Assembly: GCF_031450785.1 (NCBI RefSeq)
Contig: NZ_JARTWB010000002.1
Coordinates: forward strand, 2,232,001-2,296,000
Origin: Caballeronia sp. LZ062
Lineage (GTDB): Bacteria; Pseudomonadota; Gammaproteobacteria; Burkholderiales; Burkholderiaceae
Length of the DNA: 64,000 bases
Direction of reading: 5' to 3'
Positions 1 to 64,000 of the stretch are shown here, piece by piece (positions within the stretch are counted from its first letter, which is position 1; every line of letters starts with the position of its first letter). The position numbers were made by a program, and so were the translations under genes. The notes under the pieces were generated by a model. That model was not told where the DNA came from. It saw only the letters and a list, made by a program, of their open reading frames with translations, and ran no database searches.

Positions 1-1
1 G

Positions 2-226
2 GGCGCGGACGCGCCGCGCGATGTGTCGGCGGATGAAGGCTGGGAGATTTTCGGACTGATGGACCAGCACGCGTACATGCGCATCAAACCCGGCGACGAT
101 CTCAAGGTCGGCGACATGATCGCGTTCGACATCTCGCATCCGTGCCTGACGTTCGACAAGTGGCGGCAGGTTCTCGTCGTCGACCGGAAGTATCGCGTGA
201 CTGAAGTAATCGAGACGTTCTTTTAG
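2..226 (+). CDS. Amino-acid deaminase (DSD1/D-serine dehydratase-like), C-terminal fragment
   Basis: The gene is cut by the left edge; the frame is open from base 2 to TAG at 224-226, giving about 74 residues. The tail contains EGWEIFGLMDQHAYM, GDMIAFDISHPCLTFDKWR and VVDRKYRVTEVIETFF. The ISHPC-TFDKWR segment is characteristic of the C-terminal domain of PLP-dependent D-serine dehydratase/D-threonine aldolase-like amino-acid deaminases, where a His and a Cys of this region bind metal. The N-terminal PLP lysine lies outside the window. Its stop overlaps the stop of the convergent marR gene by two bases (TTAG). Substrate is not decidable from this fragment. Confidence 0.75.
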   Translation, partial: GADAPRDVSADEGWEIFGLMDQHAYMRIKPGDDLKVGDMIAFDISHPCLTFDKWRQVLVVDRKYRVTEVIETFF

Positions 227-687
227 GCTTTGTCGTCGGCGGTGGCCGCTGCGCTCGCCGCGGCCACTTCCTGAATCCGCGATTCGAGCATCTGAAGCGC
301 GCCCGATAGCGCCTCGATGGCGTCGTCGGGCATCGCGGCCATGGTGTCGTGCAGGAACGCGTTGCGGCGCGGCAGGCCTTCTTCGGTAGCGGCGCGGCCT
401 TGCGCGGTCAACGCGACATTCGATACCCGATTGTCGCGTGCATCGACGCTGCGCACGATCCAGCCGAGCGATTCCAGCGTCTTCAACTGCCGCGTGAGCG
501 CGCCCGGATCGACGCGCAGCCGTTCCACCAGCGTCTTCTGCGAGAGCACGCCCGCATGCTCGTGCAGCGCGAGCAGGATGCGCCAGCGCGGCATCGGCTG
601 GCCCACCGCCAGCTCGAACGCAGACATGAACGCGCGATACGTGCGCCCGAACTGTTGCACCACGGCGATCCGATCCTGTTCGTTCAT
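223..687 (-). CDS. MarR family transcriptional regulator of the adjacent MFS pump
   Basis: A 154-residue winged-helix protein. The recognition region LSQKTLVERLRVDPGALTRQLKTLESLGWIVRS is followed by the wing DARDNRVSNVALTAQGR, the standard MarR layout. The ATG at 687 is preceded by GAGGGA at nine-base spacing. An upstream in-frame ATG at 711 overlaps the TGA of the MFS gene (ATGA), so the two genes are translationally coupled whichever start is used. It lies downstream of the MFS gene in the same operon and probably represses it through the palindrome at 2322-2333. Ligand unknown; such pairs typically respond to phenolic or antibiotic effectors. Confidence 0.88.
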   Translation of the reverse strand: MNEQDRIAVVQQFGRTYRAFMSAFELAVGQPMPRWRILLALHEHAGVLSQKTLVERLRVDPGALTRQLKTLESLGWIVRSVDARDNRVSNVALTAQGRAATEEGLPRRNAFLHDTMAAMPDDAIEALSGALQMLESRIQEVAAASAAATADDKA

Positions 688-707
688 GCTTGTGCTTCCC
701 TCAGTCG

Positions 708-2303
708 TCATTCGGCCAGAATGACCGGTTCCGGCTGCCGCTTCAAGCGCACGAGCGGCACGCGGCGCGATTGCCATACCGATATCACCGCCACCACCGC
801 CGCGACTGCGAGACCGATGTGGATCGCCGCGACGAGCGCCTCGCGCGCGGCTTCCAACAGCATCGCGCCGTTGTGGCCCGCCGCCGAAAGTTGCGCGAGC
901 AGCGTCTGCTGTCCTTCGTGGTTGATGAGAATCTGCGGGTCGGAGAGGTCGCTGAGCCAACGCATCGCGTGGTCTCGCTCCAGCGCGAGGCTCACGCCGC
1001 TCGCGTACAGGTGGCTCACGAGCGTGCCGGTCAGCGCTGTGCCGATCATCCCGCCGATCATGCGCAGCGATTGCAAGAGCGCAGTGGCGATGCCGAGGTG
1101 CTGGCGGCCCGCCGTCTGTTGCGCGAACACGGTGAGGTTCGGCATCACGAAGCCGAGTCCCAATCCGCCGAGCAGCATGAAGACGAGCAGCAGCGCGCGC
1201 GGCATCGTGTGCGTCGCGACGACCACGCCAAGGCAAGCCACCGCGAGGCATCCGAAGCCGATATACAACATGCGGTTCGGGTTGGACAGCCGCGTGACAA
1301 TGCGCCCGTTCAGAATGCTGCCGATGGTGATGAAGACCACGAGCGGCGTGATCATCATGCCAGCGCCCTGCGGCGACATGCCGAAGCCGCCCTGAAACAG
1401 CAGCGGCGCGTAGAAGAGCAGCGAAAACATCGTGAAGCCGCCGAGGATCGCGAGCGTGAAGAGCGCCGCGAGACTCTGGTTGCGGAACATGTCGATGGGA
1501 AGGATCGCGTAATCGCAGCGCATTTCCCACTTCCAGAGCGCGAAGCCGGCCGCCGCGCTCGCTACCAGCAGCGCCACCGTATCCAGGCTCACGCCATGCT
1601 TCGGCAACATTTCGACAAACAATTGCAGCGCGCCGAGCGCAACGGCAATGAGCACCGCGCCGGGCCAGTCGAGCCGCATCTTGCCTTCGTGGGCGACGTG
1701 CCGAAGATGCGGCAGGAAGCGCCACACGAAGAACAGCGAGAGCACGCCGACCGGCAGATTCACATAGAAAACGGAACGCCAGCCATAGTACTGCGTGAGG
1801 AACCCGCCGAGCGACGGCCCGACCGCGTTCGCGATGCCGAATGCCGAGCTCATGAGCACTTGCCAGCGCAGGCGCACGACGTTGTCCGGGAAAAGATCCG
1901 CGATGCACGCGAACGCCGTGCCGACGAGCATGCCGCCGCCGATGCCCTGCAAGCCGCGCGCGAGCACGAGGAACATCATGCTGTTGGCGAGTCCGCACAG
2001 TACGGACGCGACCGTGAACACGACGATCGACGCGATCACGAACGGCTTGCGGCCGTAGTAGTCGCCGAGCCGCCCGAAAATCGGCACGGTGATGACGGAT
2101 GTCAGAAGATAGGAAGTGGCGACCCACGCGTAGAGTTCGAAGCCTCGAAGCTCCGCGACGATGGTCGGCAGCGCGGTGCCGACGACCGTTTGGTCGAGTG
2201 CGACGAGCATCGTGACGAAGGAGATGCCCAGCATCGCCATGAGGGATTCGCGAAACGGGAGAACCTGCCCGCTCGAATGATGCGCGGCTGTATGAACGGC
2301 CAT
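708..2303 (-). CDS. MFS drug efflux transporter, DHA2 (EmrB/QacA) family, 14 TM
   Basis: A proton-driven inner-membrane multidrug exporter of about 531 residues. The N-terminal signature LDQTVVGTALPTIVAEL (the DHA2 D-x-T-x-V-N/G-x-A-L-P motif) and the loop motif GRLGDYYGRKP (motif A) are clear, followed by many hydrophobic segments consistent with 14 helices. The frame stays open to 2381, but ATG at 2303 (MAVHTAAHH) is the first start downstream of the likely promoter and operator, so it is chosen. The stop overlaps the marR gene. A putative -10 TATGAT at 2349-2344 and the 12-bp palindrome 2322-2333 lie directly upstream. Confidence 0.88.
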   Translation of the reverse strand: MAVHTAAHHSSGQVLPFRESLMAMLGISFVTMLVALDQTVVGTALPTIVAELRGFELYAWVATSYLLTSVITVPIFGRLGDYYGRKPFVIASIVVFTVASVLCGLANSMMFLVLARGLQGIGGGMLVGTAFACIADLFPDNVVRLRWQVLMSSAFGIANAVGPSLGGFLTQYYGWRSVFYVNLPVGVLSLFFVWRFLPHLRHVAHEGKMRLDWPGAVLIAVALGALQLFVEMLPKHGVSLDTVALLVASAAAGFALWKWEMRCDYAILPIDMFRNQSLAALFTLAILGGFTMFSLLFYAPLLFQGGFGMSPQGAGMMITPLVVFITIGSILNGRIVTRLSNPNRMLYIGFGCLAVACLGVVVATHTMPRALLLVFMLLGGLGLGFVMPNLTVFAQQTAGRQHLGIATALLQSLRMIGGMIGTALTGTLVSHLYASGVSLALERDHAMRWLSDLSDPQILINHEGQQTLLAQLSAAGHNGAMLLEAAREALVAAIHIGLAVAAVVAVISVWQSRRVPLVRLKRQPEPVILAE

Positions 2304-2321
2304 TTTTTGTGCCAACAATGA

Positions 2322-2333
2322 TTGACTAGTCAA
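2322..2333. promoter_or_regulatory. MarR-type palindromic operator TTGACTAGTCAA
   Basis: A perfect 12-bp palindrome 19-30 bases ahead of the MFS start. On the minus strand a TATGAT hexamer (2349-2344) sits just upstream, so the palindrome would fall at the transcription start. The sequence matches the usual form of MarR-family operators, and the only MarR gene nearby is co-transcribed with the pump. Autorepression is the obvious inference; binding is not shown. Confidence 0.65.
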
Positions 2334-2409
2334 CTTAAATGGAATCATAGCACGGTGCCGCGCTCTAAGTTGCGTGGTCAATCACTCATTTCGGATCAAG
2401 AAACGACGC

Positions 2410-3258
2410 ATGGAACCGACGCCCATCATCACCTCGCCGCTCACGCCGGAGGACTTCGCCGCCCTCTCCCGCGCCAAGGAAGCACTCGAAAGTCCGTCGC
2501 TGACGATGAAACTGGCGAGCGTGATCGGCGCGCCCATCGAAAAGCTGATGGGCCGCCTGCCCGCCGCCGCACAGGAAAAAGTCGACGAAGCGACGCAACT
2601 CGCGCTCAAGAAGTGCCTGCAACTGGCGCTCCGCACGCTCGACAAGAGCGCGCCCGCCGGCTCGCTGCTCGCGCCGCCGCCCGACAAGCCGAGCAACCTG
2701 CTGCACAAGCTCGCGGTCGCGACGACCGGCGCGGCGGGCGGCGCATTCGGCCTGTTCGCGCTGCCGGTCGAGCTTCCCGTCACGACAACGCTGATGTTCC
2801 GCTCAATTTGCGATATCGCTCGCAGCGAGGGCGAGGACGTGCATCGCGTGGAGACGCAGCTGCAATGCATGATGGTGCTCGGCATGGGCGGCACGCAGAA
2901 GGACGACGACAACGCCGATCTCGGCTATTTCATCGTTCGCGGCGCGCTGGCGCAGTCGGTATCGCGGGCGACGAGCGAAATCACGGCGAAGGGGTTGAGC
3001 GCGCACGGATCGACGGCGCTGCTCAAGTTCGTGCAGACCATTGCCTCGCGGTTCTCCGTGCAGGTCAGCGAGCAAGTCGCCGCCAAGTCGATTCCGGCAA
3101 TCGGCGCGGTGCTCGGCGCGATGGTGAACACCGTCTTCATCGACCATTTTCAGCAGATGGCGCACGGCCATTTCACCGTGCGGCGGCTGGAGCGGCAATA
3201 CGGCACGGCTGCTGTGGAACGCGCCTATCAAACGATTGAGGTCATGGGCGGCCGGTGA
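2410..3258 (+). CDS. EcsC family protein
   Basis: A 282-residue protein from ATG 2410. An in-frame GTG at 2374 would add 12 residues (VNHSFRIKKRR) and is less likely. The central segment, GAAGGAFGLFALPVELPVTTTLMFRSICDIA, followed by a conserved acidic helix and GGTQKDDDNADLGYF, matches the EcsC domain, named after the third gene of the Bacillus ecs ABC-transporter operon and of unknown biochemical role. It is transcribed divergently from the MFS pump. Its last 31 bases overlap the convergent esterase gene on the other strand. Confidence 0.85.
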   Translation: MEPTPIITSPLTPEDFAALSRAKEALESPSLTMKLASVIGAPIEKLMGRLPAAAQEKVDEATQLALKKCLQLALRTLDKSAPAGSLLAPPPDKPSNLLHKLAVATTGAAGGAFGLFALPVELPVTTTLMFRSICDIARSEGEDVHRVETQLQCMMVLGMGGTQKDDDNADLGYFIVRGALAQSVSRATSEITAKGLSAHGSTALLKFVQTIASRFSVQVSEQVAAKSIPAIGAVLGAMVNTVFIDHFQQMAHGHFTVRRLERQYGTAAVERAYQTIEVMGGR

Positions 3259-4148
3259 AGGGGCGCGGGCGCGGCAGTCACGTCGTCGATGAACCGCGCT
3301 GCGTGCGACAGCGCCTGCCGCGCCTCCGGCATAAAGGGCGCCCAGATCGGGAAAATGTGCGGCACGTTGCGCCATATTTCCAGATCGGCGCGAACGCCCG
3401 CCGCGCGCGCCTTTTCCGCGATGCGCGTCGAATCGTCGAGCAGGAGTTCGGTGTCGGCGGCTTGAATGAGCAACGGCGGCAGACCATGAAATTCGCCGAA
3501 GAGCGGAGAGGCATACGGATGCTTGGCGTCGGCACTGCCCAGATATTGCGCAGCGACCTTCGGGAAGACAGCGGCGTGAAACATCGGATCGCGGCCTTCG
3601 TTGGTGCGCATCGACGCACCGCTGCACGTCAGGTCGGTCCAAGGCGAGAGAAGCACCGCGCCTGCGGGAAGCGCGTCGCCGGCATCGCGCAGGGCGAGCA
3701 GCGTCGCCAACGCCAGACCGCCGCCGGCCGAATCGCCCGCTATCACGATCGAATGCGCAGCGGCATCCGCGAGCAAGGCGCGGTACGCCGCGACGGCGTC
3801 ATCGACTGCGGCGGGAAAGCGGTGCTCGGGCGCGAGCCGGTAGTCCAGCGAGAACACGTTCGCGTGCGCGCGCACGGCAAGGCCAAAGGTGATCGCGCGA
3901 TGGCTGCGCGGTGAGCAGAAGTAATAGCCGCCGCCGTGCAGATACAGAATGGTTCTGCGCGATGTCGCCGAGCGCAGCCATTCACCGTTCCTGGCAACGT
4001 CCAGTTGCCAGCCCTTCGGCACCGGCGGCGACCACAGCCGCCGCGACGTGTACGCGCGAGCGCGCTCGACGTCGAGCACGGGCTTGGCGGTCTCGGGACG
4101 CATGCGCCGCCGCAAGACCCAACATGCGAATGCACTTTGCCAGCTCAT
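3228..4148 (-). CDS. Alpha/beta hydrolase, hormone-sensitive-lipase type carboxylesterase
   Basis: A 306-residue esterase of bacterial family IV. LYLHGGGYYFCS supplies the oxyanion-hole HGGG motif, VIAGDSAGGGLA the nucleophile elbow with the catalytic Ser, IQAADTELLLDDS the catalytic Asp, and NVPHIFPIW the catalytic His. No convincing signal peptide, so it is probably cytoplasmic and hydrolyses short-chain acyl esters. It converges on and overlaps the ecsC-like gene by 31 bases. The CHRD gene upstream (36 bases) is in the same direction and could be co-transcribed. Confidence 0.88.
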   Translation of the reverse strand: MSWQSAFACWVLRRRMRPETAKPVLDVERARAYTSRRLWSPPVPKGWQLDVARNGEWLRSATSRRTILYLHGGGYYFCSPRSHRAITFGLAVRAHANVFSLDYRLAPEHRFPAAVDDAVAAYRALLADAAAHSIVIAGDSAGGGLALATLLALRDAGDALPAGAVLLSPWTDLTCSGASMRTNEGRDPMFHAAVFPKVAAQYLGSADAKHPYASPLFGEFHGLPPLLIQAADTELLLDDSTRIAEKARAAGVRADLEIWRNVPHIFPIWAPFMPEARQALSHAARFIDDVTAAPAPLHRPPMTSIV

Positions 4149-4184
4149 CGTGCGCGCTCCGGGCGGCCGATCGTGCGTCGCACG

Positions 4185-4634
4185 TCAGTTCGACGGCATG
4201 ACCTGACCGCGAATCTCGCCGCTCGGGTTCTCTTGCGTGTGGATGTTGAAGTACCACTGACCGGCCATCAGGTCGGTGACCTGCTGCTCGGTGAGCGTGG
4301 CGTGACCGGTCATCGGGCTGGCGAGCGCCTGTTTGTCCACGGGGACTTGCACTTTCGCGTTCTGCCCGACCGGCGCGGGGCCGTGGAAGTGCGCCATCGT
4401 GACGGGGCCGGACAGGTCGGCGTAAGTCGCGGTCCAGGCGAGTTGCTTGGTATTCGTGTCGAACGTGGCGTCGACCGTGCCGTGGCCTTTGCTCACGCGC
4501 GGCGGCACTTCGCTCGACGGCTGGAGATTCGCTTTCAGCGCGACGGTGTCGGCGTGGGCTAGCGATGTTGATGCGAAAAGCACGGCGGCGAATGCAGCCA
4601 TTTGGAAGACGTGCGGCTTGCGTGTCGAGATCAT
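4185..4634 (-). CDS. CHRD domain-containing exported protein
   Basis: A 149-residue protein. The N-terminus MISTRKPHVFQMAAFAAVLFASTSLAHA is a typical Sec signal peptide cleaved after AHA. The remainder is one CHRD (chordin-like) domain: LQPSSEVPPRVSKGHGTVDATFDTNTKQLAW, MAHFHGPAPVGQNA and WYFNIHTQENPSGEIRGQVMP. The ATG at 4634 has GGAG about ten bases upstream; longer in-frame starts up to 4679 would bury the signal peptide. Predicted periplasmic; the molecular function of bacterial CHRD proteins is unknown. Confidence 0.85.
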   Translation of the reverse strand: MISTRKPHVFQMAAFAAVLFASTSLAHADTVALKANLQPSSEVPPRVSKGHGTVDATFDTNTKQLAWTATYADLSGPVTMAHFHGPAPVGQNAKVQVPVDKQALASPMTGHATLTEQQVTDLMAGQWYFNIHTQENPSGEIRGQVMPSN

Positions 4635-4734
4635 TTCCCGTTCTCCGTTCTCTTGGCGACGCGTTGGCCGCGTCTTCATGGTAGTGCATTCGGAGCCGGG
4701 GCGCCCTTGGAAGCGGACGGACCACCCGCAAACG

Positions 4735-4760
4735 CAAAAAGAGCGCCTCGCGGCGCCCTT
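4735..4760 (-). terminator. Rho-independent terminator of the porin gene
   Basis: On the minus strand a GC-rich stem (arms 4752-4758 and 4741-4747, GGGCGCC/GGCGCTC with one G-T pair) with a 4-base loop is followed by a run of five Ts (4740-4736). It sits about 40 bases after the porin stop codon. Confidence 0.8.
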
Positions 4761-4799
4761 TTCTGCTAGCTAGCTACAGCTCGATACTGCCGAGTCTGC

Positions 4800-5975
4800 T
4801 TAGAAGCGGTGACGGATACCCGTCGTCACGAGAACCTGACGGTTGCTCGACGATGCACCGCCCGGCGCGCCGTTGATGCCTGCGAACGGCATTACGCCTT
4901 CCGGCAGACCGCTCGCGATCTGAACCACGCCTTCAGCATAGATGTCGGTACGCTTCGACAGAGCGTAGTCCGTCTGGAGGCCGAACTGGTGGAAGCGGAC
5001 GCGCGTCGAGTCGCCGTTGTGATTCGCGTCGTCGAACTTCGCGTTCGTGAACGTGTACGCAGCGCCCAGCGAAAGAGCCGGCGTCAGCGCGTAACGGCCG
5101 TTCACTTCGTAGTTGTTGATGATGTTGGAGCCGACGTTGAACGTGTTGCTGTCCTGACGCGTCTGCGTCCACAGTGCGCCGAACGTCAGAGCGCCGATGG
5201 AGTAGCTGCCGCCGGCACCGAACGTGCGGTGACGATCCACACCTGTGAAGGCGATTTCGCTGTTGTCGAGGTTCGGAACGTCGACCGTCACGCCAGTGAT
5301 CGCACCCGTGCCCGAACCGCCGTTCTGGAAGTTGGCTTGCATGTACGCGGCGCCGAGTTTCAGGCCAGCGTTGGCATAGCCCGCGCCCAGGCTGTAAGCA
5401 CGGTTGGCTGCGAAGCTGCCCGCCGCGTTCGAGAACGCATACAGGCCGCTGAACGACAGGCCAGCATAGTTCGCGCTTTGGAACTTGACGGAGTTGTTCT
5501 CACGGAACAGGTCGCCGTTCAGGTTGTCCAGGTTGCCCGGGTGTGCGAAGTACGTACCGCCCCACGTGCCGCTCGCGCTGAGCGGGCCCAGGTAGTCGGT
5601 CACGGAGTCGGTCTGGTGGCCGAGCGTCACGGTGCCCACGTTGGTCGACAGACCGACGTAAGCCTGACGACCGAAGCCGTTACCGCCGAGGCTGCCGCCG
5701 TTCGCCACGTCGAAGCCATTCTCCAACGTGAAGATCGCCTTCATGCCGCCGCCCAGATCTTCGGCGCCGCGCAGGCCCCAACGGCTCATCTGCACGTTGC
5801 CGCCGCTCATGCTCCACGAGTTGGTCTTGTAGTTGTCGGCGCTTCGCGGTGCTTGCACGTTGTTCACGAACGTGAGGCCGGCATCGACGAGGCCGTACAG
5901 CGTAACGCTGCTCTGCGCGCTCGCGGCAGTTGCGAACGATGCGGCGACGGCCGCAACAATCAGAGTCTTCTTCAT
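4800..5975 (-). CDS. Gram-negative trimeric porin (OmpC/Porin_4 family)
   Basis: A 391-residue outer-membrane porin. MKKTLIVAAVAASFATAASA is the signal peptide; the mature protein begins QSSVTLYGLVDAGLTF, the classic opening of Burkholderia general porins, and ends TTGIRHRF with the C-terminal aromatic residue needed for BAM assembly. The internal sequence alternates in the manner of a 16-strand barrel. The ATG at 5975 is preceded by AAGGA at a suitable distance; an upstream ATG at 5999 would spoil the signal peptide. It is divergent from the LysR gene across 431 bases and has its own terminator. Confidence 0.93.
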   Translation of the reverse strand: MKKTLIVAAVAASFATAASAQSSVTLYGLVDAGLTFVNNVQAPRSADNYKTNSWSMSGGNVQMSRWGLRGAEDLGGGMKAIFTLENGFDVANGGSLGGNGFGRQAYVGLSTNVGTVTLGHQTDSVTDYLGPLSASGTWGGTYFAHPGNLDNLNGDLFRENNSVKFQSANYAGLSFSGLYAFSNAAGSFAANRAYSLGAGYANAGLKLGAAYMQANFQNGGSGTGAITGVTVDVPNLDNSEIAFTGVDRHRTFGAGGSYSIGALTFGALWTQTRQDSNTFNVGSNIINNYEVNGRYALTPALSLGAAYTFTNAKFDDANHNGDSTRVRFHQFGLQTDYALSKRTDIYAEGVVQIASGLPEGVMPFAGINGAPGGASSSNRQVLVTTGIRHRF

Positions 5976-6406
5976 TGTGTGTTCCTTAGAAAGAGTCATG
6001 CGACTCGATAGGGTTGCTCGCGGCGTCTCGACATATCGGAATGAGTTCCCGCGGTATGCCTTTCACCGATATTCGGCAGCCCAAAGTGTATGGCTCGCCT
6101 TTGCGGCTACCACCCCAAGGACACACAAAAGCCTTTTTGAAGAATTCAAAAAATCCAATTTCAATATGAGTAAACGCTTAGGCTTCTTGCACTTACCTCC
6201 GGCCTCGAATCGCGCCTCGTCCATTCTCATGCGCGCCCAGTTGCGGACATGCGACAGTGGCCTGAACACCACATACCGAAACAGTCGGACTCCTCTGATT
6301 ACCTTCTACTTTCCGTCCGACTAACATCGCGCACGCGAGAGCGGCGCATCTTTCCGCTCGTCAATCTAACGGAAAGAGCGTCCCGCTTCGCTCGGCAAGT
6401 CGTCTC
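5976..6406. promoter_or_regulatory. Divergent intergenic region porin/LysR
   Basis: This 431-base gap is clearly more AT-rich than its surroundings, particularly 6120-6180, and must hold the promoters of both the porin and the LysR gene. The only strong structure is a symmetric element at 6134-6152 (TTTTTGAA-GAA-TTCAAAAA), listed separately. No gene is supported here. Confidence 0.5.
6134..6152. promoter_or_regulatory. Inverted repeat TTTTTGAA-N3-TTCAAAAA, candidate LysR-type site
   Basis: Two perfect 8-bp arms around a 3-base centre. The element contains a T-N11-A core with dyad symmetry, the loose consensus of LysR-type regulators, and lies between a LysR gene and a divergent porin gene. 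Assignment to that LysR protein is inference. Confidence 0.4.
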
Positions 6407-7345
6407 ATGATGAATCAACTGCAAGCGATGCGCGTGTTCCTGAAAGTCGCCGAAACCGAATCGTTCGGGCGCGCGGCGGCCGCGCTCGATCTCTCGAATG
6501 CGGTCGTCACGCGCTATGTTTCGCTGCTCGAAGCGCATCTCAATACGCGCCTGTTGAACCGCACGACGCGCAGCGTCTCGCTGACCGAAGCGGGGAGAAA
6601 TTACGCCGACGGCTGTCGCGCAGTGATCGAACAAGTGGAGACGATCGAGGCATCGGTCGCGAGCAGTTCCGTCGATCCATCCGGAACGCTCAAGCTCGTC
6701 GCTTCCGCTTCGTTCTCGTTGCTCGAACTCACGCCCATGCTGCGCGCCTATCGCGACCGCTATCCAAGCGTGAAGCTGCGTCTGACGTTGCTGCATCGAC
6801 CGGTCGATCTCGTCGATGAAGGCTTCGATGTCGGCATCGTCGTACCGCATCTCGTGAACAGCGGCACGTTGATCAGCCGGCCGCTCTTCAAGATCGCAGC
6901 GGCAGTCGTCGCGTCGCCGGACTATCTGGACCGGCATGGCACGCCCGCACGGCCCGCGTCGCTCGCCAAGCACGACTTCCTCGCGCCCTCCGCGGACATA
7001 CATGGCTCCACGTGGAGCTTCATCGGTCCATCGGGTGTAACGGAAGACGTTTCCCTCGATCCGGCGTACACCGTGAACAGCTCGCCGATGTTGCGTCAGG
7101 CAGCCTTGTCCGGCATGGGTGTTGCCGTGCTGCCGGAAAGCTACGTGGAACACGACATCCAGACGGGCGCGCTCGTCCGGCTCTTCGCGGGCTTTCGGCT
7201 GAAGGATGCCGACAAGGCAGTATCCATCGTCTATCCGGGACGCCGGCACGTTTCCGCGAAAACGCGTTCTTTCGTGGATTTCGCGCTCGCCCATTTCCGC
7301 GACCGCACGCCTGTCGACGCGAGCCCCCTCCCCGTCACCGAGTAA
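6407..7345 (+). CDS. LysR family transcriptional regulator
   Basis: A 312-residue regulator. Residues 1-60 form the winged helix (MNQLQAMRVFLKVAETESFGRAAAALDLSNAVVTRYVSLLEAHLNTRLLNRTTRSVSLTEAG). Residues about 90-295 are the periplasmic-binding-protein-like effector domain, including GTLKLVASASFSLLELTP and SGMGVAVLPESYVE. It belongs to the large CrgA/AaeR-like subgroup. It is divergent from the porin and convergent with the hybrid kinase. Its last 86 bases (7260-7345) are copied again at 7436-7521 as part of a tandem duplication. Effector unknown. Confidence 0.9.
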   Translation: MMNQLQAMRVFLKVAETESFGRAAAALDLSNAVVTRYVSLLEAHLNTRLLNRTTRSVSLTEAGRNYADGCRAVIEQVETIEASVASSSVDPSGTLKLVASASFSLLELTPMLRAYRDRYPSVKLRLTLLHRPVDLVDEGFDVGIVVPHLVNSGTLISRPLFKIAAAVVASPDYLDRHGTPARPASLAKHDFLAPSADIHGSTWSFIGPSGVTEDVSLDPAYTVNSSPMLRQAALSGMGVAVLPESYVEHDIQTGALVRLFAGFRLKDADKAVSIVYPGRRHVSAKTRSFVDFALAHFRDRTPVDASPLPVTE

Positions 7346-7611
7346 GCGCAGCTATTGAATCGCGGCGCACTGCGCCTCGATGCGCTCGAGCAATTGCGTG
7401 CATCGCTCGATCAGTGTGCGGCCTTCGCGCCGCATAAACGCGTTCGTTCTGGGATTCGGCGCTCGCTCATTTCCGCGACCGCACGCCTGTCGACGCGAGC
7501 CCCCTCCCCGTCACCGAGTAAGCGCAGCTATTGAATCGCGGCGCACTGCGCCTCAATGCGCTTGAGCAATTGCGTGCATCGCTCGATCAGTGTGCGGCCT
7601 TCGCGCCGCAT
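7260..7611. repeat. 176-bp tandem duplication spanning two convergent gene ends
   Basis: Unit 1 is 7260-7435 and unit 2 is 7436-7611, exactly abutting. Each unit holds the LysR 3' end with its TAA, a short spacer and the 3' end of the histidine kinase (minus strand). The intact LysR tail is in unit 1 and the intact kinase tail in unit 2, so the inner halves (7354-7435 and 7436-7521) are relics. Differences cluster in the first ~35 bases of each unit, plus two in the kinase tail (CTCGATGCGCTCGAG versus CTCAATGCGCTTGAG). The rest is identical by eye. Confidence 0.93.
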
Positions 7612-10473
7612 CACGTCCCGGCTCTTTTGCGGCAGGTCGCGCCGGAATTCTTCGAGTGCGTCCAGCAACGGCCGGTACTGCAACACGCTCGCCGCGCCGA
7701 CCACGCGATGATGCCACTCGCGCAGATGCTCGACCGTGCCGCGTTCCAACAACGGCTCGAGCGCCCTCAGGTCGTCGCGGAAAGAGGTGACGAAGGCATC
7801 CAGCAACGCTTTGACGGTGGCCTCGCTGCCCCAGAGTTGCGCCATCGCGGCAAGGTCGATCTCGTCATCATGGTGCCGCCCAGCGCCCGCCGCACGATGA
7901 TTCTGCGCATCCTGCCGATGATCTGTACGCTCCGCCGTTCTCCAGCGGTTCAGATGCTCGCGCAATGTCGCAAGCCGCGTCGGCTTGACCAGGTAGTCGT
8001 CCATGCCGGCTTCACGGCACCGCGTTGCCTCGCTCGCGCACGTGCTCGCCGTGATGGCGAGAATGGGCAAGCGGCGCGAGGTGCCCTTCTCCTTGGCCCG
8101 CACGCGCCGCGCCAGTTCGTAGCCGGTCATGTTCGGCATGTGGCAATCGGTGATGAGAAAGCCGTAACGCGTGGTTTCGAGCGCGGCAAGTGCTTCTGCG
8201 CCGTCCTGCACGACGTCGCAGGCAAAGCCGAGCAGCGAAAGCTGATGACGAATGAGTTCCTGATTCACCGGATGATCTTCCGCGACGAGCACCAGCTTGC
8301 CGTTGTGCAGCGCGTCCTCGCGGCCGGGCGCCTCCGTACACGGTTCCTGGTCGAGCGTACCGTGTACCGCGACTTGCGGCATACCCGTCAGCGCCGCCAC
8401 GCACGCCGCGCGGAGGCCTCGCCACGACAATGGATTCACGCTGACGCGAATGTCGTCTTCCAGAATGCGGTAGCCCGTGGGTTTCGGCTTTTCCGTGACA
8501 TGAATCACGCGCGAACCGAGCGGCAGCGAGTCCTTGCGCGTATCGCTGAAGAAAACGAGATCGACGCCGTCGAACGTTTCGAGCCGGCGCAAACGCGGAT
8601 CGTCGGAATCCATGCGCTCGATATTCAGGCCGAGCGCCTGTCCGTACCCGAGCAGCGCCGTAGCGACGCGCGTGTCCTCGATTGCGACGATGCCGCGCCT
8701 TCCGCGCAACCCGTCCATCTGATAATGCTGCGTCTCCACGGGCATCTCGAGCCGCACGGTCATCGACGTGCCGACGCCCACTTCGCTCTGCAGCGTGAGC
8801 GTGCCGCCCATGAGATCCACCAGCCGATTGCAGATGGTCAGCCCGAGGCCCGTGCCGCCGAAGCGGCGCGTGATGGACGTCTCCGCTTGCACGAACGGTT
8901 CGAAGAGGCGCGCCTGCGCCGCAGGGTCGATGCCGATGCCCGTATCGCTCACGCACAGTTCAATGACCTGTTCCGTTGCACGCTTCTCGACCGCCCGCAC
9001 GTACAGCGACACTTCGCCCTTGATCGTGAACTTGATGGCATTGCTCATCAGATTGAACAGGATTTGACGCAAGCGCACGCTGTCGCTGCGCAGCGACGCC
9101 GCGACGTCTGGCGCGACGTCCACGCGCACCCTCAAGCCCTTTTCATGCGCCCGGCCGGCCAGCAATCCGACGGCATTGTCGACGAGTTCCCGCAAGTCGA
9201 TCGGCATGGATTCGATGGTCAGCCGGCCCGCCTCGATCTTCGTGTAATCGAGCAGGTCATCCAGAATTTGCAGCAGCGCGCTCGCCGAATCCTGAATCAT
9301 GCCCAGCATCTGCGCCTGATCTTGATTGAGCGGCGTATTTTCGATGACTTCGACGAGCCCGAGCACGCCGTTCATCGGCGTGCGAATCTCGTGGCTCATC
9401 ATGGCGAGGAAATCGTCTTTGGCGCGCGATGCGGCCTCCGCTGCGTCTCTTGCTCGCGCAAGTTCCTCGGCACGCGCGTGTTCGACGCTGGCATCGGCCC
9501 AATAGCCGCTCCAGACGACTGAGCCGTCGTCTTCGCGATGCGCGACAAGATCGGCGCGTATCCAGCGGGCGACGCCTTTCACCGTGGCGCGAAATTCAGT
9601 GTGCACCGGCTCGAGCGTGCGCGACGACGCTTCGATTTCCTCGAACAGCCGCCCGCTATCTTCGGCATCGACGTGGCGCAGGATGGTGGTCGGGTCAGCC
9701 GCCAGCGCCGCGAGATCGAGGCCGAGCAACTGTCTCGTGTCGCCGTCGATATACGGCAGGCTGTATCTGCCGCCCGTCGTGCGGCGCAACTGAAAGACCA
9801 CCGCGGGCAAGGATCGCGTCACGTCGTGGAGGCGCTGCTCGGTCTGGCGCGCGCGCAGTTCGGCGTCGCGAATGTCGGTGATGTCGATCATCGTGCCGAC
9901 GACGCCCACGCGCTCGCCGTTCGACGCCGAAAAGGCGCCGGTCCAGAATAGCCCGTAGCGCGGACGCCCGCGTTTATCGACGAATTCGGCCTCGACTTCC
10001 TGTCCCTGGCCTGACTGCAGCGTGGCCGCAGAGATCTCGTTCATCAATCGGCTATACACCTCGCCCCATGCGCCCGCTTCAATACTGGTGCGTCCGATGA
10101 CGTCCTCGCGCCGCACGCCGAGCGCACTTTCGAACGCGCGGTTCACCGCAATGTAGCGGTTGTCCATGTCCTTCGCAACGAGCGGATACGGGACGACTTC
10201 CATCATCGTTTGCTGGAAGCTCAACTGGGTCGCGAGACGCTGCTCGGTCTGGATGCGTCGATTCATCTCGCGCTGCAGGAGGATGAAGGCCCGCAGCGTC
10301 ACCACGAGAACCGCCCCAACGCCGATCAGCACGGGCAGCAAACGGAGCGCGCTGATCCCGCAGAGCGCCTCCGGCTCGCTGGCCGGCCGCGACACCGCCG
10401 AACTGGCCGCATGGCAAAGCGGCGACAGAAGGAGGCTGACGACGACCCAGCAACGTGCGAGCAACGATCTCAA
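7528..10473 (-). CDS. BvgS-like hybrid sensor histidine kinase (PAS-PAS-HisKA-HATPase-REC-Hpt)
   Basis: A 981-residue phosphorelay kinase. Order: signal-like hydrophobic N-terminus (about 1-22), only about 20 exposed residues, TM helix (about 41-66), PAS (about 85-200), second PAS (about 215-330), HisKA with SHEIRTPMNG (His361), HATPase with N-box Asn478 and DTGIGI/GGTGLGL, a degenerate receiver-like domain (about 590-695, Ser643 where Asp is expected), a true receiver (Asp776, Lys830) and an Hpt domain (likely His922, WHHRVVGAA). The start is TTG with GGAGAG six bases upstream; no better start was found. Three LuxR-type regulators lie upstream on the same strand and are the likely partners. 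The Venus-flytrap sensors of true BvgS are absent. Confidence 0.9.
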   Translation of the reverse strand: MRSLLARCWVVVSLLLSPLCHAASSAVSRPASEPEALCGISALRLLPVLIGVGAVLVVTLRAFILLQREMNRRIQTEQRLATQLSFQQTMMEVVPYPLVAKDMDNRYIAVNRAFESALGVRREDVIGRTSIEAGAWGEVYSRLMNEISAATLQSGQGQEVEAEFVDKRGRPRYGLFWTGAFSASNGERVGVVGTMIDITDIRDAELRARQTEQRLHDVTRSLPAVVFQLRRTTGGRYSLPYIDGDTRQLLGLDLAALAADPTTILRHVDAEDSGRLFEEIEASSRTLEPVHTEFRATVKGVARWIRADLVAHREDDGSVVWSGYWADASVEHARAEELARARDAAEAASRAKDDFLAMMSHEIRTPMNGVLGLVEVIENTPLNQDQAQMLGMIQDSASALLQILDDLLDYTKIEAGRLTIESMPIDLRELVDNAVGLLAGRAHEKGLRVRVDVAPDVAASLRSDSVRLRQILFNLMSNAIKFTIKGEVSLYVRAVEKRATEQVIELCVSDTGIGIDPAAQARLFEPFVQAETSITRRFGGTGLGLTICNRLVDLMGGTLTLQSEVGVGTSMTVRLEMPVETQHYQMDGLRGRRGIVAIEDTRVATALLGYGQALGLNIERMDSDDPRLRRLETFDGVDLVFFSDTRKDSLPLGSRVIHVTEKPKPTGYRILEDDIRVSVNPLSWRGLRAACVAALTGMPQVAVHGTLDQEPCTEAPGREDALHNGKLVLVAEDHPVNQELIRHQLSLLGFACDVVQDGAEALAALETTRYGFLITDCHMPNMTGYELARRVRAKEKGTSRRLPILAITASTCASEATRCREAGMDDYLVKPTRLATLREHLNRWRTAERTDHRQDAQNHRAAGAGRHHDDEIDLAAMAQLWGSEATVKALLDAFVTSFRDDLRALEPLLERGTVEHLREWHHRVVGAASVLQYRPLLDALEEFRRDLPQKSRDVMRREGRTLIERCTQLLKRIEAQCAAIQ

Positions 10474-10639
10474 TTCGACTCTCCGAGAAGATGCGCGTTC
10501 TTATGCGCGGCCCCATGACGCCGATGCACCGAGGGATTTCGATGACCGACCTAAGAGTCTGATCGTGCGTGCAAGAGAGGAAAATCAGAGGCGTCCGAAA
10601 TACTTCTTATGACGCTCCGAAAAGTGCAGTGCAGCGTGC

Positions 10640-11290
10640 TCAGACGAGCCCGACTTGCCGAAGGTACTCGACGAGTTCGCCCTCCGACTCGAGACCGAGC
10701 TTGCGCATCCCGCTGCGCTTTTGGGTAGCGATGGTCTTGCTGCTTCGGCCGAAACGCTTGGCGATCTCGTGCACGAGAAGGCCGCTCGCGTAAAGCCGAA
10801 AGACTTCCCACTCCCGCTTGCTGAGGACACCGGCGAGCGCCGGCGCCGTACCGGGAAGGCGTTGCATGGTTTCACTCACGGATGGTGAAAGAAAACAGCC
10901 GCCTTCCAGCGTGGTGGATACGGCTTCCAACAGGCATTCGAGCGAATCGCGCTTGTCGACGATGCCGTCAATTCCCAACTGAACGAGACCCGCCAACATG
11001 CGACCGTGCGACATCATGGTGACGACGATGACCCGGGGCCGCGCTTTTTGCCACAGAAAGCGCTTGAGAAATGCGATGGAATTGTTTTCGCCGTCGATGC
11101 CTTGCATGCCGATATCGGCGAAGATGTAGTCGCACGGCACGGAGTCGACCGCTTCGGCCAACTCCAATGTGTCTCGCGCAGTGGCGACTACCCGTATTGC
11201 GCCGTCCCGCTCCAGGAAGTTCTTGATTCCCTTGACGACTGCGGGATGGTCGTCCGCGACGATGGCCCTCAGCGGTGTCTTTTCTCTCAT
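10640..11290 (-). CDS. LuxR-type response regulator (RcsB/BvgA-like), copy 1
   Basis: A 216-residue NarL/FixJ-class regulator. The receiver has VADDHPAVV (acidic pair), phosphoacceptor Asp in YIFADIGMQG, VVTMMS and VDKRDS (conserved Lys). The C-terminal LuxR HTH contains LSKREWEVFRLYASGLLVHEIAKRFGRSSKTIATQKRSGMRKLGL. The Pro that normally follows the phosphoacceptor loop (MPG) is Gln here. It lies 166 bases upstream of the hybrid kinase, same strand, and is the nearest of three paralogues. It has a weak ribosome-binding site. Confidence 0.88.
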   Translation of the reverse strand: MREKTPLRAIVADDHPAVVKGIKNFLERDGAIRVVATARDTLELAEAVDSVPCDYIFADIGMQGIDGENNSIAFLKRFLWQKARPRVIVVTMMSHGRMLAGLVQLGIDGIVDKRDSLECLLEAVSTTLEGGCFLSPSVSETMQRLPGTAPALAGVLSKREWEVFRLYASGLLVHEIAKRFGRSSKTIATQKRSGMRKLGLESEGELVEYLRQVGLV

Positions 11291-11369
11291 CGTTTTTATT
11301 GATTCGCTGGCGAGCTACGTATTGCCCCTTCCCGCGCTCGCATTTCTATTTCGCGATTACTGCGTGAAG

Positions 11370-12050
11370 TCAGATCAAATCGCTGTCGGCAATGAATCGG
11401 TAAAGATCAGCGTCTGTCGATAAATCCAGCTTGCGCATTGCTGCGCATTTCTGCGCGCTGATGGTCTTTACGCTGCGCTCGAGTTCTTTCGCGATTTCGG
11501 TCACATTCGCGCCGCGCGCATAACGCTCGATGACTTCCAGTTCTCGCGTAGTCAGGCGCTGTCGGATAAAGCGGGCGCGGCTCTCGACATTCGCCACTGC
11601 CATGGTCCGGCGAACCGCGGGCCCGAGGTACGTTTCGTTGGCAATGGCCGATACGATGGCAACGTACACCAGATCCAAACGGTCTTCCTTGCTCAGGAAC
11701 GCATGCGCGCCGGCGTCGAGGGCTTGCCTGACAAGTAGCGCGTTATCATTGCGCGACAGCACGATAATGCGAACACCCGGATAACAATGCGTTATGTGCT
11801 GAATGAGCTGTATGCCGTCGCCATATCGGCCGCCCGGCATATAAAAATCGACGAGAGCGACATCGCATTCTCCGCGTCCCAGCGACTCATCCAACTGAGT
11901 TGAATTCGCGCTCCGGCTGACAACTTCCACATTCGGGAAGTTCGCCGCAAGCCGCTCGATTGCCAGAATGACGAGCGGATGGTCGTCCGCTATCGCCAAC
12001 CTTATCCGCTTCACACGCGAGAAGACCTCGCTACCATTCCCGAATTCCAT
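11370..12050 (-). CDS. LuxR-type response regulator (RcsB/BvgA-like), copy 2
   Basis: A 226-residue regulator with LAIADDHPLVI, phosphoacceptor Asp in CDVALVDFYMPGG, VLSRND and FLSKEDR in the receiver. The HTH is TTRELEVIERYARGANVTEIAKELERSVKTISAQKCAAMRKLDL. ATG 12050 follows an AGGG motif at about nine bases; a GTG six bases earlier (12056) is in frame. It is the middle gene of the triplet, with gaps of 79 bases to copy 1 and 120 bases to copy 3. Its codon use looks less GC-biased than the surrounding housekeeping genes. Confidence 0.88.
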   Translation of the reverse strand: MEFGNGSEVFSRVKRIRLAIADDHPLVILAIERLAANFPNVEVVSRSANSTQLDESLGRGECDVALVDFYMPGGRYGDGIQLIQHITHCYPGVRIIVLSRNDNALLVRQALDAGAHAFLSKEDRLDLVYVAIVSAIANETYLGPAVRRTMAVANVESRARFIRQRLTTRELEVIERYARGANVTEIAKELERSVKTISAQKCAAMRKLDLSTDADLYRFIADSDLI

Positions 12051-12170
12051 CGACACAAACCCTAAGTTATGCGATCTGACTTGCAGACCTGATCCCGAAT
12101 ATAAGCATCCGGCACTACCCCCCCAAAAGACATAAGATGCATCCGAAATGGAAATGCGGTGCTACGCAAA

Positions 12171-12815
12171 TCAGCATAGTCCGCGTGCGCGCACAAAAGC
12201 GAAGAGACCGGGATCGTTCTTAACGCCGAGCTTGTTCATTGCATCGCGTTTCTGCCGGCTAATCGTACGCACGTCGCGCTGCAATTCTTTCGCGATCTCG
12301 GTAATCGACCGGCCTCTTGCAAATAACCGCACGACCTCTATTTCTCTTGGCGAGAGCCGCGGTGCATCCGGCGAAGATTGGTTCTCGGCGCCGGCGGCGG
12401 CGAGCGCCGCGCGAAACGACGCACTCACGTAACGGCGGCCCACACTCGCATGTTTGACGGCAGTCGGTACCAGTTCGATGGGTTCCGCTTTGTCGACGAG
12501 GCCCATGGCGCCGGCGTTCAAGATGGAGCGGAGGATAGCGACATTGCTGACGCTGGTCAGCACGACGATGCCGATGTCCGGCCAATCCTGCCTCACCTTG
12601 CGGACGAGGCAAAGTCCGTCCTGTGCCTCGCGCCCCGGCTCGGGCATCGCAAAATCGGTGACGAGCACGTCGCACTGCGCTCTTCGAAGCTCGGTGAGCA
12701 ACGTACTTGCATTTCTGGCTTCGCCGACGACGCGCAGACCATCGTCTGCGTTGCAAAGCGCCTTCATTCCAAGGACTACGAACGGATGGTCGTCGGCCAA
12801 CACTACACGAAGCAC
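12171..12815 (-). CDS. LuxR-type response regulator (RcsB/BvgA-like), copy 3
   Basis: About 214 residues. The receiver has VVLADDHPFVVLG, phosphoacceptor Asp in CDVLVTDFAMPEPG, VVLTSVS and LVDKAEP; the HTH is LSPREIEVVRLFARGRSITEIAKELQRDVRTISRQKRDAMNKLGV. I place the start at GTG 12815, seven bases after a strong GGAGG (12827-12823). That gives a receiver beginning right at its first strand, as in the family. A longer frame from 12905 adds 30 unconserved, basic residues. It is the first gene of the regulator triplet and the furthest from the kinase. Confidence 0.85.
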   Translation of the reverse strand: MLRVVLADDHPFVVLGMKALCNADDGLRVVGEARNASTLLTELRRAQCDVLVTDFAMPEPGREAQDGLCLVRKVRQDWPDIGIVVLTSVSNVAILRSILNAGAMGLVDKAEPIELVPTAVKHASVGRRYVSASFRAALAAAGAENQSSPDAPRLSPREIEVVRLFARGRSITEIAKELQRDVRTISRQKRDAMNKLGVKNDPGLFAFVRARGLC

Positions 12816-13194
12816 CAAGAGGCCTCCGGTTATAGGGATTTCTATAGATGATGCCTTTCGGCGCTTTCGACTTTGAGACGCCGTTTGATTCGCGCGCGAA
12901 TTCACGCCATCACGCGTTCAGGCAGCGGAACGCGCGCCGAAGCAGACAGATTCGACTTGGCGCTTTTTTCTCGAATTAGCGTTTGCCCAGTTACATGACA
13001 AAACGCATGCACTGCTCTCTCAGCATTTCAAAATAGTTTTCATCAAAATAGAATGTGCGCCGATTCGAAACCATCGGATTAGTCCGATTACGCTGCATCT
13101 GAATATATGACAGATGACAGCTAATTGACTGCGGGCTTTATCAGGTGGAAGAAATTAGAAGGCAATGCGCACGCTTCGATTAGCGACACAGCAA
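12816..13194. other. AT-rich intergenic region between regulator cluster and ssb
   Basis: Roughly 380 bases without a supportable gene. Much of it (12950-13200) is markedly AT-rich for this genome, as expected for the promoter region of the response-regulator triplet. A small hairpin ATCGGA-TTAG-TCCGAT lies at 13073-13088. No RNA gene was recognised. Confidence 0.4.
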
Positions 13195-13233
13195 ACAAAA
13201 ACGGGTCTCCTGCCAAAGGCAGGAGACCCGTTT
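13195..13233 (-). terminator. Rho-independent terminator of ssb
   Basis: A perfect 14-bp stem (13201-13214 with 13218-13231, ACGGGTCTCCTGCC arm) with a 3-base loop. Read on the minus strand it ends in TTTTTGTTT. It sits about 30 bases past the ssb stop. Confidence 0.92.
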
Positions 13234-13261
13234 CGCCAATCCGAGCGCGAATAGACGCGTA

Positions 13262-13789
13262 TCAGAACGGAATATCGTCGTCCATGTCGTCGAAACCGCC
13301 GCCCGCAGGCGCGCTCGGACGGCTCCCGCCGCCGCCCGCGCCGGAGCCGCCTGCGCGCCCGCCGCCCGAACTCGAAGGTGCCCGGCCACCGCCGCCGGAA
13401 CGTTCCATCGGAGCGCTGCGGCTGTAGCCGCCATCGTCGCCGCCGCCCGCACCGCCTCGGCCGCCCAGCATTTGCATCTGGTCAGCGACGATTTCGGTCG
13501 AATAGCGTTCCTGTCCCTGCTGGTCGGTCCATTTGCGCGTGCGGATGCGGCCCTCGATGTACACCGACGAGCCCTTCTTCAAGTATTCGTTGACGATTTC
13601 CGCAAGCCGCCCGAAGAACGCGACACGATGCCATTCGGTGAGTTCCTTCATCTCGCCGGACGCCTTGTCCTTGTAGCGGTCGGTCGTCGCGAGACGAATG
13701 TTGGCCACGGCGTCGCCGCTCGGAAGGTAGCGCGTTTCCGGGTCCGCGCCCAGATTGCCTACGAGAATGACCTTGTTGACAGATGCCAT
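13262..13789 (-). CDS. ssb: Single-stranded DNA-binding protein
   Basis: A 175-residue SSB. The OB fold occupies residues 1-110 ([49 protein letters not shown]). A Gly/Ser-rich flexible linker follows, then the acidic protein-interaction tip [12 protein letters not shown] 13789 is preceded by GGAGAAATC; the longer frame to 13867 is not needed. It binds ssDNA as a tetramer during replication, repair and recombination and recruits partners via its tip. It lies downstream of the MFS gene on the same strand, 119 bases apart, with its own terminator. Confidence 0.97.
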
Positions 13790-13908
13790 GATTTCTCCGG
13801 TTGATTCTTTGCCTACTGTCAGCCGTGCGGCGCTGTTCGCGCGGGCGTCGTATTTAACCGAAGCCAAAACAGCACGTCTGATTCAATTTGAACGATTAAA
13901 TATGTTTC

Positions 13909-15162
13909 TCAGGCCGCACGCCCGGCTTTGCGCGGCGGCGGCTTCATCCACATTGCCACGACAAGCCACGCCAGCACGAGCGCCGAGCACGAAAAGAAGA
14001 CCGCGCTCGGTCCGTCCAGCTTCAACAGCCAGCCGCCGACGACACCGCCCAAGGCGAGGCCGATGGACTGCGTCGTGTTGTAGACGCCTGCTGCCGCGCC
14101 CTTTCGCGTGCCCGGAGCCAGCTTGGACACGAGCGACGGCTGCGACGCCTCCAGCACGTTGAAGCCGAGGAAGTACACGAACAGAATCGCGGCCACGGAC
14201 CATAGCGTATGGGGAGCCGCGCCCAATAACAACTGTCCGAACAGGATAAGCCCGATTGCGCCGAGCATGACGGCCTTCATCTTGCCGCGCTTCTCGGCCG
14301 CGATGATCGCCGGCACCATCATGACGAAAGCGAGCCCCATGACCGGCAGGTAGATCTTCCAGTGCGACGCCACCGGCAGTCCGCCCGCTTCCAGAATGCG
14401 CGGGACGACCAGAAAGAGCGCCGTCTGCGTCGCGTGCAGGACGAGCACGCCGAAGTTCAGGCGCAGCAGCTCGACGTTATGCAGCACTTCGCTGAATGGC
14501 GCTTTGACGTGCACCGGGCGCGTCGGCGGATCGGGGACGATCCAGAGCACCACGCCGACCGCGACGATCGACAGCACGCCGATCACCGTGAAAAGCCCGC
14601 TCATGCCGACCCAGTGAAAGAGTACCGGCGCGCCGACGATCGCCACCGCGAAGGACACGCCGATGCTGCCGCCCACCATCGCCATGGCCTTCGTGCGGTT
14701 TTCCTCGTGCGTGAGATCCGCGATGAACGCGATCACCGCCGACGACACCGCGCCCATGCCCTGAATCACGCGCCCGGCGATGATCCACGCCATGGAATGC
14801 CCGACTGCCGCGACGAAGCTGCCGAGCGCGAACACCAGCAGCCCGAACGCGATGACCGGCTTGCGCCCGAGCTTGTCGGAGATCCAGCCGTAGAAGATAT
14901 AGAGCATCGACTGCGTGACGCCGTAAGCGCCCAGCGCAATGCCGACGAGCAGGACGTTGTCGCCGCCGGGAATCGTTCTCGCGTAGATGGAGAACACCGG
15001 CATGATCATGAAGAGACCGAGCATGCGCAGCGCGAAGATGGCAGCGAGCGACACAGTCGCGCGCAGTTCCGGCGCGGAGAGACGTGCGGACGTGGCAGAC
15101 GGATTGGACATCAGAGACGGGGAATGAATGAGGGTCGCGTCTGGCCCGGCCTGTTGCGACAT
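13909..15162 (-). CDS. MFS transporter, YajR-like family
   Basis: A 12-TM major facilitator of about 417 residues. Recognisable are ATVSLAAIFALRMLGLFMIMPVFSIYA (TM1), the motif-A loop GWISDKLGRKPVIAFG, and GTRKGAAAGVYNTTQSIGLALGGVVGGWLLK in the C-terminal half. It resembles YajR transporters but lacks their extra C-terminal ferredoxin-like domain. ATG 15162 has AAGGCGG upstream; ATG 15111 (MSNPSATSARL) is a plausible alternative without a clear ribosome-binding site. It is divergent from uvrA, the usual Burkholderia order. Substrate unknown. Confidence 0.85.
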   Translation of the reverse strand: MSQQAGPDATLIHSPSLMSNPSATSARLSAPELRATVSLAAIFALRMLGLFMIMPVFSIYARTIPGGDNVLLVGIALGAYGVTQSMLYIFYGWISDKLGRKPVIAFGLLVFALGSFVAAVGHSMAWIIAGRVIQGMGAVSSAVIAFIADLTHEENRTKAMAMVGGSIGVSFAVAIVGAPVLFHWVGMSGLFTVIGVLSIVAVGVVLWIVPDPPTRPVHVKAPFSEVLHNVELLRLNFGVLVLHATQTALFLVVPRILEAGGLPVASHWKIYLPVMGLAFVMMVPAIIAAEKRGKMKAVMLGAIGLILFGQLLLGAAPHTLWSVAAILFVYFLGFNVLEASQPSLVSKLAPGTRKGAAAGVYNTTQSIGLALGGVVGGWLLKLDGPSAVFFSCSALVLAWLVVAMWMKPPPRKAGRAA

Positions 15163-15382
15163 CAGGCGGCCGCCTTGTTCTTGCCCGGAACGGCACCATA
15201 TGCAGCGGACGACTCGGCGCGCATGGCCGCTGCCCGCTGCGCCGGCACGACCGCCGCAAGGCCCGCGGCAAGCGTTCTGGGCTCGTCCGCGGCACAGGGT
15301 GCGCGGGCGCCGCGCCCTGCAAAAGTCGTTATAGTAGCAGGTTTGGCCCCCCTCATTCCCCGCTCGTCGCCGGAACAAACTC

Positions 15383-18256
15383 GTGGAAGAAATTCGTATT
15401 CGTGGGGCTCGCACCCACAATCTGAAGAACGTCAATCTCGACTTGCCGCGTCACAAGCTGATCGTGATCACGGGGTTGTCCGGGTCGGGCAAGTCGTCGC
15501 TCGCGTTCGATACGCTTTACGCCGAAGGCCAGCGCCGTTATGTGGAAAGTCTCTCGGCCTACGCGCGGCAATTTCTACAGCTAATGGAAAAGCCGGACGT
15601 CGATCTGATTGAAGGTCTGTCGCCCGCCATTTCCATCGAGCAGAAAGCCACGTCGCATAATCCGCGTTCGACGGTCGGCACAGTCACGGAAATACACGAT
15701 TATCTGCGTCTCTTATATGCGCGCGTCGGCACGCCGTATTGCCCCGATCATCTGATTCCGCTGGAAGCGCAAAGCGTCTCGCAAATGGTGGACGCCGCGC
15801 TCGCACTGCCGGAAGAAACGAAGCTGATGATTCTCGCGCCCGTGGTCGCGGACCGCAAAGGCGAGCATGTCGAATTATTCGAGGAAATGCAGGCGCAGGG
15901 CTTTATCCGCTTTCGGATTCGCTCGGGCGGCGGCACGGCGAACGAAGGCGTCGCGAAAATCTATGAAGTCGATTCGCTGCCGAAGCTCAAGAAGAACGAC
16001 AAGCACACGATCGACGTGGTGATCGACCGCCTCAAAGTGCGCCCGGACATGAAGCAGCGTCTCGCGGAATCGTTCGAGACGGCGCTGCGCCTCGCCGACG
16101 GCCGCGCCATCGCGCTTGAAATGGACACGGACCACGAGAAGCTCTTCAGCTCGAAGTTCGCGTGCCCGATTTGCTCGTACTCGCTGCAGGAACTCGAGCC
16201 GCGTCTTTTCTCGTTCAACAATCCGATGGGCGCGTGCCCCGAATGCGACGGACTCGGCCAGATCACGTTCTTCGATCCGAAGCGCGTGGTCGCGCATCCG
16301 TCGCTGTCGCTGGCGGCGGGCGCGGTCAAGGGCTGGGACCGGCGCAACCAGTTCTATTTCCAGATGCTGCAAAGCCTCGCCGCGTTCTACGAATTCGACA
16401 CCGACGCGCCGTTCGAGGAACTGCCCGAGAAAGTGCGCAAGACGCTGCTCTACGGCTCGGGCAAGCAGGCCATTCCGTTTTCGTACATCAACGAGCGCGG
16501 CCGCGCTTCGGTGCGCGAGCATGCGTTCGAAGGCATCATCCCGAATCTGGAGCGGCGCTACCGCGAGACGGATTCGACCGCCGTGCGCGAAGAACTGGCG
16601 AAATACCAGAACAATCAGCCGTGCCCGGCGTGCGAAGGCACGCGTCTGCGGCGCGAGGCGCGCTTCGTGAAAGTGGGCTCGGGCGATCACGCACGCGGCA
16701 TCTACGAAGTGAGCGGCTGGCCGCTGCGCGACACGCTCGGCTATTTCCAGACGCTGCGTCTGGACGGCGCGAAGGGCGAAATCGCCGACAAAGTCATCAA
16801 GGAAATCGTCGCGCGGCTGTCGTTCCTGAATAACGTCGGGCTGGATTACCTGTCGCTCGAGCGCAGCGCGGAGACGCTCTCCGGCGGCGAGGCGCAGCGC
16901 ATCCGGCTCGCGTCCCAGATCGGCTCGGGACTCACGGGCGTGATGTACGTGCTGGACGAGCCGTCCATCGGCTTGCATCAGCGCGACAACGACCGTCTGA
17001 TCGACACGCTCAAGCATCTGCGGGATATCGGCAATTCGGTGATCGTCGTCGAGCACGACGAGGACATGATCCGCATGGCCGATTACGTGGTCGACATGGG
17101 ACCGGGCGCGGGCGAGCACGGCGGCGTGATCGTCGCAGAGGGCACGCCGCTTCAGGTGCAGAAAGACCCGAACTCCATCACGGGACAATATTTGTCCGGC
17201 AAGCGCACCATCAGCTATCCGGAAAAGCGCAACGCGCCGGACGAGCGGCGGCTGCGCATCGTCGAAGCGCACGGCAATAATCTGAAGCACGTCACGCTCG
17301 ATCTTCCGGTCGGCTTGTTGACCTGCGTGACCGGCGTTTCCGGCTCGGGGAAGTCGACGCTCATCAACGACACGCTCCAGCACGCGGTCGCGCAGCACTT
17401 GTATGGCTCTTCCACGGAGCCGGCGCCATACGAATCCATCGAAGGGCTGGAGCACTTCGACAAGGTGATCGCCGTCGATCAATCGCCGATCGGCCGCACG
17501 CCGCGCTCGAATCCGGCGACTTATACCGGCCTTTTCACGCCCATTCGCGAACTCTTCGCGGGCGTGCCGGCCGCGAAGGAGCGCGGATACGAAGCGGGCC
17601 GCTTCTCGTTCAACGTGAAGGGCGGACGCTGCGAAGCGTGTCAGGGCGACGGCGTGCTGAAGGTGGAAATGCACTTTCTGCCGGACGTCTACGTGCCCTG
17701 CGACGTGTGCCACGGCAAGCGCTACAACCGCGAGACGCTCGACATCCAGTACAAAGGCAAGAACATCAGCGAAGTGCTCGACCTCACGGTGGAAGCCGCG
17801 CACGAGTTCTTCAAGGCGGTGCCGGTCGTCGCGCGCAAGCTGAAGACGCTGCTCGAAGTGGGCCTCGGCTACATCCGCCTTGGCCAGTCGGCGACCACGC
17901 TTTCGGGCGGCGAAGCGCAGCGCGTGAAGCTTTCGCTGGAACTGAGCAAGCGCGATACCGGTCGGACGCTGTATATCCTCGACGAACCGACGACCGGCCT
18001 GCACTTCCACGACATCGCGCTCTTGCTCGAAGTGATTCACCGGCTGCGCGATCAGGGCAACACGGTCGTCATCATCGAGCATAATCTCGACGTGATCAAA
18101 ACCGCCGACTGGGTCATCGACCTCGGTCCGGAAGGCGGCGCGGGCGGCGGGCAGATCATCGCGCAGGGGACGCCGGAGCAGGTCGCGAAGTCGAAGGCGA
18201 GCTTCACCGGGCGCTATCTGGCGCCGCTGCTGCAGCGTCCGAAGTCGGCGGCCTGA
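15383..18256 (+). CDS. uvrA: Excinuclease ABC subunit A
   Basis: A 957-residue damage-recognition ATPase of nucleotide excision repair. Two ABC modules are present: Walker [10 protein letters not shown] near the N-terminus and GVSGSGKST in the second half, each with LSGGEAQR signatures and LDEPS/LDEPT Walker B motifs. Zinc-binding cysteine pairs are visible (CPIC ... CPEC in the first half, CEAC ... CDVC in the second). It starts at GTG with GGAA upstream. Length is normal for the family. It forms UvrA2B with UvrB (not in this window). It is divergent from the MFS gene. Confidence 0.98.
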
Positions 18257-18339
18257 CGCCCGGATCGGCCCGAATCGGTCCGGCGCGGCCCGGCGGCAAG
18301 AACAACCGTGGTAGGCAGCAGCGAAAAGGAAACGCAGTC

Positions 18340-19428
18340 ATGGCGAAGCGCAACGAAGCGGCCAACGAGGAGCGACGCGTACGGGACTTGCCCGCGCGCC
18401 CCGTCAGGCTGACGAGCGACATGAGCCTGCCGAAACTTCCCGCCGTGGAGATCGGCAGTTATATCGCGGCGTTTCTCGCCATGTTCCTCGTGCTGCATCT
18501 GAAGCTGCTCGGCGCACTGCTAGCGGGCATGCTCGTGTTCCAGCTCGTCCACATGATCGCGCCCGTCATCGAGCGGCACGTGATGAGCAAGGGCGCGCGC
18601 CTGATTGCGGTCGTGCTGATCTCGGCCATCATCATCGGCGCGCTGACCGGCCTCACCATCGCGACGATCGAGCATTTCGAGCACGACGTCCCGAGCCTCC
18701 AGCGGCTACTGGACCAATTGGTGAGCGTCACGTCGCACGCGCGGCTGAGCGTGCCGGACTGGATCGCGAATTATCTGCCGGTCGACGCCGGACAGATGAA
18801 GGAACGCGCCGCCGAACTCATGCGCAAACACTCCGAGCAACTGCAGGAAGGCGGCCGGGACATGGCGCGCGGCTTCGGGCACATTCTGATCGGCATGATC
18901 ATCGGAGCGATCATCGCGGTGGGCGCGCCGAAGCAGACGCATCGGCTGCCGCTTTCGACGGCGCTCGTCACGCGCGTCTCGCGTTTTGCCGACGCCTTCC
19001 GCCGCATCGTGTTCGCGCAGATCAAGATTTCGGCGATCAACGCCGCGTTCACCGCGCTTTATCTTCTCGTCGCGCTGCCGCTCTTTCACGAGCGGCTGCC
19101 GCTCTCCAAGACGCTCGTGTTGATCACGTTTATCCTCGGCCTCTTGCCCGTCGTCGGCAATCTGATCTCGAACACCATCATCGTGGCGATCTCGTTCTCG
19201 GTGTCGTTCGGCACGGCGGTCGCGTCGCTCGCCTTTCTCATCGTCATTCACAAGCTCGAATACTTCCTGAACGCGCGGATAATCGGCGGACAGATCGAGG
19301 CGCGTGCGTGGGAACTGCTGCTTGCCATGCTCGCGATGGAAGCCGCGTTCGGTCTGCCGGGCGTCATCGCCGCGCCGATTTTCTACGCGTACATCAAGCG
19401 TGAGTTGATTTATCTGCGGCTTGTCTGA
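18340..19428 (+). CDS. AI-2E family transporter (PF01594 permease)
   Basis: A 362-residue inner-membrane protein of the TqsA/PerM family, with two hydrophobic helices at about 35-70, another at about 85-115, a central soluble segment, and a hydrophobic C-terminal half ending in the motif FGLPGVIAAPIFYAYIKREL. AAGGAAA precedes ATG 18340 at a good distance. Members have been linked to autoinducer-2 export or Na+/H+ antiport, so the name is only a family label. It sits 83 bases after uvrA and may be co-transcribed with it. Confidence 0.85.
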   Translation: MAKRNEAANEERRVRDLPARPVRLTSDMSLPKLPAVEIGSYIAAFLAMFLVLHLKLLGALLAGMLVFQLVHMIAPVIERHVMSKGARLIAVVLISAIIIGALTGLTIATIEHFEHDVPSLQRLLDQLVSVTSHARLSVPDWIANYLPVDAGQMKERAAELMRKHSEQLQEGGRDMARGFGHILIGMIIGAIIAVGAPKQTHRLPLSTALVTRVSRFADAFRRIVFAQIKISAINAAFTALYLLVALPLFHERLPLSKTLVLITFILGLLPVVGNLISNTIIVAISFSVSFGTAVASLAFLIVIHKLEYFLNARIIGGQIEARAWELLLAMLAMEAAFGLPGVIAAPIFYAYIKRELIYLRLV

Positions 19429-19449
19429 CCGCCGCCCGCGAAGCAAAAG

Positions 19450-19488
19450 CAAAGCCCGCTCGATCCGAAGATCGGCGGGCTTCTTTTC
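19450..19488. terminator. Bidirectional rho-independent terminator
   Basis: The arms AAGCCCGC (19452-19459) and GCGGGCTT (19475-19482) enclose a further CGAT/ATCG pairing. T-rich bases flank both sides. It serves the convergent AI-2E permease gene (+) and purU (-). Confidence 0.75.
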
Positions 19489-19507
19489 GTCCAGCGTAAA
19501 GCGGCGT

Positions 19508-20377
19508 CTAGCGGAACACCACCGTCTTGCTTCCGTTCAGCACGATCCGATGCTCCACGTGCCATTTCACGGCTCGCGCGAGCGTCACGCATTCGACGTC
19601 GCGGCCGATCGCCGTCAGTTGATCCGGCGTCATGCTGTGGTCCACGCGCTCCACTTCCTGCTCGATGATCGGGCCTTCGTCCAGATCCGTCGTCACGTAG
19701 TGCGCGGTCGCGCCGATCAGCTTCACGCCGCGGTCGAACGCCTGATAGTACGGCTTCGCGCCCTTGAAGCTCGGCAGGAACGAATGGTGGATGTTGATCG
19801 CGCGGCCGGCGAGCTTGTCGCACATGTCGGGCGACAAAATCTGCATGTAGCGCGCGAGCACGACGAGATCGGTATCGTGCTGGTCGATGATCTCCATCAC
19901 GCGCGCTTCCTGCGCGGCCTTGGCCTGCGCGGTGCCGCCGTTGAGCGGCAGGTGATGGAACGGAATGTCGTAGCTCGCGGCAAGCTGATAAAAGTCTTTG
20001 TGATTCGAGACGATCGCCGGAATCTCGATCTGCAATTGGCCCGTGCGATAGCGGAACAGCAGGTCGTTCAGACAATGCCCGATCTTCGACACCATGATGA
20101 CGACGCGCGGTTTCGCCAATGCGTCGTGCAATTCCCAGCGCATGCCGAATTCGTCGGCGAGCGGGGCGAACGACTTGCGCAGCGCTTCGAGGCCCGGATC
20201 GCCGCCCACTTCCTGAAAGTGCACCCGCATGAAGAACTCGCCGGTGCGGCTGTCGCCGAACTGCGCCGAATCCAGGATGTTCGCGCCGAGATCGAACAAA
20301 AAGCCGGAGACGGCATGCACGATTCCCGGCCGGTCCGGGCACGACAACTTCAGGATAAAACTATGTTCGGTCGACAT
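19508..20377 (-). CDS. purU: Formyltetrahydrofolate deformylase
   Basis: 289 residues. An N-terminal ACT domain (FILKLSCPDRPGIVHAVSGFLFDLGANILDSAQF) precedes a formyltransferase-fold hydrolase with NIHHSFLPSFKGAKPYYQAFDRGVKLIGATAHYVTTDLDEGPII, containing the catalytic Asn-His-Asp set. It hydrolyses 10-formyl-THF to THF and formate, balancing one-carbon pools. Forty bases separate it from the upstream NUDIX gene on the same strand, and it ends at a bidirectional terminator. Confidence 0.96.
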   Translation of the reverse strand: MSTEHSFILKLSCPDRPGIVHAVSGFLFDLGANILDSAQFGDSRTGEFFMRVHFQEVGGDPGLEALRKSFAPLADEFGMRWELHDALAKPRVVIMVSKIGHCLNDLLFRYRTGQLQIEIPAIVSNHKDFYQLAASYDIPFHHLPLNGGTAQAKAAQEARVMEIIDQHDTDLVVLARYMQILSPDMCDKLAGRAINIHHSFLPSFKGAKPYYQAFDRGVKLIGATAHYVTTDLDEGPIIEQEVERVDHSMTPDQLTAIGRDVECVTLARAVKWHVEHRIVLNGSKTVVFR

Positions 20378-20417
20378 GAACCGGTTACTCCTTCCTCAAT
20401 GCGTTGATGCTCGATGT

Positions 20418-21263
20418 TCAAACGGGCGGCGGCGCGTAGAGCGCTTCGATGCCCTGACAGGCGTCTTCGTCGATCCAGCGATGGCGCAGCAGACAATCGA
20501 GTGTGGCGAGGCTCGCATCGACGGTCATCTCGCCCTCCTCGATCCAGCGCGCGACTTCGTCGATGCTCGCCTCCCGATGTTCGGCGACTTCGCCGTCCTG
20601 ATTGCGCGGCGTGAAGTCCGGCGGCAAGGCGATGTCGTACACGAAGATCTGTTCCGCCTGCGTGCCTTCCGGCGCCGACTGCAGGACATGGAACGTGCCG
20701 CCGGGCGTCGCGGTCATGGCCAAGTCTTCGGGCATTCCCGCTTCTTCCCAGCATTCTTTCGCGAGCGTCGGCATGAGCCCGTAGCCCCAGCCGATGCCGC
20801 CCGCCACCACGTTGTCCAGCATGCCGGGATCGGTCGACTTGGTGTGGCTGCGGCGCGCGATCCATAGCAGCGGCGCGTTATCTCGATATTTTACGATGCC
20901 GTTCACGTGCACCGCGTAGGTGATCGTGCCAAAGAAGCGCGAGGCCGCGCGCTCGATGAACGCGAGCGGCGGGGCGTCGAAGTGATTGCGGATCGCGTAG
21001 GTTTCGTCGCGCCAGCCGGGGATCTTGCCGTCGGCGTGCAGTGCGGCGATGACCGTGGCGAGCGCCGCGCTGCGCTTCTCGATATCGTCGAGCGACGGGT
21101 TCAGACGCACGGCGTCGTCGCCAATCACGAACGTTTCGGGCCAGCGCGCGAGCAAGGCGACATCGGTCTTGCGAATCCAGCCGACGCGTTCATCGCCGAT
21201 GAAGAACGGCGCGTGCGCGGCGGCGTCGAAACGGCGGGCGGCGACGAGGCAAGGCAAAGTCAT
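20418..21263 (-). CDS. NUDIX hydrolase with DUF4743 N-terminal domain
   Basis: A 281-residue protein. Residues about 1-120 form the DUF4743 region found in plant and bacterial thiamine-pyrophosphokinase-like NUDIX proteins. From about 130 follows the NUDIX fold with GGIGWGYGLMPTLAKECWEEAGMPEDL, a NUDIX box in which the usual RE is KE, as is common in this subgroup. Related enzymes hydrolyse damaged thiamine diphosphates; that activity is inference here. Probably transcribed with purU. Confidence 0.82.
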   Translation of the reverse strand: MTLPCLVAARRFDAAAHAPFFIGDERVGWIRKTDVALLARWPETFVIGDDAVRLNPSLDDIEKRSAALATVIAALHADGKIPGWRDETYAIRNHFDAPPLAFIERAASRFFGTITYAVHVNGIVKYRDNAPLLWIARRSHTKSTDPGMLDNVVAGGIGWGYGLMPTLAKECWEEAGMPEDLAMTATPGGTFHVLQSAPEGTQAEQIFVYDIALPPDFTPRNQDGEVAEHREASIDEVARWIEEGEMTVDASLATLDCLLRHRWIDEDACQGIEALYAPPPV

Positions 21264-21327
21264 GAAGGCTCCGGCGGGACCGTGGCAAAGGAAGACCGAC
21301 GCGTGCGCGCCGTGCGGAAAAGCGGAA

Positions 21328-21942
21328 TCAGTCGCGCAGCGCCACGCGAATACCGAGCGCGATAAACGTCACGCCCGCGAGCCGGTCGAGCCAGACGCCC
21401 ACGCGCGGACGGCGCTTGAGCCACGCGCCGATCATCCCCGCACCGATGCCGAAGAGCGAGAACACCGCGACGGTCTGCAACATGAACATGCCGCCCAGTT
21501 CGAACATTTGCAGCATCACGCTTTGCGCGCCGTGCGGATCGACGAATTGCGGCAAGAACACGATGAAGAACAGCGTCACCTTCGGATTCAGCATGTTGCC
21601 GAGCACGCTCTGACGAAACACAGTCGAAAGCGGCTGACTCGGGCGCGCGTGTGCGGACGCGAGACCGTGGCTGCGCAGCGCCTTGATGCCGATCCACACG
21701 AGATACGCCGCGCCCGCGAGCTTCACCGCCTGAAACGCGAGCGGCGACGAGCGCAAGAGCGCCGCGATGCCCACCGCAGCGAGCGTCGTATGAAAGATCA
21801 CGCCGCACGCGAAGCCCAACGCCGCGACGACGCCCGCCAGCCGGCCTTGCGAAATGCCGCGCGCGAGCACTTGCAGATTGTCCGGCCCCGGCGCGATGGT
21901 GATTGCAACCGACGTCGCCAGAAACAACAGCACGTGCGGCAT
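21328..21942 (-). CDS. LysE family amino-acid exporter (RhtB-type)
   Basis: A 204-residue translocator with about six hydrophobic segments. [37 protein letters not shown] contains the family signature (PGPD near the end of TM1), and GNMLNPKVTLFFIVFLPQFVDP is the second conserved motif. ATG 21942 overlaps the apt stop codon by one base (TGATG), which indicates translational coupling. The likely substrate is a small neutral amino acid or homoserine lactone-like compound, not decidable here. Confidence 0.88.
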   Translation of the reverse strand: MPHVLLFLATSVAITIAPGPDNLQVLARGISQGRLAGVVAALGFACGVIFHTTLAAVGIAALLRSSPLAFQAVKLAGAAYLVWIGIKALRSHGLASAHARPSQPLSTVFRQSVLGNMLNPKVTLFFIVFLPQFVDPHGAQSVMLQMFELGGMFMLQTVAVFSLFGIGAGMIGAWLKRRPRVGVWLDRLAGVTFIALGIRVALRD

Positions 21943-22517
21943 CAATGGCCTCCGAACTCGCAGACCGTGTAGAGCGGCAAACCGCCGTCGCGCAGCAGCT
22001 TGGAGCCGCCGAGGTCGGGCAAGTCGATGATCGCCGCCGCCTCGACCACTTCTGCGCCGAGCCGCTCGAGCAGAATCTTGCCGGCCATCATCGTGCCGCC
22101 GGTGGCGACAAGATCGTCGACGATCACCACGCGATCGCCCGGCTGGCAGGCGTCCTCGTGAATCTCGACCGTCGCGCTGCCGTACTCGAGTTCGTATGAC
22201 TGCGAAAGCGTCTTGTACGGCAGCTTGCCCTTCTTGCGAATGGGCACGAAACCGAGACTCAGCTCATACGCGAGAATCGGCCCGATGATGAACCCGCGCG
22301 CATCCATGCCCGCGATCACGTTGAGGTTCGCGTCGATGTAACGCTGCACGAACAGGTCGATGAGCGTCCGCAGCGCGCGGCGGTCCTGCAAAACGGGCGT
22401 GATGTCGCGAAACTGGACGCCGGCTTGCGGCCAGTCTTCGACCGTGCGCACGCGCTCCTTGATGAACCGCGCCGCATCTGACAATGCAGACGATGCGCTC
22501 GATGAAATGGTGGACAT
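21942..22517 (-). CDS. apt: Adenine phosphoribosyltransferase
   Basis: A 191-residue purine-salvage enzyme converting adenine and PRPP to AMP. The PRPP-binding loop [13 protein letters not shown] is intact, and the N-terminal region [28 protein letters not shown] and [19 protein letters not shown] are family-typical. It lies 53 bases after the antiporter gene on the same strand and is translationally coupled to the LysE exporter downstream. Confidence 0.96.
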
Positions 22518-22570
22518 GACTTCTCCGGAAATCCGCGCTGTGAGGCCGCGCCCGCCTGATGAAGAGAACG

Positions 22571-24565
22571 TTAGGCTGCTCGGCGATTGCGCGAAAGCCG
22601 TTCCTCGGCCTGCGCAAGCACTTCGGGCAGGCCGCGCAACACGACGATGTCGTTCGCGCGGAGCCTGGTTTCGGGGTCCGGCTGGACGCCCCGGATGCCG
22701 TGACGGCGAATGGCGGTCACTTCGACACCGTTGCCGACGAGTCCGAGATCGTCGAGCGAATGCCCGACCGCTTCCGAATGTTCGTCGATCGGTACGGATT
22801 GTAGCCGCACCTGCTCGTGGCCATCGTCGTCGTCGAGATCGTCCGCGCCGTGGAAATAGCCGCGCAACAGGCTGTAACGCGCATCGCGCATTTCTTCGAC
22901 GCGCCGCACGACGCGGCGCATCGGCACGCCCATCAGCACGAGCGTATGCGAGGCGAGCATCAGACTGCCTTCGACGATCTCCGGAATCACTTCCGTCGCG
23001 CCCGCGGCGGTCAACTTTTCGAGATCGGCGTCGTCGACCGTTCGCACGATCACGGGCAAAGTCGGCGCGAGTTCGTGGATGTTATGCAGCACGCGCATGG
23101 CGGACGGCGTGTTCGCGTATGTGATTGCGACCGTCGCCGCACGGTTCAGCCCCGCCGCGACGAGCGATTCGCGCCGCCCGGCATCGCCGAACACAACCGA
23201 TTCGCCCGCCGCCGCGGCCGCCGCCACGCGATCCGGGTCAAGATCGAGCGCCACGTACGAAATGCCTTCCTGTTCCAGCATCCGCGCGAGGTTTTGCCCG
23301 GCGCGGCCGTATCCGCAAATAATGACGTGGCCGCTCTGCTTGAGACTTTGCGTCGCGATCTTCGTCATTTGCAGCGATTGCAGCATCCATTCCGTCGAAG
23401 AGAGCCGCAGCACGATTCGGTCCGCGTTCTGAATGATGAACGGCGCGGCGAGCATCGAGAGCAGCATCGCGGAAAGAAGCGCCTGGAGGATGGTGGCATC
23501 GACGAGATGCGAATCCAGAATCAGGTTCAAGAGCACGAAGCCGAATTCGCCCGCCTGCGCGAGGCCGAGCCCCGTGCGCATGGCGACGCCGGGCGGCGAG
23601 CCGAAGAGCCGCGCGAGCCCGGCGATCATCACGGCTTTCAGCAGAATCGGCACCACGAAGAACGCGAGCACCAGAAACGGGTGCTCCCAGATCACGCGCG
23701 GATTGAGCAGCATGCCCGTCGTCACGAAGAACACGCCGAGCAGCACATCGCGGAACGGCTTGATGTCCTCTTCCACCTGATGCCGGTACGGCGTTTCCGC
23801 GATCAGCATCCCCGCGATGAACGCGCCGAGCGCGAGCGACAGCCCGAATTTGTCTGTGATGAACGCGGCGCCTAGCGTCACGAGCAACAGGTTCAGCATG
23901 AAAAGCTCTTGCGAACGCCGCCGCGCGACGAGATCGAACCAGCGCGTCATGAACTTCTGGCCGAGGAACAGCAAAACCGTCAGCGCGACGACGATCTTCA
24001 CCGCCGCGATGCCGAGCCACATCACGAGTTGCGACGAATTGCCGTTCGCGAACGCCGCGATGATGATGAGCAGCGGCACCACTGCGAGATCCTGAAACAG
24101 CAGCACGCCGAAGATGTTGCGTCCGTGCTCCGATTCCAGTTCGAGCCGCTCCGCGAGCAGCTTGCTGACGATGGCCGTGGACGACATGGAAAGCGCGCCG
24201 CCGAGCGCGAAGCTCGCCTGCCACGAGATGGCGGTCCAGAAGTGCGCGATCCAGCCGACGACGAGCGCGAACACGATGGTCGCGCCGACCTGGCTCGCCC
24301 CGAGCCCGAAGACGATGCGCCGCATCGAGCGCAGCTTCGCGAGCGAGAATTCGAGACCGATGGAAAACATCAGAAACACCACGCCGAATTCGGCGAGGTG
24401 CTGGGCGCGCTCGGTATCCGGTGCGATACCGGCCGCGTGCGGACCCACGATGATGCCGACCGCCAGATAACCGAGCATGGGCGGCAAGTTGAAAAAGCGA
24501 AATACAACGACGCCCGCCACCGAACACAGCAGCAACAACAGCGTCATTTCGAGCGGAGAAGTCAT
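22571..24565 (-). CDS. CPA2 family monovalent cation:proton antiporter with TrkA domains (KefB-like)
   Basis: A 664-residue inner-membrane antiporter. The N-terminal ~380 residues hold about 12 TM helices ([52 protein letters not shown]). A TrkA-N/RCK nucleotide-binding domain starts at [18 protein letters not shown], and a TrkA-C domain ends the protein. The frame runs on to 24985, but [13 protein letters not shown] (ATG 24565) begins at the first helix and is the natural start. Predicted to exchange K+ (or Na+) for H+ under nucleotide control. It is divergent from kdsD. Confidence 0.92.
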
Positions 24566-24727
24566 CCGTCCAGCGTCCTCGTTCGTCAGCGTGCCGGGAC
24601 GTGTCCGGCGCGGCGTTTTCGGTGTCGTGGGAAGCCCCTGACGCCGGGGCTCGCGGGGGCGGAGAGGCGGCGGCGGGCCGCGCACCGTAAGGCGCGGCGA
24701 AGAAACGCCTTTGCTATACTTCCGCGA

Positions 24728-25711
24728 ATGATAGCGAAAATCAATGGCGACCGGGCACTGACGCTGGCTCGCAGCGTAATCGAGACCGAAGCGGACGCGG
24801 TTCGCGGTCTCTCGGACCTTCTCGACGACAACTTCACCAACGCAGTCGAAGCACTGCTCGGCTGTCGCGGCCGCGTGGTCGTGTCGGGTATCGGCAAGTC
24901 GGGACACGTCGCGCGCAAGTTCGCCGCCACGCTCGCTTCCACCGGCACGCCCGCGTTTTTCGTGCATCCTGCCGAAGCGAGCCACGGCGATCTCGGCATG
25001 GTCACCGCCGACGACATCTTCATCGCGCTATCGAACTCCGGCGAGACCGAAGAACTCGTCGCCATTCTGCCGCTCATCAAGCGCCTCGGCGCGAAACTCA
25101 TCGCCATTACGGGTCGTCCGGAGTCGAGCCTCGCGCAACTCGCGGACATGCACCTGAACGCACGCGTCGAGAAGGAAGCCTGCCCGATGAACCTCGCGCC
25201 GACCGCCAGCACGACAGCCGCGATGGCGCTCGGCGACGCGCTCGCCGTCGCAGTGCTCGACGCACGCGACTTCGGCCCCGACGACTTCGCACGCTCGCAT
25301 CCCGGCGGCGCGCTCGGCCGGCGCTTGCTGACCTACGTGCGCGACGTGATGCGCGTGGGCGACGAAGTTCCCGTCGTGCCGCTCGATGCAACCATCTCCG
25401 ACGCGCTCTTCCAGATCACCGACAAGCGCATGGGCATGACGGCGGTGATCAACGGCAATCGTCATGTGGAAGGCATCTTCACCGACGGCGACCTGCGCCG
25501 CATCCTTCAGCGCGACGGCGACTTTCGCTCGCTCAAGCTCGCGGACGTCATGACGCGCAATCCGCGCACCATCGGTCCGGATCATCTCGCGGTCGAAGCC
25601 GTGGAACTGATGGAGCGCCATCGCATCAATCAGATGCTGGTCGTCGACGCCGACGCGACGCTGATCGGCGCTCTGAACATGCACGACCTCTTCTCCAAGA
25701 AGGTAATCTGA
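24728..25711 (+). CDS. kdsD: D-arabinose 5-phosphate isomerase
   Basis: 327 residues: an N-terminal SIS domain (about 35-180; GRVVVSGIGKSGHVARKFAATLASTGTPAFFVHPAEASHGDLGM) and two CBS repeats (VMRVGDEVPVVPLDATISDAL and VMTRNPRTIGPDHLAVEAVELM). It converts ribulose 5-phosphate to arabinose 5-phosphate, the first Kdo precursor. ATG 24728 is the family start; the long open frame upstream is antisense to the antiporter gene. It overlaps kdsC by one base (TGATG). Confidence 0.95.
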   Translation: MIAKINGDRALTLARSVIETEADAVRGLSDLLDDNFTNAVEALLGCRGRVVVSGIGKSGHVARKFAATLASTGTPAFFVHPAEASHGDLGMVTADDIFIALSNSGETEELVAILPLIKRLGAKLIAITGRPESSLAQLADMHLNARVEKEACPMNLAPTASTTAAMALGDALAVAVLDARDFGPDDFARSHPGGALGRRLLTYVRDVMRVGDEVPVVPLDATISDALFQITDKRMGMTAVINGNRHVEGIFTDGDLRRILQRDGDFRSLKLADVMTRNPRTIGPDHLAVEAVELMERHRINQMLVVDADATLIGALNMHDLFSKKVI

Positions 25712-26247
25712 TGGCGCAGAACCCCTTCCCCGCCGAGCGCGCGAGCCGCATCAAGATGATGGTGTTCGACGTCGACGGCGTTTTCACCGACGGCAGCCTG
25801 TACTTCAGCGCCGAAGGCGACACGATGAAGTCCTTCAATTCGCTCGACGGTCACGGCGTGAAGCTGCTGGAACGCATCGGCGTGCAGACGGCGATCATTA
25901 CCGGGCGGCAGTCGGGCATCGTCGCGGCGCGGGCGAAGGAACTGGGCATCACGCATCTGTATCAAGGCGTCGCGGACAAGACCGTCGCGCTCGCGCAATT
26001 GCTCGATTCAACCGGCATCGCGGCCGAGGAATGCGGCTACATGGGCGACGACTGGCCGGATCTCGCCGTCATGCGCCGCTGCGGTTTTGCAGCTGCGCCG
26101 GCGAACGCGCATGTCGAAGTGAAAGAGCGCGTGCATTGGGTCACGGAGGCGCGCGGCGGCCACGGCGCCGTGCGCGAAGTATGTGATGCGATTCTGCGCG
26201 CGCAGAATCGCTATGACGCGCTGCTCGCGGCGGCGCTCGGAGACTGA
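25711..26247 (+). CDS. kdsC: 3-deoxy-D-manno-octulosonate 8-phosphate phosphatase
   Basis: A 178-residue HAD-IIIC phosphatase. Motif I is MMVFDVDGVFTDGSLYF with both catalytic aspartates, then the conserved DGHGVKLL and TGRQSGIVAARAKELGI, and the acidic motif MGDDWPDLAVM. No cap domain, as expected for this tetrameric family. It releases phosphate from Kdo-8-P. It is coupled to kdsD by overlapping stop/start and followed four bases later by lptC. Confidence 0.95.
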   Translation: MAQNPFPAERASRIKMMVFDVDGVFTDGSLYFSAEGDTMKSFNSLDGHGVKLLERIGVQTAIITGRQSGIVAARAKELGITHLYQGVADKTVALAQLLDSTGIAAEECGYMGDDWPDLAVMRRCGFAAAPANAHVEVKERVHWVTEARGGHGAVREVCDAILRAQNRYDALLAAALGD

Positions 26248-26251
26248 CGCC

Positions 26252-26854
26252 ATGCCGCGCACCCGACGCCTCGCCTCGCTGTTGCCGCTTCTGGCCATGG
26301 CGGCGCTCGCGGGCATCACGTACTGGCTGCTGCAAGCCACGCTGCCTTCCGCGACCGAAGCGCCCGCGCAGCCGAAGCGGCATACGCCGGATTACTTCGC
26401 GGACAATTTCTCCGTCTCCGAACTGGATACGACCGGCACGACGCAATACCGGCTGACGGCCAAATCCATGGTCCATTACGAGGACGACGAAAACAGCGAC
26501 CTGACGCTGCCCGCCGTGCGCATGTTCCAGCCGCAGAAGCCGACCGTGACCGCCACGGCGCAGCGCGGCACGGTGAACGGCGACGTGTCGATCGTCGATC
26601 TGTACGACAACGCCCGCATCCTGCGCGCCGCCGGTTTCGGCGATCCGCAGATGCAGGCGGATTCGCAGCATTTTCGCGTGCTGGTGAACGACGATGTCAT
26701 CGAAACGGAAAAGCCGGTTAAACTTCAGCGCGGTCCGTCGGTGATGACCGCCAACGGCATGAACTACAACAACGTCACCCGGGAAATGAAGCTCTTCGGT
26801 AACGTGCGCGGCGCGATCGCGGCCACGGATATCAATGGCGGCTCCTCCAAGTGA
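26252..26854 (+). CDS. lptC: LPS export ABC transporter periplasmic protein LptC
   Basis: A 200-residue protein with a single N-terminal membrane anchor (LASLLPLLAMAALAGITYWLLQATL) and a periplasmic OstA-like beta-jellyroll (YFADNFSVSELDTTGTTQYRLTAKSMVHY, ATAQRGTVNGDVSIVDLYDNARI). It joins LptB2FG to the LptA bridge. ATG 26252 lies four bases after the kdsC stop. The stop overlaps a GTG in the lptA frame. Confidence 0.93.
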   Translation: MPRTRRLASLLPLLAMAALAGITYWLLQATLPSATEAPAQPKRHTPDYFADNFSVSELDTTGTTQYRLTAKSMVHYEDDENSDLTLPAVRMFQPQKPTVTATAQRGTVNGDVSIVDLYDNARILRAAGFGDPQMQADSQHFRVLVNDDVIETEKPVKLQRGPSVMTANGMNYNNVTREMKLFGNVRGAIAATDINGGSSK

Positions 26855-26883
26855 ACCCGGGATTCCATCCTGATCTTGACTGC

Positions 26884-27588
26884 ATGAACCACAGCTTCCC
26901 TCGTCCCGATGGCGGCCCCGCGCGCGCAACGTTCGCGCATCGCACCACCGCGCGCGTGAGGCGTGTGATGCGGGCCGCGCTGGCCGCCGCCGCCCTCGTC
27001 GCGCTGCCGCTCGCGTGCTTCGCGCCGGCCGCGCACGCCGAAAAGGCGGACCGCGACAAGCCGCTCAACATCGAAGCGGACAACATGTCTTACGACGACC
27101 TGAACCAGAAGAACGTCTTCACCGGTCACGTGGTCGCCACCAAGGGCACGATCGTCATCAAGGCGGATCGCGTGGATGTCACGCAAGATCCGCAGGGCTA
27201 TCAGTACGCGACCGGTACGTCCGCCGGCAACAATCTTTCGTACTTCCGCCAGAAGCGCGACGGCGTGGACGAGTACATCGAAGGCAATGCCGTGCGTATC
27301 GACTATGACGGCAAGAACGACTTCACGAAACTCACGACGCGCGCCGTGGTGCGCCGCCTGCAAGGACTGACGACAGTGCAGGACGAAGTGCGCGGCAGCG
27401 TCATTACTTACGACGGGCAGAAGGACTTCTACACCGCGAGCGCCGGGAAGGACGTGGCGAGCCCGGGCAATCCGAGCGGTCGTGTCCGCGCCATGCTCGC
27501 GCCTCGTTCCGGCGGCGCCGCGCCGCTCAACGGCTCGCCTGCCGCGCTCGCGCCGTCGAACACCATTCAAGGAACGCCGCAGCAGTGA
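26884..27588 (+). CDS. lptA: LPS transport periplasmic protein LptA
   Basis: A 234-residue protein. A long basic N-terminus leads into a signal peptide ([25 protein letters not shown]), then the OstA/LptA domain beginning [40 protein letters not shown]. It forms the periplasmic bridge for LPS. ATG 26884 is chosen; a GTG at 26851 overlapping the lptC stop would extend the N-terminus by 11 residues. It has an Ala/Pro-rich C-terminal tail. The lptB GTG overlaps its stop (GTGA). Confidence 0.93.
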
Positions 27589-28367
27589 ACGCGCCCGCCA
27601 CGCCCCAAAGCAAGCCGAACGGCAAGTCGAGTTCGCTCGCCGTCCGCAACCTGAAGAAGCGGTACGGTTCGCGCACCGTCGTGAAGGACGTCTCGCTCGA
27701 CGTGAAGAGCGGCGAAGTGGTCGGTCTGCTCGGCCCGAACGGCGCGGGCAAGACCACGTCGTTCTATATGATCGTCGGCCTCGTGCCGCTCGACGCCGGC
27801 GAGATCGACCTCGACGGCAATTCCATCAGCCTGCTGCCGATCCACCAGCGCGCGCACCTCGGGCTGTCGTATCTGCCGCAGGAAGCGTCCGTGTTCCGCA
27901 AGCTTACCGTCGAGCAGAACATTCGCGCCGTGCTTGAACTGCAAACGGACGATTCCGGCAAGCGGCTGTCGAAGGACGGCATCACGCAGCGCGCGGAGGC
28001 CTTGCTCGACGAGTTGCAGATTGCGCACTTGCGCGAGAATCCGGCGCTGTCGCTGTCGGGCGGCGAGCGGCGGCGCGTCGAGATTGCACGCGCGCTCGCG
28101 ACCAACCCGAGCTTCATTCTGCTCGATGAACCGTTCGCCGGCGTCGATCCGATCGCCGTGCTGGAAATTCAGAAGATCGTGAAGTTTCTGAAGCAGCGCA
28201 ACATCGGCGTGCTGATCACGGACCACAACGTGCGCGAGACGCTCGGCATCTGCGACCACGCATACATCATCAGCGACGGCAGCGTGCTGGCGGCCGGCGC
28301 GCCGAGCGAGATCATCGAGAATGAAAACGTGCGGCGGGTGTATCTCGGCGAGCATTTCCGCATGTAG
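27585..28367 (+). CDS. lptB: LPS export ABC transporter ATP-binding protein LptB
   Basis: A 260-residue ATPase: Walker [11 protein letters not shown]-loop [13 protein letters not shown], signature [17 protein letters not shown], Walker [14 protein letters not shown] and switch His in [11 protein letters not shown]. It powers LPS extraction by LptFG (not in this window). The start is GTG, overlapping the lptA TGA by three bases. It closes the kdsD-kdsC-lptC-lptA-lptB operon, with a strong terminator downstream and rpoN next, as is usual in proteobacteria. Confidence 0.97.
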
Positions 28368-28437
28368 GGCGGACGCATCCCGCGCGGCGCACGCGATGAA
28401 TTGCCGCACCGCACTGCGCGAACACAGCAAAACTTAC

Positions 28438-28477
28438 GTGCCGCCCTCGAGGCGGCACGCGCTTTTTGGCGCTTTTT
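28438..28477 (+). terminator. Rho-independent terminator after lptB
   Basis: An 8-bp stem GTGCCGCC/GGCGGCAC (28438-28445 and 28451-28458), followed by GCGC-TTTTT and a second T6 run. This separates most lptB transcripts from rpoN, which has a TACAAT -10-like hexamer at 28517-28522. Confidence 0.82.
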
Positions 28478-28538
28478 TGGATTGGCCGCGAGGTTTCGCG
28501 CGCGTGGCAAACTCTCTACAATGAAATAAAACCTCGCC

Positions 28539-30053
28539 ATGAAAGCCAGCCTACAACTCCGCCTCTCGCAGCATCTTGCGCTCACCCCGCAACTGCAGCA
28601 GTCCATCCGGCTGCTGCAGTTGTCGACGCTCGAATTGCAGCAGGAAGTGGCCATGGCCGTGGCGCAGAACCCGCTGCTCGAAAACGACGACGACTGGATC
28701 GCCAGCCCGCTGCGCGTGGCGGCGGATGGTTCGCTGATCGCCTCGCCCGGCGCGAGCAATGCGGCGCCGGAACCGATGATGAGCAACGGCTCCGGATCGA
28801 GTTCGTCGAGTTCCGAACGGTCGGAAAGCGAGCCGCAGGGCGTCGACGAGTACAACGGCCTCGCATCCGACGGCGGCGCGGATTCGAGCAACTGGAATCT
28901 GGAAGACTACGGCCGTTCGAACAACGCCTCCGACGACGACGACCTGCCGCCGCTGCAAATCCACGAATCCACCACCACGCTGCGCGACCATCTCACCGCG
29001 CAACTGCGCATGACGAAGGCGAATCAGCGCGACCGTGCGCTGATCACGTTTCTGATCGAATCGCTGGATGAGGACGGGTACCTCACGTCGTCGCTTGAAG
29101 AGATCCAGGCCGATTTGCCGGAGGAACTTGAAGTCGATGTCGATGAACTGAGCGCGGCACTCGCCTTGCTCCAGAGCTTCGACCCGCCGGGTGTCGGCGG
29201 CCGGTCGGCATCGGAGTGTCTGAAGCTGCAGTTGCTCAGGCTCGATGCATCGCCGACGCGCACGCTCGCCCTGGAAATCGTCACGAACCATCTGGAACTG
29301 CTCGCCGCGCGAGACTTCACACGCTTGCGCAAGCAATTGAAGGCAAGCGACGACGCGCTGCGGGACGCGCACTTGCTGATCCGCTCGCTGGAGCCGTTTC
29401 CCGGCGCGGCCTACGGCAAGAGCGAAGCGGACTACGTGGTGCCGGACATTCTGGTGCGTAAATCCGCCAGCGGCTGGACGGCTGAACTGAACCCGGAGAT
29501 CGTGCCGCGGCTGCGGATCAACCATCTGTACGCGAACATTTTGCGCAACAACCGTGGCGATCCGGGCAGTGGTTTATTGCGTCAACAGCTTCAGGAAGCA
29601 CGCTGGCTGATCAAGAATATCCAGCAGCGTTTCGAGACGATTCTTCGCGTCGCGCAGGCGATTGTCGAGCGTCAGAAGAACTTTTTTGCGCATGGTGAAA
29701 TCGCCATGCGGCCCTTGGTTTTGCGGGAGATTGCTGATACGCTGGGTTTACACGAATCGACGGTCTCCCGTGTGACGACCGGGAAGTACATGCTCACCCC
29801 ATTCGGGACGCTTGAATTTAAGTACTTCTTCGGATCGCACGTTTCCACCGACACGGGCGGCGCCGCATCGTCCACGGCGATCCGGGCCCTCATCAAGCAA
29901 CTGATAGGAGCGGAAGACCCCAAAACTCCTCTTTCAGACAGCCGCATCGCCGAACTGCTGGCGGAACAAGGCTTCGTGGTCGCGCGGCGCACCGTCGCCA
30001 AATACCGCGAGGCGCTGAAAATCCCCGCAGTCAATCTGCGCAAGTCTCTTTGA
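28539..30053 (+). CDS. rpoN: RNA polymerase sigma-54 factor
   Basis: A 504-residue sigma factor. Region I is Gln/Leu-rich ([31 protein letters not shown]). Region II is an acidic, Ser-rich linker (about 75-145). Then come the core-binding domain, an HTH ([24 protein letters not shown]) and the RpoN box [10 protein letters not shown] at residues 482-491, which reads the -24 element. It directs transcription of nitrogen, motility and other activator-dependent genes. It precedes hpf and ptsN in the standard order. Confidence 0.97.
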
Positions 30054-30235
30054 CCCGTCTCTGTGGTTCACCGCATACCGCGGTGGACATTTACCGGCCG
30101 CATCGCGAAAGCGCGGACGAGCCGGCCAAGCGGCCCGTTCCTTGCGCGTACAAACATCGTGCACGGCGGGACGCGTAGCCGACCGGTATCGGACGAGCCG
30201 CCGTGATTCAACGGCCCTTAGCTTGGAGAGCAACT

Positions 30236-30595
30236 ATGAATCTGAAGATCAGTGGACACCACCTCGAATTGACGCCTGCGTTGCGCGAGTTTGTGATCAC
30301 GAAACTGGACAGAGTGCTCCGTCATTTTGATCAGGTGATGGACGGCAACGTTGTCCTCTCGGTCGACACTCATAGGGACAAGGACAAGCGGAACAAGGCG
30401 GAAATCAATCTGCACCTCAAAGGTAAGGACATTTTTATCGAGAGTTGTGACGCTGATATGTACGCGGCCATCGACCTGATGGTGGACAAGCTCGACCGGC
30501 AAGTGATCCGTCACAAGGACAAGATCCAGGGTCACGCCCACGAAGCCGCGAAGTACCGCGAGGAAGCGCGCGGACTGGAAGCGCCCTCGCCCTGA
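30236..30595 (+). CDS. hpf: Ribosome hibernation promoting factor (short HPF/YhbH)
   Basis: A 119-residue protein beginning [32 protein letters not shown], matching the S30AE/HPF fold throughout. It lacks the long-HPF dimerisation domain, so it is the short form that promotes 100S ribosome dimers in stationary phase. GGAGAG precedes ATG 30236. It lies between rpoN and ptsN, as in most proteobacteria, and is followed by a strong terminator. Confidence 0.95.
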
Positions 30596-30704
30596 ACGGC
30601 AGGAACGCGAACGGCGCCGCCCGCCGCCCGTCGGCGGGCGCGATTCGAGGCTTTCCTCGAATCGGCGAACGCAACGAAGCGCCAGAGAAACGTCCGCTTC
30701 GGAC

Positions 30705-30735
30705 AAACGCCGCCCTTTGGCGGCGTTTTTGTTGC
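30705..30735 (+). terminator. Rho-independent terminator after hpf
   Basis: Arms AACGCCGCC (30706-30714) and GGCGGCGTT (30719-30727) with a 4-base loop, followed by TTTGTT. It lies about 110 bases after the hpf stop and isolates ptsN on its own promoter. Confidence 0.88.
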
Positions 30736-30796
30736 ATAGTGCATGACGGGGTGGCACAAAGCATTGATTTTTCGAACTTTGTACTGCACATTCGAT

Positions 30797-30849
30797 AGCG
30801 GAAAGCGCAATGGCGCGCCGCACCATCGCGCTTTCCGCTGTTCTATAAT
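30797..30849 (+). promoter_or_regulatory. ptsN promoter with adjoining 12-bp inverted repeat
   Basis: A perfect -10 hexamer TATAAT lies at 30844-30849. Immediately upstream the arms AGCGGAAAGCGC (30797-30808) and GCGCTTTCCGCT (30828-30839) form a perfect 12-bp inverted repeat with an inner ATGG/CCAT pairing. The repeat covers the -35 and spacer region, where no TTGACA-like hexamer is seen, so it may be an operator. A leftover terminator hairpin is less likely because no T-tract follows. Confidence 0.55.
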
Positions 30850-30989
30850 GAGCCGGTTAATATCGGGGTCGCAGTAGAGGAACGCTGCAACGAACGCCGT
30901 GAGCGCATCTTTCGTATCGCCATCGCCGTGCGCGCTTTCAGACAGCAGCCACGATGAGGAGCTATCAGGCCACGCATCAGCCTGCCAAC

Positions 30990-31445
30990 ATGAATCGTTT
31001 AGCCAAATTTCTTCCCATCGAGAACGTCGTTCTCGGACTGTCCGTCACCAGCAAGAAGCGTGTATTCGAGCAAGCGGGCCTGATTTTCGAGAACCAGAAC
31101 GGCATCGCCCGCAGCATCGTCACCGACAACCTCTTCGCTCGCGAGCGCCTGGGTTCGACCGGGCTCGGCGAAGGCGTCGCCATTCCGCACGGCCGCATCA
31201 AGGGGCTGAAGCAACCGCTCGCCGCCTTCGTGCGCCTGGCCGAGCCGGTCGCGTTCGAATCGCCGGACGGTCAGCCGGTGTCGCTGCTCATCTTCCTGCT
31301 CGTGCCCGAACAGGCCACGCAGCAGCATCTCGAAATCCTGTCGGAGATCGCGCAACTGCTCTCCGACGGCGAAGCGCGGGAGCGTCTGCATAAGGAAGAG
31401 GACCGCGAGGCGCTGTATCAGGTGCTCACGCAATGGCAACCGTGA
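30990..31445 (+). CDS. ptsN: Nitrogen-regulatory PTS EIIA component
   Basis: A 151-residue EIIA-Ntr. The phosphorylatable His67 lies in GEGVAIPHGRI, and the fold motifs VFEQAG and LLVPEQATQQHLEILSEIAQLL are present. It is the terminal acceptor of the PTS-Ntr chain and regulates K+ transport, sensor kinases and other targets by phosphorylation state. ATG 30990 is preferred over upstream in-frame ATG 30954 because family members start MNRLAKFLP. Followed by hprK after 183 bases. Confidence 0.95.
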   Translation: MNRLAKFLPIENVVLGLSVTSKKRVFEQAGLIFENQNGIARSIVTDNLFARERLGSTGLGEGVAIPHGRIKGLKQPLAAFVRLAEPVAFESPDGQPVSLLIFLLVPEQATQQHLEILSEIAQLLSDGEARERLHKEEDREALYQVLTQWQP

Positions 31446-31628
31446 GCGCCGCATAGACGCAGGCCACCGTTTTGACAAAGGCGCCGCGCCGCTCGCGCGC
31501 TTTTGGCGCGCCTCGCGTGCGCGGTGCTTCTGCGGCACAATCGGTCACACGCAGCGCCATGCGGCGAATCGAAGCAACGGCTTCGTCACGCGAAGGCTGC
31601 TCCCGGCTTCCAACGGAGTTCCGGCCTC

Positions 31629-32597
31629 ATGGATACGTCCAGCATCAACGCCCAAAGTATTTTCGACGACAACGCCGCCGCCCTGAAGCTCAGTTGGCTC
31701 ACGGGGCACGAAGGCTGGGAGCGCGGCTTTTCGAGCGAAACGGTTGCGAACGCAACGTCGAGCGCCGACCTCGTCGGCCACCTGAACCTGATCCACCCGA
31801 ACCGCATTCAGGTGCTGGGCGACGCCGAGATCAACTACTACCAGCGTCAATCCGACGAAGACCGCTCGCGCCATATGGCCGAGCTGATCGCGCTGGAGCC
31901 GCCGTTCCTGGTGGTCGCGGGCGAAGTGGGCGCGCCGCCGGAACTCGTGCTTCGCTGCACGCGCTCGTCGACGCCGCTCTTCACCACGCGCATGTCGGCA
32001 GCGGCCGTCATCGACAGTCTGCGCGCGTACATGTCGCGCATTCTCGCGCCGCGCGCCACGCTGCACGGCGTGTTCATCGACATTCTGGGCATGGGCGTGC
32101 TGCTAACCGGCGATTCCGGCCTCGGCAAAAGCGAACTGGGCCTGGAACTTATCAGCCGCGGCCACGGACTCGTTGCCGACGACGCTGTCGACTTCGTGCG
32201 TCTCGGTCCCGATTTCGTCGAAGGGCGCTGCCCGCCGCTTTTGCAGAATCTGCTCGAAGTGCGCGGCCTCGGCCTGCTCGATATCAAGACCATCTTCGGC
32301 GAGACCGCCGTGCGCCGGAAGATGAAGCTCAAGCTGATCGTGCAGCTCGTGCGCCGTCCGGACGGCGAGTTCCAGCGCCTGCCGCTGGAAAGCCAGACCG
32401 TCGATGTTCTCGGTCTGCCCATCAGCAAAGTGACGATTCAGGTCGCGGCAGGCCGCAACCTTGCTGTGCTGGTGGAAGCGGCGGTGCGCAACACCATCCT
32501 GCAATTGCGCGGCATCGACACCTTGCGCGATTTCATGGACCGCCAGCGGCTTGCCATGCAGGACCCGGACAGCCAGTTTCCCGGCAAACTCATCTGA
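31629..32597 (+). CDS. hprK: HPr kinase/phosphorylase
   Basis: 322 residues. An N-terminal domain precedes the kinase domain with Walker [25 protein letters not shown] and the HprK signature [16 protein letters not shown]. It phosphorylates and dephosphorylates the regulatory serine of HPr. In betaproteobacteria it lies with ptsN and rapZ, as here, and is thought to tune the PTS-Ntr. ATG 31629 fits the family; the frame upstream is non-conserved. Confidence 0.95.
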
Positions 32598-32676
32598 AGC
32601 CTGCGCATTCTCACGAAATCGGCACGAAGTCCGGACGATATGCAGGTGCTAAGATGAAGCGAACGAGCACACTTCC

Positions 32677-33573
32677 ATGCGTATCATCCTGATCACCGGC
32701 ATATCCGGCTCTGGCAAGTCCGTCGCGCTCAATGCCCTCGAAGACGGCGGCTACTACTGCGTCGACAACCTGCCTCCGCGCTTTTTGCCCGATCTCGCCG
32801 CGTATCTCGCGAGCGAGGGCCAGCAGCGCCTCGCCGTCGCAATCGACGCCCGTTCGAGCCTTTCGCTCGACGAAGTCCCGTCGATTATCGACAACCTCAC
32901 GAGCGCCTACGATCTGCGCGTGCTGTTCCTCAACGCGAGCACGCAGGCGCTCATTCAACGCTTCTCCGAGACGCGCCGCCGTCATCCGCTCTCCGGTCCG
33001 CCGGGGCACGATGCAAGCGTGGGCGTGCTGAACTCGCTTGGCGAAGCAATTGAGCGCGAGCGCGAACTCGTGGCGGGACTTGCGGAATACGGGCATCAGA
33101 TCGACACGAGCAACCTGCGCGCGAACGTTCTGCGCGCGTGGGTCCGGCGCTTTGTCGAAACCGAAGCCGCCGGTCTCACGCTGATGTTCGAGTCGTTCGG
33201 ATTCAAGCGCGGCGTGCCGCTCGACGCCGATCTCGTCTTCGACGTGCGCACGCTGCCGAATCCGTACTACGACCGTGAGTTGCGCCCGTTCACCGGCTGC
33301 GATCAGCCGATCATCGACTATCTTTCGGCCCAGCCGATGGTCGGCGAGATGATCGACGATATCGGCAGCTTCGTTGGCAAATGGCTGCCGCGTTTTCGCG
33401 ACGACAATCGCAGCTATCTGACCGTTGGCATCGGCTGCACGGGCGGGCAGCATCGCTCGGTGTATATCGCGGAGGCGCTCGCCGCGCGTTTTCGCGACGA
33501 CGCAACCGTGATCGTGCGGCACCGTGACGCGCCCATCCCCGTGGATGAAAGCGCGAGCATCACGCGAACCTGA
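32677..33573 (+). CDS. rapZ: RNase adapter protein RapZ
   Basis: A 298-residue P-loop protein: Walker A GISGSGKS (residues 8-15), [16 protein letters not shown], an RRRHPLS segment and the C-terminal [21 protein letters not shown]. In enterobacteria it adapts RNase E to cleave sRNA GlmZ and so controls GlmS and amino-sugar synthesis. Whether it does so here is unknown. It lies 79 bases after hprK. Confidence 0.95.
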
Positions 33574-33607
33574 TCGCCGCGCAGGCGGTCCCCTCTGGAG
33601 CGGTGCG

Positions 33608-34249
33608 ATGTCCCCGAATCCCGCGAATCCCGTTCTCTTCGACGTGCCGCTGTTTCCGCTGCACACCGTGCTTTTCCCTGGCGGGCTCCTGCCGCTCAAA
33701 ATTTTCGAGGCACGCTATCTCGACATGGCGCGCGGCTGCCTGCGGGAGAAGACGCCCTTCGGCGTCTGTCTGCTGAAAAGCGGTCACGAGATCGCGTCGC
33801 CCGGCGATCCGTCGGTGCCCGAGAACGTGGGTTGCCTCGCGGAAATCATCGAATGCGATGTCGACACCTTCGGGCTTCTGCTCGTGCAGGCGCGCGGCAC
33901 GGAGCGCTTCCGGCTGCTGTCGCATCGCGTGGAGGCGAGCAATCTGCTCGTCGGCACCGCCGAGCTTTATGGCGATGACCGGCCGCTGCAAGGCGCCGAG
34001 ACGCTCGCCAAGTTCGGCGCGTGCGCGGAAGTGCTGGAGCGCATCATCGAGGCGATTAAGACGCGCGAGCCGGAGAACCTGCCTTTCATCGAGCCGTTTC
34101 TGCTGGACGATCCCACGTGGGTGTCGAACCGGCTCGCCGAGATCCTGCCGATTCCCATGCGCTCGCGCCAGAAGCTCATGGAACTGCTGGATGCCGGCGC
34201 GCGCATCGACGTCGTGCATCACTACATGCAGCAACATCAGTTGCTTTAG
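33608..34249 (+). CDS. LON substrate-binding domain protein
   Basis: A 213-residue protein consisting of a stand-alone Lon N-terminal (PUA-like) domain: FDVPLFPLHTVLFPGGLLPLKIFEARYLDMARGCL and LLLVQARGTERFRL. There is no ATPase or protease part, so it is not Lon itself and function is unknown. GGAG precedes ATG 33608 at a good distance. Its TAG overlaps the mutY stop of the opposite strand by two bases. Confidence 0.9.
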   Translation: MSPNPANPVLFDVPLFPLHTVLFPGGLLPLKIFEARYLDMARGCLREKTPFGVCLLKSGHEIASPGDPSVPENVGCLAEIIECDVDTFGLLLVQARGTERFRLLSHRVEASNLLVGTAELYGDDRPLQGAETLAKFGACAEVLERIIEAIKTREPENLPFIEPFLLDDPTWVSNRLAEILPIPMRSRQKLMELLDAGARIDVVHHYMQQHQLL

Positions 34250-35307
34250 AGCAGCGTGCCGGTCAGTGCGTCGAGCAGCTTGCGCACCGGCGCGGGCACA
34301 CCGAACGAATCGATGCGCGACAGCGGCGCCCATACGGTGCGCGCGTCCTTTGCCTTCAGCGCCGCGCCATGCATCTCGCCGAGGCGCGGCTCGATGTCCA
34401 GCTTGAAGTGCGTGAACGTGTGCGAGAAAGACGCCAGGCGCTGCAAGTCGGCCTCGCAGCCATTGTCCTGCGCGACTGCGGCGAGCGCCGCCTCATCCGA
34501 TGCTTCGGGCAGACTCCACAGACCGCCCCAGATGCCCGTCGGCGGGCGCTTCTCCAGCAGAATCGAATCGCCGTCCTTCAGCACCAGCATCCACGTTTTG
34601 CGCGTCGGCACGGTCTTTTTCGGGCGCGCCGCCGGCAGTTCGCGCTGCCGTCCTTCCACGTTCGCGACGCAATCCGATGCGAACGGACACCGCACGCAGT
34701 CCGGCTTGCCGCGCACGCAGAGCGTCGCGCCGAGGTCCATGAGGCCTTGCGTGTAGGCGGTGACTTCGTTCTTGCCGGCGGCGTCGGGCAAGAGCGATTC
34801 AGCGAGCGTCCACATCGCGTTTTCGACACGCTTCTCTCCCGGAAAGCCCTCCACGCCGAACACGCGCGCGAGCACGCGCTTGACGTTGCCGTCGAGAATC
34901 GTCGCGCGGGCGCCGAATGCGAACGACGCAATGGCCGCCGCCGTCGAGCGCCCGATGCCCGGCAACTCCGCGAGTTCATCGACGGTGCGGGGAAACTCGC
35001 CGTCATGCTCGTGCGCCACGACTTGCGCGCAGCGATGCAGATTGCGTGCGCGCGAGTAATAGCCGAGACCGGCCCACAGCGCCATGACGTCGTCGATGGG
35101 CGCATCCGCGAGCGCGGTCACGGTCGGAAAGCGTTCGAGAAAGCGCGCGTAGTACGGAATGACGGTCGTGACCTGCGTCTGCTGCAGCATGATCTCCGAC
35201 AGCCAGATGCGATAGGCGTCGCGCGTGTTCTGCCACGGCAGATCGTGACGGCCGTGAATGCGTTGCCACGCGATCAGGCGCGCGGAAAAGTCGGTGAGTG
35301 CGAGCAT
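34246..35307 (-). CDS. mutY: A/G-specific adenine DNA glycosylase
   Basis: 353 residues. Catalytic Glu38 is in WLSEIMLQQTQ. The HhH-GPD motif LPGIGRSTAAAIASFAFG is followed by Asp139. The [4Fe-4S] cysteines are 197, 204, 207 and 213 (C-X6-C-X2-C-X5-C). A C-terminal NUDIX-like domain recognises 8-oxoG. It removes A mispaired with 8-oxoG. ATG 35307 lies five bases after the mutM stop, so the two GO-system genes form an operon. The longer frame to 35394 is inside mutM. Confidence 0.96.
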   Translation of the reverse strand: MLALTDFSARLIAWQRIHGRHDLPWQNTRDAYRIWLSEIMLQQTQVTTVIPYYARFLERFPTVTALADAPIDDVMALWAGLGYYSRARNLHRCAQVVAHEHDGEFPRTVDELAELPGIGRSTAAAIASFAFGARATILDGNVKRVLARVFGVEGFPGEKRVENAMWTLAESLLPDAAGKNEVTAYTQGLMDLGATLCVRGKPDCVRCPFASDCVANVEGRQRELPAARPKKTVPTRKTWMLVLKDGDSILLEKRPPTGIWGGLWSLPEASDEAALAAVAQDNGCEADLQRLASFSHTFTHFKLDIEPRLGEMHGAALKAKDARTVWAPLSRIDSFGVPAPVRKLLDALTGTLL

Positions 35308-35312
35308 CGGAA

Positions 35313-36143
35313 TTAGCGTTGGCAGCGCGGACAAAAGTACGTCGAACGCTGTCCCTGAACGATTTGGCGGATTGCCGTGCCGCAGACGTGGCATGGCAGA
35401 CCGGCGCGATCATAGACGAAGTAGTCGAGCTGGAAGTAGCCGGATTCGCCATTGCTGCCGACGAAGTCGCGCAGTGTACTGCCGCCTTTGTCGATGGCCG
35501 CGGCGAGCGTCACGCGCACAGCGTCCGCAAGCAGGTCATAGCGCACGAGCGAGATGCGGCCAGCCGCGGTCGTCGGCCGGATGCCCGCGCGAAAGAGGCT
35601 CTCCGACGCATAGATATTGCCCACGCCCACGACGATACCGCCCGCAAGCAGCGCCTGCTTCACCGACACTTTGCGCCCGCGGGTCTCGCGAAACAGAAGC
35701 GCGCCCGAGAACTCCGGCGAGAACGGCTCGACGCCGAGACTCGCGAGCAGCGGATGCGCGAGCACATCGCCGTCTTCGCGCGGATGCCAGAGAATCGCGC
35801 CGAAGCGGCGCGGATCGCGAAACCGCAGGATGAACTCGTCGAAGATCAGATCGACGTGATCGTGCTTCGCGGCGTCCGGCGGCCGCGGCACGTTGCGCAG
35901 CACGCGCAGCGTGCCGGTCATCCCGAGATGAACGATCAGCCAGCCGTCGGCGGTTTCGAATAACAGATACTTGCCGCGCCGCTCGACCTTCTCGATTTTC
36001 AAATGCCCGAGCGTCTTCGCGAGATGCTTCGGAATGGGCCAGCGCAGCGCCGGCGTGCGCACGTCGACATGCTCGACGCGCCGTCCTGCGACATAGGGTT
36101 CGATTCCCCGACGGGTGACTTCGACTTCCGGAAGTTCGGGCAT
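35313..36143 (-). CDS. mutM: Formamidopyrimidine-DNA glycosylase
   Basis: A 276-residue enzyme with the diagnostic N-terminus [13 protein letters not shown] (catalytic Pro1 after Met removal, Glu2), the Lys in RRGKYLLF, the H2TH region [17 protein letters not shown], and a C-terminal zinc finger CHVC ... CPRC. It excises 8-oxoG and FaPy lesions with AP-lyase activity. Upstream in-frame codons to 36281 are not coding because the N-terminal Pro is catalytic. It is divergent from the TPR gene with 84 bases between. Confidence 0.97.
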
Positions 36144-36227
36144 TTTCTGGAGAGAGACTTGCTTCGGCGATTGTGCCGGTATTTTAGCCACCGCGTTACA
36201 ATCGACCGAAACATCGTCTGGATTTCC

Positions 36228-38084
36228 ATGAACTCGTTCGTCATGAAGCTGTTTGCGAAGCGTCAGGCCGGCTCGACGCAATCGTTCGCGATGCCAATCT
36301 CACGTGCCGCCGGGGCGGTGGCGCTGGCTTTCGCTGCACTCGCGTTCGCGCCTGCCCATGCGCAGTCGCCCAATTCGACACCCGTTCCGAGCGACGACGA
36401 GTCCGCTGCCCAGACCGCCGCCGACGCGCTGACCGCGCCGGTCAGCGGCGCGGAGCAACAAGACCTGCCCGATGTGCCGATCTCCAGCCAGATCGTGTTC
36501 CAGGTGCTGGCCGCCGAAGTCGCGTTGCAGCGTGGTCAGCCCGCGCCCGCTTATCAGACGTACCTCTCGCTCGCCCGCGACACGCACGATCCGCGCTTCG
36601 CCCAGCGCGCGACCGAAATCGCCATCGCGGCACAAAGCCCGAACGACGCGCTCACGTCGGCGCAACTCTGGCAGCAGTTCGCGCCGCATTCGGATCGCGC
36701 GGCACAGCTGAGCGCCTCGCTCTTGATCGTGTCGGGCAAGCCCGACGACGCGAAGCCCACGCTCGAACGCGAACTCGCCAAAGTGCCGCCCGAGCAGCGC
36801 GGCGAAGCGCTTCTCTCGTTGCAATCGCTGCTCGCGCGCGGCCCGAATCGCGTCGGCGGCCTCAACGTGCTCAAGGACCTCACCGCGAACGATCAGAGTC
36901 GACCGGAAGCGCAACTCGCGCTGGCGCGGCAGCAATTGCTCGCGGACGATCAGCCGGGAGCGAAGGCATCGCTCGAAAAAGCGCTGCAATTGCGGCCCGA
37001 CTATCTGCCGGCTGCGTTGACGCTCGCGCGCATGGGGCCGCAGGAGCGCGCGGAAGGCATCGCTTCGTTCGAGAAGTATCTGGAGAAGAACCCGAAGTCG
37101 CATGATGCGCGGCTCGCGCTCGCGCAACTGTATCTGTCGTCCGACCGGCTCGACGACGCGCAGAAGCAGTTCGAAATCATGCGCAAGAACGACTCCAAGG
37201 ACCTGACGCCGTTGATGGCGCTCGCGCTCATCGACATTCAGAAGAAGCAGTTCGACAAAGCCAAGGACTATCTGAACCAGTACGCGAAAGCGGCGGAAAA
37301 CACGCCGGGCGCGGACCCCGGTCAGGCGTACATCTATCTCGCGCAACTCGCGCTGGAGCAGAAAGACGAGGCCGCCGCCGCGCAGTGGCTCGACAAGATT
37401 CCGCGCACGAGCCAGCAGTATTTGCCGGCGCAGATCACGCGTGCGCAACTGCTCGCGAAGCAAGGCAAGGTGGACGACGCGCGCGCGCTCATCAACAGTC
37501 TGCAAAGCTCCGATCCGCGCGATCTCGCGCTTCTCGCGCGTACCGATTCGGCGATTCTCTTCGAAGCGCATCGTTATCAGGAAGCCGAGGACAATCTGGC
37601 GAAGGCCGTTGGCGCGTTCCCCGACGACCCCGATCTCGTTTATGACTACGCGATGGCCGCTGAAAAGAACGGCCACTACGACGTGATGGAAACGCAACTG
37701 CGCACGCTCATGCGCACGCAGCCGAACAACCCGCAGGCATATAACGCGCTCGGCTATTCGCTCGTCGATCGCAACATACGGCTGGACGAAGCGGTGAATT
37801 TGATCGAGAAGGCGGTGTCGCTCGCGCCGAACGACGCGTTCATCATGGACAGCCTCGGCTGGGCGCGCTTCCGTCAAGGCAACGCGGCCGAAGCGGAGAA
37901 AATCCTCAAGAATGCTTATGACCTTCAGCCGAATGCCGAAATCGGCGCGCATCTCGGTGAAGTGCAGTGGAAGTCCGGTCAGCAGGATCAGGCGCGCGCC
38001 ACGTGGCGGCAGGCTCAAAAGCTAGAGCCGGGCAACGACACGCTCGTCAAAACGCTAAAACGACTCCAGGTAAACGACCTTTGA
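36228..38084 (+). CDS. Tetratricopeptide-repeat protein with signal peptide
   Basis: A 618-residue exported protein. The signal peptide [23 protein letters not shown] is followed by a Pro/Ala/Asp linker and then helical repeats to the end. Recognisable TPR units include [35 protein letters not shown] and [36 protein letters not shown]. Predicted periplasmic or inner-leaflet adaptor. ATG 36228 follows GGA; ATG 36243 is an alternative. Its stop overlaps the lolB start by one base (TGATG), so a role in outer-membrane biogenesis is possible but unproved. Confidence 0.88.
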
Positions 38085-38719
38085 TGGCACTCGATTTTTT
38101 CGCCGGCGCAAAGCGTTCCGGGGCTCGGCGCTGGGCGCTCGGATTCGCGGCGGCTGCCGCGCTCGTTCTCTCCGGCTGTGCGCTCCAGCCGCGCCTGCCG
38201 ACCACGTCGGAAGGTTCGACATCGCTTGCGACGCAGACGAGCCGCATGTACCACGGGCGCTTCGCCGTGCAATACAACGACCAGAACGGCGTCCAGCGCA
38301 ACGCCTACGGCAACTTCGACTGGCAGGAAACCGGCGATACGGTCACGCTGCAATTGCGTAATCCGCTCGGCCAGACCATGGCGATCGTCACGTCGTCGCC
38401 TTCTCTCGCTACGCTCGAATTGCCGAACCGGCAGCCGCTCAACGCGGACAACGTGTCGAATCTGATGCAGAACGCGCTCGGCTTCGCGCTTCCAGTCGAA
38501 GGCTTGCGTTACTGGCTGCAACCGTCGGCTGCGCCGACCTCGCGTGCGCAGACTACGCTCGACTCCGAGTCGAACAACGGCCGTCCCAAGGAAATCAAGC
38601 AGGACGGCTGGACGATCGACTATCTGGCCTATGCCGAGCCGCCTGCGACCGGCGTCAAGCGCGTGAATCTCACGCGCACCGAGCCGCCGCTCGACATCAA
38701 GCTCGTCATCGACCAGTAA
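38084..38719 (+). CDS. lolB: Outer-membrane lipoprotein receptor LolB
   Basis: A 211-residue lipoprotein with lipobox LVLSGC (lipidated Cys32) after a hydrophobic signal. The body matches LolB: HGRFAVQYNDQNGVQRNAYGNFDWQETGDTVTLQLRNPLGQTMAIV and GLRYWLQ. It receives lipoproteins from LolA and inserts them in the outer membrane. It is translationally coupled to the TPR gene and 18 bases before ispE, the standard lolB-ispE-prs order. Confidence 0.93.
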   Translation: MALDFFAGAKRSGARRWALGFAAAAALVLSGCALQPRLPTTSEGSTSLATQTSRMYHGRFAVQYNDQNGVQRNAYGNFDWQETGDTVTLQLRNPLGQTMAIVTSSPSLATLELPNRQPLNADNVSNLMQNALGFALPVEGLRYWLQPSAAPTSRAQTTLDSESNNGRPKEIKQDGWTIDYLAYAEPPATGVKRVNLTRTEPPLDIKLVIDQ

Positions 38720-38737
38720 CGCTTTCTCGTCTTTCGC

Positions 38738-39619
38738 ATGTCTTCCTCCATTGATTCAATGCGCGATTGCCTCGCGCCCGCGAAGCTGAACCTGTTCCTT
38801 CACATCACGGGCCGTCGTCCGGATGGCTACCACGCGTTGCAAACCGTCTTCCAGTTGCTCGACTGGGGCGACGTGCTGCACTTCACGCGCCGCGACGACG
38901 GCATGGTCACGCGTAAGACGGATGTGCCCGGCGTGCCCGAGGACGACGATCTCGTCGTGCGGGCCGCGCGATTGCTCCAGAAGCACACGGGCAGCCGCTA
39001 TGGCGTCGAGATCGAGATCGACAAGCGTCTGCCGATGGGCGCAGGTCTCGGCGGAGGCAGTTCTGACGCAGCGACGACTCTTTTGGCGTTGAATCGCCTA
39101 TGGGGAGTTGACCTTTCGCGTGAAACTCTGCAGAATCTCGCCCTGCAACTCGGCGCGGACGTGCCGTTTTTTGTCTTCGGGCAAAATGCATTTGCAGAGG
39201 GTGTGGGTGAGGCGCTGCAGGCGGTGAAACTGCCGAAACGTTTCTTCCTAGTGGTAACGCCCGATGTACACGTTCCGACCGCGGCGATTTTCTCCGAAAA
39301 AAGCTTGACACGGAATACGAAAGCCGCCACAATTATGGACTTTCTTGCACAGCAAAGGTCAGACACTAACTGGCCAGACAGCTTCGGTCGGAACGACATG
39401 CAGGCTGTGGTTGCAGGAAAGTACGCGGAAGTTGCGAAGGTGCTCGAGTGGTTCTCCAATCTCGCACCGGCGCGAATGACCGGATCTGGAGCAAGCGTGT
39501 TTGCTGCTTTCCCCAGCCAAACCGAAGCGGAGTTGGCGCAAGCTAAACTGCCGGCAAGCTGGAGAAGTGTGGTCACAAGCAGTCTGGATTCTCATCCTCT
39601 CTTCGCTTTCGCGTCATAG
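38738..39619 (+). CDS. ispE: 4-diphosphocytidyl-2-C-methyl-D-erythritol kinase
   Basis: A 293-residue GHMP kinase of the MEP isoprenoid pathway. [35 protein letters not shown] carries the catalytic Lys, [18 protein letters not shown] the ATP-binding glycine motif, and [16 protein letters not shown] the third GHMP motif. It phosphorylates CDP-ME at the 2-hydroxyl. The 3' half is less GC-rich than its neighbours. Followed by tRNA-Gln and prs. Confidence 0.95.
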
Positions 39620-39674
39620 ATTTAGTTTTGCCGGGTATGTCCTACACTTCCCGGCAAGAATCAAGGTTTAGTGT

Positions 39675-39751
39675 AGGGGAGTCGCCAAGTTGGTCAAGGC
39701 ACCGGATTTTGATTCCGGCATGCGAGGGTTCGAGTCCTTCCTCCCCTGCCA
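39675..39751 (+). tRNA. tRNA-Gln (anticodon UUG)
   Basis: A 77-base cloverleaf including an encoded CCA. The acceptor arm AGGGGAG (39675-39681) pairs with CTCCCCT; the anticodon stem CCGGA/TCCGG encloses the loop TTTTGAT with anticodon TTG (39709-39711); the T-arm contains GGTTCGAGTCC. It sits between ispE and prs, as in related genomes. Confidence 0.95.
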
Positions 39752-39798
39752 TTCTTTCTCGCGTTTTCCTCACGCCTCCAGCCGCAGACAGGTGCACG

Positions 39799-40752
39799 AT
39801 GAGCAGTGACGGCCTGATGGTTTTTACTGGCAACGCGAATCCCGCGCTTGCTCAGGAAGTCGTCAAAATTCTTGGAATTCCTCTCGGCAAGGCGATGGTC
39901 AGCCGTTTCTCCGACGGCGAAATCATGGTCGAGATCCAGGAAAACGTTCGAGGCAAAGACGTATTCGTTCTTCAGTCCACGTGCGCACCGACGAACGATA
40001 ACCTGATGGAACTCATGATCATGGTCGATGCGCTCAAGCGCGCATCCGCAGGCCGGATCACCGCAGCCATCCCCTACTTCGGCTATGCGCGCCAGGACCG
40101 CCGTCCGCGTTCCGCCCGCGTGGCTATCTCGGCGAAGGTCGTCGCGAACATGCTGGAAATTGCCGGCGTCGATCGCGTGATCACCATGGACCTTCACGCA
40201 GATCAGATTCAAGGTTTCTTCGACATTCCCGTCGACAACATCTACGCCACGCCCGTTCTGCTCGGCGATCTGCGCAAGCAGAACCATGATCATCTGTTGA
40301 TCGTGTCGCCGGACGTCGGTGGTGTCGTGCGCGCCCGCGCGCTCGCCAAGCAGATGAACACGGACCTGGCGATTATCGACAAGCGCCGTCCTAAGGCGAA
40401 CGTCGCCGAAGTGATGAACATCATCGGTGAAGTCGAAGGCCGCACGTGCGTCATCATGGACGACATGGTCGATACCGCCGGCACGCTGTGCAAGGCTGCG
40501 CAGGTGCTGAAGGATCGCGGCGCGAAGCAGGTTTTTGCCTACGCGACGCACCCGGTGCTGTCGGGCGGCGCGGCGGAGCGCATCACGGCGTCGCAGCTCG
40601 ACGAGCTCGTCGTCACGGACACCATTCCGCTGTCGGCCGAATCTCTGGCATGCCCGAAGATTCGCCCGCTGACGAGCGCGGGACTGCTCGCTGAGACGTT
40701 CTCGCGCATCCGGCGCGGCGACTCGGTGATGTCGCTCTTCGCCGAAGGTTAA
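39799..40752 (+). CDS. prs: Ribose-phosphate pyrophosphokinase
   Basis: A 317-residue PRPP synthase. [64 protein letters not shown] and the PRPP loop [14 protein letters not shown] are all intact. It makes PRPP for purines, pyrimidines, His, Trp and NAD. ATG 39799 is the family start; the longer frame runs back through the tRNA. Confidence 0.97.
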
Positions 40753-40765
40753 AGCATTGGCAACA

Positions 40766-40830
40766 CACGCGAAGCTCACGCTTCGCGTGCTTGCATGATC
40801 GGCGCGAACGTACGAAGGTTCGCGCCGTTT
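40766..40830 (+). terminator. Paired hairpins after prs
   Basis: Two inverted repeats lie between prs and rplY: CACGCGAAG/CTTCGCGTG (40766-40774 and 40781-40789) and GGCGCGAAC/GTTCGCGCC (40801-40809 and 40818-40826), the second followed by GTTTGTT. The second is probably the prs terminator, though its T-tract is poor. The first has no tract and could be an mRNA 3'-end stabiliser. Confidence 0.5.
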
Positions 40831-40898
40831 GTTATGGGATCGTCCATTCCGATGATCCGTATTCCCTGCCTGGTCGCGGGCAGTTATAGGAGTCACAA

Positions 40899-41516
40899 AT
40901 GAAAGTCGTCGCTTTCGAGCGTAGCAAGCAAGGTACGGGTGCGAGCCGCCGCCTGCGTAACTCGGGCAAGACCCCGGGTATCGTGTATGGCGGTAGCGCG
41001 GACGTTCAACTGGTCGAACTGGACCACAACGCCCTGTGGCACGCCCTGAAGAAGGAAGTGTTCCATTCGTCGATTCTCGACCTGGAAGTCGGTGGCAACT
41101 CGCAACAAGTGCTGCTGCGCGATGTGCAATATCACCCGTTCAAGCAACTGGTCCTGCACGTGGATTTCCAGCGCGTCGATGCGTCGAAGAAGCTGCACAC
41201 CAAGGTGCCGCTCCACTTTATGAATCAGGAAACGAATCCGGCCGTGAAGCTGGCGGGCGCCGTGATCTCGCACGTCGTCACCGAACTCGAAGTGGAATGC
41301 CTGCCGGGCGACCTGCCGGAATTCCTCGAAATCGATCTGGCGAAGATCGAAGCCGGCCAGACGATGCACGCGAAGGACATCGCCCTGCCGAAGGGCGTCG
41401 CGCTGACCGCGCACGTCGAGGCGGAAAACCCGGTGGTGGCATCGGCAACCGTGCCGGCTGCGAAGCAGTCGGATGCGGCAGGCGACGCAGCTGAAGGCGA
41501 AACGCCGGCAGCCTAA
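40899..41516 (+). CDS. rplY: 50S ribosomal protein L25/general stress protein Ctc
   Basis: A 205-residue long-form L25 (TL5/Ctc). The N-terminal 5S-rRNA-binding domain ([32 protein letters not shown]) is followed by the beta-rich C-terminal domain ([26 protein letters not shown]) and an Ala/Glu-rich tail. A good ribosome-binding site (TAGGAGTCACAA) precedes ATG 40899. It has its own terminator at 41582-41615. Confidence 0.95.
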
Positions 41517-41581
41517 GCGGCCAAAGGTGCCTGACGGCGCTGTAGTATCCTCTCGATCCGTTCCAAGAACGGTCGACGTGA

Positions 41582-41615
41582 CCCGCCGGTGTGCAAGCCC
41601 CGGCGGGTTTTTTTT
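41582..41615 (+). terminator. Rho-independent terminator after rplY
   Basis: A perfect 8-bp stem CCCGCCGG/CCGGCGGG (41582-41589 and 41600-41607) followed by eight Ts. Confidence 0.95.
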
Positions 41616-41655
41616 CGCATGACAACACGCGGGCTGCGGCTCGCGACGATTCGAC

Positions 41656-42258
41656 ATGATCAAGCTGATCGTTGGGCTCGGCAATCCGGGCGCCGAATGC
41701 ACGGCGACGCGCCATAACGCGGGCTTCTGGTTCGTCGATCAACTGGCGCGCGACGCCGGCGCGACGCTGCGCGACGAACGGCGCTTTCACGGCCACTACG
41801 GCAAAGGCCGTTTGCACGGCCACGAGATTCACCTACTGGAACCGCAGACGTTCATGAACCGCTCCGGCCAGTCGGTCGTCGCGGTCGCGCAGTTCTTCAA
41901 GATCCTGCCCGACGAGATTCTCGTGGCGCACGACGAACTCGACCTTCCGCCCGGCACCGTCAGAATGAAGCTCGGCGGCGGCAGCGGCGGCCACAACGGG
42001 CTCAAGGACATTTCCGCGCATCTGTCGTCGCAGCAATACTGGCGCTTGCGCATCGGCATCGGGCATCCGCGCGATCTGATTCCAGAAGGCGCGCGCGCGG
42101 GCGCGAAGCCGGACGTCGCGAACTTCGTGCTCAAGCCGCCGCGACGCGAGGAGCAGGACGTCATCGACCAGTCCATCGAACGCGCGCTTGCCGTCATGCC
42201 TTTCGTCGTCGCAGGCGAGACGGAACGCGCGATGATGAACCTGCACCGCAATCCCTGA
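41656..42258 (+). CDS. pth: Peptidyl-tRNA hydrolase
   Basis: A 200-residue enzyme that frees peptides from stalled peptidyl-tRNA. All four key residues are visible: Asn10, catalytic His20 (TRHNAGFW), Asn68 (TFMNRSG) and Asp93 ([10 protein letters not shown]), plus Asn114 in GGHNGLKDI. Located between rplY and hisC; rplY-pth is a conserved pair. Confidence 0.97.
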
Positions 42259-42279
42259 CCACGAAATCTGGAGTCCGCC

Positions 42280-43350
42280 GTGAGCCGTTTCTGGAGCGAT
42301 ATCGTTCATCGTCTGACGCCGTATGTGCCGGGCGAGCAACCCGCGCTGACGCATCCGATCAAGCTGAACACGAACGAAAATCCGTATCCGCCGTCGCCGC
42401 GCGTGGTCGAGGCGATCCGCCGCGAACTCAGTGACGACGGCGCATCGCTGCGCAAGTATCCCGATCCGACGGCTCGCGCGCTGCGCGAGGCGGTCGCGGC
42501 GCATCACGGCGTGCGCGTCGAGCAGGTCTTCGCGGGCAACGGTTCCGACGAAGTTCTGGCGCACGCGTTTCAGGCGTTGCTCAAGCGCGAGCTGCCGATT
42601 CGCTTCCCGGACATCACATACAGCTTCTATCCGGTATACGCGCAGCTTTACGGCGTGGGCTATGAGACGATTCCGCTCGATGCCGATTTCGCCGTCGACA
42701 TCGGCGCATACCGCGCGCCGAACGGCGGCGTGCTGCTGCCGAACCCGAACGCGCCGACTGGCCGCGCGTTGCCGCTGGCGGATATCGAAGCGTTGTTGAG
42801 AGCGAATCCGGATGTTCCGGTGATTATCGACGAGGCGTATGTCGATTTCGGCGCGCAATCGGCCGTGCGTCTGATCGACGCGTATCCGAATCTGCTCGTC
42901 GTGCAGACCACTTCAAAGGCGCGCTCGCTCGCGGGTATGCGGGTCGGCTTCGCGTTCGGCGATGCCGCGCTGATCGAAGGGCTCACGCGTGTGAAGGACA
43001 GCTTCAACTCCTATCCGCTCGATCGGCTCGCGCAAGCGGCGGCGATCGCGTCGTACGAAGACGGTGCGTGGTTCGAGGAAAGCTGCGCAAAGGTCGTGGC
43101 GAGCCGCGAAAGATTGAACGCGCAGTTGCAGAGGCTGGGATTCGACGTGGTGCCGTCTGCGGCGAATTTCGTGTTCGCGAAGCATCCGGCTCACGATGCC
43201 GCCGCGCTCGCCGCCGCCCTCCGGCAGCGCGAGATTTTCGTGCGCCACTTCAGGCTGCCGCGCATCGACCAGCATTTGCGCATTTCGATTGGCACGGACG
43301 CCGAGTGCGATGCGCTCACGGCCGCGCTCGGAGAAGTGATCGGCGGATAG
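42280..43350 (+). CDS. hisC: Histidinol-phosphate aminotransferase
   Basis: A 356-residue class-I/II PLP aminotransferase. [43 protein letters not shown] and the PLP Lys213 in [15 protein letters not shown] are typical of HisC. The start is GTG, with CTGGAG about eight bases upstream. It lies outside any his operon, 21 bases after pth, so this is probably a second or dispersed hisC copy; activity on aromatic substrates is also possible. Confidence 0.9.
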
Positions 43351-43353
43351 GCC

Positions 43354-43629
<276 letters not shown>

Positions 43630-43769
43630 TTAAAAAACAAGAAATTATAGCTCTGCCACGCCGGGATTGCCGGTCCGCGCCGCCCTACAACGCCGCGCGG
43701 TTGCTCAACTTCGGCAGGATGCTGCCGTAAACGAACAGTGAACAAGAGATGCTTGTCCCATGGCCGCAT

Positions 43770-43788
43770 CGCTATAATTCTTATAGCG
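43770..43788 (+). promoter_or_regulatory. TATAAT inside a perfect inverted repeat
   Basis: CGCTATA-ATTCT-TATAGCG, a 7-bp perfect inverted repeat, contains the -10 hexamer TATAAT (43773-43778). It is the probable promoter/operator of the small membrane gene starting at 43836; no clear -35 is seen. Confidence 0.45.
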
Positions 43789-43835
43789 GTCTGCCGTCAT
43801 CCATCAGCGACGATTCATCACTGTTTGAGCGACCT

Positions 43836-44060
43836 ATGCTTGCGCTTCCCGGCCTCGTTGGATGCTTCCTGCTGCTTCTCGTCTGCGCCTCGTGCCGCCG
43901 GCCGGGCGTCAGGTTGTTCACCGTGATCACCTTGTCCAACCGGCAGCGCACACTTACACCCTTGGGCAGCACGCTCTATCTCGTCGTCTGGGTGTTTTGC
44001 GTCGCGGTCATCACACTGTCGCTGCTGTTTCCCAACGCATTCATGCACCACGTCGCATAA
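43836..44060 (+). CDS. Small two-TM membrane protein, hypothetical
   Basis: A 74-residue frame from ATG 43836. Helix 1 is LALPGLVGCFLLLLVCASC, then a basic, Thr-rich loop RRPGVRLFTVITLSNRQRTLTPLGS, then helix 2 LYLVVWVFCVAVITLSLLFP. A longer frame from 43749 exists but its first 29 residues run over the promoter-like repeat. I do not recognise a family. A coding role is supported by the hydrophobic pattern, the promoter-like element upstream and the absence of an alternative gene in the gap. Confidence 0.5.
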   Translation: MLALPGLVGCFLLLLVCASCRRPGVRLFTVITLSNRQRTLTPLGSTLYLVVWVFCVAVITLSLLFPNAFMHHVA

Positions 44061-44072
44061 CGGCGCCTCCGA

Positions 44073-44642
44073 CTATTCTTCCAGCCGTTCCGCGCGAGGC
44101 AGCCCATTCCTGAACAGGATCGCCAGCACCGCCTTTGCCGCATACAACACGATCAACGCGCCGGCGAGATCGCCCGCGACCATCACGAGGAAACGCTCGA
44201 CAATGTTCTGCGTGTCGCCTCGCAGCGCGAACCAGATGTGATGCAAAAGCGGATTCGCGATGGAATACGCGAGCGCAAGAATCAGCAGGCGGTTCGCGGT
44301 GAGGTTCGCCAGCGACGCCTTGAGTCCGTACCATTCGCGCGCGAGCCGGTACACCGCATAGGGCGCCACCGTTGCGATGATGCCACCCGCGAACGATCGC
44401 ACCGGATCTTGCGGAAAGAAGTAGAAGAAGTCGACGAGCCAGCTCGCGATCAGCAAGCCGAGCGCGCCGTCGCCGCCCAGAAGGAGCGTGCTGAGCAGCC
44501 TTACGCCCGATGGCAGGTAGATCCAGTTGACGCCTCGCACGAATTCGGTGTGCGCGAAGACGCGTTCGTTGAGCCATAGAGAAAGCACGAACACGGCCGC
44601 AGTGCCGACCACGGAGACGACGTGCAAGCGCAGATTCGACAT
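44073..44642 (-). CDS. Integral membrane protein (MASE1-like)
   Basis: A 189-residue protein of five or six TM helices. NWIYLPSGVRLLSTLLLGGDGALGLLIASWLVDFF resembles the conserved part of MASE1 membrane sensory domains. No output domain follows, so it is a stand-alone membrane protein. It converges on the small membrane gene with a 12-base gap. Function unknown. Confidence 0.7.
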   Translation of the reverse strand: MSNLRLHVVSVVGTAAVFVLSLWLNERVFAHTEFVRGVNWIYLPSGVRLLSTLLLGGDGALGLLIASWLVDFFYFFPQDPVRSFAGGIIATVAPYAVYRLAREWYGLKASLANLTANRLLILALAYSIANPLLHHIWFALRGDTQNIVERFLVMVAGDLAGALIVLYAAKAVLAILFRNGLPRAERLEE

Positions 44643-44734
44643 GGGAGTAGAATGTCCACCCGTTGTTCATCGGCTTGCATCTTAGCTCACGCAGTTGATG
44701 CGGCGCGAGCCGTCACACTGGACGACGCACACGC

Positions 44735-45085
44735 ATGGCCCGCCCCGCCGACATCTATCTCCGTTTCCTGCAACTCGCCGAAGCCCTGCGCGGCCTGCCC
44801 GCGCTCGATCCGCTGGAAGAGCGCATCCTCGAGTTCGTCGCGCGCATGAGCCAGAAGAAAGAGCGGCTTTCAGTGCGAGACATGATGGCGCAAAGCCAGT
44901 TCGGATCGCCCGCGACGCTGCACGCGCGAATCACGTCGATGCGCGAGAAAGGCTGGATCGTCCTGACCGATACGGGAGACGCGCGCCGCAAGCAGATTGA
45001 ATTGACGCCCGGCGCGCTGCGATATTTCGACAAGCTCGCCGAAGCGTTCGCCAAAGCAGCGAACAAGAGCGGCTCGCAGGAGTAG
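44735..45085 (+). CDS. MarR-like winged-helix protein
   Basis: A 116-residue protein: LEERILEFVARMSQKKERLSVRDMMAQSQFGSPATLHARITSMREKGWIVLTDTGDARRKQIELTPGALRYFDKLAEAF. The helix-turn-helix and wing with DARRKQIELT match the MarR fold, but the N- and C-terminal dimerisation helices are short. Probably a DNA-binding regulator; target unknown. It is divergent from the MASE1-like gene and convergent with coaD (12 bases). Confidence 0.82.
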   Translation: MARPADIYLRFLQLAEALRGLPALDPLEERILEFVARMSQKKERLSVRDMMAQSQFGSPATLHARITSMREKGWIVLTDTGDARRKQIELTPGALRYFDKLAEAFAKAANKSGSQE

Positions 45086-45097
45086 GCGGACCCGCGC

Positions 45098-45604
45098 TCA
45101 GGGTGCGGCGGAGTCCTTTTGAGGCGCGGCCGCCACCTTGTCGATCAGCCGCTTTTCGACGGACGGAAACACGAACTTGCTGACATCGCCGCCAAGTTGG
45201 GCGATCTCGCGCACGATGGTGCCGGAGATAAACTGATATTGGTCCGACGGCGTCATGAACATGGTCTCGACGTCGGGCAACAAATAGCGGTTCATGCCGG
45301 CCATCTGGAACTCGTATTCGAAGTCGGAGACGGCGCGCAAGCCGCGCACGATCACGCGCGCATTGTTCTTCCGCACGAAATCCTTCAGCAGTCCCGTAAA
45401 GCTGCTCACCTGCACGTTCGGATAATGCCCGAGCACGTCATGCGCGATATCGAGCCGCTCCTGCAGCGAGAAGAACGGCTTCTTCGCGCGGCTGTCCGCC
45501 ACGCCCACGACCAGCGTATCGAAAATGCTCGATGCGCGCCGCACGATGTCTTCATGCCCGCGCGTCAGCGGGTCGAATGTTCCCGGGTACACGGCGACAA
45601 CCAT
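45098..45604 (-). CDS. coaD: Phosphopantetheine adenylyltransferase
   Basis: A 168-residue enzyme of CoA synthesis. [19 protein letters not shown] holds the nucleotide-binding T/HxGH-type motif, [22 protein letters not shown] the substrate region and [20 protein letters not shown] the C-terminal motif. It transfers AMP to 4'-phosphopantetheine. It lies downstream of rsmD, the widespread rsmD-coaD pairing. Confidence 0.97.
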
Positions 45605-45712
45605 GAGCTTCTCCTCTTTTATTGACTTTGCGCCGCGCCCCTGCGGCCTTCATTCCGGCTCGATGCCCGCTCCGATAGGCCTCGGCCTCGGCGCCCGCAT
45701 ACGGCAGGCGCA

Positions 45713-46348
45713 TTATTCCTCATTTTCGCGGCGCAGCAAATGATAGCGAACGGCGCCCGCCTTGCCCTCGCGGGTCACGGTCCAGCCCGTTAACGCTTCG
45801 ATGCCGGCGGGTTCCAGCGGCTCGCCGCATTCCACGTAGATGGCGCCATCCGGCGCGGCGAGCGGCGCGGCGAGTTCGAGTGCGCGCGCAAGCAACGCGT
45901 GATCGCCGAACGGAGGATCGAGAAAGATCACGTCGAACGATCCGGGGGCGAGGCCCGCCGCGAGTCTTAACGCATCGGCTTCGGCGACTTCGATATTGCG
46001 TGCGGCAAGCCGGTCCAGATTCGCGCGAAGCTGCGCGGCGGCGCGCGCACTGCGCTCGACCATCAGCACGCGCGACGCGCCCCGCGACGCGGCTTCGAAT
46101 CCGAGCGCCCCGCTGCCCGCGAAAAGATCGAGACAACGCTGGCCGTCGAGATCCTGGCCGAGCCAGTTGAAGAGCGTCTCGCGCACGCGATCCGGCGTGG
46201 GACGGAGGCCTTCCAGATCGAGCACCGGCAGCGGCGTCCGCTTCCAGTTGCCGCCGATGATGCGGATCGTATGCGGTTTTCCACCGCGCGAAGAAGCGCG
46301 CTGGTGAGTAGCCGAAGCGGCCGGGCGTGATGCGGAGGAACGGGACAT
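45713..46348 (-). CDS. rsmD: 16S rRNA (guanine-966-N2)-methyltransferase
   Basis: A 211-residue SAM methyltransferase: IRIIGGNWKRTPLPV, RPTPDRVRETLFNWLG, CLDLFAGSGALGFEAASRGA (SAM site) and the catalytic motif IFLDPPF. The N-terminus is Ser/Ala-rich and unconserved. It is divergent from ftsY and 108 bases upstream of coaD. Confidence 0.95.
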   Translation of the reverse strand: MSRSSASRPAASATHQRASSRGGKPHTIRIIGGNWKRTPLPVLDLEGLRPTPDRVRETLFNWLGQDLDGQRCLDLFAGSGALGFEAASRGASRVLMVERSARAAAQLRANLDRLAARNIEVAEADALRLAAGLAPGSFDVIFLDPPFGDHALLARALELAAPLAAPDGAIYVECGEPLEPAGIEALTGWTVTREGKAGAVRYHLLRRENEE

Positions 46349-46556
46349 AAAAGGAGCGTTGAGTGCGAGCGCGCGTGCATCGGACGAGCCGTGCGCGTAA
46401 GGAAAGCCAACGTTACCACAGGCGGCTCCCGCACAAGCGCATCAGGCCGCGCCTGATAAAATACGCGGCTTACCTCTTCCTGCGCGGGCCATCGCGCGGC
46501 GTTCTTCAGGGAGCGCGCCGGGCCGTCGAATGACGCGCGCATCATCGTCCGAGATC

Positions 46557-47807
46557 ATGTTCAGCTTCTTCAAACGATTCAAAAAGCCGGCTGACGCGCC
46601 GCTCGACCCATCCGCCGAGAACACGCCCGAAGCTGCCGAGGACGAAGAAGCGTCCCCGCCCGTCATCGAGGCGGAACTGGAGCGCGAGCCCGCGGTCGAT
46701 GCCGCGATTCCGGCCGACGCGCCGACCGCGGAGCCGGTTTCCGAACCGCCGGAAGCACCTCAAGCGCCCGAAGCGCCCGCGCAGCCCGCAGCGAGCGACG
46801 AAACGAAGCCCTATTGGCAAGGCCGCACGCAATCACAGTGGGTGCGCGCGCCCGAAACCGACGAAGCGAGCGAGGAAGTGCTGCCGCCGCCCGAACCCGA
46901 CGCCGCCGCGAAGAAGTCGTGGCTGTCGCGGCTGAGGAGCGGTCTCTCGAAGACGAGCTCCAGCCTCACGGGCATTTTCGTCGGCGCGAAGATCGACGAA
47001 GACCTGTACGAAGAACTGGAAACTGCGCTGCTCATGTCCGACGCGGGCGTGGACGCCACCGAATTCCTGCTCGAATCGCTGCGCGAGACAGTGCGCGCCG
47101 AGCGGCTCGCGGACGCCGCGCAGGTGAAGGCCGCATTGCGCACGTTGCTCGTCGATTTGCTGCGCCCGCTCGAAAAGTCGCTGATGCTCGGCCGCGCGCA
47201 GCCGCTCGTGATGATGATCGCGGGCGTGAACGGTGTCGGCAAGACGACGAGCATCGGCAAGCTGGCGAAGCACTTGCAGAGCTTCAATCAGTCGGTGCTG
47301 CTCGCCGCCGGCGACACGTTCCGCGCCGCCGCCCGCGAACAACTCACCGTCTGGGGCGAGCGCAACAACGTGACGGTGATCGCGCAGGAAAGCGGCGATG
47401 CCGCCGCCGTGATTTTCGACGCAGTGGGCGCCGCCCGCGCTCGCAAGATCGACGTGATGATGGCCGACACCGCCGGCCGCCTGCCGACGCAGTTGCACTT
47501 GATGGAAGAGCTGCGCAAGGTGCGCCGCGTGATCGCGAAGGCCATGCCGGACGCGCCTCACGAAGTGCTGCTCGTGATCGACGCGAACACGGGTCAGAAC
47601 GCGCTCGCGCAAGTGAAGGCGTTCGACGACGCGCTCGGCTTGACCGGTCTCATCGTGACGAAGCTAGACGGTACCGCGAAAGGCGGCATTCTCGCCGCTA
47701 TCGCGCGGCAGCGGCCGATTCCGGTGTACTTCATCGGCGTCGGCGAGAAAGTCGAGGACTTGCAGCCGTTCAAGGCGGAAGAGTTCGCCGACGCGTTGCT
47801 TGGTTGA
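46557..47807 (+). CDS. ftsY: Signal recognition particle receptor FtsY
   Basis: A 416-residue GTPase. The first ~120 residues are an acidic/Pro-rich A domain after MFSFFKRFKKP. The NG domain follows with G1 GVNGVGKTTSIGKLA, DTFRAAAREQL, DTAGRLPTQ and TKLDGTAKGG. It docks ribosome-nascent chains at the inner membrane with Ffh/4.5S RNA. ATG 46557 (MFSFFKRF) is chosen over the upstream ATG 46530 because the amphipathic basic start is the family norm. Confidence 0.96.
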   Translation: MFSFFKRFKKPADAPLDPSAENTPEAAEDEEASPPVIEAELEREPAVDAAIPADAPTAEPVSEPPEAPQAPEAPAQPAASDETKPYWQGRTQSQWVRAPETDEASEEVLPPPEPDAAAKKSWLSRLRSGLSKTSSSLTGIFVGAKIDEDLYEELETALLMSDAGVDATEFLLESLRETVRAERLADAAQVKAALRTLLVDLLRPLEKSLMLGRAQPLVMMIAGVNGVGKTTSIGKLAKHLQSFNQSVLLAAGDTFRAAAREQLTVWGERNNVTVIAQESGDAAAVIFDAVGAARARKIDVMMADTAGRLPTQLHLMEELRKVRRVIAKAMPDAPHEVLLVIDANTGQNALAQVKAFDDALGLTGLIVTKLDGTAKGGILAAIARQRPIPVYFIGVGEKVEDLQPFKAEEFADALLG

Positions 47808-47818
47808 GTTCTGCGAAA

Positions 47819-47849
47819 AAAGGGCGTCCGCGAGGCGCCCTTTCTCTTT
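47819..47849. terminator. Bidirectional terminator ftsY / LysE
   Basis: AAAGGGCG (47819-47826) pairs with CGCCCTTT (47836-47843), with A-rich bases before and T-rich bases after, between the convergent ftsY and LysE genes. Confidence 0.8.
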
Positions 47850-47855
47850 GCGGCT

Positions 47856-48488
47856 TCAACGCGAAAACACCAGCGCCGCAGCAATCCACCACATGACACA
47901 CCCGACAATCACGTCGAGCACGCGCCACGACACGTCTTTCTCGAACCACGGCTCCAGGAGACGCGCGCCATAGCCAAGCGCCGTGAACCAGACGATCGAC
48001 GAACACATCGCGCCCGCCGCGAACCACGCATTGCCCGGCCACGCATGCCGCGCGCCGATGCCGCCCAAGAGCACGACCGTATCGAGATAAACGTGCGGAT
48101 TCAGCAGCGACAACGCGACCACGGTGGACGCCGCAGCGAGCGCCGTCTGCGAATCGCCGTCCGATGCGTTCAGATGCCCCGGACCACGCCACGCCGCGAC
48201 GAACGCACGCAAGCCATAAAGGAACAGGAAGACCGCGCCGGCCCAACGAATCACGTCGAGCAGAAACGGCGCGCGCGCGATCAGCGCGCCCATCCCGCCG
48301 ACACCGAGCGCGATCAACATGACGTCGATGAACGCGCAGATCGCCACGACGATGCCCACGTGCCGCCGCTTCAGCCCCTGGCGCAGCACGAACGCATTCT
48401 GCGCGCCGATCGCGACGATCAGACTCGCCCCTAATCCGGCACCCGACAAGTAACTCGACAGGGCTCCCGCAGAGACCGCCGCCGTCAT
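47856..48488 (-). CDS. LysE/ArgO family amino-acid transporter
   Basis: A 210-residue exporter. LGASLIVAIGAQNAFVLRQGLKRRHVG is the ArgO/LysE signature (GxQNxFVxRQG), and ALSLLNPHVYLDTVVLLGGIG is the second conserved motif. About six TM helices. It probably exports arginine or lysine. ATG 48488 overlaps the upstream TGA of the isomerase gene (ATGA). Confidence 0.9.
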   Translation of the reverse strand: MTAAVSAGALSSYLSGAGLGASLIVAIGAQNAFVLRQGLKRRHVGIVVAICAFIDVMLIALGVGGMGALIARAPFLLDVIRWAGAVFLFLYGLRAFVAAWRGPGHLNASDGDSQTALAAASTVVALSLLNPHVYLDTVVLLGGIGARHAWPGNAWFAAGAMCSSIVWFTALGYGARLLEPWFEKDVSWRVLDVIVGCVMWWIAAALVFSR

Positions 48489-49129
48489 TCGGCGTCCGGC
48501 TGCTGCGCGGGGGCGGCGCGCATGAAGCCGTCGATCTGGTTCGCGAAATCGGCAATGCGCTCGATGGTCGGGTAAGGCGCGAGGTCGATGCCGAAGCGCC
48601 GCGCATTGAACACCTGCGGCACGATGCAAAGGTCGGCGATGGTCGGCGTGTCGCCGAACGTCAGCTTGCCGACGCGCGAATCCGTCGCGAGCCGCTTTTC
48701 GAGCGACTCGAAGCCCGTTTCCACCCAATGCCGGTACCACGCGTCCTTCGCCTCGTCCGGCACTTTCACCTGATGCTTGAGGTACTTCAGCACGCGCAGG
48801 TTATCCAGCGGATGGATCTCGCACGCGACCTGCAACGCCACCGAGCGGACGAACGCGCGGTCCGACGCGCCGCGCGGCAAAAGCGGCGGCTCGGGATGCG
48901 TCTCGTCGAGATACTCGATGATGGCGAGCGATTGCGTGAGCACGTCGCCGTCGACGACGAGCGTCGGCACGATGCCGTCCGGATTGAGCGCGCGGTATTC
49001 CGGCTTCAGTTGCGCGCCGCCATCGCGCAGCAAATGGACGCCCTCGTACTCGTAGTCGAGTCCCTTCAGATTCAGCGCGATGCGCACGCGATACGCGGCC
49101 GAGCTTCGGAAATAGCTGTAGAGCTTCAT
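48485..49129 (-). CDS. GST-zeta isomerase: maleylpyruvate/maleylacetoacetate isomerase
   Basis: 214 residues. The N-terminal thioredoxin-like domain has MKLYSYFRSSAAYRVRIALNLKGLDYEY, with the Ser-Ser motif binding glutathione, and QSLAIIEYLDETHPEPPLLP; a helical GST C-terminal domain ends with TPTIADLCIVPQVFNARRFGI. It isomerises maleylpyruvate (NagL) or maleylacetoacetate (MaiA). The paired short FAH enzyme upstream favours a NagL-like role. Coupled to the LysE gene downstream. Confidence 0.88.
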   Translation of the reverse strand: MKLYSYFRSSAAYRVRIALNLKGLDYEYEGVHLLRDGGAQLKPEYRALNPDGIVPTLVVDGDVLTQSLAIIEYLDETHPEPPLLPRGASDRAFVRSVALQVACEIHPLDNLRVLKYLKHQVKVPDEAKDAWYRHWVETGFESLEKRLATDSRVGKLTFGDTPTIADLCIVPQVFNARRFGIDLAPYPTIERIADFANQIDGFMRAAPAQQPDAE

Positions 49130-49144
49130 CGTCCGCGCGCCGCC

Positions 49145-49843
49145 TCAGACCACGCGCACGGAGAATTCACCGATGCCGTCCACGCCGCCCTTGAGCAGAT
49201 CACCCTTCACGACCGCGCCGACGCCTTCGGGCGTGCCGGTGAAGATGAGATCGCCGGGGAAAAGCTCGAAAAGCGTCGAGAGATAGGCTACCGTCTCGCC
49301 GACCGACCAGATCAGCTGCGAGATGTCGGACCGCTGCTTCTCCTCACCGTTGACGGTGAGCCAGATCGCGCTCTTTTCCAGATGCCCGACTTTCGACACC
49401 GGATGAATCGGGCCGAGCGGCGCGGAATGATCGAAGCCCTTGGCCGTGTCCCACGGGCGGCCGAGCTTCTTCGCCTCGGCTTGCAGGTCGCGACGCGTCA
49501 TGTCGAGGCCGAGCGCATAGCCGTACACGTAGTCGAGGCCTTTATCGGCGGGAATGTCCTTGCCTTGCTTGCCGATGGCCGCGACGAGTTCCATTTCGAA
49601 GTGCAGGTTCTTGGTCTGCGACGGATACGGCATTTCGCCCGTCGCGCCCGGCGCGACGTACAACACGGCGTCGGCGGGCTTGCTGAAGAAAAACGGCGGC
49701 TCGCGATCGGGGTCGTGGCCCATTTCCCGCGCGTGCGCTTCGTAGTTGCGTCCGACGCAGTAGATGCGGCGCACGGGAAACTGATCGTTCGAACCCGCGA
49801 CCGGCACGGCGGTCGCCGGCGCCGGGGGAAACACGTAAGTCAT
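49145..49843 (-). CDS. Fumarylacetoacetate hydrolase family protein, fumarylpyruvate-hydrolase-like
   Basis: A 232-residue FAH-fold enzyme: RIYCVGRNYEAHAREMG, FFFSKPADAVL, the metal site LHFEMELVAAIGK, YALGLDMTRRDLQ and DLIFTGTPEGVGAVVKGD. Its length fits the small NagK-type fumarylpyruvate hydrolases, not the roughly 420-residue FahA of tyrosine breakdown. GGAG precedes ATG 49843. It lies 15 bases ahead of the isomerase gene in one operon. No gentisate or homogentisate dioxygenase is encoded nearby. Confidence 0.87.
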   Translation of the reverse strand: MTYVFPPAPATAVPVAGSNDQFPVRRIYCVGRNYEAHAREMGHDPDREPPFFFSKPADAVLYVAPGATGEMPYPSQTKNLHFEMELVAAIGKQGKDIPADKGLDYVYGYALGLDMTRRDLQAEAKKLGRPWDTAKGFDHSAPLGPIHPVSKVGHLEKSAIWLTVNGEEKQRSDISQLIWSVGETVAYLSTLFELFPGDLIFTGTPEGVGAVVKGDLLKGGVDGIGEFSVRVV

Positions 49844-50140
49844 CCCGCTCTCCTGTTTGATGTTATTCGAACGCCGGCGCATACACGCTCGCAGCCGGAA
49901 TCGCAAAAAGCGAGTGTAACGTGCCTGCGCGAATCGTGGCGAGCCTTGTCCGGCGCGGGCGCGCGAGCTTTCGGCTGCCCTGCTGCGATCCTTCGAATCG
50001 CCACCGGATGAGATCGGACGCCTGTGCCCGAACTTGCAAGCGGCGCTTAAATGCGATACTGAATGTCATTACCGCATCTCAACCCGCGACGGCGCCGCTC
50101 AGGACCACGGAAATGAACGCCCGCTTTGCGCACGCTTCCG

Positions 50141-51112
50141 ATGACCGACACTCCACCTTCTTCTTTCCCCTGCGCGCGCTATATCAAGGAAATCGGGCGC
50201 GGCCCGAACGGCGCGCGTGCGCTGTCGCGTGACGACACCTATTCGCTCTACGAAGCCATGCTCGATGGCCGGGTCTCCGACGTCGAACTGGGCGCGGTGC
50301 TGCTCGCGTATCGCGTGAAGGGCGAGACGGCGGCCGAACTCGCCGCGATGCTGGCGGCGGCGCATCGTTCGTTCGAGCCGCTGCACGTGCAGGAAGGCCG
50401 CGAGCACGCACGCCCCGTTTCGATTCCGAGCTACAACGGCGCGCGCAAGCAGCCGAACCTCACGCCGCTGCTCGCGCTCCTGCTCGCGCGGGAAGGCGTG
50501 CCGGTGCTGGTGCATGGCGTCGTCGACGATCCGGGGCGCGTGACCAGCGCCGCGATCTTCGCCGAAGTGGGCATTCCGCACGCCGCGTCGCACGATGAGA
50601 TCGAGGACAGTCTCGCCTCCCGCCGCCTCGCGTTCGCGCCGGTGACGGCTCTCGCGCCGAAGCTCGCGCGGCTGCTGGACCTTCGACGCGTGATGGGCGT
50701 GCGCAATTCGACGCACACGCTCGTCAAGATTCTGCAGCCGTTCGCGGAGCCGGGCTTGCGGCTCGTCAACTACACGCATCCGGAGTATCGCGACAGCCTC
50801 ACCGCGCTTTTCACCGAGCATCCGGATGCCGCGCAAGGCGGCGCGCTGCTCGCGCGCGGCACCGAAGGCGAAGCGGTCGCGGATACGCGCCGCCAGGTGC
50901 AGATCGACTGGTTCCACGACGGCCACGCCGAGACGCTCGTCGCGCCTGAGCGTTCGCAGGCGGACGCGCCCGCCGTCGAACTGCCCGAATCGCTCGATGC
51001 CGCCACAACCGCGCGCTGGATCGAAGACGTGATGCGGGGCGACGTGCCGGTGCCGCCCGCCATCGCGCGTCAGGTGGAACTGATCGCAGACGTGGTGCGC
51101 CGGCCGGTATAG
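50141..51112 (+). CDS. ybiB: DNA-binding protein YbiB (TrpD2 family)
   Basis: A 323-residue protein with the nucleoside phosphorylase/anthranilate phosphoribosyltransferase fold: YIKEIGRGPNGARALSRDDTYSLYEAMLDGRVSDVELGAVLLAYRVKGE and VPVLVHGVVDDPGRVTSAAIF. E. coli YbiB (TrpD2) binds nucleic acids non-specifically and lacks TrpD activity; the same is expected here. ATG 50141 fits the family start. Upstream of leuA, but a promoter and leader separate them. Confidence 0.87.
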   Translation: MTDTPPSSFPCARYIKEIGRGPNGARALSRDDTYSLYEAMLDGRVSDVELGAVLLAYRVKGETAAELAAMLAAAHRSFEPLHVQEGREHARPVSIPSYNGARKQPNLTPLLALLLAREGVPVLVHGVVDDPGRVTSAAIFAEVGIPHAASHDEIEDSLASRRLAFAPVTALAPKLARLLDLRRVMGVRNSTHTLVKILQPFAEPGLRLVNYTHPEYRDSLTALFTEHPDAAQGGALLARGTEGEAVADTRRQVQIDWFHDGHAETLVAPERSQADAPAVELPESLDAATTARWIEDVMRGDVPVPPAIARQVELIADVVRRPV

Positions 51113-51171
51113 CGCCGCAATCGGAAAATCCGCATTTGACACTTTCTTCAACGCTGGTTTAAAGTAGGCCA

Positions 51172-51249
51172 ATGCGTTTCACCCAATTCTCCTCCCTCCG
51201 AATTATTTCGGGCCGCCTAGCGCGGCCCCTATCGCTACGTCTAGCGTAA
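51172..51249 (+). CDS. Leucine-rich leader peptide, putative leuA attenuator
   Basis: A 25-codon ORF: ATG CGT TTC ACC CAA TTC, then on to TAA at 51247-51249; the C-terminal part reads GRLARPLSLRLA. Five codons are Leu and four of these are CTA (51217, 51229, 51235, 51241), a codon hardly used in the surrounding genes; two consecutive Ile ATT codons precede them. The CTA cluster coincides with two alternative-looking hairpins. This is the classical design of an amino-acid attenuator upstream of leuA. It may be read from a leaderless or near-leaderless transcript. Confidence 0.72.
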   Translation: MRFTQFSSLRIISGRLARPLSLRLA

Positions 51250-51265
51250 GTCGCCAGACGTAGCG
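51210..51265 (+). promoter_or_regulatory. Attenuator hairpins overlapping the leader-peptide Leu codons
   Basis: Stem A: GGGCCGC (51210-51216) with GCGGCCC (51222-51228), loop CTAGC. Stem B: CGCTACGTCT (51233-51242) with AGACGTAGCG (51256-51265), both perfect. The 5' arm of stem B contains two of the CTA codons and its 3' arm lies after the stop codon, so ribosome position on the Leu codons decides whether B can form. Further GC-rich sequence (51266-51284) can pair alternatively. Confidence 0.6.
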
Positions 51266-51542
51266 GCGCGCGTCGCCAGGCGCGTGTTCCCGCCAGCCGT
51301 TCCCGCAGTTCTTTTCCTTACCACCTTGTAGTCGTCAGTTTTTCGTTCGCGCATCCCGCGAATCGAAAACGCGAGGGTCACATGCACGCTGCTTCGCGCA
51401 CGTTCACGTTGGTCGCAGGCGTCACCGTCGCCGGTGCGCAATGGGATCGCGCGCGCAGTTCCGCTTCGCGTGCTTCATGTGAATCGCGCCGCAGCCGGCC
51501 AGCCGCCGGCGTCGGCCGCTCTCGCAGGCGCTACGCTCCTGA

Positions 51543-53210
<1,668 letters not shown>

Positions 53211-53229
53211 CGGCGCCGATGGCGACGCG

Positions 53230-53613
53230 CTATTCGAGCGCCACGCGCGTCGCCTGAAGCGCGAGCAGTTGCCACTGACCGCCGGTTTGCACGTGGACCG
53301 CCGTGTAGGCGATGGGAAAGAGCAGCGCGCCGTTCTTCGATTCCATCTCGATCAGCGCGCGGCCCGACACGAGACACGTCTCGGGACCGGCGGAGACCAC
53401 GTCCTGCGTCTGAATCTCGATCTGACGATAGCGGCGGCGCCCGGCGGTAATCGCGTCGATGAACTGACGCTTCGTCTCGCGCTTGCCGTTGGTGTGGACA
53501 TAGCTGACGTTCTCGGCCAGCAGCGTCTCGAGCGCCGCGGCGTCGCTCTCGACCATCGCCCGGAAGCGGTCGCGTTCGAGGCCGCGGATGGCCTCAAGAG
53601 TCTTTGCCGGCAT
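53230..53613 (-). CDS. NTF2-like/SnoaL (DUF4440) protein
   Basis: A 127-residue single-domain protein: RFRAMVESDAAALETLLAENVSYVHTNGKRETKRQFIDAI and a beta-rich remainder VSGRALIEMESKNGALLFPIAYTAVHVQTGGQWQLLALQATRV. This matches the DUF4440/SnoaL-like NTF2 fold. No catalytic residues can be assigned, so ligand or enzyme function is unknown. It converges on leuA (19-base gap). Confidence 0.82.
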   Translation of the reverse strand: MPAKTLEAIRGLERDRFRAMVESDAAALETLLAENVSYVHTNGKRETKRQFIDAITAGRRRYRQIEIQTQDVVSAGPETCLVSGRALIEMESKNGALLFPIAYTAVHVQTGGQWQLLALQATRVALE

Positions 53614-53658
53614 CTGTCGGTTCCCCTTGCGCCGGGGAACCGATGCACCGGCGCCCCG

Positions 53659-54225
53659 TCAGAAGTTGTATTGCAGATATAGCTGGCTGAAATTTATACC
53701 AGGATTCGGCTCTTTGATACTCGCGTTCGAGAGATGCTGGAAGCGAAAACCGGCCTGATAGTTCTGCTTTGCGCCGAAGATTGCGCCCACGCCGACCATG
53801 TCGGCAAACTGGAATCCGCTGGACAGCGTGTAGTCTTCCGTGATGCGCGCGTGCGAGATGAGCCGGACGCCCACGCCCGCTTCCACGAACGGCCGGATAT
53901 AGCCGGAGCTTTTCACGAACCGCAGCACCGGCGTGACGCCAAATTCCCAAACGTTCGGATTGACCGAGTTGCTTTCCTTCGTGTGCCAGTATGCGACGTG
54001 CCCCTCGCCGAGGAGCGTGAAGTGGAACCCGCCGATTTCCCACCACGTCAGGTTCGGGTCCCAGACGATGCCGACGTCGGCTTTCTTGAAGTCATGGTTG
54101 GCGACGCCGCCCGCGATCTGAAGTCCGAACCGGTCGGCATGTGCCGCCGCCGACGCCAGACCGAGCGAAACCGCGATGGCGCCGTGAGACAACAAACTGC
54201 GCCAGAGAAGCTTGTTTTTCTGCAT
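53659..54225 (-). CDS. PagL-like lipid A 3-O-deacylase (acyloxyacyl hydrolase)
   Basis: A 188-residue outer-membrane protein. The signal peptide MQKNKLLWRSLLSHGAIAVSLGLASAAAHA precedes an eight-strand barrel pattern ending in LYLQYNF. The active-site segment FRFQHLSNASIKEPNPGIN aligns with the HxSN region of PagL, giving catalytic His and Ser; the third residue of the P. aeruginosa triad (Glu, 14 after the His) is Asn here, with a Glu at +8 instead. It would trim the 3-O acyl chain of lipid A. ATG 54225 is chosen to give a clean signal peptide. Divergent from rpoH. Confidence 0.82.
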   Translation of the reverse strand: MQKNKLLWRSLLSHGAIAVSLGLASAAAHADRFGLQIAGGVANHDFKKADVGIVWDPNLTWWEIGGFHFTLLGEGHVAYWHTKESNSVNPNVWEFGVTPVLRFVKSSGYIRPFVEAGVGVRLISHARITEDYTLSSGFQFADMVGVGAIFGAKQNYQAGFRFQHLSNASIKEPNPGINFSQLYLQYNF

Positions 54226-54574
54226 GAGCGCCCCATGTAAGGGTGATGTTACGTCCCGCCGAGCGGTGGTCGGCGCATTGTATTTCGGTTGACACATATT
54301 TGCACAATCCAGCGCATCTTGCCGCTTTGATTGAATAATCCGTTGCGCTAATGTGCATATGCGGTAAATTGTTCGATCTAACGCTTCGCTTTCGGTAAGT
54401 TCAGCTCAATCGCTCGAGCTCGGCTGCCTATCAAACCCACGAAATCGATAGTTTTGTGGGAACTCCCACACGTCGTTCCCCTCTAACACTTAGCACTCGG
54501 ATTGACGGAGTGCTAATATCGTGACTGGCCTGCCGCCGCCGTTGCGGCCGCAGGCAATTGTTGACAAGGAGCTT
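54226..54574. promoter_or_regulatory. Divergent regulatory region pagL-like / rpoH
   Basis: A 349-base, AT-richer gap. It holds the CIRCE element at 54490-54516 and a second dyad TGTGGGA-AC-TCCCACA at 54455-54470. A clear sigma-70 or sigma-32 promoter was not pinned down by eye. No gene is supported. Confidence 0.5.
54490..54516 (+). promoter_or_regulatory. CIRCE operator (HrcA site) upstream of rpoH
   Basis: TTAGCACTC (54490-54498), nine bases, then GAGTGCTAA (54508-54516): an exact match to the CIRCE consensus TTAGCACTC-N9-GAGTGCTAA bound by the HrcA repressor. It ends 58 bases before the rpoH start. hrcA itself is not in the window. Confidence 0.95.
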
Positions 54575-55516
54575 ATGAGCGTGACCAATGCGATGACCCT
54601 TCCGAATGTTGTAGGCTCGGCACCTGCCAAGGCATCTTCGGCAGGCGCGCTGACGTACGCACAGTCGTCGATGCTGACCGGCCAGATCGGCAACATCGAT
54701 TCCTACATACAAGCAGTGAACCGTATTCCGATGCTTTCGCCGGCAGAGGAACGTCAGTACGCCACCGAATTTCGCGAGCAAGGCAACCTGAACGCCGCGC
54801 GGCAGCTCGTGCTGTCGCACCTGCGTCTCGTCGTGTCGATCGCCCGCAACTATCTGGGCTACGGCCTGCCGCACGCAGACCTGATCCAGGAAGGCAATAT
54901 CGGTCTTATGAAGGCCGTGAAGCGCTTCGATCCGGAGCAGAACGTGCGCCTCGTGTCGTACGCCATGCACTGGATCAAGGCCGAGATTCACGAGTACATC
55001 CTGCGCAACTGGCGCATGGTGAAGGTCGCGACGACCAAGGCGCAGCGCAAGTTGTTCTTCAATCTGCGCAGCCACAAGACCGGCCACGCGGCGTTCACGC
55101 CGGGCGAGATCGAAGGTCTGGCTAGCGAGCTGAATGTGAAGCGCGAGGAAGTCGCGGAGATGGAAACGCGCCTTTCGGGCGGCGACATCGCGCTGGAAGG
55201 CCAGGTGGAAGACGGCGAAGAAGCGTTCGCGCCGATCGCCTATCTGGCGGACTCGCACAACGAGCCGACGAACGTAATCGCCGCGCGCCAGTTCGACAAG
55301 CTGCAAAGCGACGGCCTTTCCACGGCGCTGGAATCGCTCGACGAACGCAGCCGCCGCATCATCAAGGCGCGCTGGCTCGACGTGCAGGACGACGGATCGG
55401 GCGGCAAGACGCTGCACGAACTGGCCGACGAATTCGGCGTCTCGGCGGAGCGCATTCGCCAGATCGAGGCGAGCGCCATGAAGAAGATGCGCACCGCGCT
55501 GCACGACTACGCGTAA
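54575..55516 (+). CDS. rpoH: RNA polymerase heat-shock sigma factor sigma-32
   Basis: A 313-residue sigma factor. Region 2 is HLRLVVSIARNYLGYGLPHADLIQEGNIGLMKAVKRFDPEQNVRLVSYAMHWIKAEIHEYILRNWRMVKVAT, the RpoH box is QRKLFFNLR, and region 4 ends with LADEFGVSAERIRQIEASAMKKMR. AAGGAGCTT precedes ATG 54575. It directs chaperone and protease genes. The CIRCE site upstream adds HrcA control; the usual RpoH translational thermosensor cannot be judged by eye. Strong terminator follows. Confidence 0.97.
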   Translation: MSVTNAMTLPNVVGSAPAKASSAGALTYAQSSMLTGQIGNIDSYIQAVNRIPMLSPAEERQYATEFREQGNLNAARQLVLSHLRLVVSIARNYLGYGLPHADLIQEGNIGLMKAVKRFDPEQNVRLVSYAMHWIKAEIHEYILRNWRMVKVATTKAQRKLFFNLRSHKTGHAAFTPGEIEGLASELNVKREEVAEMETRLSGGDIALEGQVEDGEEAFAPIAYLADSHNEPTNVIAARQFDKLQSDGLSTALESLDERSRRIIKARWLDVQDDGSGGKTLHELADEFGVSAERIRQIEASAMKKMRTALHDYA

Positions 55517-55549
55517 CGCAGCAGCGAGCCTGTAGCAAGCGTGTTCGAA

Positions 55550-55582
55550 CCCCGCTGTCGAAAGACAGCGGGGTTTTTGTTT
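55550..55582 (+). terminator. Rho-independent terminator after rpoH
   Basis: CCCCGCTGTC/GACAGCGGGG (55550-55559 and 55564-55573), GAAA loop, followed by TTTTTGTTT. Confidence 0.95.
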
Positions 55583-55601
55583 GCCTGCGCGACGCGCATG
55601 G

Positions 55602-55630
55602 AAACAAAAACGGCGCCCGAAGGCGCCGTT
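55602..55630 (-). terminator. Rho-independent terminator of the nag operon
   Basis: On the minus strand AACGGCGCC-TTCG-GGCGCCGTT (55630-55622 and 55617-55609) followed by TTTGTTTCC, 24 bases past the nagE stop. Confidence 0.93.
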
Positions 55631-55653
55631 TCTGCGAACACTTGCTTACCGCA

Positions 55654-57435
<1,782 letters not shown>

Positions 57436-57507
57436 CGGGGGTTCTCCAAAAGATATAGGTCTTGTCGTTGCTGCTCGGGTTGTGGCTACGAATGAAGCAT
57501 CAAGCGT

Positions 57508-60096
57508 TTAGTCCTGCGGCCAGATTTCGCGGCTAGCCGCTCTTACTGCCTGCGCCGATTCGAGCGCGAGGACGTCTTCCGCGCGCTGACGGCAAAGCTG
57601 GTAATCGAGATTGCGCACGCGCGCCTTGATGCCGGGCACGGACGACGGATCCACGGACAGTTCCGTCACGCCGAGGCCGACAAGCAGCGGCACCGCGAGC
57701 GGATCGCCGCCGAGCGCGCCGCACACGCCGACCCATTTGCCGTGCTTTTCCGCGCCCTGCACCGTCATCTTGATGAGCCGCAGCACGGCCGGATGCAGGC
57801 CGTCGGACTGCGCCGCCAGATCGGGCTGGCAGCGGTCCATCGCGAGCGTGTATTGCGTGAGATCGTTCGTGCCGATAGAGAAGAAATCGGCGTACTTGGC
57901 GAGTTGGTCCGCCAGCATCGCCGCCGACGGCACTTCGATCATCACGCCCACTTCCACCGGCTCCGTCCGCCCCGCTTCGCGCGCCAGTTCGTCGATGCGT
58001 GCGCGCAGGCGCTGCAGTTCGCCGGCATCCGTGACCATCGGCAGGAGAATGCGGACCGCGCCCGCCGGCTTGACGGCGAGCAGGCCGCGCAACTGGTCGT
58101 CGAGCAGGTCCGGCCGCACTTGCGCGAGACGGATGCCGCGCAGGCCCAGCGCCGGATTCTCTTCGGGCGGCAGCGTCAGATAGTCCACTTCCTTGTCGGC
58201 GCCGACATCCAGCGTGCGGATGATCGCGCTGCGACCGGCCAGCGCCTCGACGATTTCCTGATAGCTCGACGCGTGCTCCGCCACCGTCGGCGCAGCCTGG
58301 CGATGAATAAAGAGCAACTCGGTGCGCAAGAGGCCGACGGCGTCCGCGCCGTTTTCGACAGCGGCCTTCGCGTCGTCGAGCGTGGCGATGTTCGCCGCGA
58401 TTTCGACATGACGGCCGTCACGCGTCGATGCCGCCTGCTGCGACATCTTGCGGTTCGCCTCGCGCACGCCCGCAAGACGCTCGCGCTCGTGACGCGCACG
58501 TTCGACATCGAGCGCGCTCGGTGCATATTCGAAGCGGCCCGCCGACGCGTCCACGACCACTTGCGCGTCTTCGGGAACCGCGTGCAGCGCATCGCCAATG
58601 GCGACGAGCGCCGGAATGCCGATCTGCCGCGCGATGATCGCCGCGTGCGAGGTTGCGCCGCCGCGCGACATCACGAGCGCGGTGACGCGCGTGCGGTCGA
58701 TCGACGCCAGATCGGACGGCGTGAATTCGGTGGCCGCGAGCACGGCTTCGTCCGGCAGCGCGCGCGCCGCCGTGTTTGTCAAGCCTAGCGCGCGCAGCAC
58801 GCGCTTTTCGATGTCGCGCAGGTCCGCCGCGCGTTCGGCGAGCAGTGCGTCGTTCACGTTGTTGAGCAGCGCGATTTGCGCGCGGATCGCCTCGCGCCAT
58901 GCAAAGCCTGCGCTCTTGCCGAGGCTGATCAGATCGCGCGCGGCATCGACGAGCGTCGGGTCTTCCAGCAGCACGCGATGCACCGCGAAAATGCCCGCTT
59001 CGCCGACCGCGCCGCGCTGCGATGCCGTGCGCACGGTGACTTCGAGTTCGGCATCGACTTGCGTGATGGCCTTGTCCAGCGCGCGGCTCTCGGCGGCGGA
59101 CGGACCGCTCGCCTGTTCCGGCGGCACGATTTCCTGGTCGTCCCAGCGCACCAGCTTGCCGACCGCGATGCCTGGCGCCGCGCACACGCCCGCGAGCGTG
59201 TTCGGCGGCAGCGGCTCGGCGGACGCGCGGGCAACGGGAACCGGCGTGGGCGACTGCTCGCGCGCCGGCTTTTCTTCGACTTCGCCCTGCGCCGCGCGCA
59301 GCAATTCGGTGGCGACGGCATCGACCGCTTGCTGCGCCTGCGCGCCCAAGCCGACGAGTTCGATGGTCGCGCCCTCGCCCGCGCCCAGCCCGAGCAGACC
59401 CACGACGCTTTCGACCGGCGCCTTGCGGCCTTCGAAGCGCACTTCGACCTTGGCGTCCAGACCGCGCGCCGCCTCGCGCGCCCGCGCCGCCGGCCGCGCG
59501 TGCAAACCGCCCGCGTGGGCCAGCGTGACGGTGCGCCGCGCTTCGGTCATCACGTTCGACGACGAGCGCGCCACGTGCGCCGCCGCGCCGTCCTTCGCGC
59601 GCAGGACCAGCATGCGCGCGCCTGCCTTCAGCACGCCACGGCCGGCGCGCTGGGCGACCTCGAATGCGTCCCCATTGGCGACCGCGATCACGGAAACGAG
59701 ACTCGGTGCATGCTGCGCGACGAAATCCGCGTTGAACTCGATGAGCGGCTGGCCCGCACGCACCGTCGCGCCTTGTTCGACCATCGGCGCGAAGCCTTCG
59801 CCGCCCAACTCGACCGTGTCGATGCCGATATGCACGAGAATCTCCGCGCCCGCTGCCGTGCGCAGTGTGACCGCGTGATGCGTGCGCGCGAGATGCGTCA
59901 CCGTGCCGTCGCACGGCGAAAGCAGCACGTTGTCGAGCGGATCGATGCCGATGCCGTCGCCGAACATCCCCTCGGCGAACACGGGGTCGGGCACGTCGGC
60001 GAGCGGCACGACGGGACCGGTAAACGGAGCGAGCAGAACGATATCGCTCGGGTTATCGGTGGAATGGTTCAACACGGAGTCCTCGGCACGGCGCAT
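57508..60096 (-). CDS. nagF: PTS multiphosphoryl transfer protein EIIA-HPr-EI
   Basis: An 862-residue fusion. EIIA of the glucose type (about 15-165) has phospho-His89 in ILVHIGIDTV; HPr (about 188-270) has phospho-His199 in GGLHARPAA; EI (about 300-850) has phospho-His484 in GGATSHAAIIAR and the C-terminal GVCGALGGDP. It passes phosphate from PEP to NagE, making GlcNAc uptake independent of separate EI and HPr. HPr lacks an obvious HprK Ser site of the Gram-positive type. ATG 60096 is used; a GTG at 60075 or TTG at 60072 after GAGGA is also possible. Confidence 0.93.
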   Translation of the reverse strand: MRRAEDSVLNHSTDNPSDIVLLAPFTGPVVPLADVPDPVFAEGMFGDGIGIDPLDNVLLSPCDGTVTHLARTHHAVTLRTAAGAEILVHIGIDTVELGGEGFAPMVEQGATVRAGQPLIEFNADFVAQHAPSLVSVIAVANGDAFEVAQRAGRGVLKAGARMLVLRAKDGAAAHVARSSSNVMTEARRTVTLAHAGGLHARPAARAREAARGLDAKVEVRFEGRKAPVESVVGLLGLGAGEGATIELVGLGAQAQQAVDAVATELLRAAQGEVEEKPAREQSPTPVPVARASAEPLPPNTLAGVCAAPGIAVGKLVRWDDQEIVPPEQASGPSAAESRALDKAITQVDAELEVTVRTASQRGAVGEAGIFAVHRVLLEDPTLVDAARDLISLGKSAGFAWREAIRAQIALLNNVNDALLAERAADLRDIEKRVLRALGLTNTAARALPDEAVLAATEFTPSDLASIDRTRVTALVMSRGGATSHAAIIARQIGIPALVAIGDALHAVPEDAQVVVDASAGRFEYAPSALDVERARHERERLAGVREANRKMSQQAASTRDGRHVEIAANIATLDDAKAAVENGADAVGLLRTELLFIHRQAAPTVAEHASSYQEIVEALAGRSAIIRTLDVGADKEVDYLTLPPEENPALGLRGIRLAQVRPDLLDDQLRGLLAVKPAGAVRILLPMVTDAGELQRLRARIDELAREAGRTEPVEVGVMIEVPSAAMLADQLAKYADFFSIGTNDLTQYTLAMDRCQPDLAAQSDGLHPAVLRLIKMTVQGAEKHGKWVGVCGALGGDPLAVPLLVGLGVTELSVDPSSVPGIKARVRNLDYQLCRQRAEDVLALESAQAVRAASREIWPQD

Positions 60097-60108
60097 CGTC
60101 TATCTCAC

Positions 60109-61116
60109 TCAATGGGTTTCAGTGACCTTGTTCAGGTGGCGCGGCGCGTCGGGGTTGCGCCCGCGCGCGGCGGCAAGACCTGCCGCCATCACGTAGAACG
60201 AAAGGATCGCGGCGATCGGATCGAGCGCCGGGTGGTCGGTGGCGACGAGCGGCAATTCGGCGCCGGGCACGTCGTCGGGTGCTGCGAGCAGCACGCGTGC
60301 GCCGCGTGCGCGCATGTCCGCCGCCAACTGGATGAGACCGGCCTGCTCCGGCCCGCGCGGCGCGAAAACGAGCAGCGGATAGTCGCGGTCGATGATTTCC
60401 ATCGGACCATGACGCACTTCCGCGCTCGAGAACGCTTCGGCCTGAATGCCCGACGTTTCCTTCAGCTTGAGCGCCGCTTCCTGCGCGATGGCAAGCCCGA
60501 GGCCGCGCCCGACGACGATCATGCGGTCGACGCCTTTCAGTTCTTCCACGGCGCGCGTCCAGTCGAGCTTGCCCGCCGCGCGCAGCGCATCCGGCAGCGA
60601 CTTGAGCGCGTTCAGCAGTTCGGCGTCGCGCTGAACGTGCGCGATCACGATGGCCGACAGCGACAGCATCGCGATATAGCTCTTGGTTGCGGCAACCGAA
60701 AGCTCCGGTCCCGCGAGCAGCGGCAGGAAATATTCGCAGGCGTTTTCCAGCGGCGAACCGGCGACGTTGACTGCCGCGACCGTGAATGCGCCCGCTTCGC
60801 GCAACGCCTGCATGGTGCCGACGAGATCCGGGCTCTTGCCCGACTGCGAGAACGCGACGGCAAGCTGGCCGGACACGCGCAGCGGCGCTTGCTGCAACGT
60901 GGCGACGGACATGGGCAGCGACGCGACTGGCACGCCGATGCGGCTCATCGTCAGGCTGGCGAAATAGCTCGCGGCATGGTCCGAACTGCCGCGAGCGACG
61001 GTCAACGCGACATGACGCGGCTGCTCCGCGAGCTTCACGGCAAGCGCCTCGATGCGCGAGGTATCGGCGAGTTGGGCCGCGACGACATCCGCGGACTCCA
61101 GCGCCTCAGTGAGCAT
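60109..61116 (-). CDS. nagB: SIS-domain glucosamine-6-phosphate deaminase (NagB-II type)
   Basis: About 335 residues with two SIS domains: VALTVARGSSDHAASYFASLTMSRIGVPVASLPMSV, AVAFSQSGKSPDLVGTMQALREAGA and VGRGLGLAIAQEAALKLKETSGIQAEAFSSAEVRHGPMEII. It resembles the isomerase half of GlmS and the NagB-II/AgaS deaminases that convert GlcN-6-P to Fru-6-P and ammonia. Start choice: ATG 61116 (MLTEAL); TTG 61125 has AAGGAG six bases upstream, and ATG 61143 is also in frame. All overlap the nagA end, so translation is coupled. Confidence 0.88.
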   Translation of the reverse strand: MLTEALESADVVAAQLADTSRIEALAVKLAEQPRHVALTVARGSSDHAASYFASLTMSRIGVPVASLPMSVATLQQAPLRVSGQLAVAFSQSGKSPDLVGTMQALREAGAFTVAAVNVAGSPLENACEYFLPLLAGPELSVAATKSYIAMLSLSAIVIAHVQRDAELLNALKSLPDALRAAGKLDWTRAVEELKGVDRMIVVGRGLGLAIAQEAALKLKETSGIQAEAFSSAEVRHGPMEIIDRDYPLLVFAPRGPEQAGLIQLAADMRARGARVLLAAPDDVPGAELPLVATDHPALDPIAAILSFYVMAAGLAAARGRNPDAPRHLNKVTETH

Positions 61117-62212
61117 ATTCGACAATCGATTCTCCTTCGACATAAGTGGCGGTCAGCGCGAAGTCCCGGTCGAGGACGACCATGTCGGCCCACGCGCCGC
61201 GCGCGATGCGGCCGCGGTCTTCGAGCCCGAGGTAGTCGGCGGGATAGCGCGACAAGCGATTCGAAACGTCCGCGAGCGGAATGCCCAGCGAAACGAGATT
61301 GCGCAGCGCCTGATCCATGGTCAGCGTGCTGCCTGCGAGCGTGCCGTCCGCCAGACGCACGCCGCCCATGCACTTGGTGACGTGCTGGCTGCCGAGGCGG
61401 TATTCGCCGTCCGGCATACCGGCGGCGGACGTGCTGTCGGTCACGACATAAAGCCGCGGAATGGCGCGCATGGCGGCGCGAATGGCGCCGGGGTGAACGT
61501 GCAGCAGGTCGGGAATCAGTTCGGCGTACTCCGCATGTGCGAGCGCTGCGCCGACCATGCCGGGATCGCGATGATGCAGCGGCGACATCGCGTTGAAGAG
61601 ATGCGTGAAACCGCGCGCGCCGTGCTTCAGCGCGTTGACGGCGTCGTCATACGTGCCGAGCGAATGCCCGAGTTGCACGCGCACGCCGCGCGCCGCCATG
61701 TCGGAGATGATCTCGAGATGACCCGAAATCTCCGGCGCGATGGTCACGACGCGGATCGGCGCCAGTTCGAGGTACTTGAGCACTTCGTCGCGCACGGCGA
61801 CGGCGGCTGCGTCCGGCTGTGCGCCGAGCTTGCCAGGATTGATGTACGGTCCTTCCAGATGCACGCCGAGCACGCGCGCGCCGCTGGCGGCGCGGCGCTT
61901 CGCCTGTTCGCCGAGGCCGGCGACGACCTGCATGAGTTCGTCGCGCGGGGCGGTCATCGTGGTGGCGAGCAGGCTCGTCGTGCCGTGTTGCGCGTGCTGG
62001 CGCGCGACGGTATCGGCCGCGTCGCCGCCTTCCATGATGTCGCGCCCGCCGCCGCCGTGCACGTGCAGGTCGATGAAGCCCGGCAGGATGTACGGCGCGT
62101 CGTTGGCCGACGGATCGGCGATGTGGCCTTCGAGCGCCGTCACGCGACCGTTTTCGAAACGAACGGTGCCGTGAATCCAGCCGTCGTTCGTCAGTATGTT
62201 TCCTTTCAGCAT
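61106..62212 (-). CDS. nagA: N-acetylglucosamine-6-phosphate deacetylase
   Basis: A 368-residue amidohydrolase. PGFIDLHVHGGGGRDIMEG carries the first metal histidines, GVHLEGPYINPGKLGAQ the metal Glu, then HTHLFNAMSPLHHRDPG-type residues (FTHLFNAMSPLHHRDPGMVG) and VVTDSTSAAGMPDGEY. It produces GlcN-6-P and acetate from GlcNAc-6-P. ATG 62212 (MLKGNILTNDGW) is the family start; the frame upstream to 62398 is basic and unconserved. It lies 166 bases after nagR. Confidence 0.95.
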   Translation of the reverse strand: MLKGNILTNDGWIHGTVRFENGRVTALEGHIADPSANDAPYILPGFIDLHVHGGGGRDIMEGGDAADTVARQHAQHGTTSLLATTMTAPRDELMQVVAGLGEQAKRRAASGARVLGVHLEGPYINPGKLGAQPDAAAVAVRDEVLKYLELAPIRVVTIAPEISGHLEIISDMAARGVRVQLGHSLGTYDDAVNALKHGARGFTHLFNAMSPLHHRDPGMVGAALAHAEYAELIPDLLHVHPGAIRAAMRAIPRLYVVTDSTSAAGMPDGEYRLGSQHVTKCMGGVRLADGTLAGSTLTMDQALRNLVSLGIPLADVSNRLSRYPADYLGLEDRGRIARGAWADMVVLDRDFALTATYVEGESIVEYAH

Positions 62213-62378
62213 GAAGTTCTCTGGAAATACGCAGTGCGTAGTGAGGTTCAGGTGCGGTTCGCGCCGCGTTGCGAGCACGCGGGTCCGCGCCAATGCTTCC
62301 ATGCGCAGCCGGCGAACGGCTTCTTTTGGTCCTCTCGTTCTCTTTCTTGCTCTCTTCTTTCGATGCGTGGCTCGGCCT

Positions 62379-63113
62379 TCATCGATGCAACTCCGCAACG
62401 AAGTCGTAGTAGTCGTCGCGGCAATACGTATCCGTCAATTCAATTGCGCGCTGATCCGCCGCATAGCCGATGCGCGTGATCACGAGCAACGCGGCTCCGG
62501 GTGCCACGCCCATCATGCGCGCGACTTCCGCGCCTGCGTTCACCGCGCGGAAGTGCTGCAACGCGCGCACGACCGCCTGACCGCGCTCCTCCAGATACCG
62601 GTAGAGCGACGCGCCGATCACGAGCGGGTCCGGCACCAGCCAGGCGGGCAGCGTGGAATGCTCGACCGCCATCACGATGCCGTCCGCCCGCCGCAATCTT
62701 CTGAGACTCGCCACCGCCGCGCCGGGCGACAAACCGAGACGCACGGTTTCATCGCGATTGGCCGTGCGCAGGCCGCGCCCGAGCCAGACCGAATCCGGCG
62801 CGAAGCCGCGTTGTTCCATCTTTCGGGTAAAACCGGTGAGCCTGGACAACGGATCCTCGACGCGCGGCGTGATGAAACTGCCCGTGCCGCGCACGCGCCT
62901 GATGAGCCCCTGCTCGACCAGCAACGCAATTGCCTTGCGCGCCGTGATGCGCGATACCCCGACGCCCTCGGACAACGTCCGCTCTGACGGCAGCGCCTCG
63001 CCGGCCGACCACGCGCCAGCGTGAATGGCCGAAGCAAGACGCGCGGCCAGCTGGAGATACAGCGGCGTGTCGCTGTCACCGTCGGGCGTCAGATCTTTCC
63101 AAGTTCGTCTCAC
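62379..63113 (-). CDS. nagR: GntR/HutC family regulator, probable nag repressor
   Basis: A 244-residue regulator. The winged helix has LYLQLAARLASAIHAGAWSAGEALPSERTLSEGVGVSRITARKAIALLVEQGLIRRVRGTGSFIT. The C-terminal UTRA domain (about 95-240) includes TANRDETVRLGLSPGAAVASLRRLR and AIELTDTYCRDDYYDF, as in NagR/DasR that bind amino-sugar phosphates. The start is GTG with AGGTCG upstream. It is first in the nag operon, so it is probably autoregulated. Confidence 0.9.
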   Translation of the reverse strand: MRRTWKDLTPDGDSDTPLYLQLAARLASAIHAGAWSAGEALPSERTLSEGVGVSRITARKAIALLVEQGLIRRVRGTGSFITPRVEDPLSRLTGFTRKMEQRGFAPDSVWLGRGLRTANRDETVRLGLSPGAAVASLRRLRRADGIVMAVEHSTLPAWLVPDPLVIGASLYRYLEERGQAVVRALQHFRAVNAGAEVARMMGVAPGAALLVITRIGYAADQRAIELTDTYCRDDYYDFVAELHR

Positions 63114-63145
63114 GAAACGACCTCACGACGCCTTAGGTGGAGCCC

Positions 63146-63173
63146 ATTATATAACCAACATAATACCAGTCAA
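63146..63173 (-). promoter_or_regulatory. nag operon promoter with TGGT direct repeats
   Basis: On the minus strand TTGACT (63173-63168), 16 bases, TATAAT (63151-63146). Two TGGT half-sites (63168-63165 and 63157-63154) are spaced exactly 11 bases, one helical turn, inside the promoter. That fits a repressor site for the adjacent GntR-type regulator; DasR/NagR sites contain TGGT-type half-sites. Confidence 0.65.
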
Positions 63174-63445
63174 CGCGAGCAGAACTATCCATGACCGATG
63201 GCAGTTTCTGTCCGTAATCAATAAGTTACAACCTGTTTAGACGGTGACTTCACAACATCATCGCTATCGGGACTTACCCGCATAGCCACCGCGATGAGAC
63301 CAATCAATACCCGCTGCCGGGAATCCGTAAAAATTCGGGCATTTTCGTATTCGCACGATCGTGCTTTCTTTGGCACAATGCGCCATTAGTTCGGAATCGC
63401 AACTAAATCAAATAGAACCACATATCTTGAGAGAGCAAAGGCACA
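63174..63445. other. Intergenic region between nagR promoter and MarR-GNAT gene
   Basis: About 270 bases with no gene I can support. It is AT-richer than average, as expected for divergent promoters. A GAGAGAGCAAAGG stretch just upstream of 63446 may serve as ribosome-binding site. Confidence 0.4.
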
Positions 63446-64000
63446 ATGGGATGCTTTGATCCGAGTCGGGCTGTCGAGGCCGTGCGGCGCTTCAACCGCT
63501 TTTACGCGCGCCACGCGGGCGCTTTTCACGAGCGCCTTCACAGAAGCCACTTCTCATTGACGGAAGTCCGCATTCTTCACGAGCTCGCGCACGAACGCGC
63601 GCACACCGCCGCAGACCTCGCGCGCAACCTTGGGCTGGACACGGGTTATCTCAGCCGGCTCATCACCAACTTCCAGAAGCTCGGTCTGGTCGTGCGGCGC
63701 AAGAACGAATCCGACGGGCGCGCGCATCTGTTGACCATGACGCCCGAGGCAAAAGCCAAGGTCGACGAACTCGATCTTCATGTCTCCACGGAGACCGCGT
63801 CGCTGCTGCATATGCTGGCGCCGGGCGAGATCGAGCAGTTGTCGCTGGCGATGGCGGACATCGAGCGCCTTCTATCGCCACCTTCACAGCATGTCGCCAC
63901 GCGGCTGCGCAGCCCGCGCTGCGGCGACTTCGGCTGGATGATCGAGCGCCACGCGCACCTCGACGTTTCCGACCGCGCGAGCCTTGCCTACGAAGCGCAC
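63446..64000 (+). CDS. MarR-GNAT fusion protein, N-terminal part (runs off the window)
   Basis: The frame is open from ATG 63446 to the end, 185 codons, with no stop. Residues about 1-145 form a MarR winged helix (RAVEAVRRFNRFYARHAGAFHERLHRSHFSLTEVRILHELAH, NLGLDTGYLSRLITNFQKLGLVVRRKNESDGRAHLLTMTPEAKAKV). From about 150, ATRLRSPRCGDFGWMIERHAHL matches the start of a GNAT acetyltransferase domain (LRPHRPGDMGWVxxRHxxL type). Such fusions are common in proteobacteria; the DNA target and acetyl acceptor are unknown. Confidence 0.85.
   Translation, partial: MGCFDPSRAVEAVRRFNRFYARHAGAFHERLHRSHFSLTEVRILHELAHERAHTAADLARNLGLDTGYLSRLITNFQKLGLVVRRKNESDGRAHLLTMTPEAKAKVDELDLHVSTETASLLHMLAPGEIEQLSLAMADIERLLSPPSQHVATRLRSPRCGDFGWMIERHAHLDVSDRASLAYEAH

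Follow-up and report, generated by a model that had tools for sequence, protein, structure and literature searches.

We asked if the 445-nt interval that separates ybiB from the long-form leuA gene in this Caballeronia genome holds a leader through which leucine could govern leuA, and, if so, by what read-out. The window (the whole 64,000-nt stretch of DNA that was analysed) had been given a first-pass annotation from its letters alone, which proposed at this site an attenuator with a short ORF carrying four rare CTA codons. The features that we assigned to the interval and its flanks are collected in Table 1; the third covarying hairpin, the promoter spacing of leaderless type, the second small ORF and the second leader elsewhere in the genome had not been part of that annotation.

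Table 1. Features of the leuA leader locus, by position in the window; the last row gives the leader of the second leuA gene, by its own locus and contig.
Feature	Position	Strand	Remarks
ybiB, upstream neighbour	50126..51112	+	NF006005, 471 bits (cut-off 185)
Sigma-70-type promoter	51136..51165	+	TTGACA 51136-51141, 18 nt, TAAAGT 51160-51165
Leader ORF MRFTQFSSLRIISGRLARPLSLRLA, predicted leaderless	51172..51249	+	25 codons; without Shine-Dalgarno core
Hairpin P1, inside the ORF	51210..51228	+	First CTA in loop; compensatory changes in relatives
Control-codon block	51217..51243	+	CTA at 51217, 51229, 51235, 51241
Hairpin P2	51233..51265	+	CTA CGT CT(A) of the ORF pairs with bases beyond the stop
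Hairpin P3, directly after P2	51266..51287	+	Covaries in relatives; no U-tract behind
C-rich, G-poor stretch, candidate Rho-loading region	51288..51357	+	27 C and 12 G in 70
Conserved element GTAGTCGTCAG	51328..51338	+	Complementary to 51523-51535
Hairpin P4	51338..51370	+	Precedes the second small ORF's Shine-Dalgarno
Second small ORF	51382..51561	+	59 codons in the window; GAGGG ahead; stop overlaps leuA ATG as ATGA
Segment upstream of leuA start	51523..51535	+	Predicted partner of 51328-51338
leuA, long-form 2-isopropylmalate synthase	51558..53210	+	550 aa; NF002991, 810 bits (cut-off 455)
Second leader ORF MNFSPFLLSSSSAGAFLRALSLLARLPR, before short-form leuA	L328:1335-1421, contig C2 near 815,700		7 Leu, 4 CTA

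The leader ORF, its codons and its promoter

The ORF of 25 codons with five Leu codons, four of them CTA, followed by TAA, had been drawn correctly to the base: it runs from the ATG at 51172 to the stop at 51247-51249, and besides the CTA codons, which are separated from each other by one to three other codons, it has one CTC at 51196. The rarity of CTA in the surrounding genes was likewise borne out, as this codon made up 23 of 1,888 Leu codons (1.2%) across 48 ORFs of the window, which were chosen by GC3 and some of which may not be genes, and none of the 33 Leu codons in leuA or the 37 in ybiB. Against the 1.2% background, the chance of finding four or more CTA among five Leu codons was about 1e-7, and this was the single site in the 64 kb, on both strands, where four in-frame CTA codons started within 27 bases; the cluster, already judged unlikely to arise by chance, is thus real. 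No curated protein model matched the leader peptide, and leader ORFs of this sort are easily overlooked by annotation.

One promoter-like site was found in the interval 51050-51700, where 0.1 was expected. TTGAC was present 35-39 nt before the leader ATG in 115 of 115 unique upstreams, with the end of the -10 box 6, 7 or 9 nt from the ATG, and a Shine-Dalgarno core preceded 0/115 leader ORFs, compared with 93/131 leuA starts. Because the spacing from promoter to ATG is kept throughout and the Shine-Dalgarno core is absent, transcription is predicted to begin at or next to the leader ATG, giving a leaderless mRNA. Leaderless transcripts in general are described for B. cenocepacia (PMC4603805); the words "isopropylmalate" and "leucine" are both absent from the accessible text of that start-site paper.

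Conservation of the ORF, the CTA codons and the hairpins

A 351-base query gave matches in every other genome of the genus (18 of 18), each with the 25-codon ORF and an identical four-CTA block, and a 116-base query matched in 96 of 249 genomes of the family, from 5 of 25 genera. Loss of the ORF or of its Leu codons in relatives had been named beforehand as grounds for giving up the proposal; both were kept at 57 of the 59 sites examined among those found by DNA similarity, in five genera (the window counted, the extra leuA copy L027 not), in that the leader ORF was intact with CTA at positions -6 and -4 from the stop. The two broken leader ORFs, L061 and L063, each lie in a genome with a broken leuA. 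A pattern scan of named genomes gave at least 120 stretches; among the matches listed, leuA came next in 78 of 80, the other two stretches ended within 40 nt of the leader ORF, and all 80 were titled Burkholderia, Caballeronia, Paraburkholderia or Trinickia. It was across these four groups that the short ORF, the CTA codons and the covarying stems (see below), which the first-pass annotation had suggested looking for, were found.

Several loci depart from this pattern. In the genomes of L061 (G195) and L063 (G245), of 2.8 and 3.7 Mb, both the leader ORF and leuA have decayed. At L132, a Caballeronia locus among the 78, the leader ORF is intact although the leuA motifs fall in two reading frames; the two thus need not decay in step. 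L027 (G006:C28) is a second long-form leuA copy that has kept the downstream part of the leader and not the leader ORF.

Alignment A1 had 57 rows including the window, without L027 and L063, which have no core, and L061, which has no ATG. The set of leaders kept 130 of 140 loci, of which 111 were unique; the ten dropped were L027, L061 and L063 (without core), L149 (merely truncated by the edge of the locus), L151 and L199 (ending before leuA), and L132, L154, L178 and L189 (leuA recognised by other motifs). The core pattern that gave 91 unique ORFs, with starts sought in frame only, itself fixes CTA at -6 and -4, so that 91 of 91 at these positions is no finding and the plain count is the 57 of 59 given above. 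At the codons left free, CTA predominated: codon -2 was CTA in 83 and CTG in 8 of the 91, and in the 76 ORFs with 24-25 codons the position of the CTA farthest from the stop had CTA 69 times, CTG 4 times and CTC 3 times. Codon -6 has an unpaired third base, and the codon preceding it is variable (CCC, CCG, CCT, CCA, TCG, CTT, CTA, GCC).

The leader is predicted to be folded. As first described, P1 and P2 overlap the Leu codons, P1 with arms 51210-51216/51222-51228 (7 bp in the window as against 6 in the family structure) and P2 with arms 51233-51242/51256-51265 (10 bp); their pair probabilities in the folded leader were 0.93 to 1.0, and folding of the first 219 nt of the leader beat its shuffles with a z of -4.7 (0/200). 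The 22 pairs of P1-P3 were formed in 95.8% of alignment cells, 8 of them with changes on both sides, and the 36 cells with such double changes compared with 6.5 in shuffles (0/500) and lay far above slid versions of the structure. In P2 one pair had double changes, in 15 cells (U-A 19, U-G 18, A-U 10, C-G 5, unpaired 5); in it, the third base of the CGN codon that separates two CTA codons is joined to its partner. Since CTA is kept while the hairpins covary, the leader is under codon and RNA-fold constraint alike.

This bears on whether the region might be a structured RNA or an RNA-binding site alone, with the ORF incidental, which we consider highly improbable. The covariation of P1-P3 would be expected of such an RNA, and the ORF's first half contains a nearly fixed CGAATTA; moreover, variability at the three codon positions over codons 2-12, which was 575, 321 and 786 in the 25-codon group, with the third position highest, was 2286, 2030 and 1381 in the 24-codon group, where the third positions are the least variable, which argues against a simple coding signal there. 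But gaps in the ORF columns of A1 were of 3 nt only, and the spacer past the stop varied by other lengths; as the ORF's gaps are whole codons, we infer that it is translated. The ATG at a fixed spacing from the promoter and the CTA kept at an unpaired site also speak against a role for RNA structure alone. The CGAATTA lies at 51199-51205, outside the three hairpins, and is fixed as nucleotides.

A second possibility is that the nascent peptide, together with a ligand, blocks the ribosome, rather than slow decoding of CTA; TnaC is a leader in which the peptide itself blocks the ribosome when its ligand is present. The C-terminal LRI..GRLARPLSLRLA is strongly conserved, which speaks for it, but the residues between the Leu codons are replaced in relatives (ARP to AQL, PRL or AA) while the rare codon is kept, and the unlike leader peptides of other genera have mainly CTA-rich Leu in common. 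We regard this as very unlikely.

Much of the conservation of the leader is shared ancestry within one family, the effective number of sequences being about 23. A covariance model, applied under strict filters and with scoring of few candidates, matched in 3 of 300 genomes sampled from the order, and these 3 belong to the family. One genome of a Paraburkholderia-type genus (G049) had no match to the model; its leuA is 60% identical, and is preceded by another CTA leader.

Judged from these comparisons, the leader is probably a cis-acting leucine sensor of leuA. A leucine-sensing leader is well supported because the ORF, the CTA codons and the covarying stems are all conserved.

Read-out between the CTA codons and leuA

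Most likely, the leader works like leu attenuation, as a variant that lacks the textbook terminator and has an unusual start. To judge from the promoter spacing, the mRNA would begin at the leader ATG or no more than about 3 nt away, and a ribosome would load on the bare 5' end of this transcript. A shortage of leucyl-tRNA for CTA would stall the ribosome in the CTA block inside P1 and P2; the overlap of the block with both hairpins was observed, and the stall is presumed by analogy to the leu leaders of other organisms. Whether P2 forms would depend on where the ribosome, stalled or released, is located, and this might let the transcript continue or leuA be translated; with plentiful leucine, the transcript might undergo Rho-dependent premature termination.

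No intrinsic terminator (hairpin plus U-run) was found before leuA in the window, which upholds the earlier remark that a clean U-tract terminator was missing. Loose terminator matches occurred in 19 of 111 leaders, at differing places, and some of these were P1 inside the ORF. When the CTA block was masked as it would be under a stalled ribosome, the eight printed folds had no alternative helix in common, and no mutually exclusive antiterminator fold was evident in the covariation scan. The bases freed by the mask paired downstream in species-specific ways: over the 111 leaders, pairing of the freed segment more than 100 nt past the stop averaged 12.5 vs 3.5 bases. The pairing of the P3 zone, masked relative to free, had a median of 0.98; it fell below 0.8 in 22 and below 0.5 in 7 of the 111 leaders, at least half being kept in the other 104. 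The seven include L009, sister of the window, and the window itself, in whose sequence P3 is lost under the mask and distant pairing formed instead; this loss in the window and a few others makes a rearrangement possible in its own lineage, and not a conserved one. The first-pass annotation had proposed that stalling on CTA changes the folding: of this, the leucine sensor is supported by comparison, and a conserved switch between alternative folds is not.

Several candidate pairings were tried and rejected. Beyond P1-P3 and P4, an all-pairs covariation scan gave nothing that we trusted, its signal being mostly shared ancestry. An antiterminator formed by the 3' arm of P1 and the 5' arm of P3 appeared complementary by eye in many rows; it was rejected because diverged Paraburkholderia rows lose it yet keep P3. 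The P2 codon arm and GTAGTCGTC matched perfectly by eye in those rows alone that have CGA as the Arg codon; with CGT or CGC in its place GTAGTCGTC does not change, so there is no covariation and this pairing too was rejected. For the Leu codons and the leuA ribosome site, the summed pairing probability was 0.017 in the window sequence.

If the leader is a sensor, Rho-dependent premature termination is our first guess for its read-out, held with slightly less than even confidence, because there is no U-tract terminator and a C-rich stretch follows P3. By its C minus G count this stretch is in the top 0.46% of 70-mers in the window, and the best 70-mer within 190 nt past the stop had a median count of 16 over 111 leaders, compared with 7 (95th percentile 14) in 190-nt background pieces of the window. 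The stretch fits Rho and, by composition alone, provides a statistical hint; the exposure of the C-rich part hardly differed, being 0.50 with the ribosome stalled vs 0.53 free. Directly after P3 there is also a conserved sequence, GTTCCCGCC at 51286-51294 in the window with the consensus GGTCCTCCC in relatives, and GGTCCTCCC resembles an anti-Shine-Dalgarno sequence.

Control of leuA translation is the second choice of read-out for such a sensor, and a doubtful one. The conserved element GTAGTCGTCAG is complementary to the segment upstream of the leuA start, and the energy of this duplex (mean -12.7) was lower than for shuffled targets (-10.1; lower in 99/110) and lower than that of random 16-mers of the same leaders (-9.5; lower in 95/110). 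The pairing, which has partial signs of covariation, may serve translation. Taken as the whole explanation, i.e., leader stalling alters access to the start of leuA or of the second small ORF, GTAGTCGTCAG pairs upstream of the leuA ribosome site, and no transcript ends early, translational control seems to us unlikely. It would agree with the duplex energies, with exchanges of A-U to U-A between some Burkholderia and Paraburkholderia rows, with the 4-nt overlap of the second small ORF and the leuA ATG in most Caballeronia rows, and with the masked fold of the window, in which P3 rearranges to pair more than 100 nt past the stop. However, pairing of GTAGTCGTCAG with the partner of its own species was better than mixed pairings in only 74/110, several off-diagonal cells of the genus matrix were equally low or lower, inspection by eye puts the helix 5' of the leuA Shine-Dalgarno in most rows and its coupling to the leader ORF is hypothetical, Burkholderia and Trinickia rows gave no second small ORF with the pattern used, and strong rearrangement of P3, with less than half of its pairing left, was limited to the 7 of 111 leaders.

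The frame of the second small ORF is kept in most Caballeronia rows though its length differs, and many Paraburkholderia rows have ..VRARSLLPLA.. in it, including a CTA. At L149, L177, L189 and L191 leuA begins only about 200 nt past the leader ORF, and the region of the second ORF is absent.

A leucine sensor without terminator and with a read-out in two parts, in which a leaderless CTA leader with its codons within covarying hairpins is tied to leuA by a conserved element, appears to us rather improbable. If true, the link would span 100-300 nt, with the element pairing next to the leuA start; many Paraburkholderia would be linked as well by a second small ORF with its own Leu codons; leucine would set leuA translation, Rho loading or both; and both leuA isozymes of one cell would bear independent sensors.

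Known leader systems and other leucine leaders of the order

The leader shares with classical leu-type attenuators an ORF between promoter and gene and a run of Leu codons; since neither a terminator nor a shared antiterminator fold was found, it is not classed as one. The E. coli leu leader has 28 aa with 4 Leu (PMC6123439), and CUA serves as control codon in the Salmonella leu leader, where CUG reduces sensitivity (PMC1183508); as far as described there, these LeuL leaders have, like the window, a short ORF with CUA Leu codons between the promoter and leuA. The window leader differs from LeuL in having neither a U-tract terminator nor a shared antiterminator, in its predicted leaderless start, and in CTA codons that are spaced by one to three others. 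The rhizobial trpL attenuator has an intrinsic terminator and carries Trp codons, whereas Leu codons and no terminator are found here. The mRNA of the Sinorhizobium meliloti trpL leader is described as starting at the ATG of its ORF (PMC7298713), a 5' end that for the window leader is only predicted. The actinobacterial LEU element, as presented in PMC1262725, is likewise a leader ORF with Leu codons ahead of leuA, with a mode of regulation that is unsettled; its Leu codons were proposed to pair with the leuA Shine-Dalgarno (PMC1262725), a pairing that the low summed probability noted above makes absent in the window.

No T-box or other Rfam leader family matched the leader at the gathering score, and the one match below it (E 0.75) was on the other strand; the sole Rfam match of the window at the gathering score was a tRNA gene at 39675-39748. 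In the literature covered, which was partial and included few subscription papers, we found no report of such a leader; the supplementary tables of a paper on short 5'UTRs of B. cenocepacia (PMC5688073) may list it. A sensor of this kind would add a conserved, unannotated leucine regulator for a large bacterial group with soil, plant and opportunistic members, and offers a test of leader-peptide control without intrinsic terminators in GC-rich bacteria and of how frequent leaderless leader ORFs are.

The same genome has a second leuA of the short form, 28% identical over the match, and this gene is preceded by its own leader ORF, MNFSPFLLSSSSAGAFLRALSLLARLPR, with TATAGT 6 nt before the ATG and again predicted leaderless. 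The stretch with the short-form leader matched in 22 of 120 family genomes, and in 17 of the 22 loci the pattern found an ORF with 4-6 CTA, each followed by the short-form motif. That two distant leuA genes for one step each have a CTA leader and tight promoter spacing provides strong support for leucine sensing. With separate CTA leaders on two isozymes, leucine sensitivity could be compared inside one cell.

Other genera and families have different Leu leaders at long-form leuA, e.g. MQSIALFSLRVIRLLSQRLSLRRLPALA (5 CTA) and MQNLSLALLLMSNGQRK (4 CTA). Behind the leader, five loci from families f49 and f10 have a hairpin of 9-10 bp and a T-rich tail (interrupted in the two f10 loci), and L109, from genus g33 of the same family as the window, has a 14-bp hairpin with a T-rich tail. 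These leaders resemble that of the window in the short CTA ORF before long-form leuA and, in several, in the tight spacing from -10 box to ATG, and differ from it in the hairpin with T-rich tail, which is found in none of the window's group. A scan of outgroup upstreams gave a summed best CTA/TTA count of 178 vs 125 for shuffled sequences and 111 for the other strand, over 76 rows, among them the leaders of the window and of one same-genus locus, with two loci counted twice; another three loci, in which no leuA motif was found, were left out. Only 19 of the 76 rows were at 0.05 or below, so most single outgroup cases are not significant alone. At L101 and L103, from other genera, tandem Leu-rich small ORFs precede leuA, one of them ending in TLTLALPIG, with three CTA.
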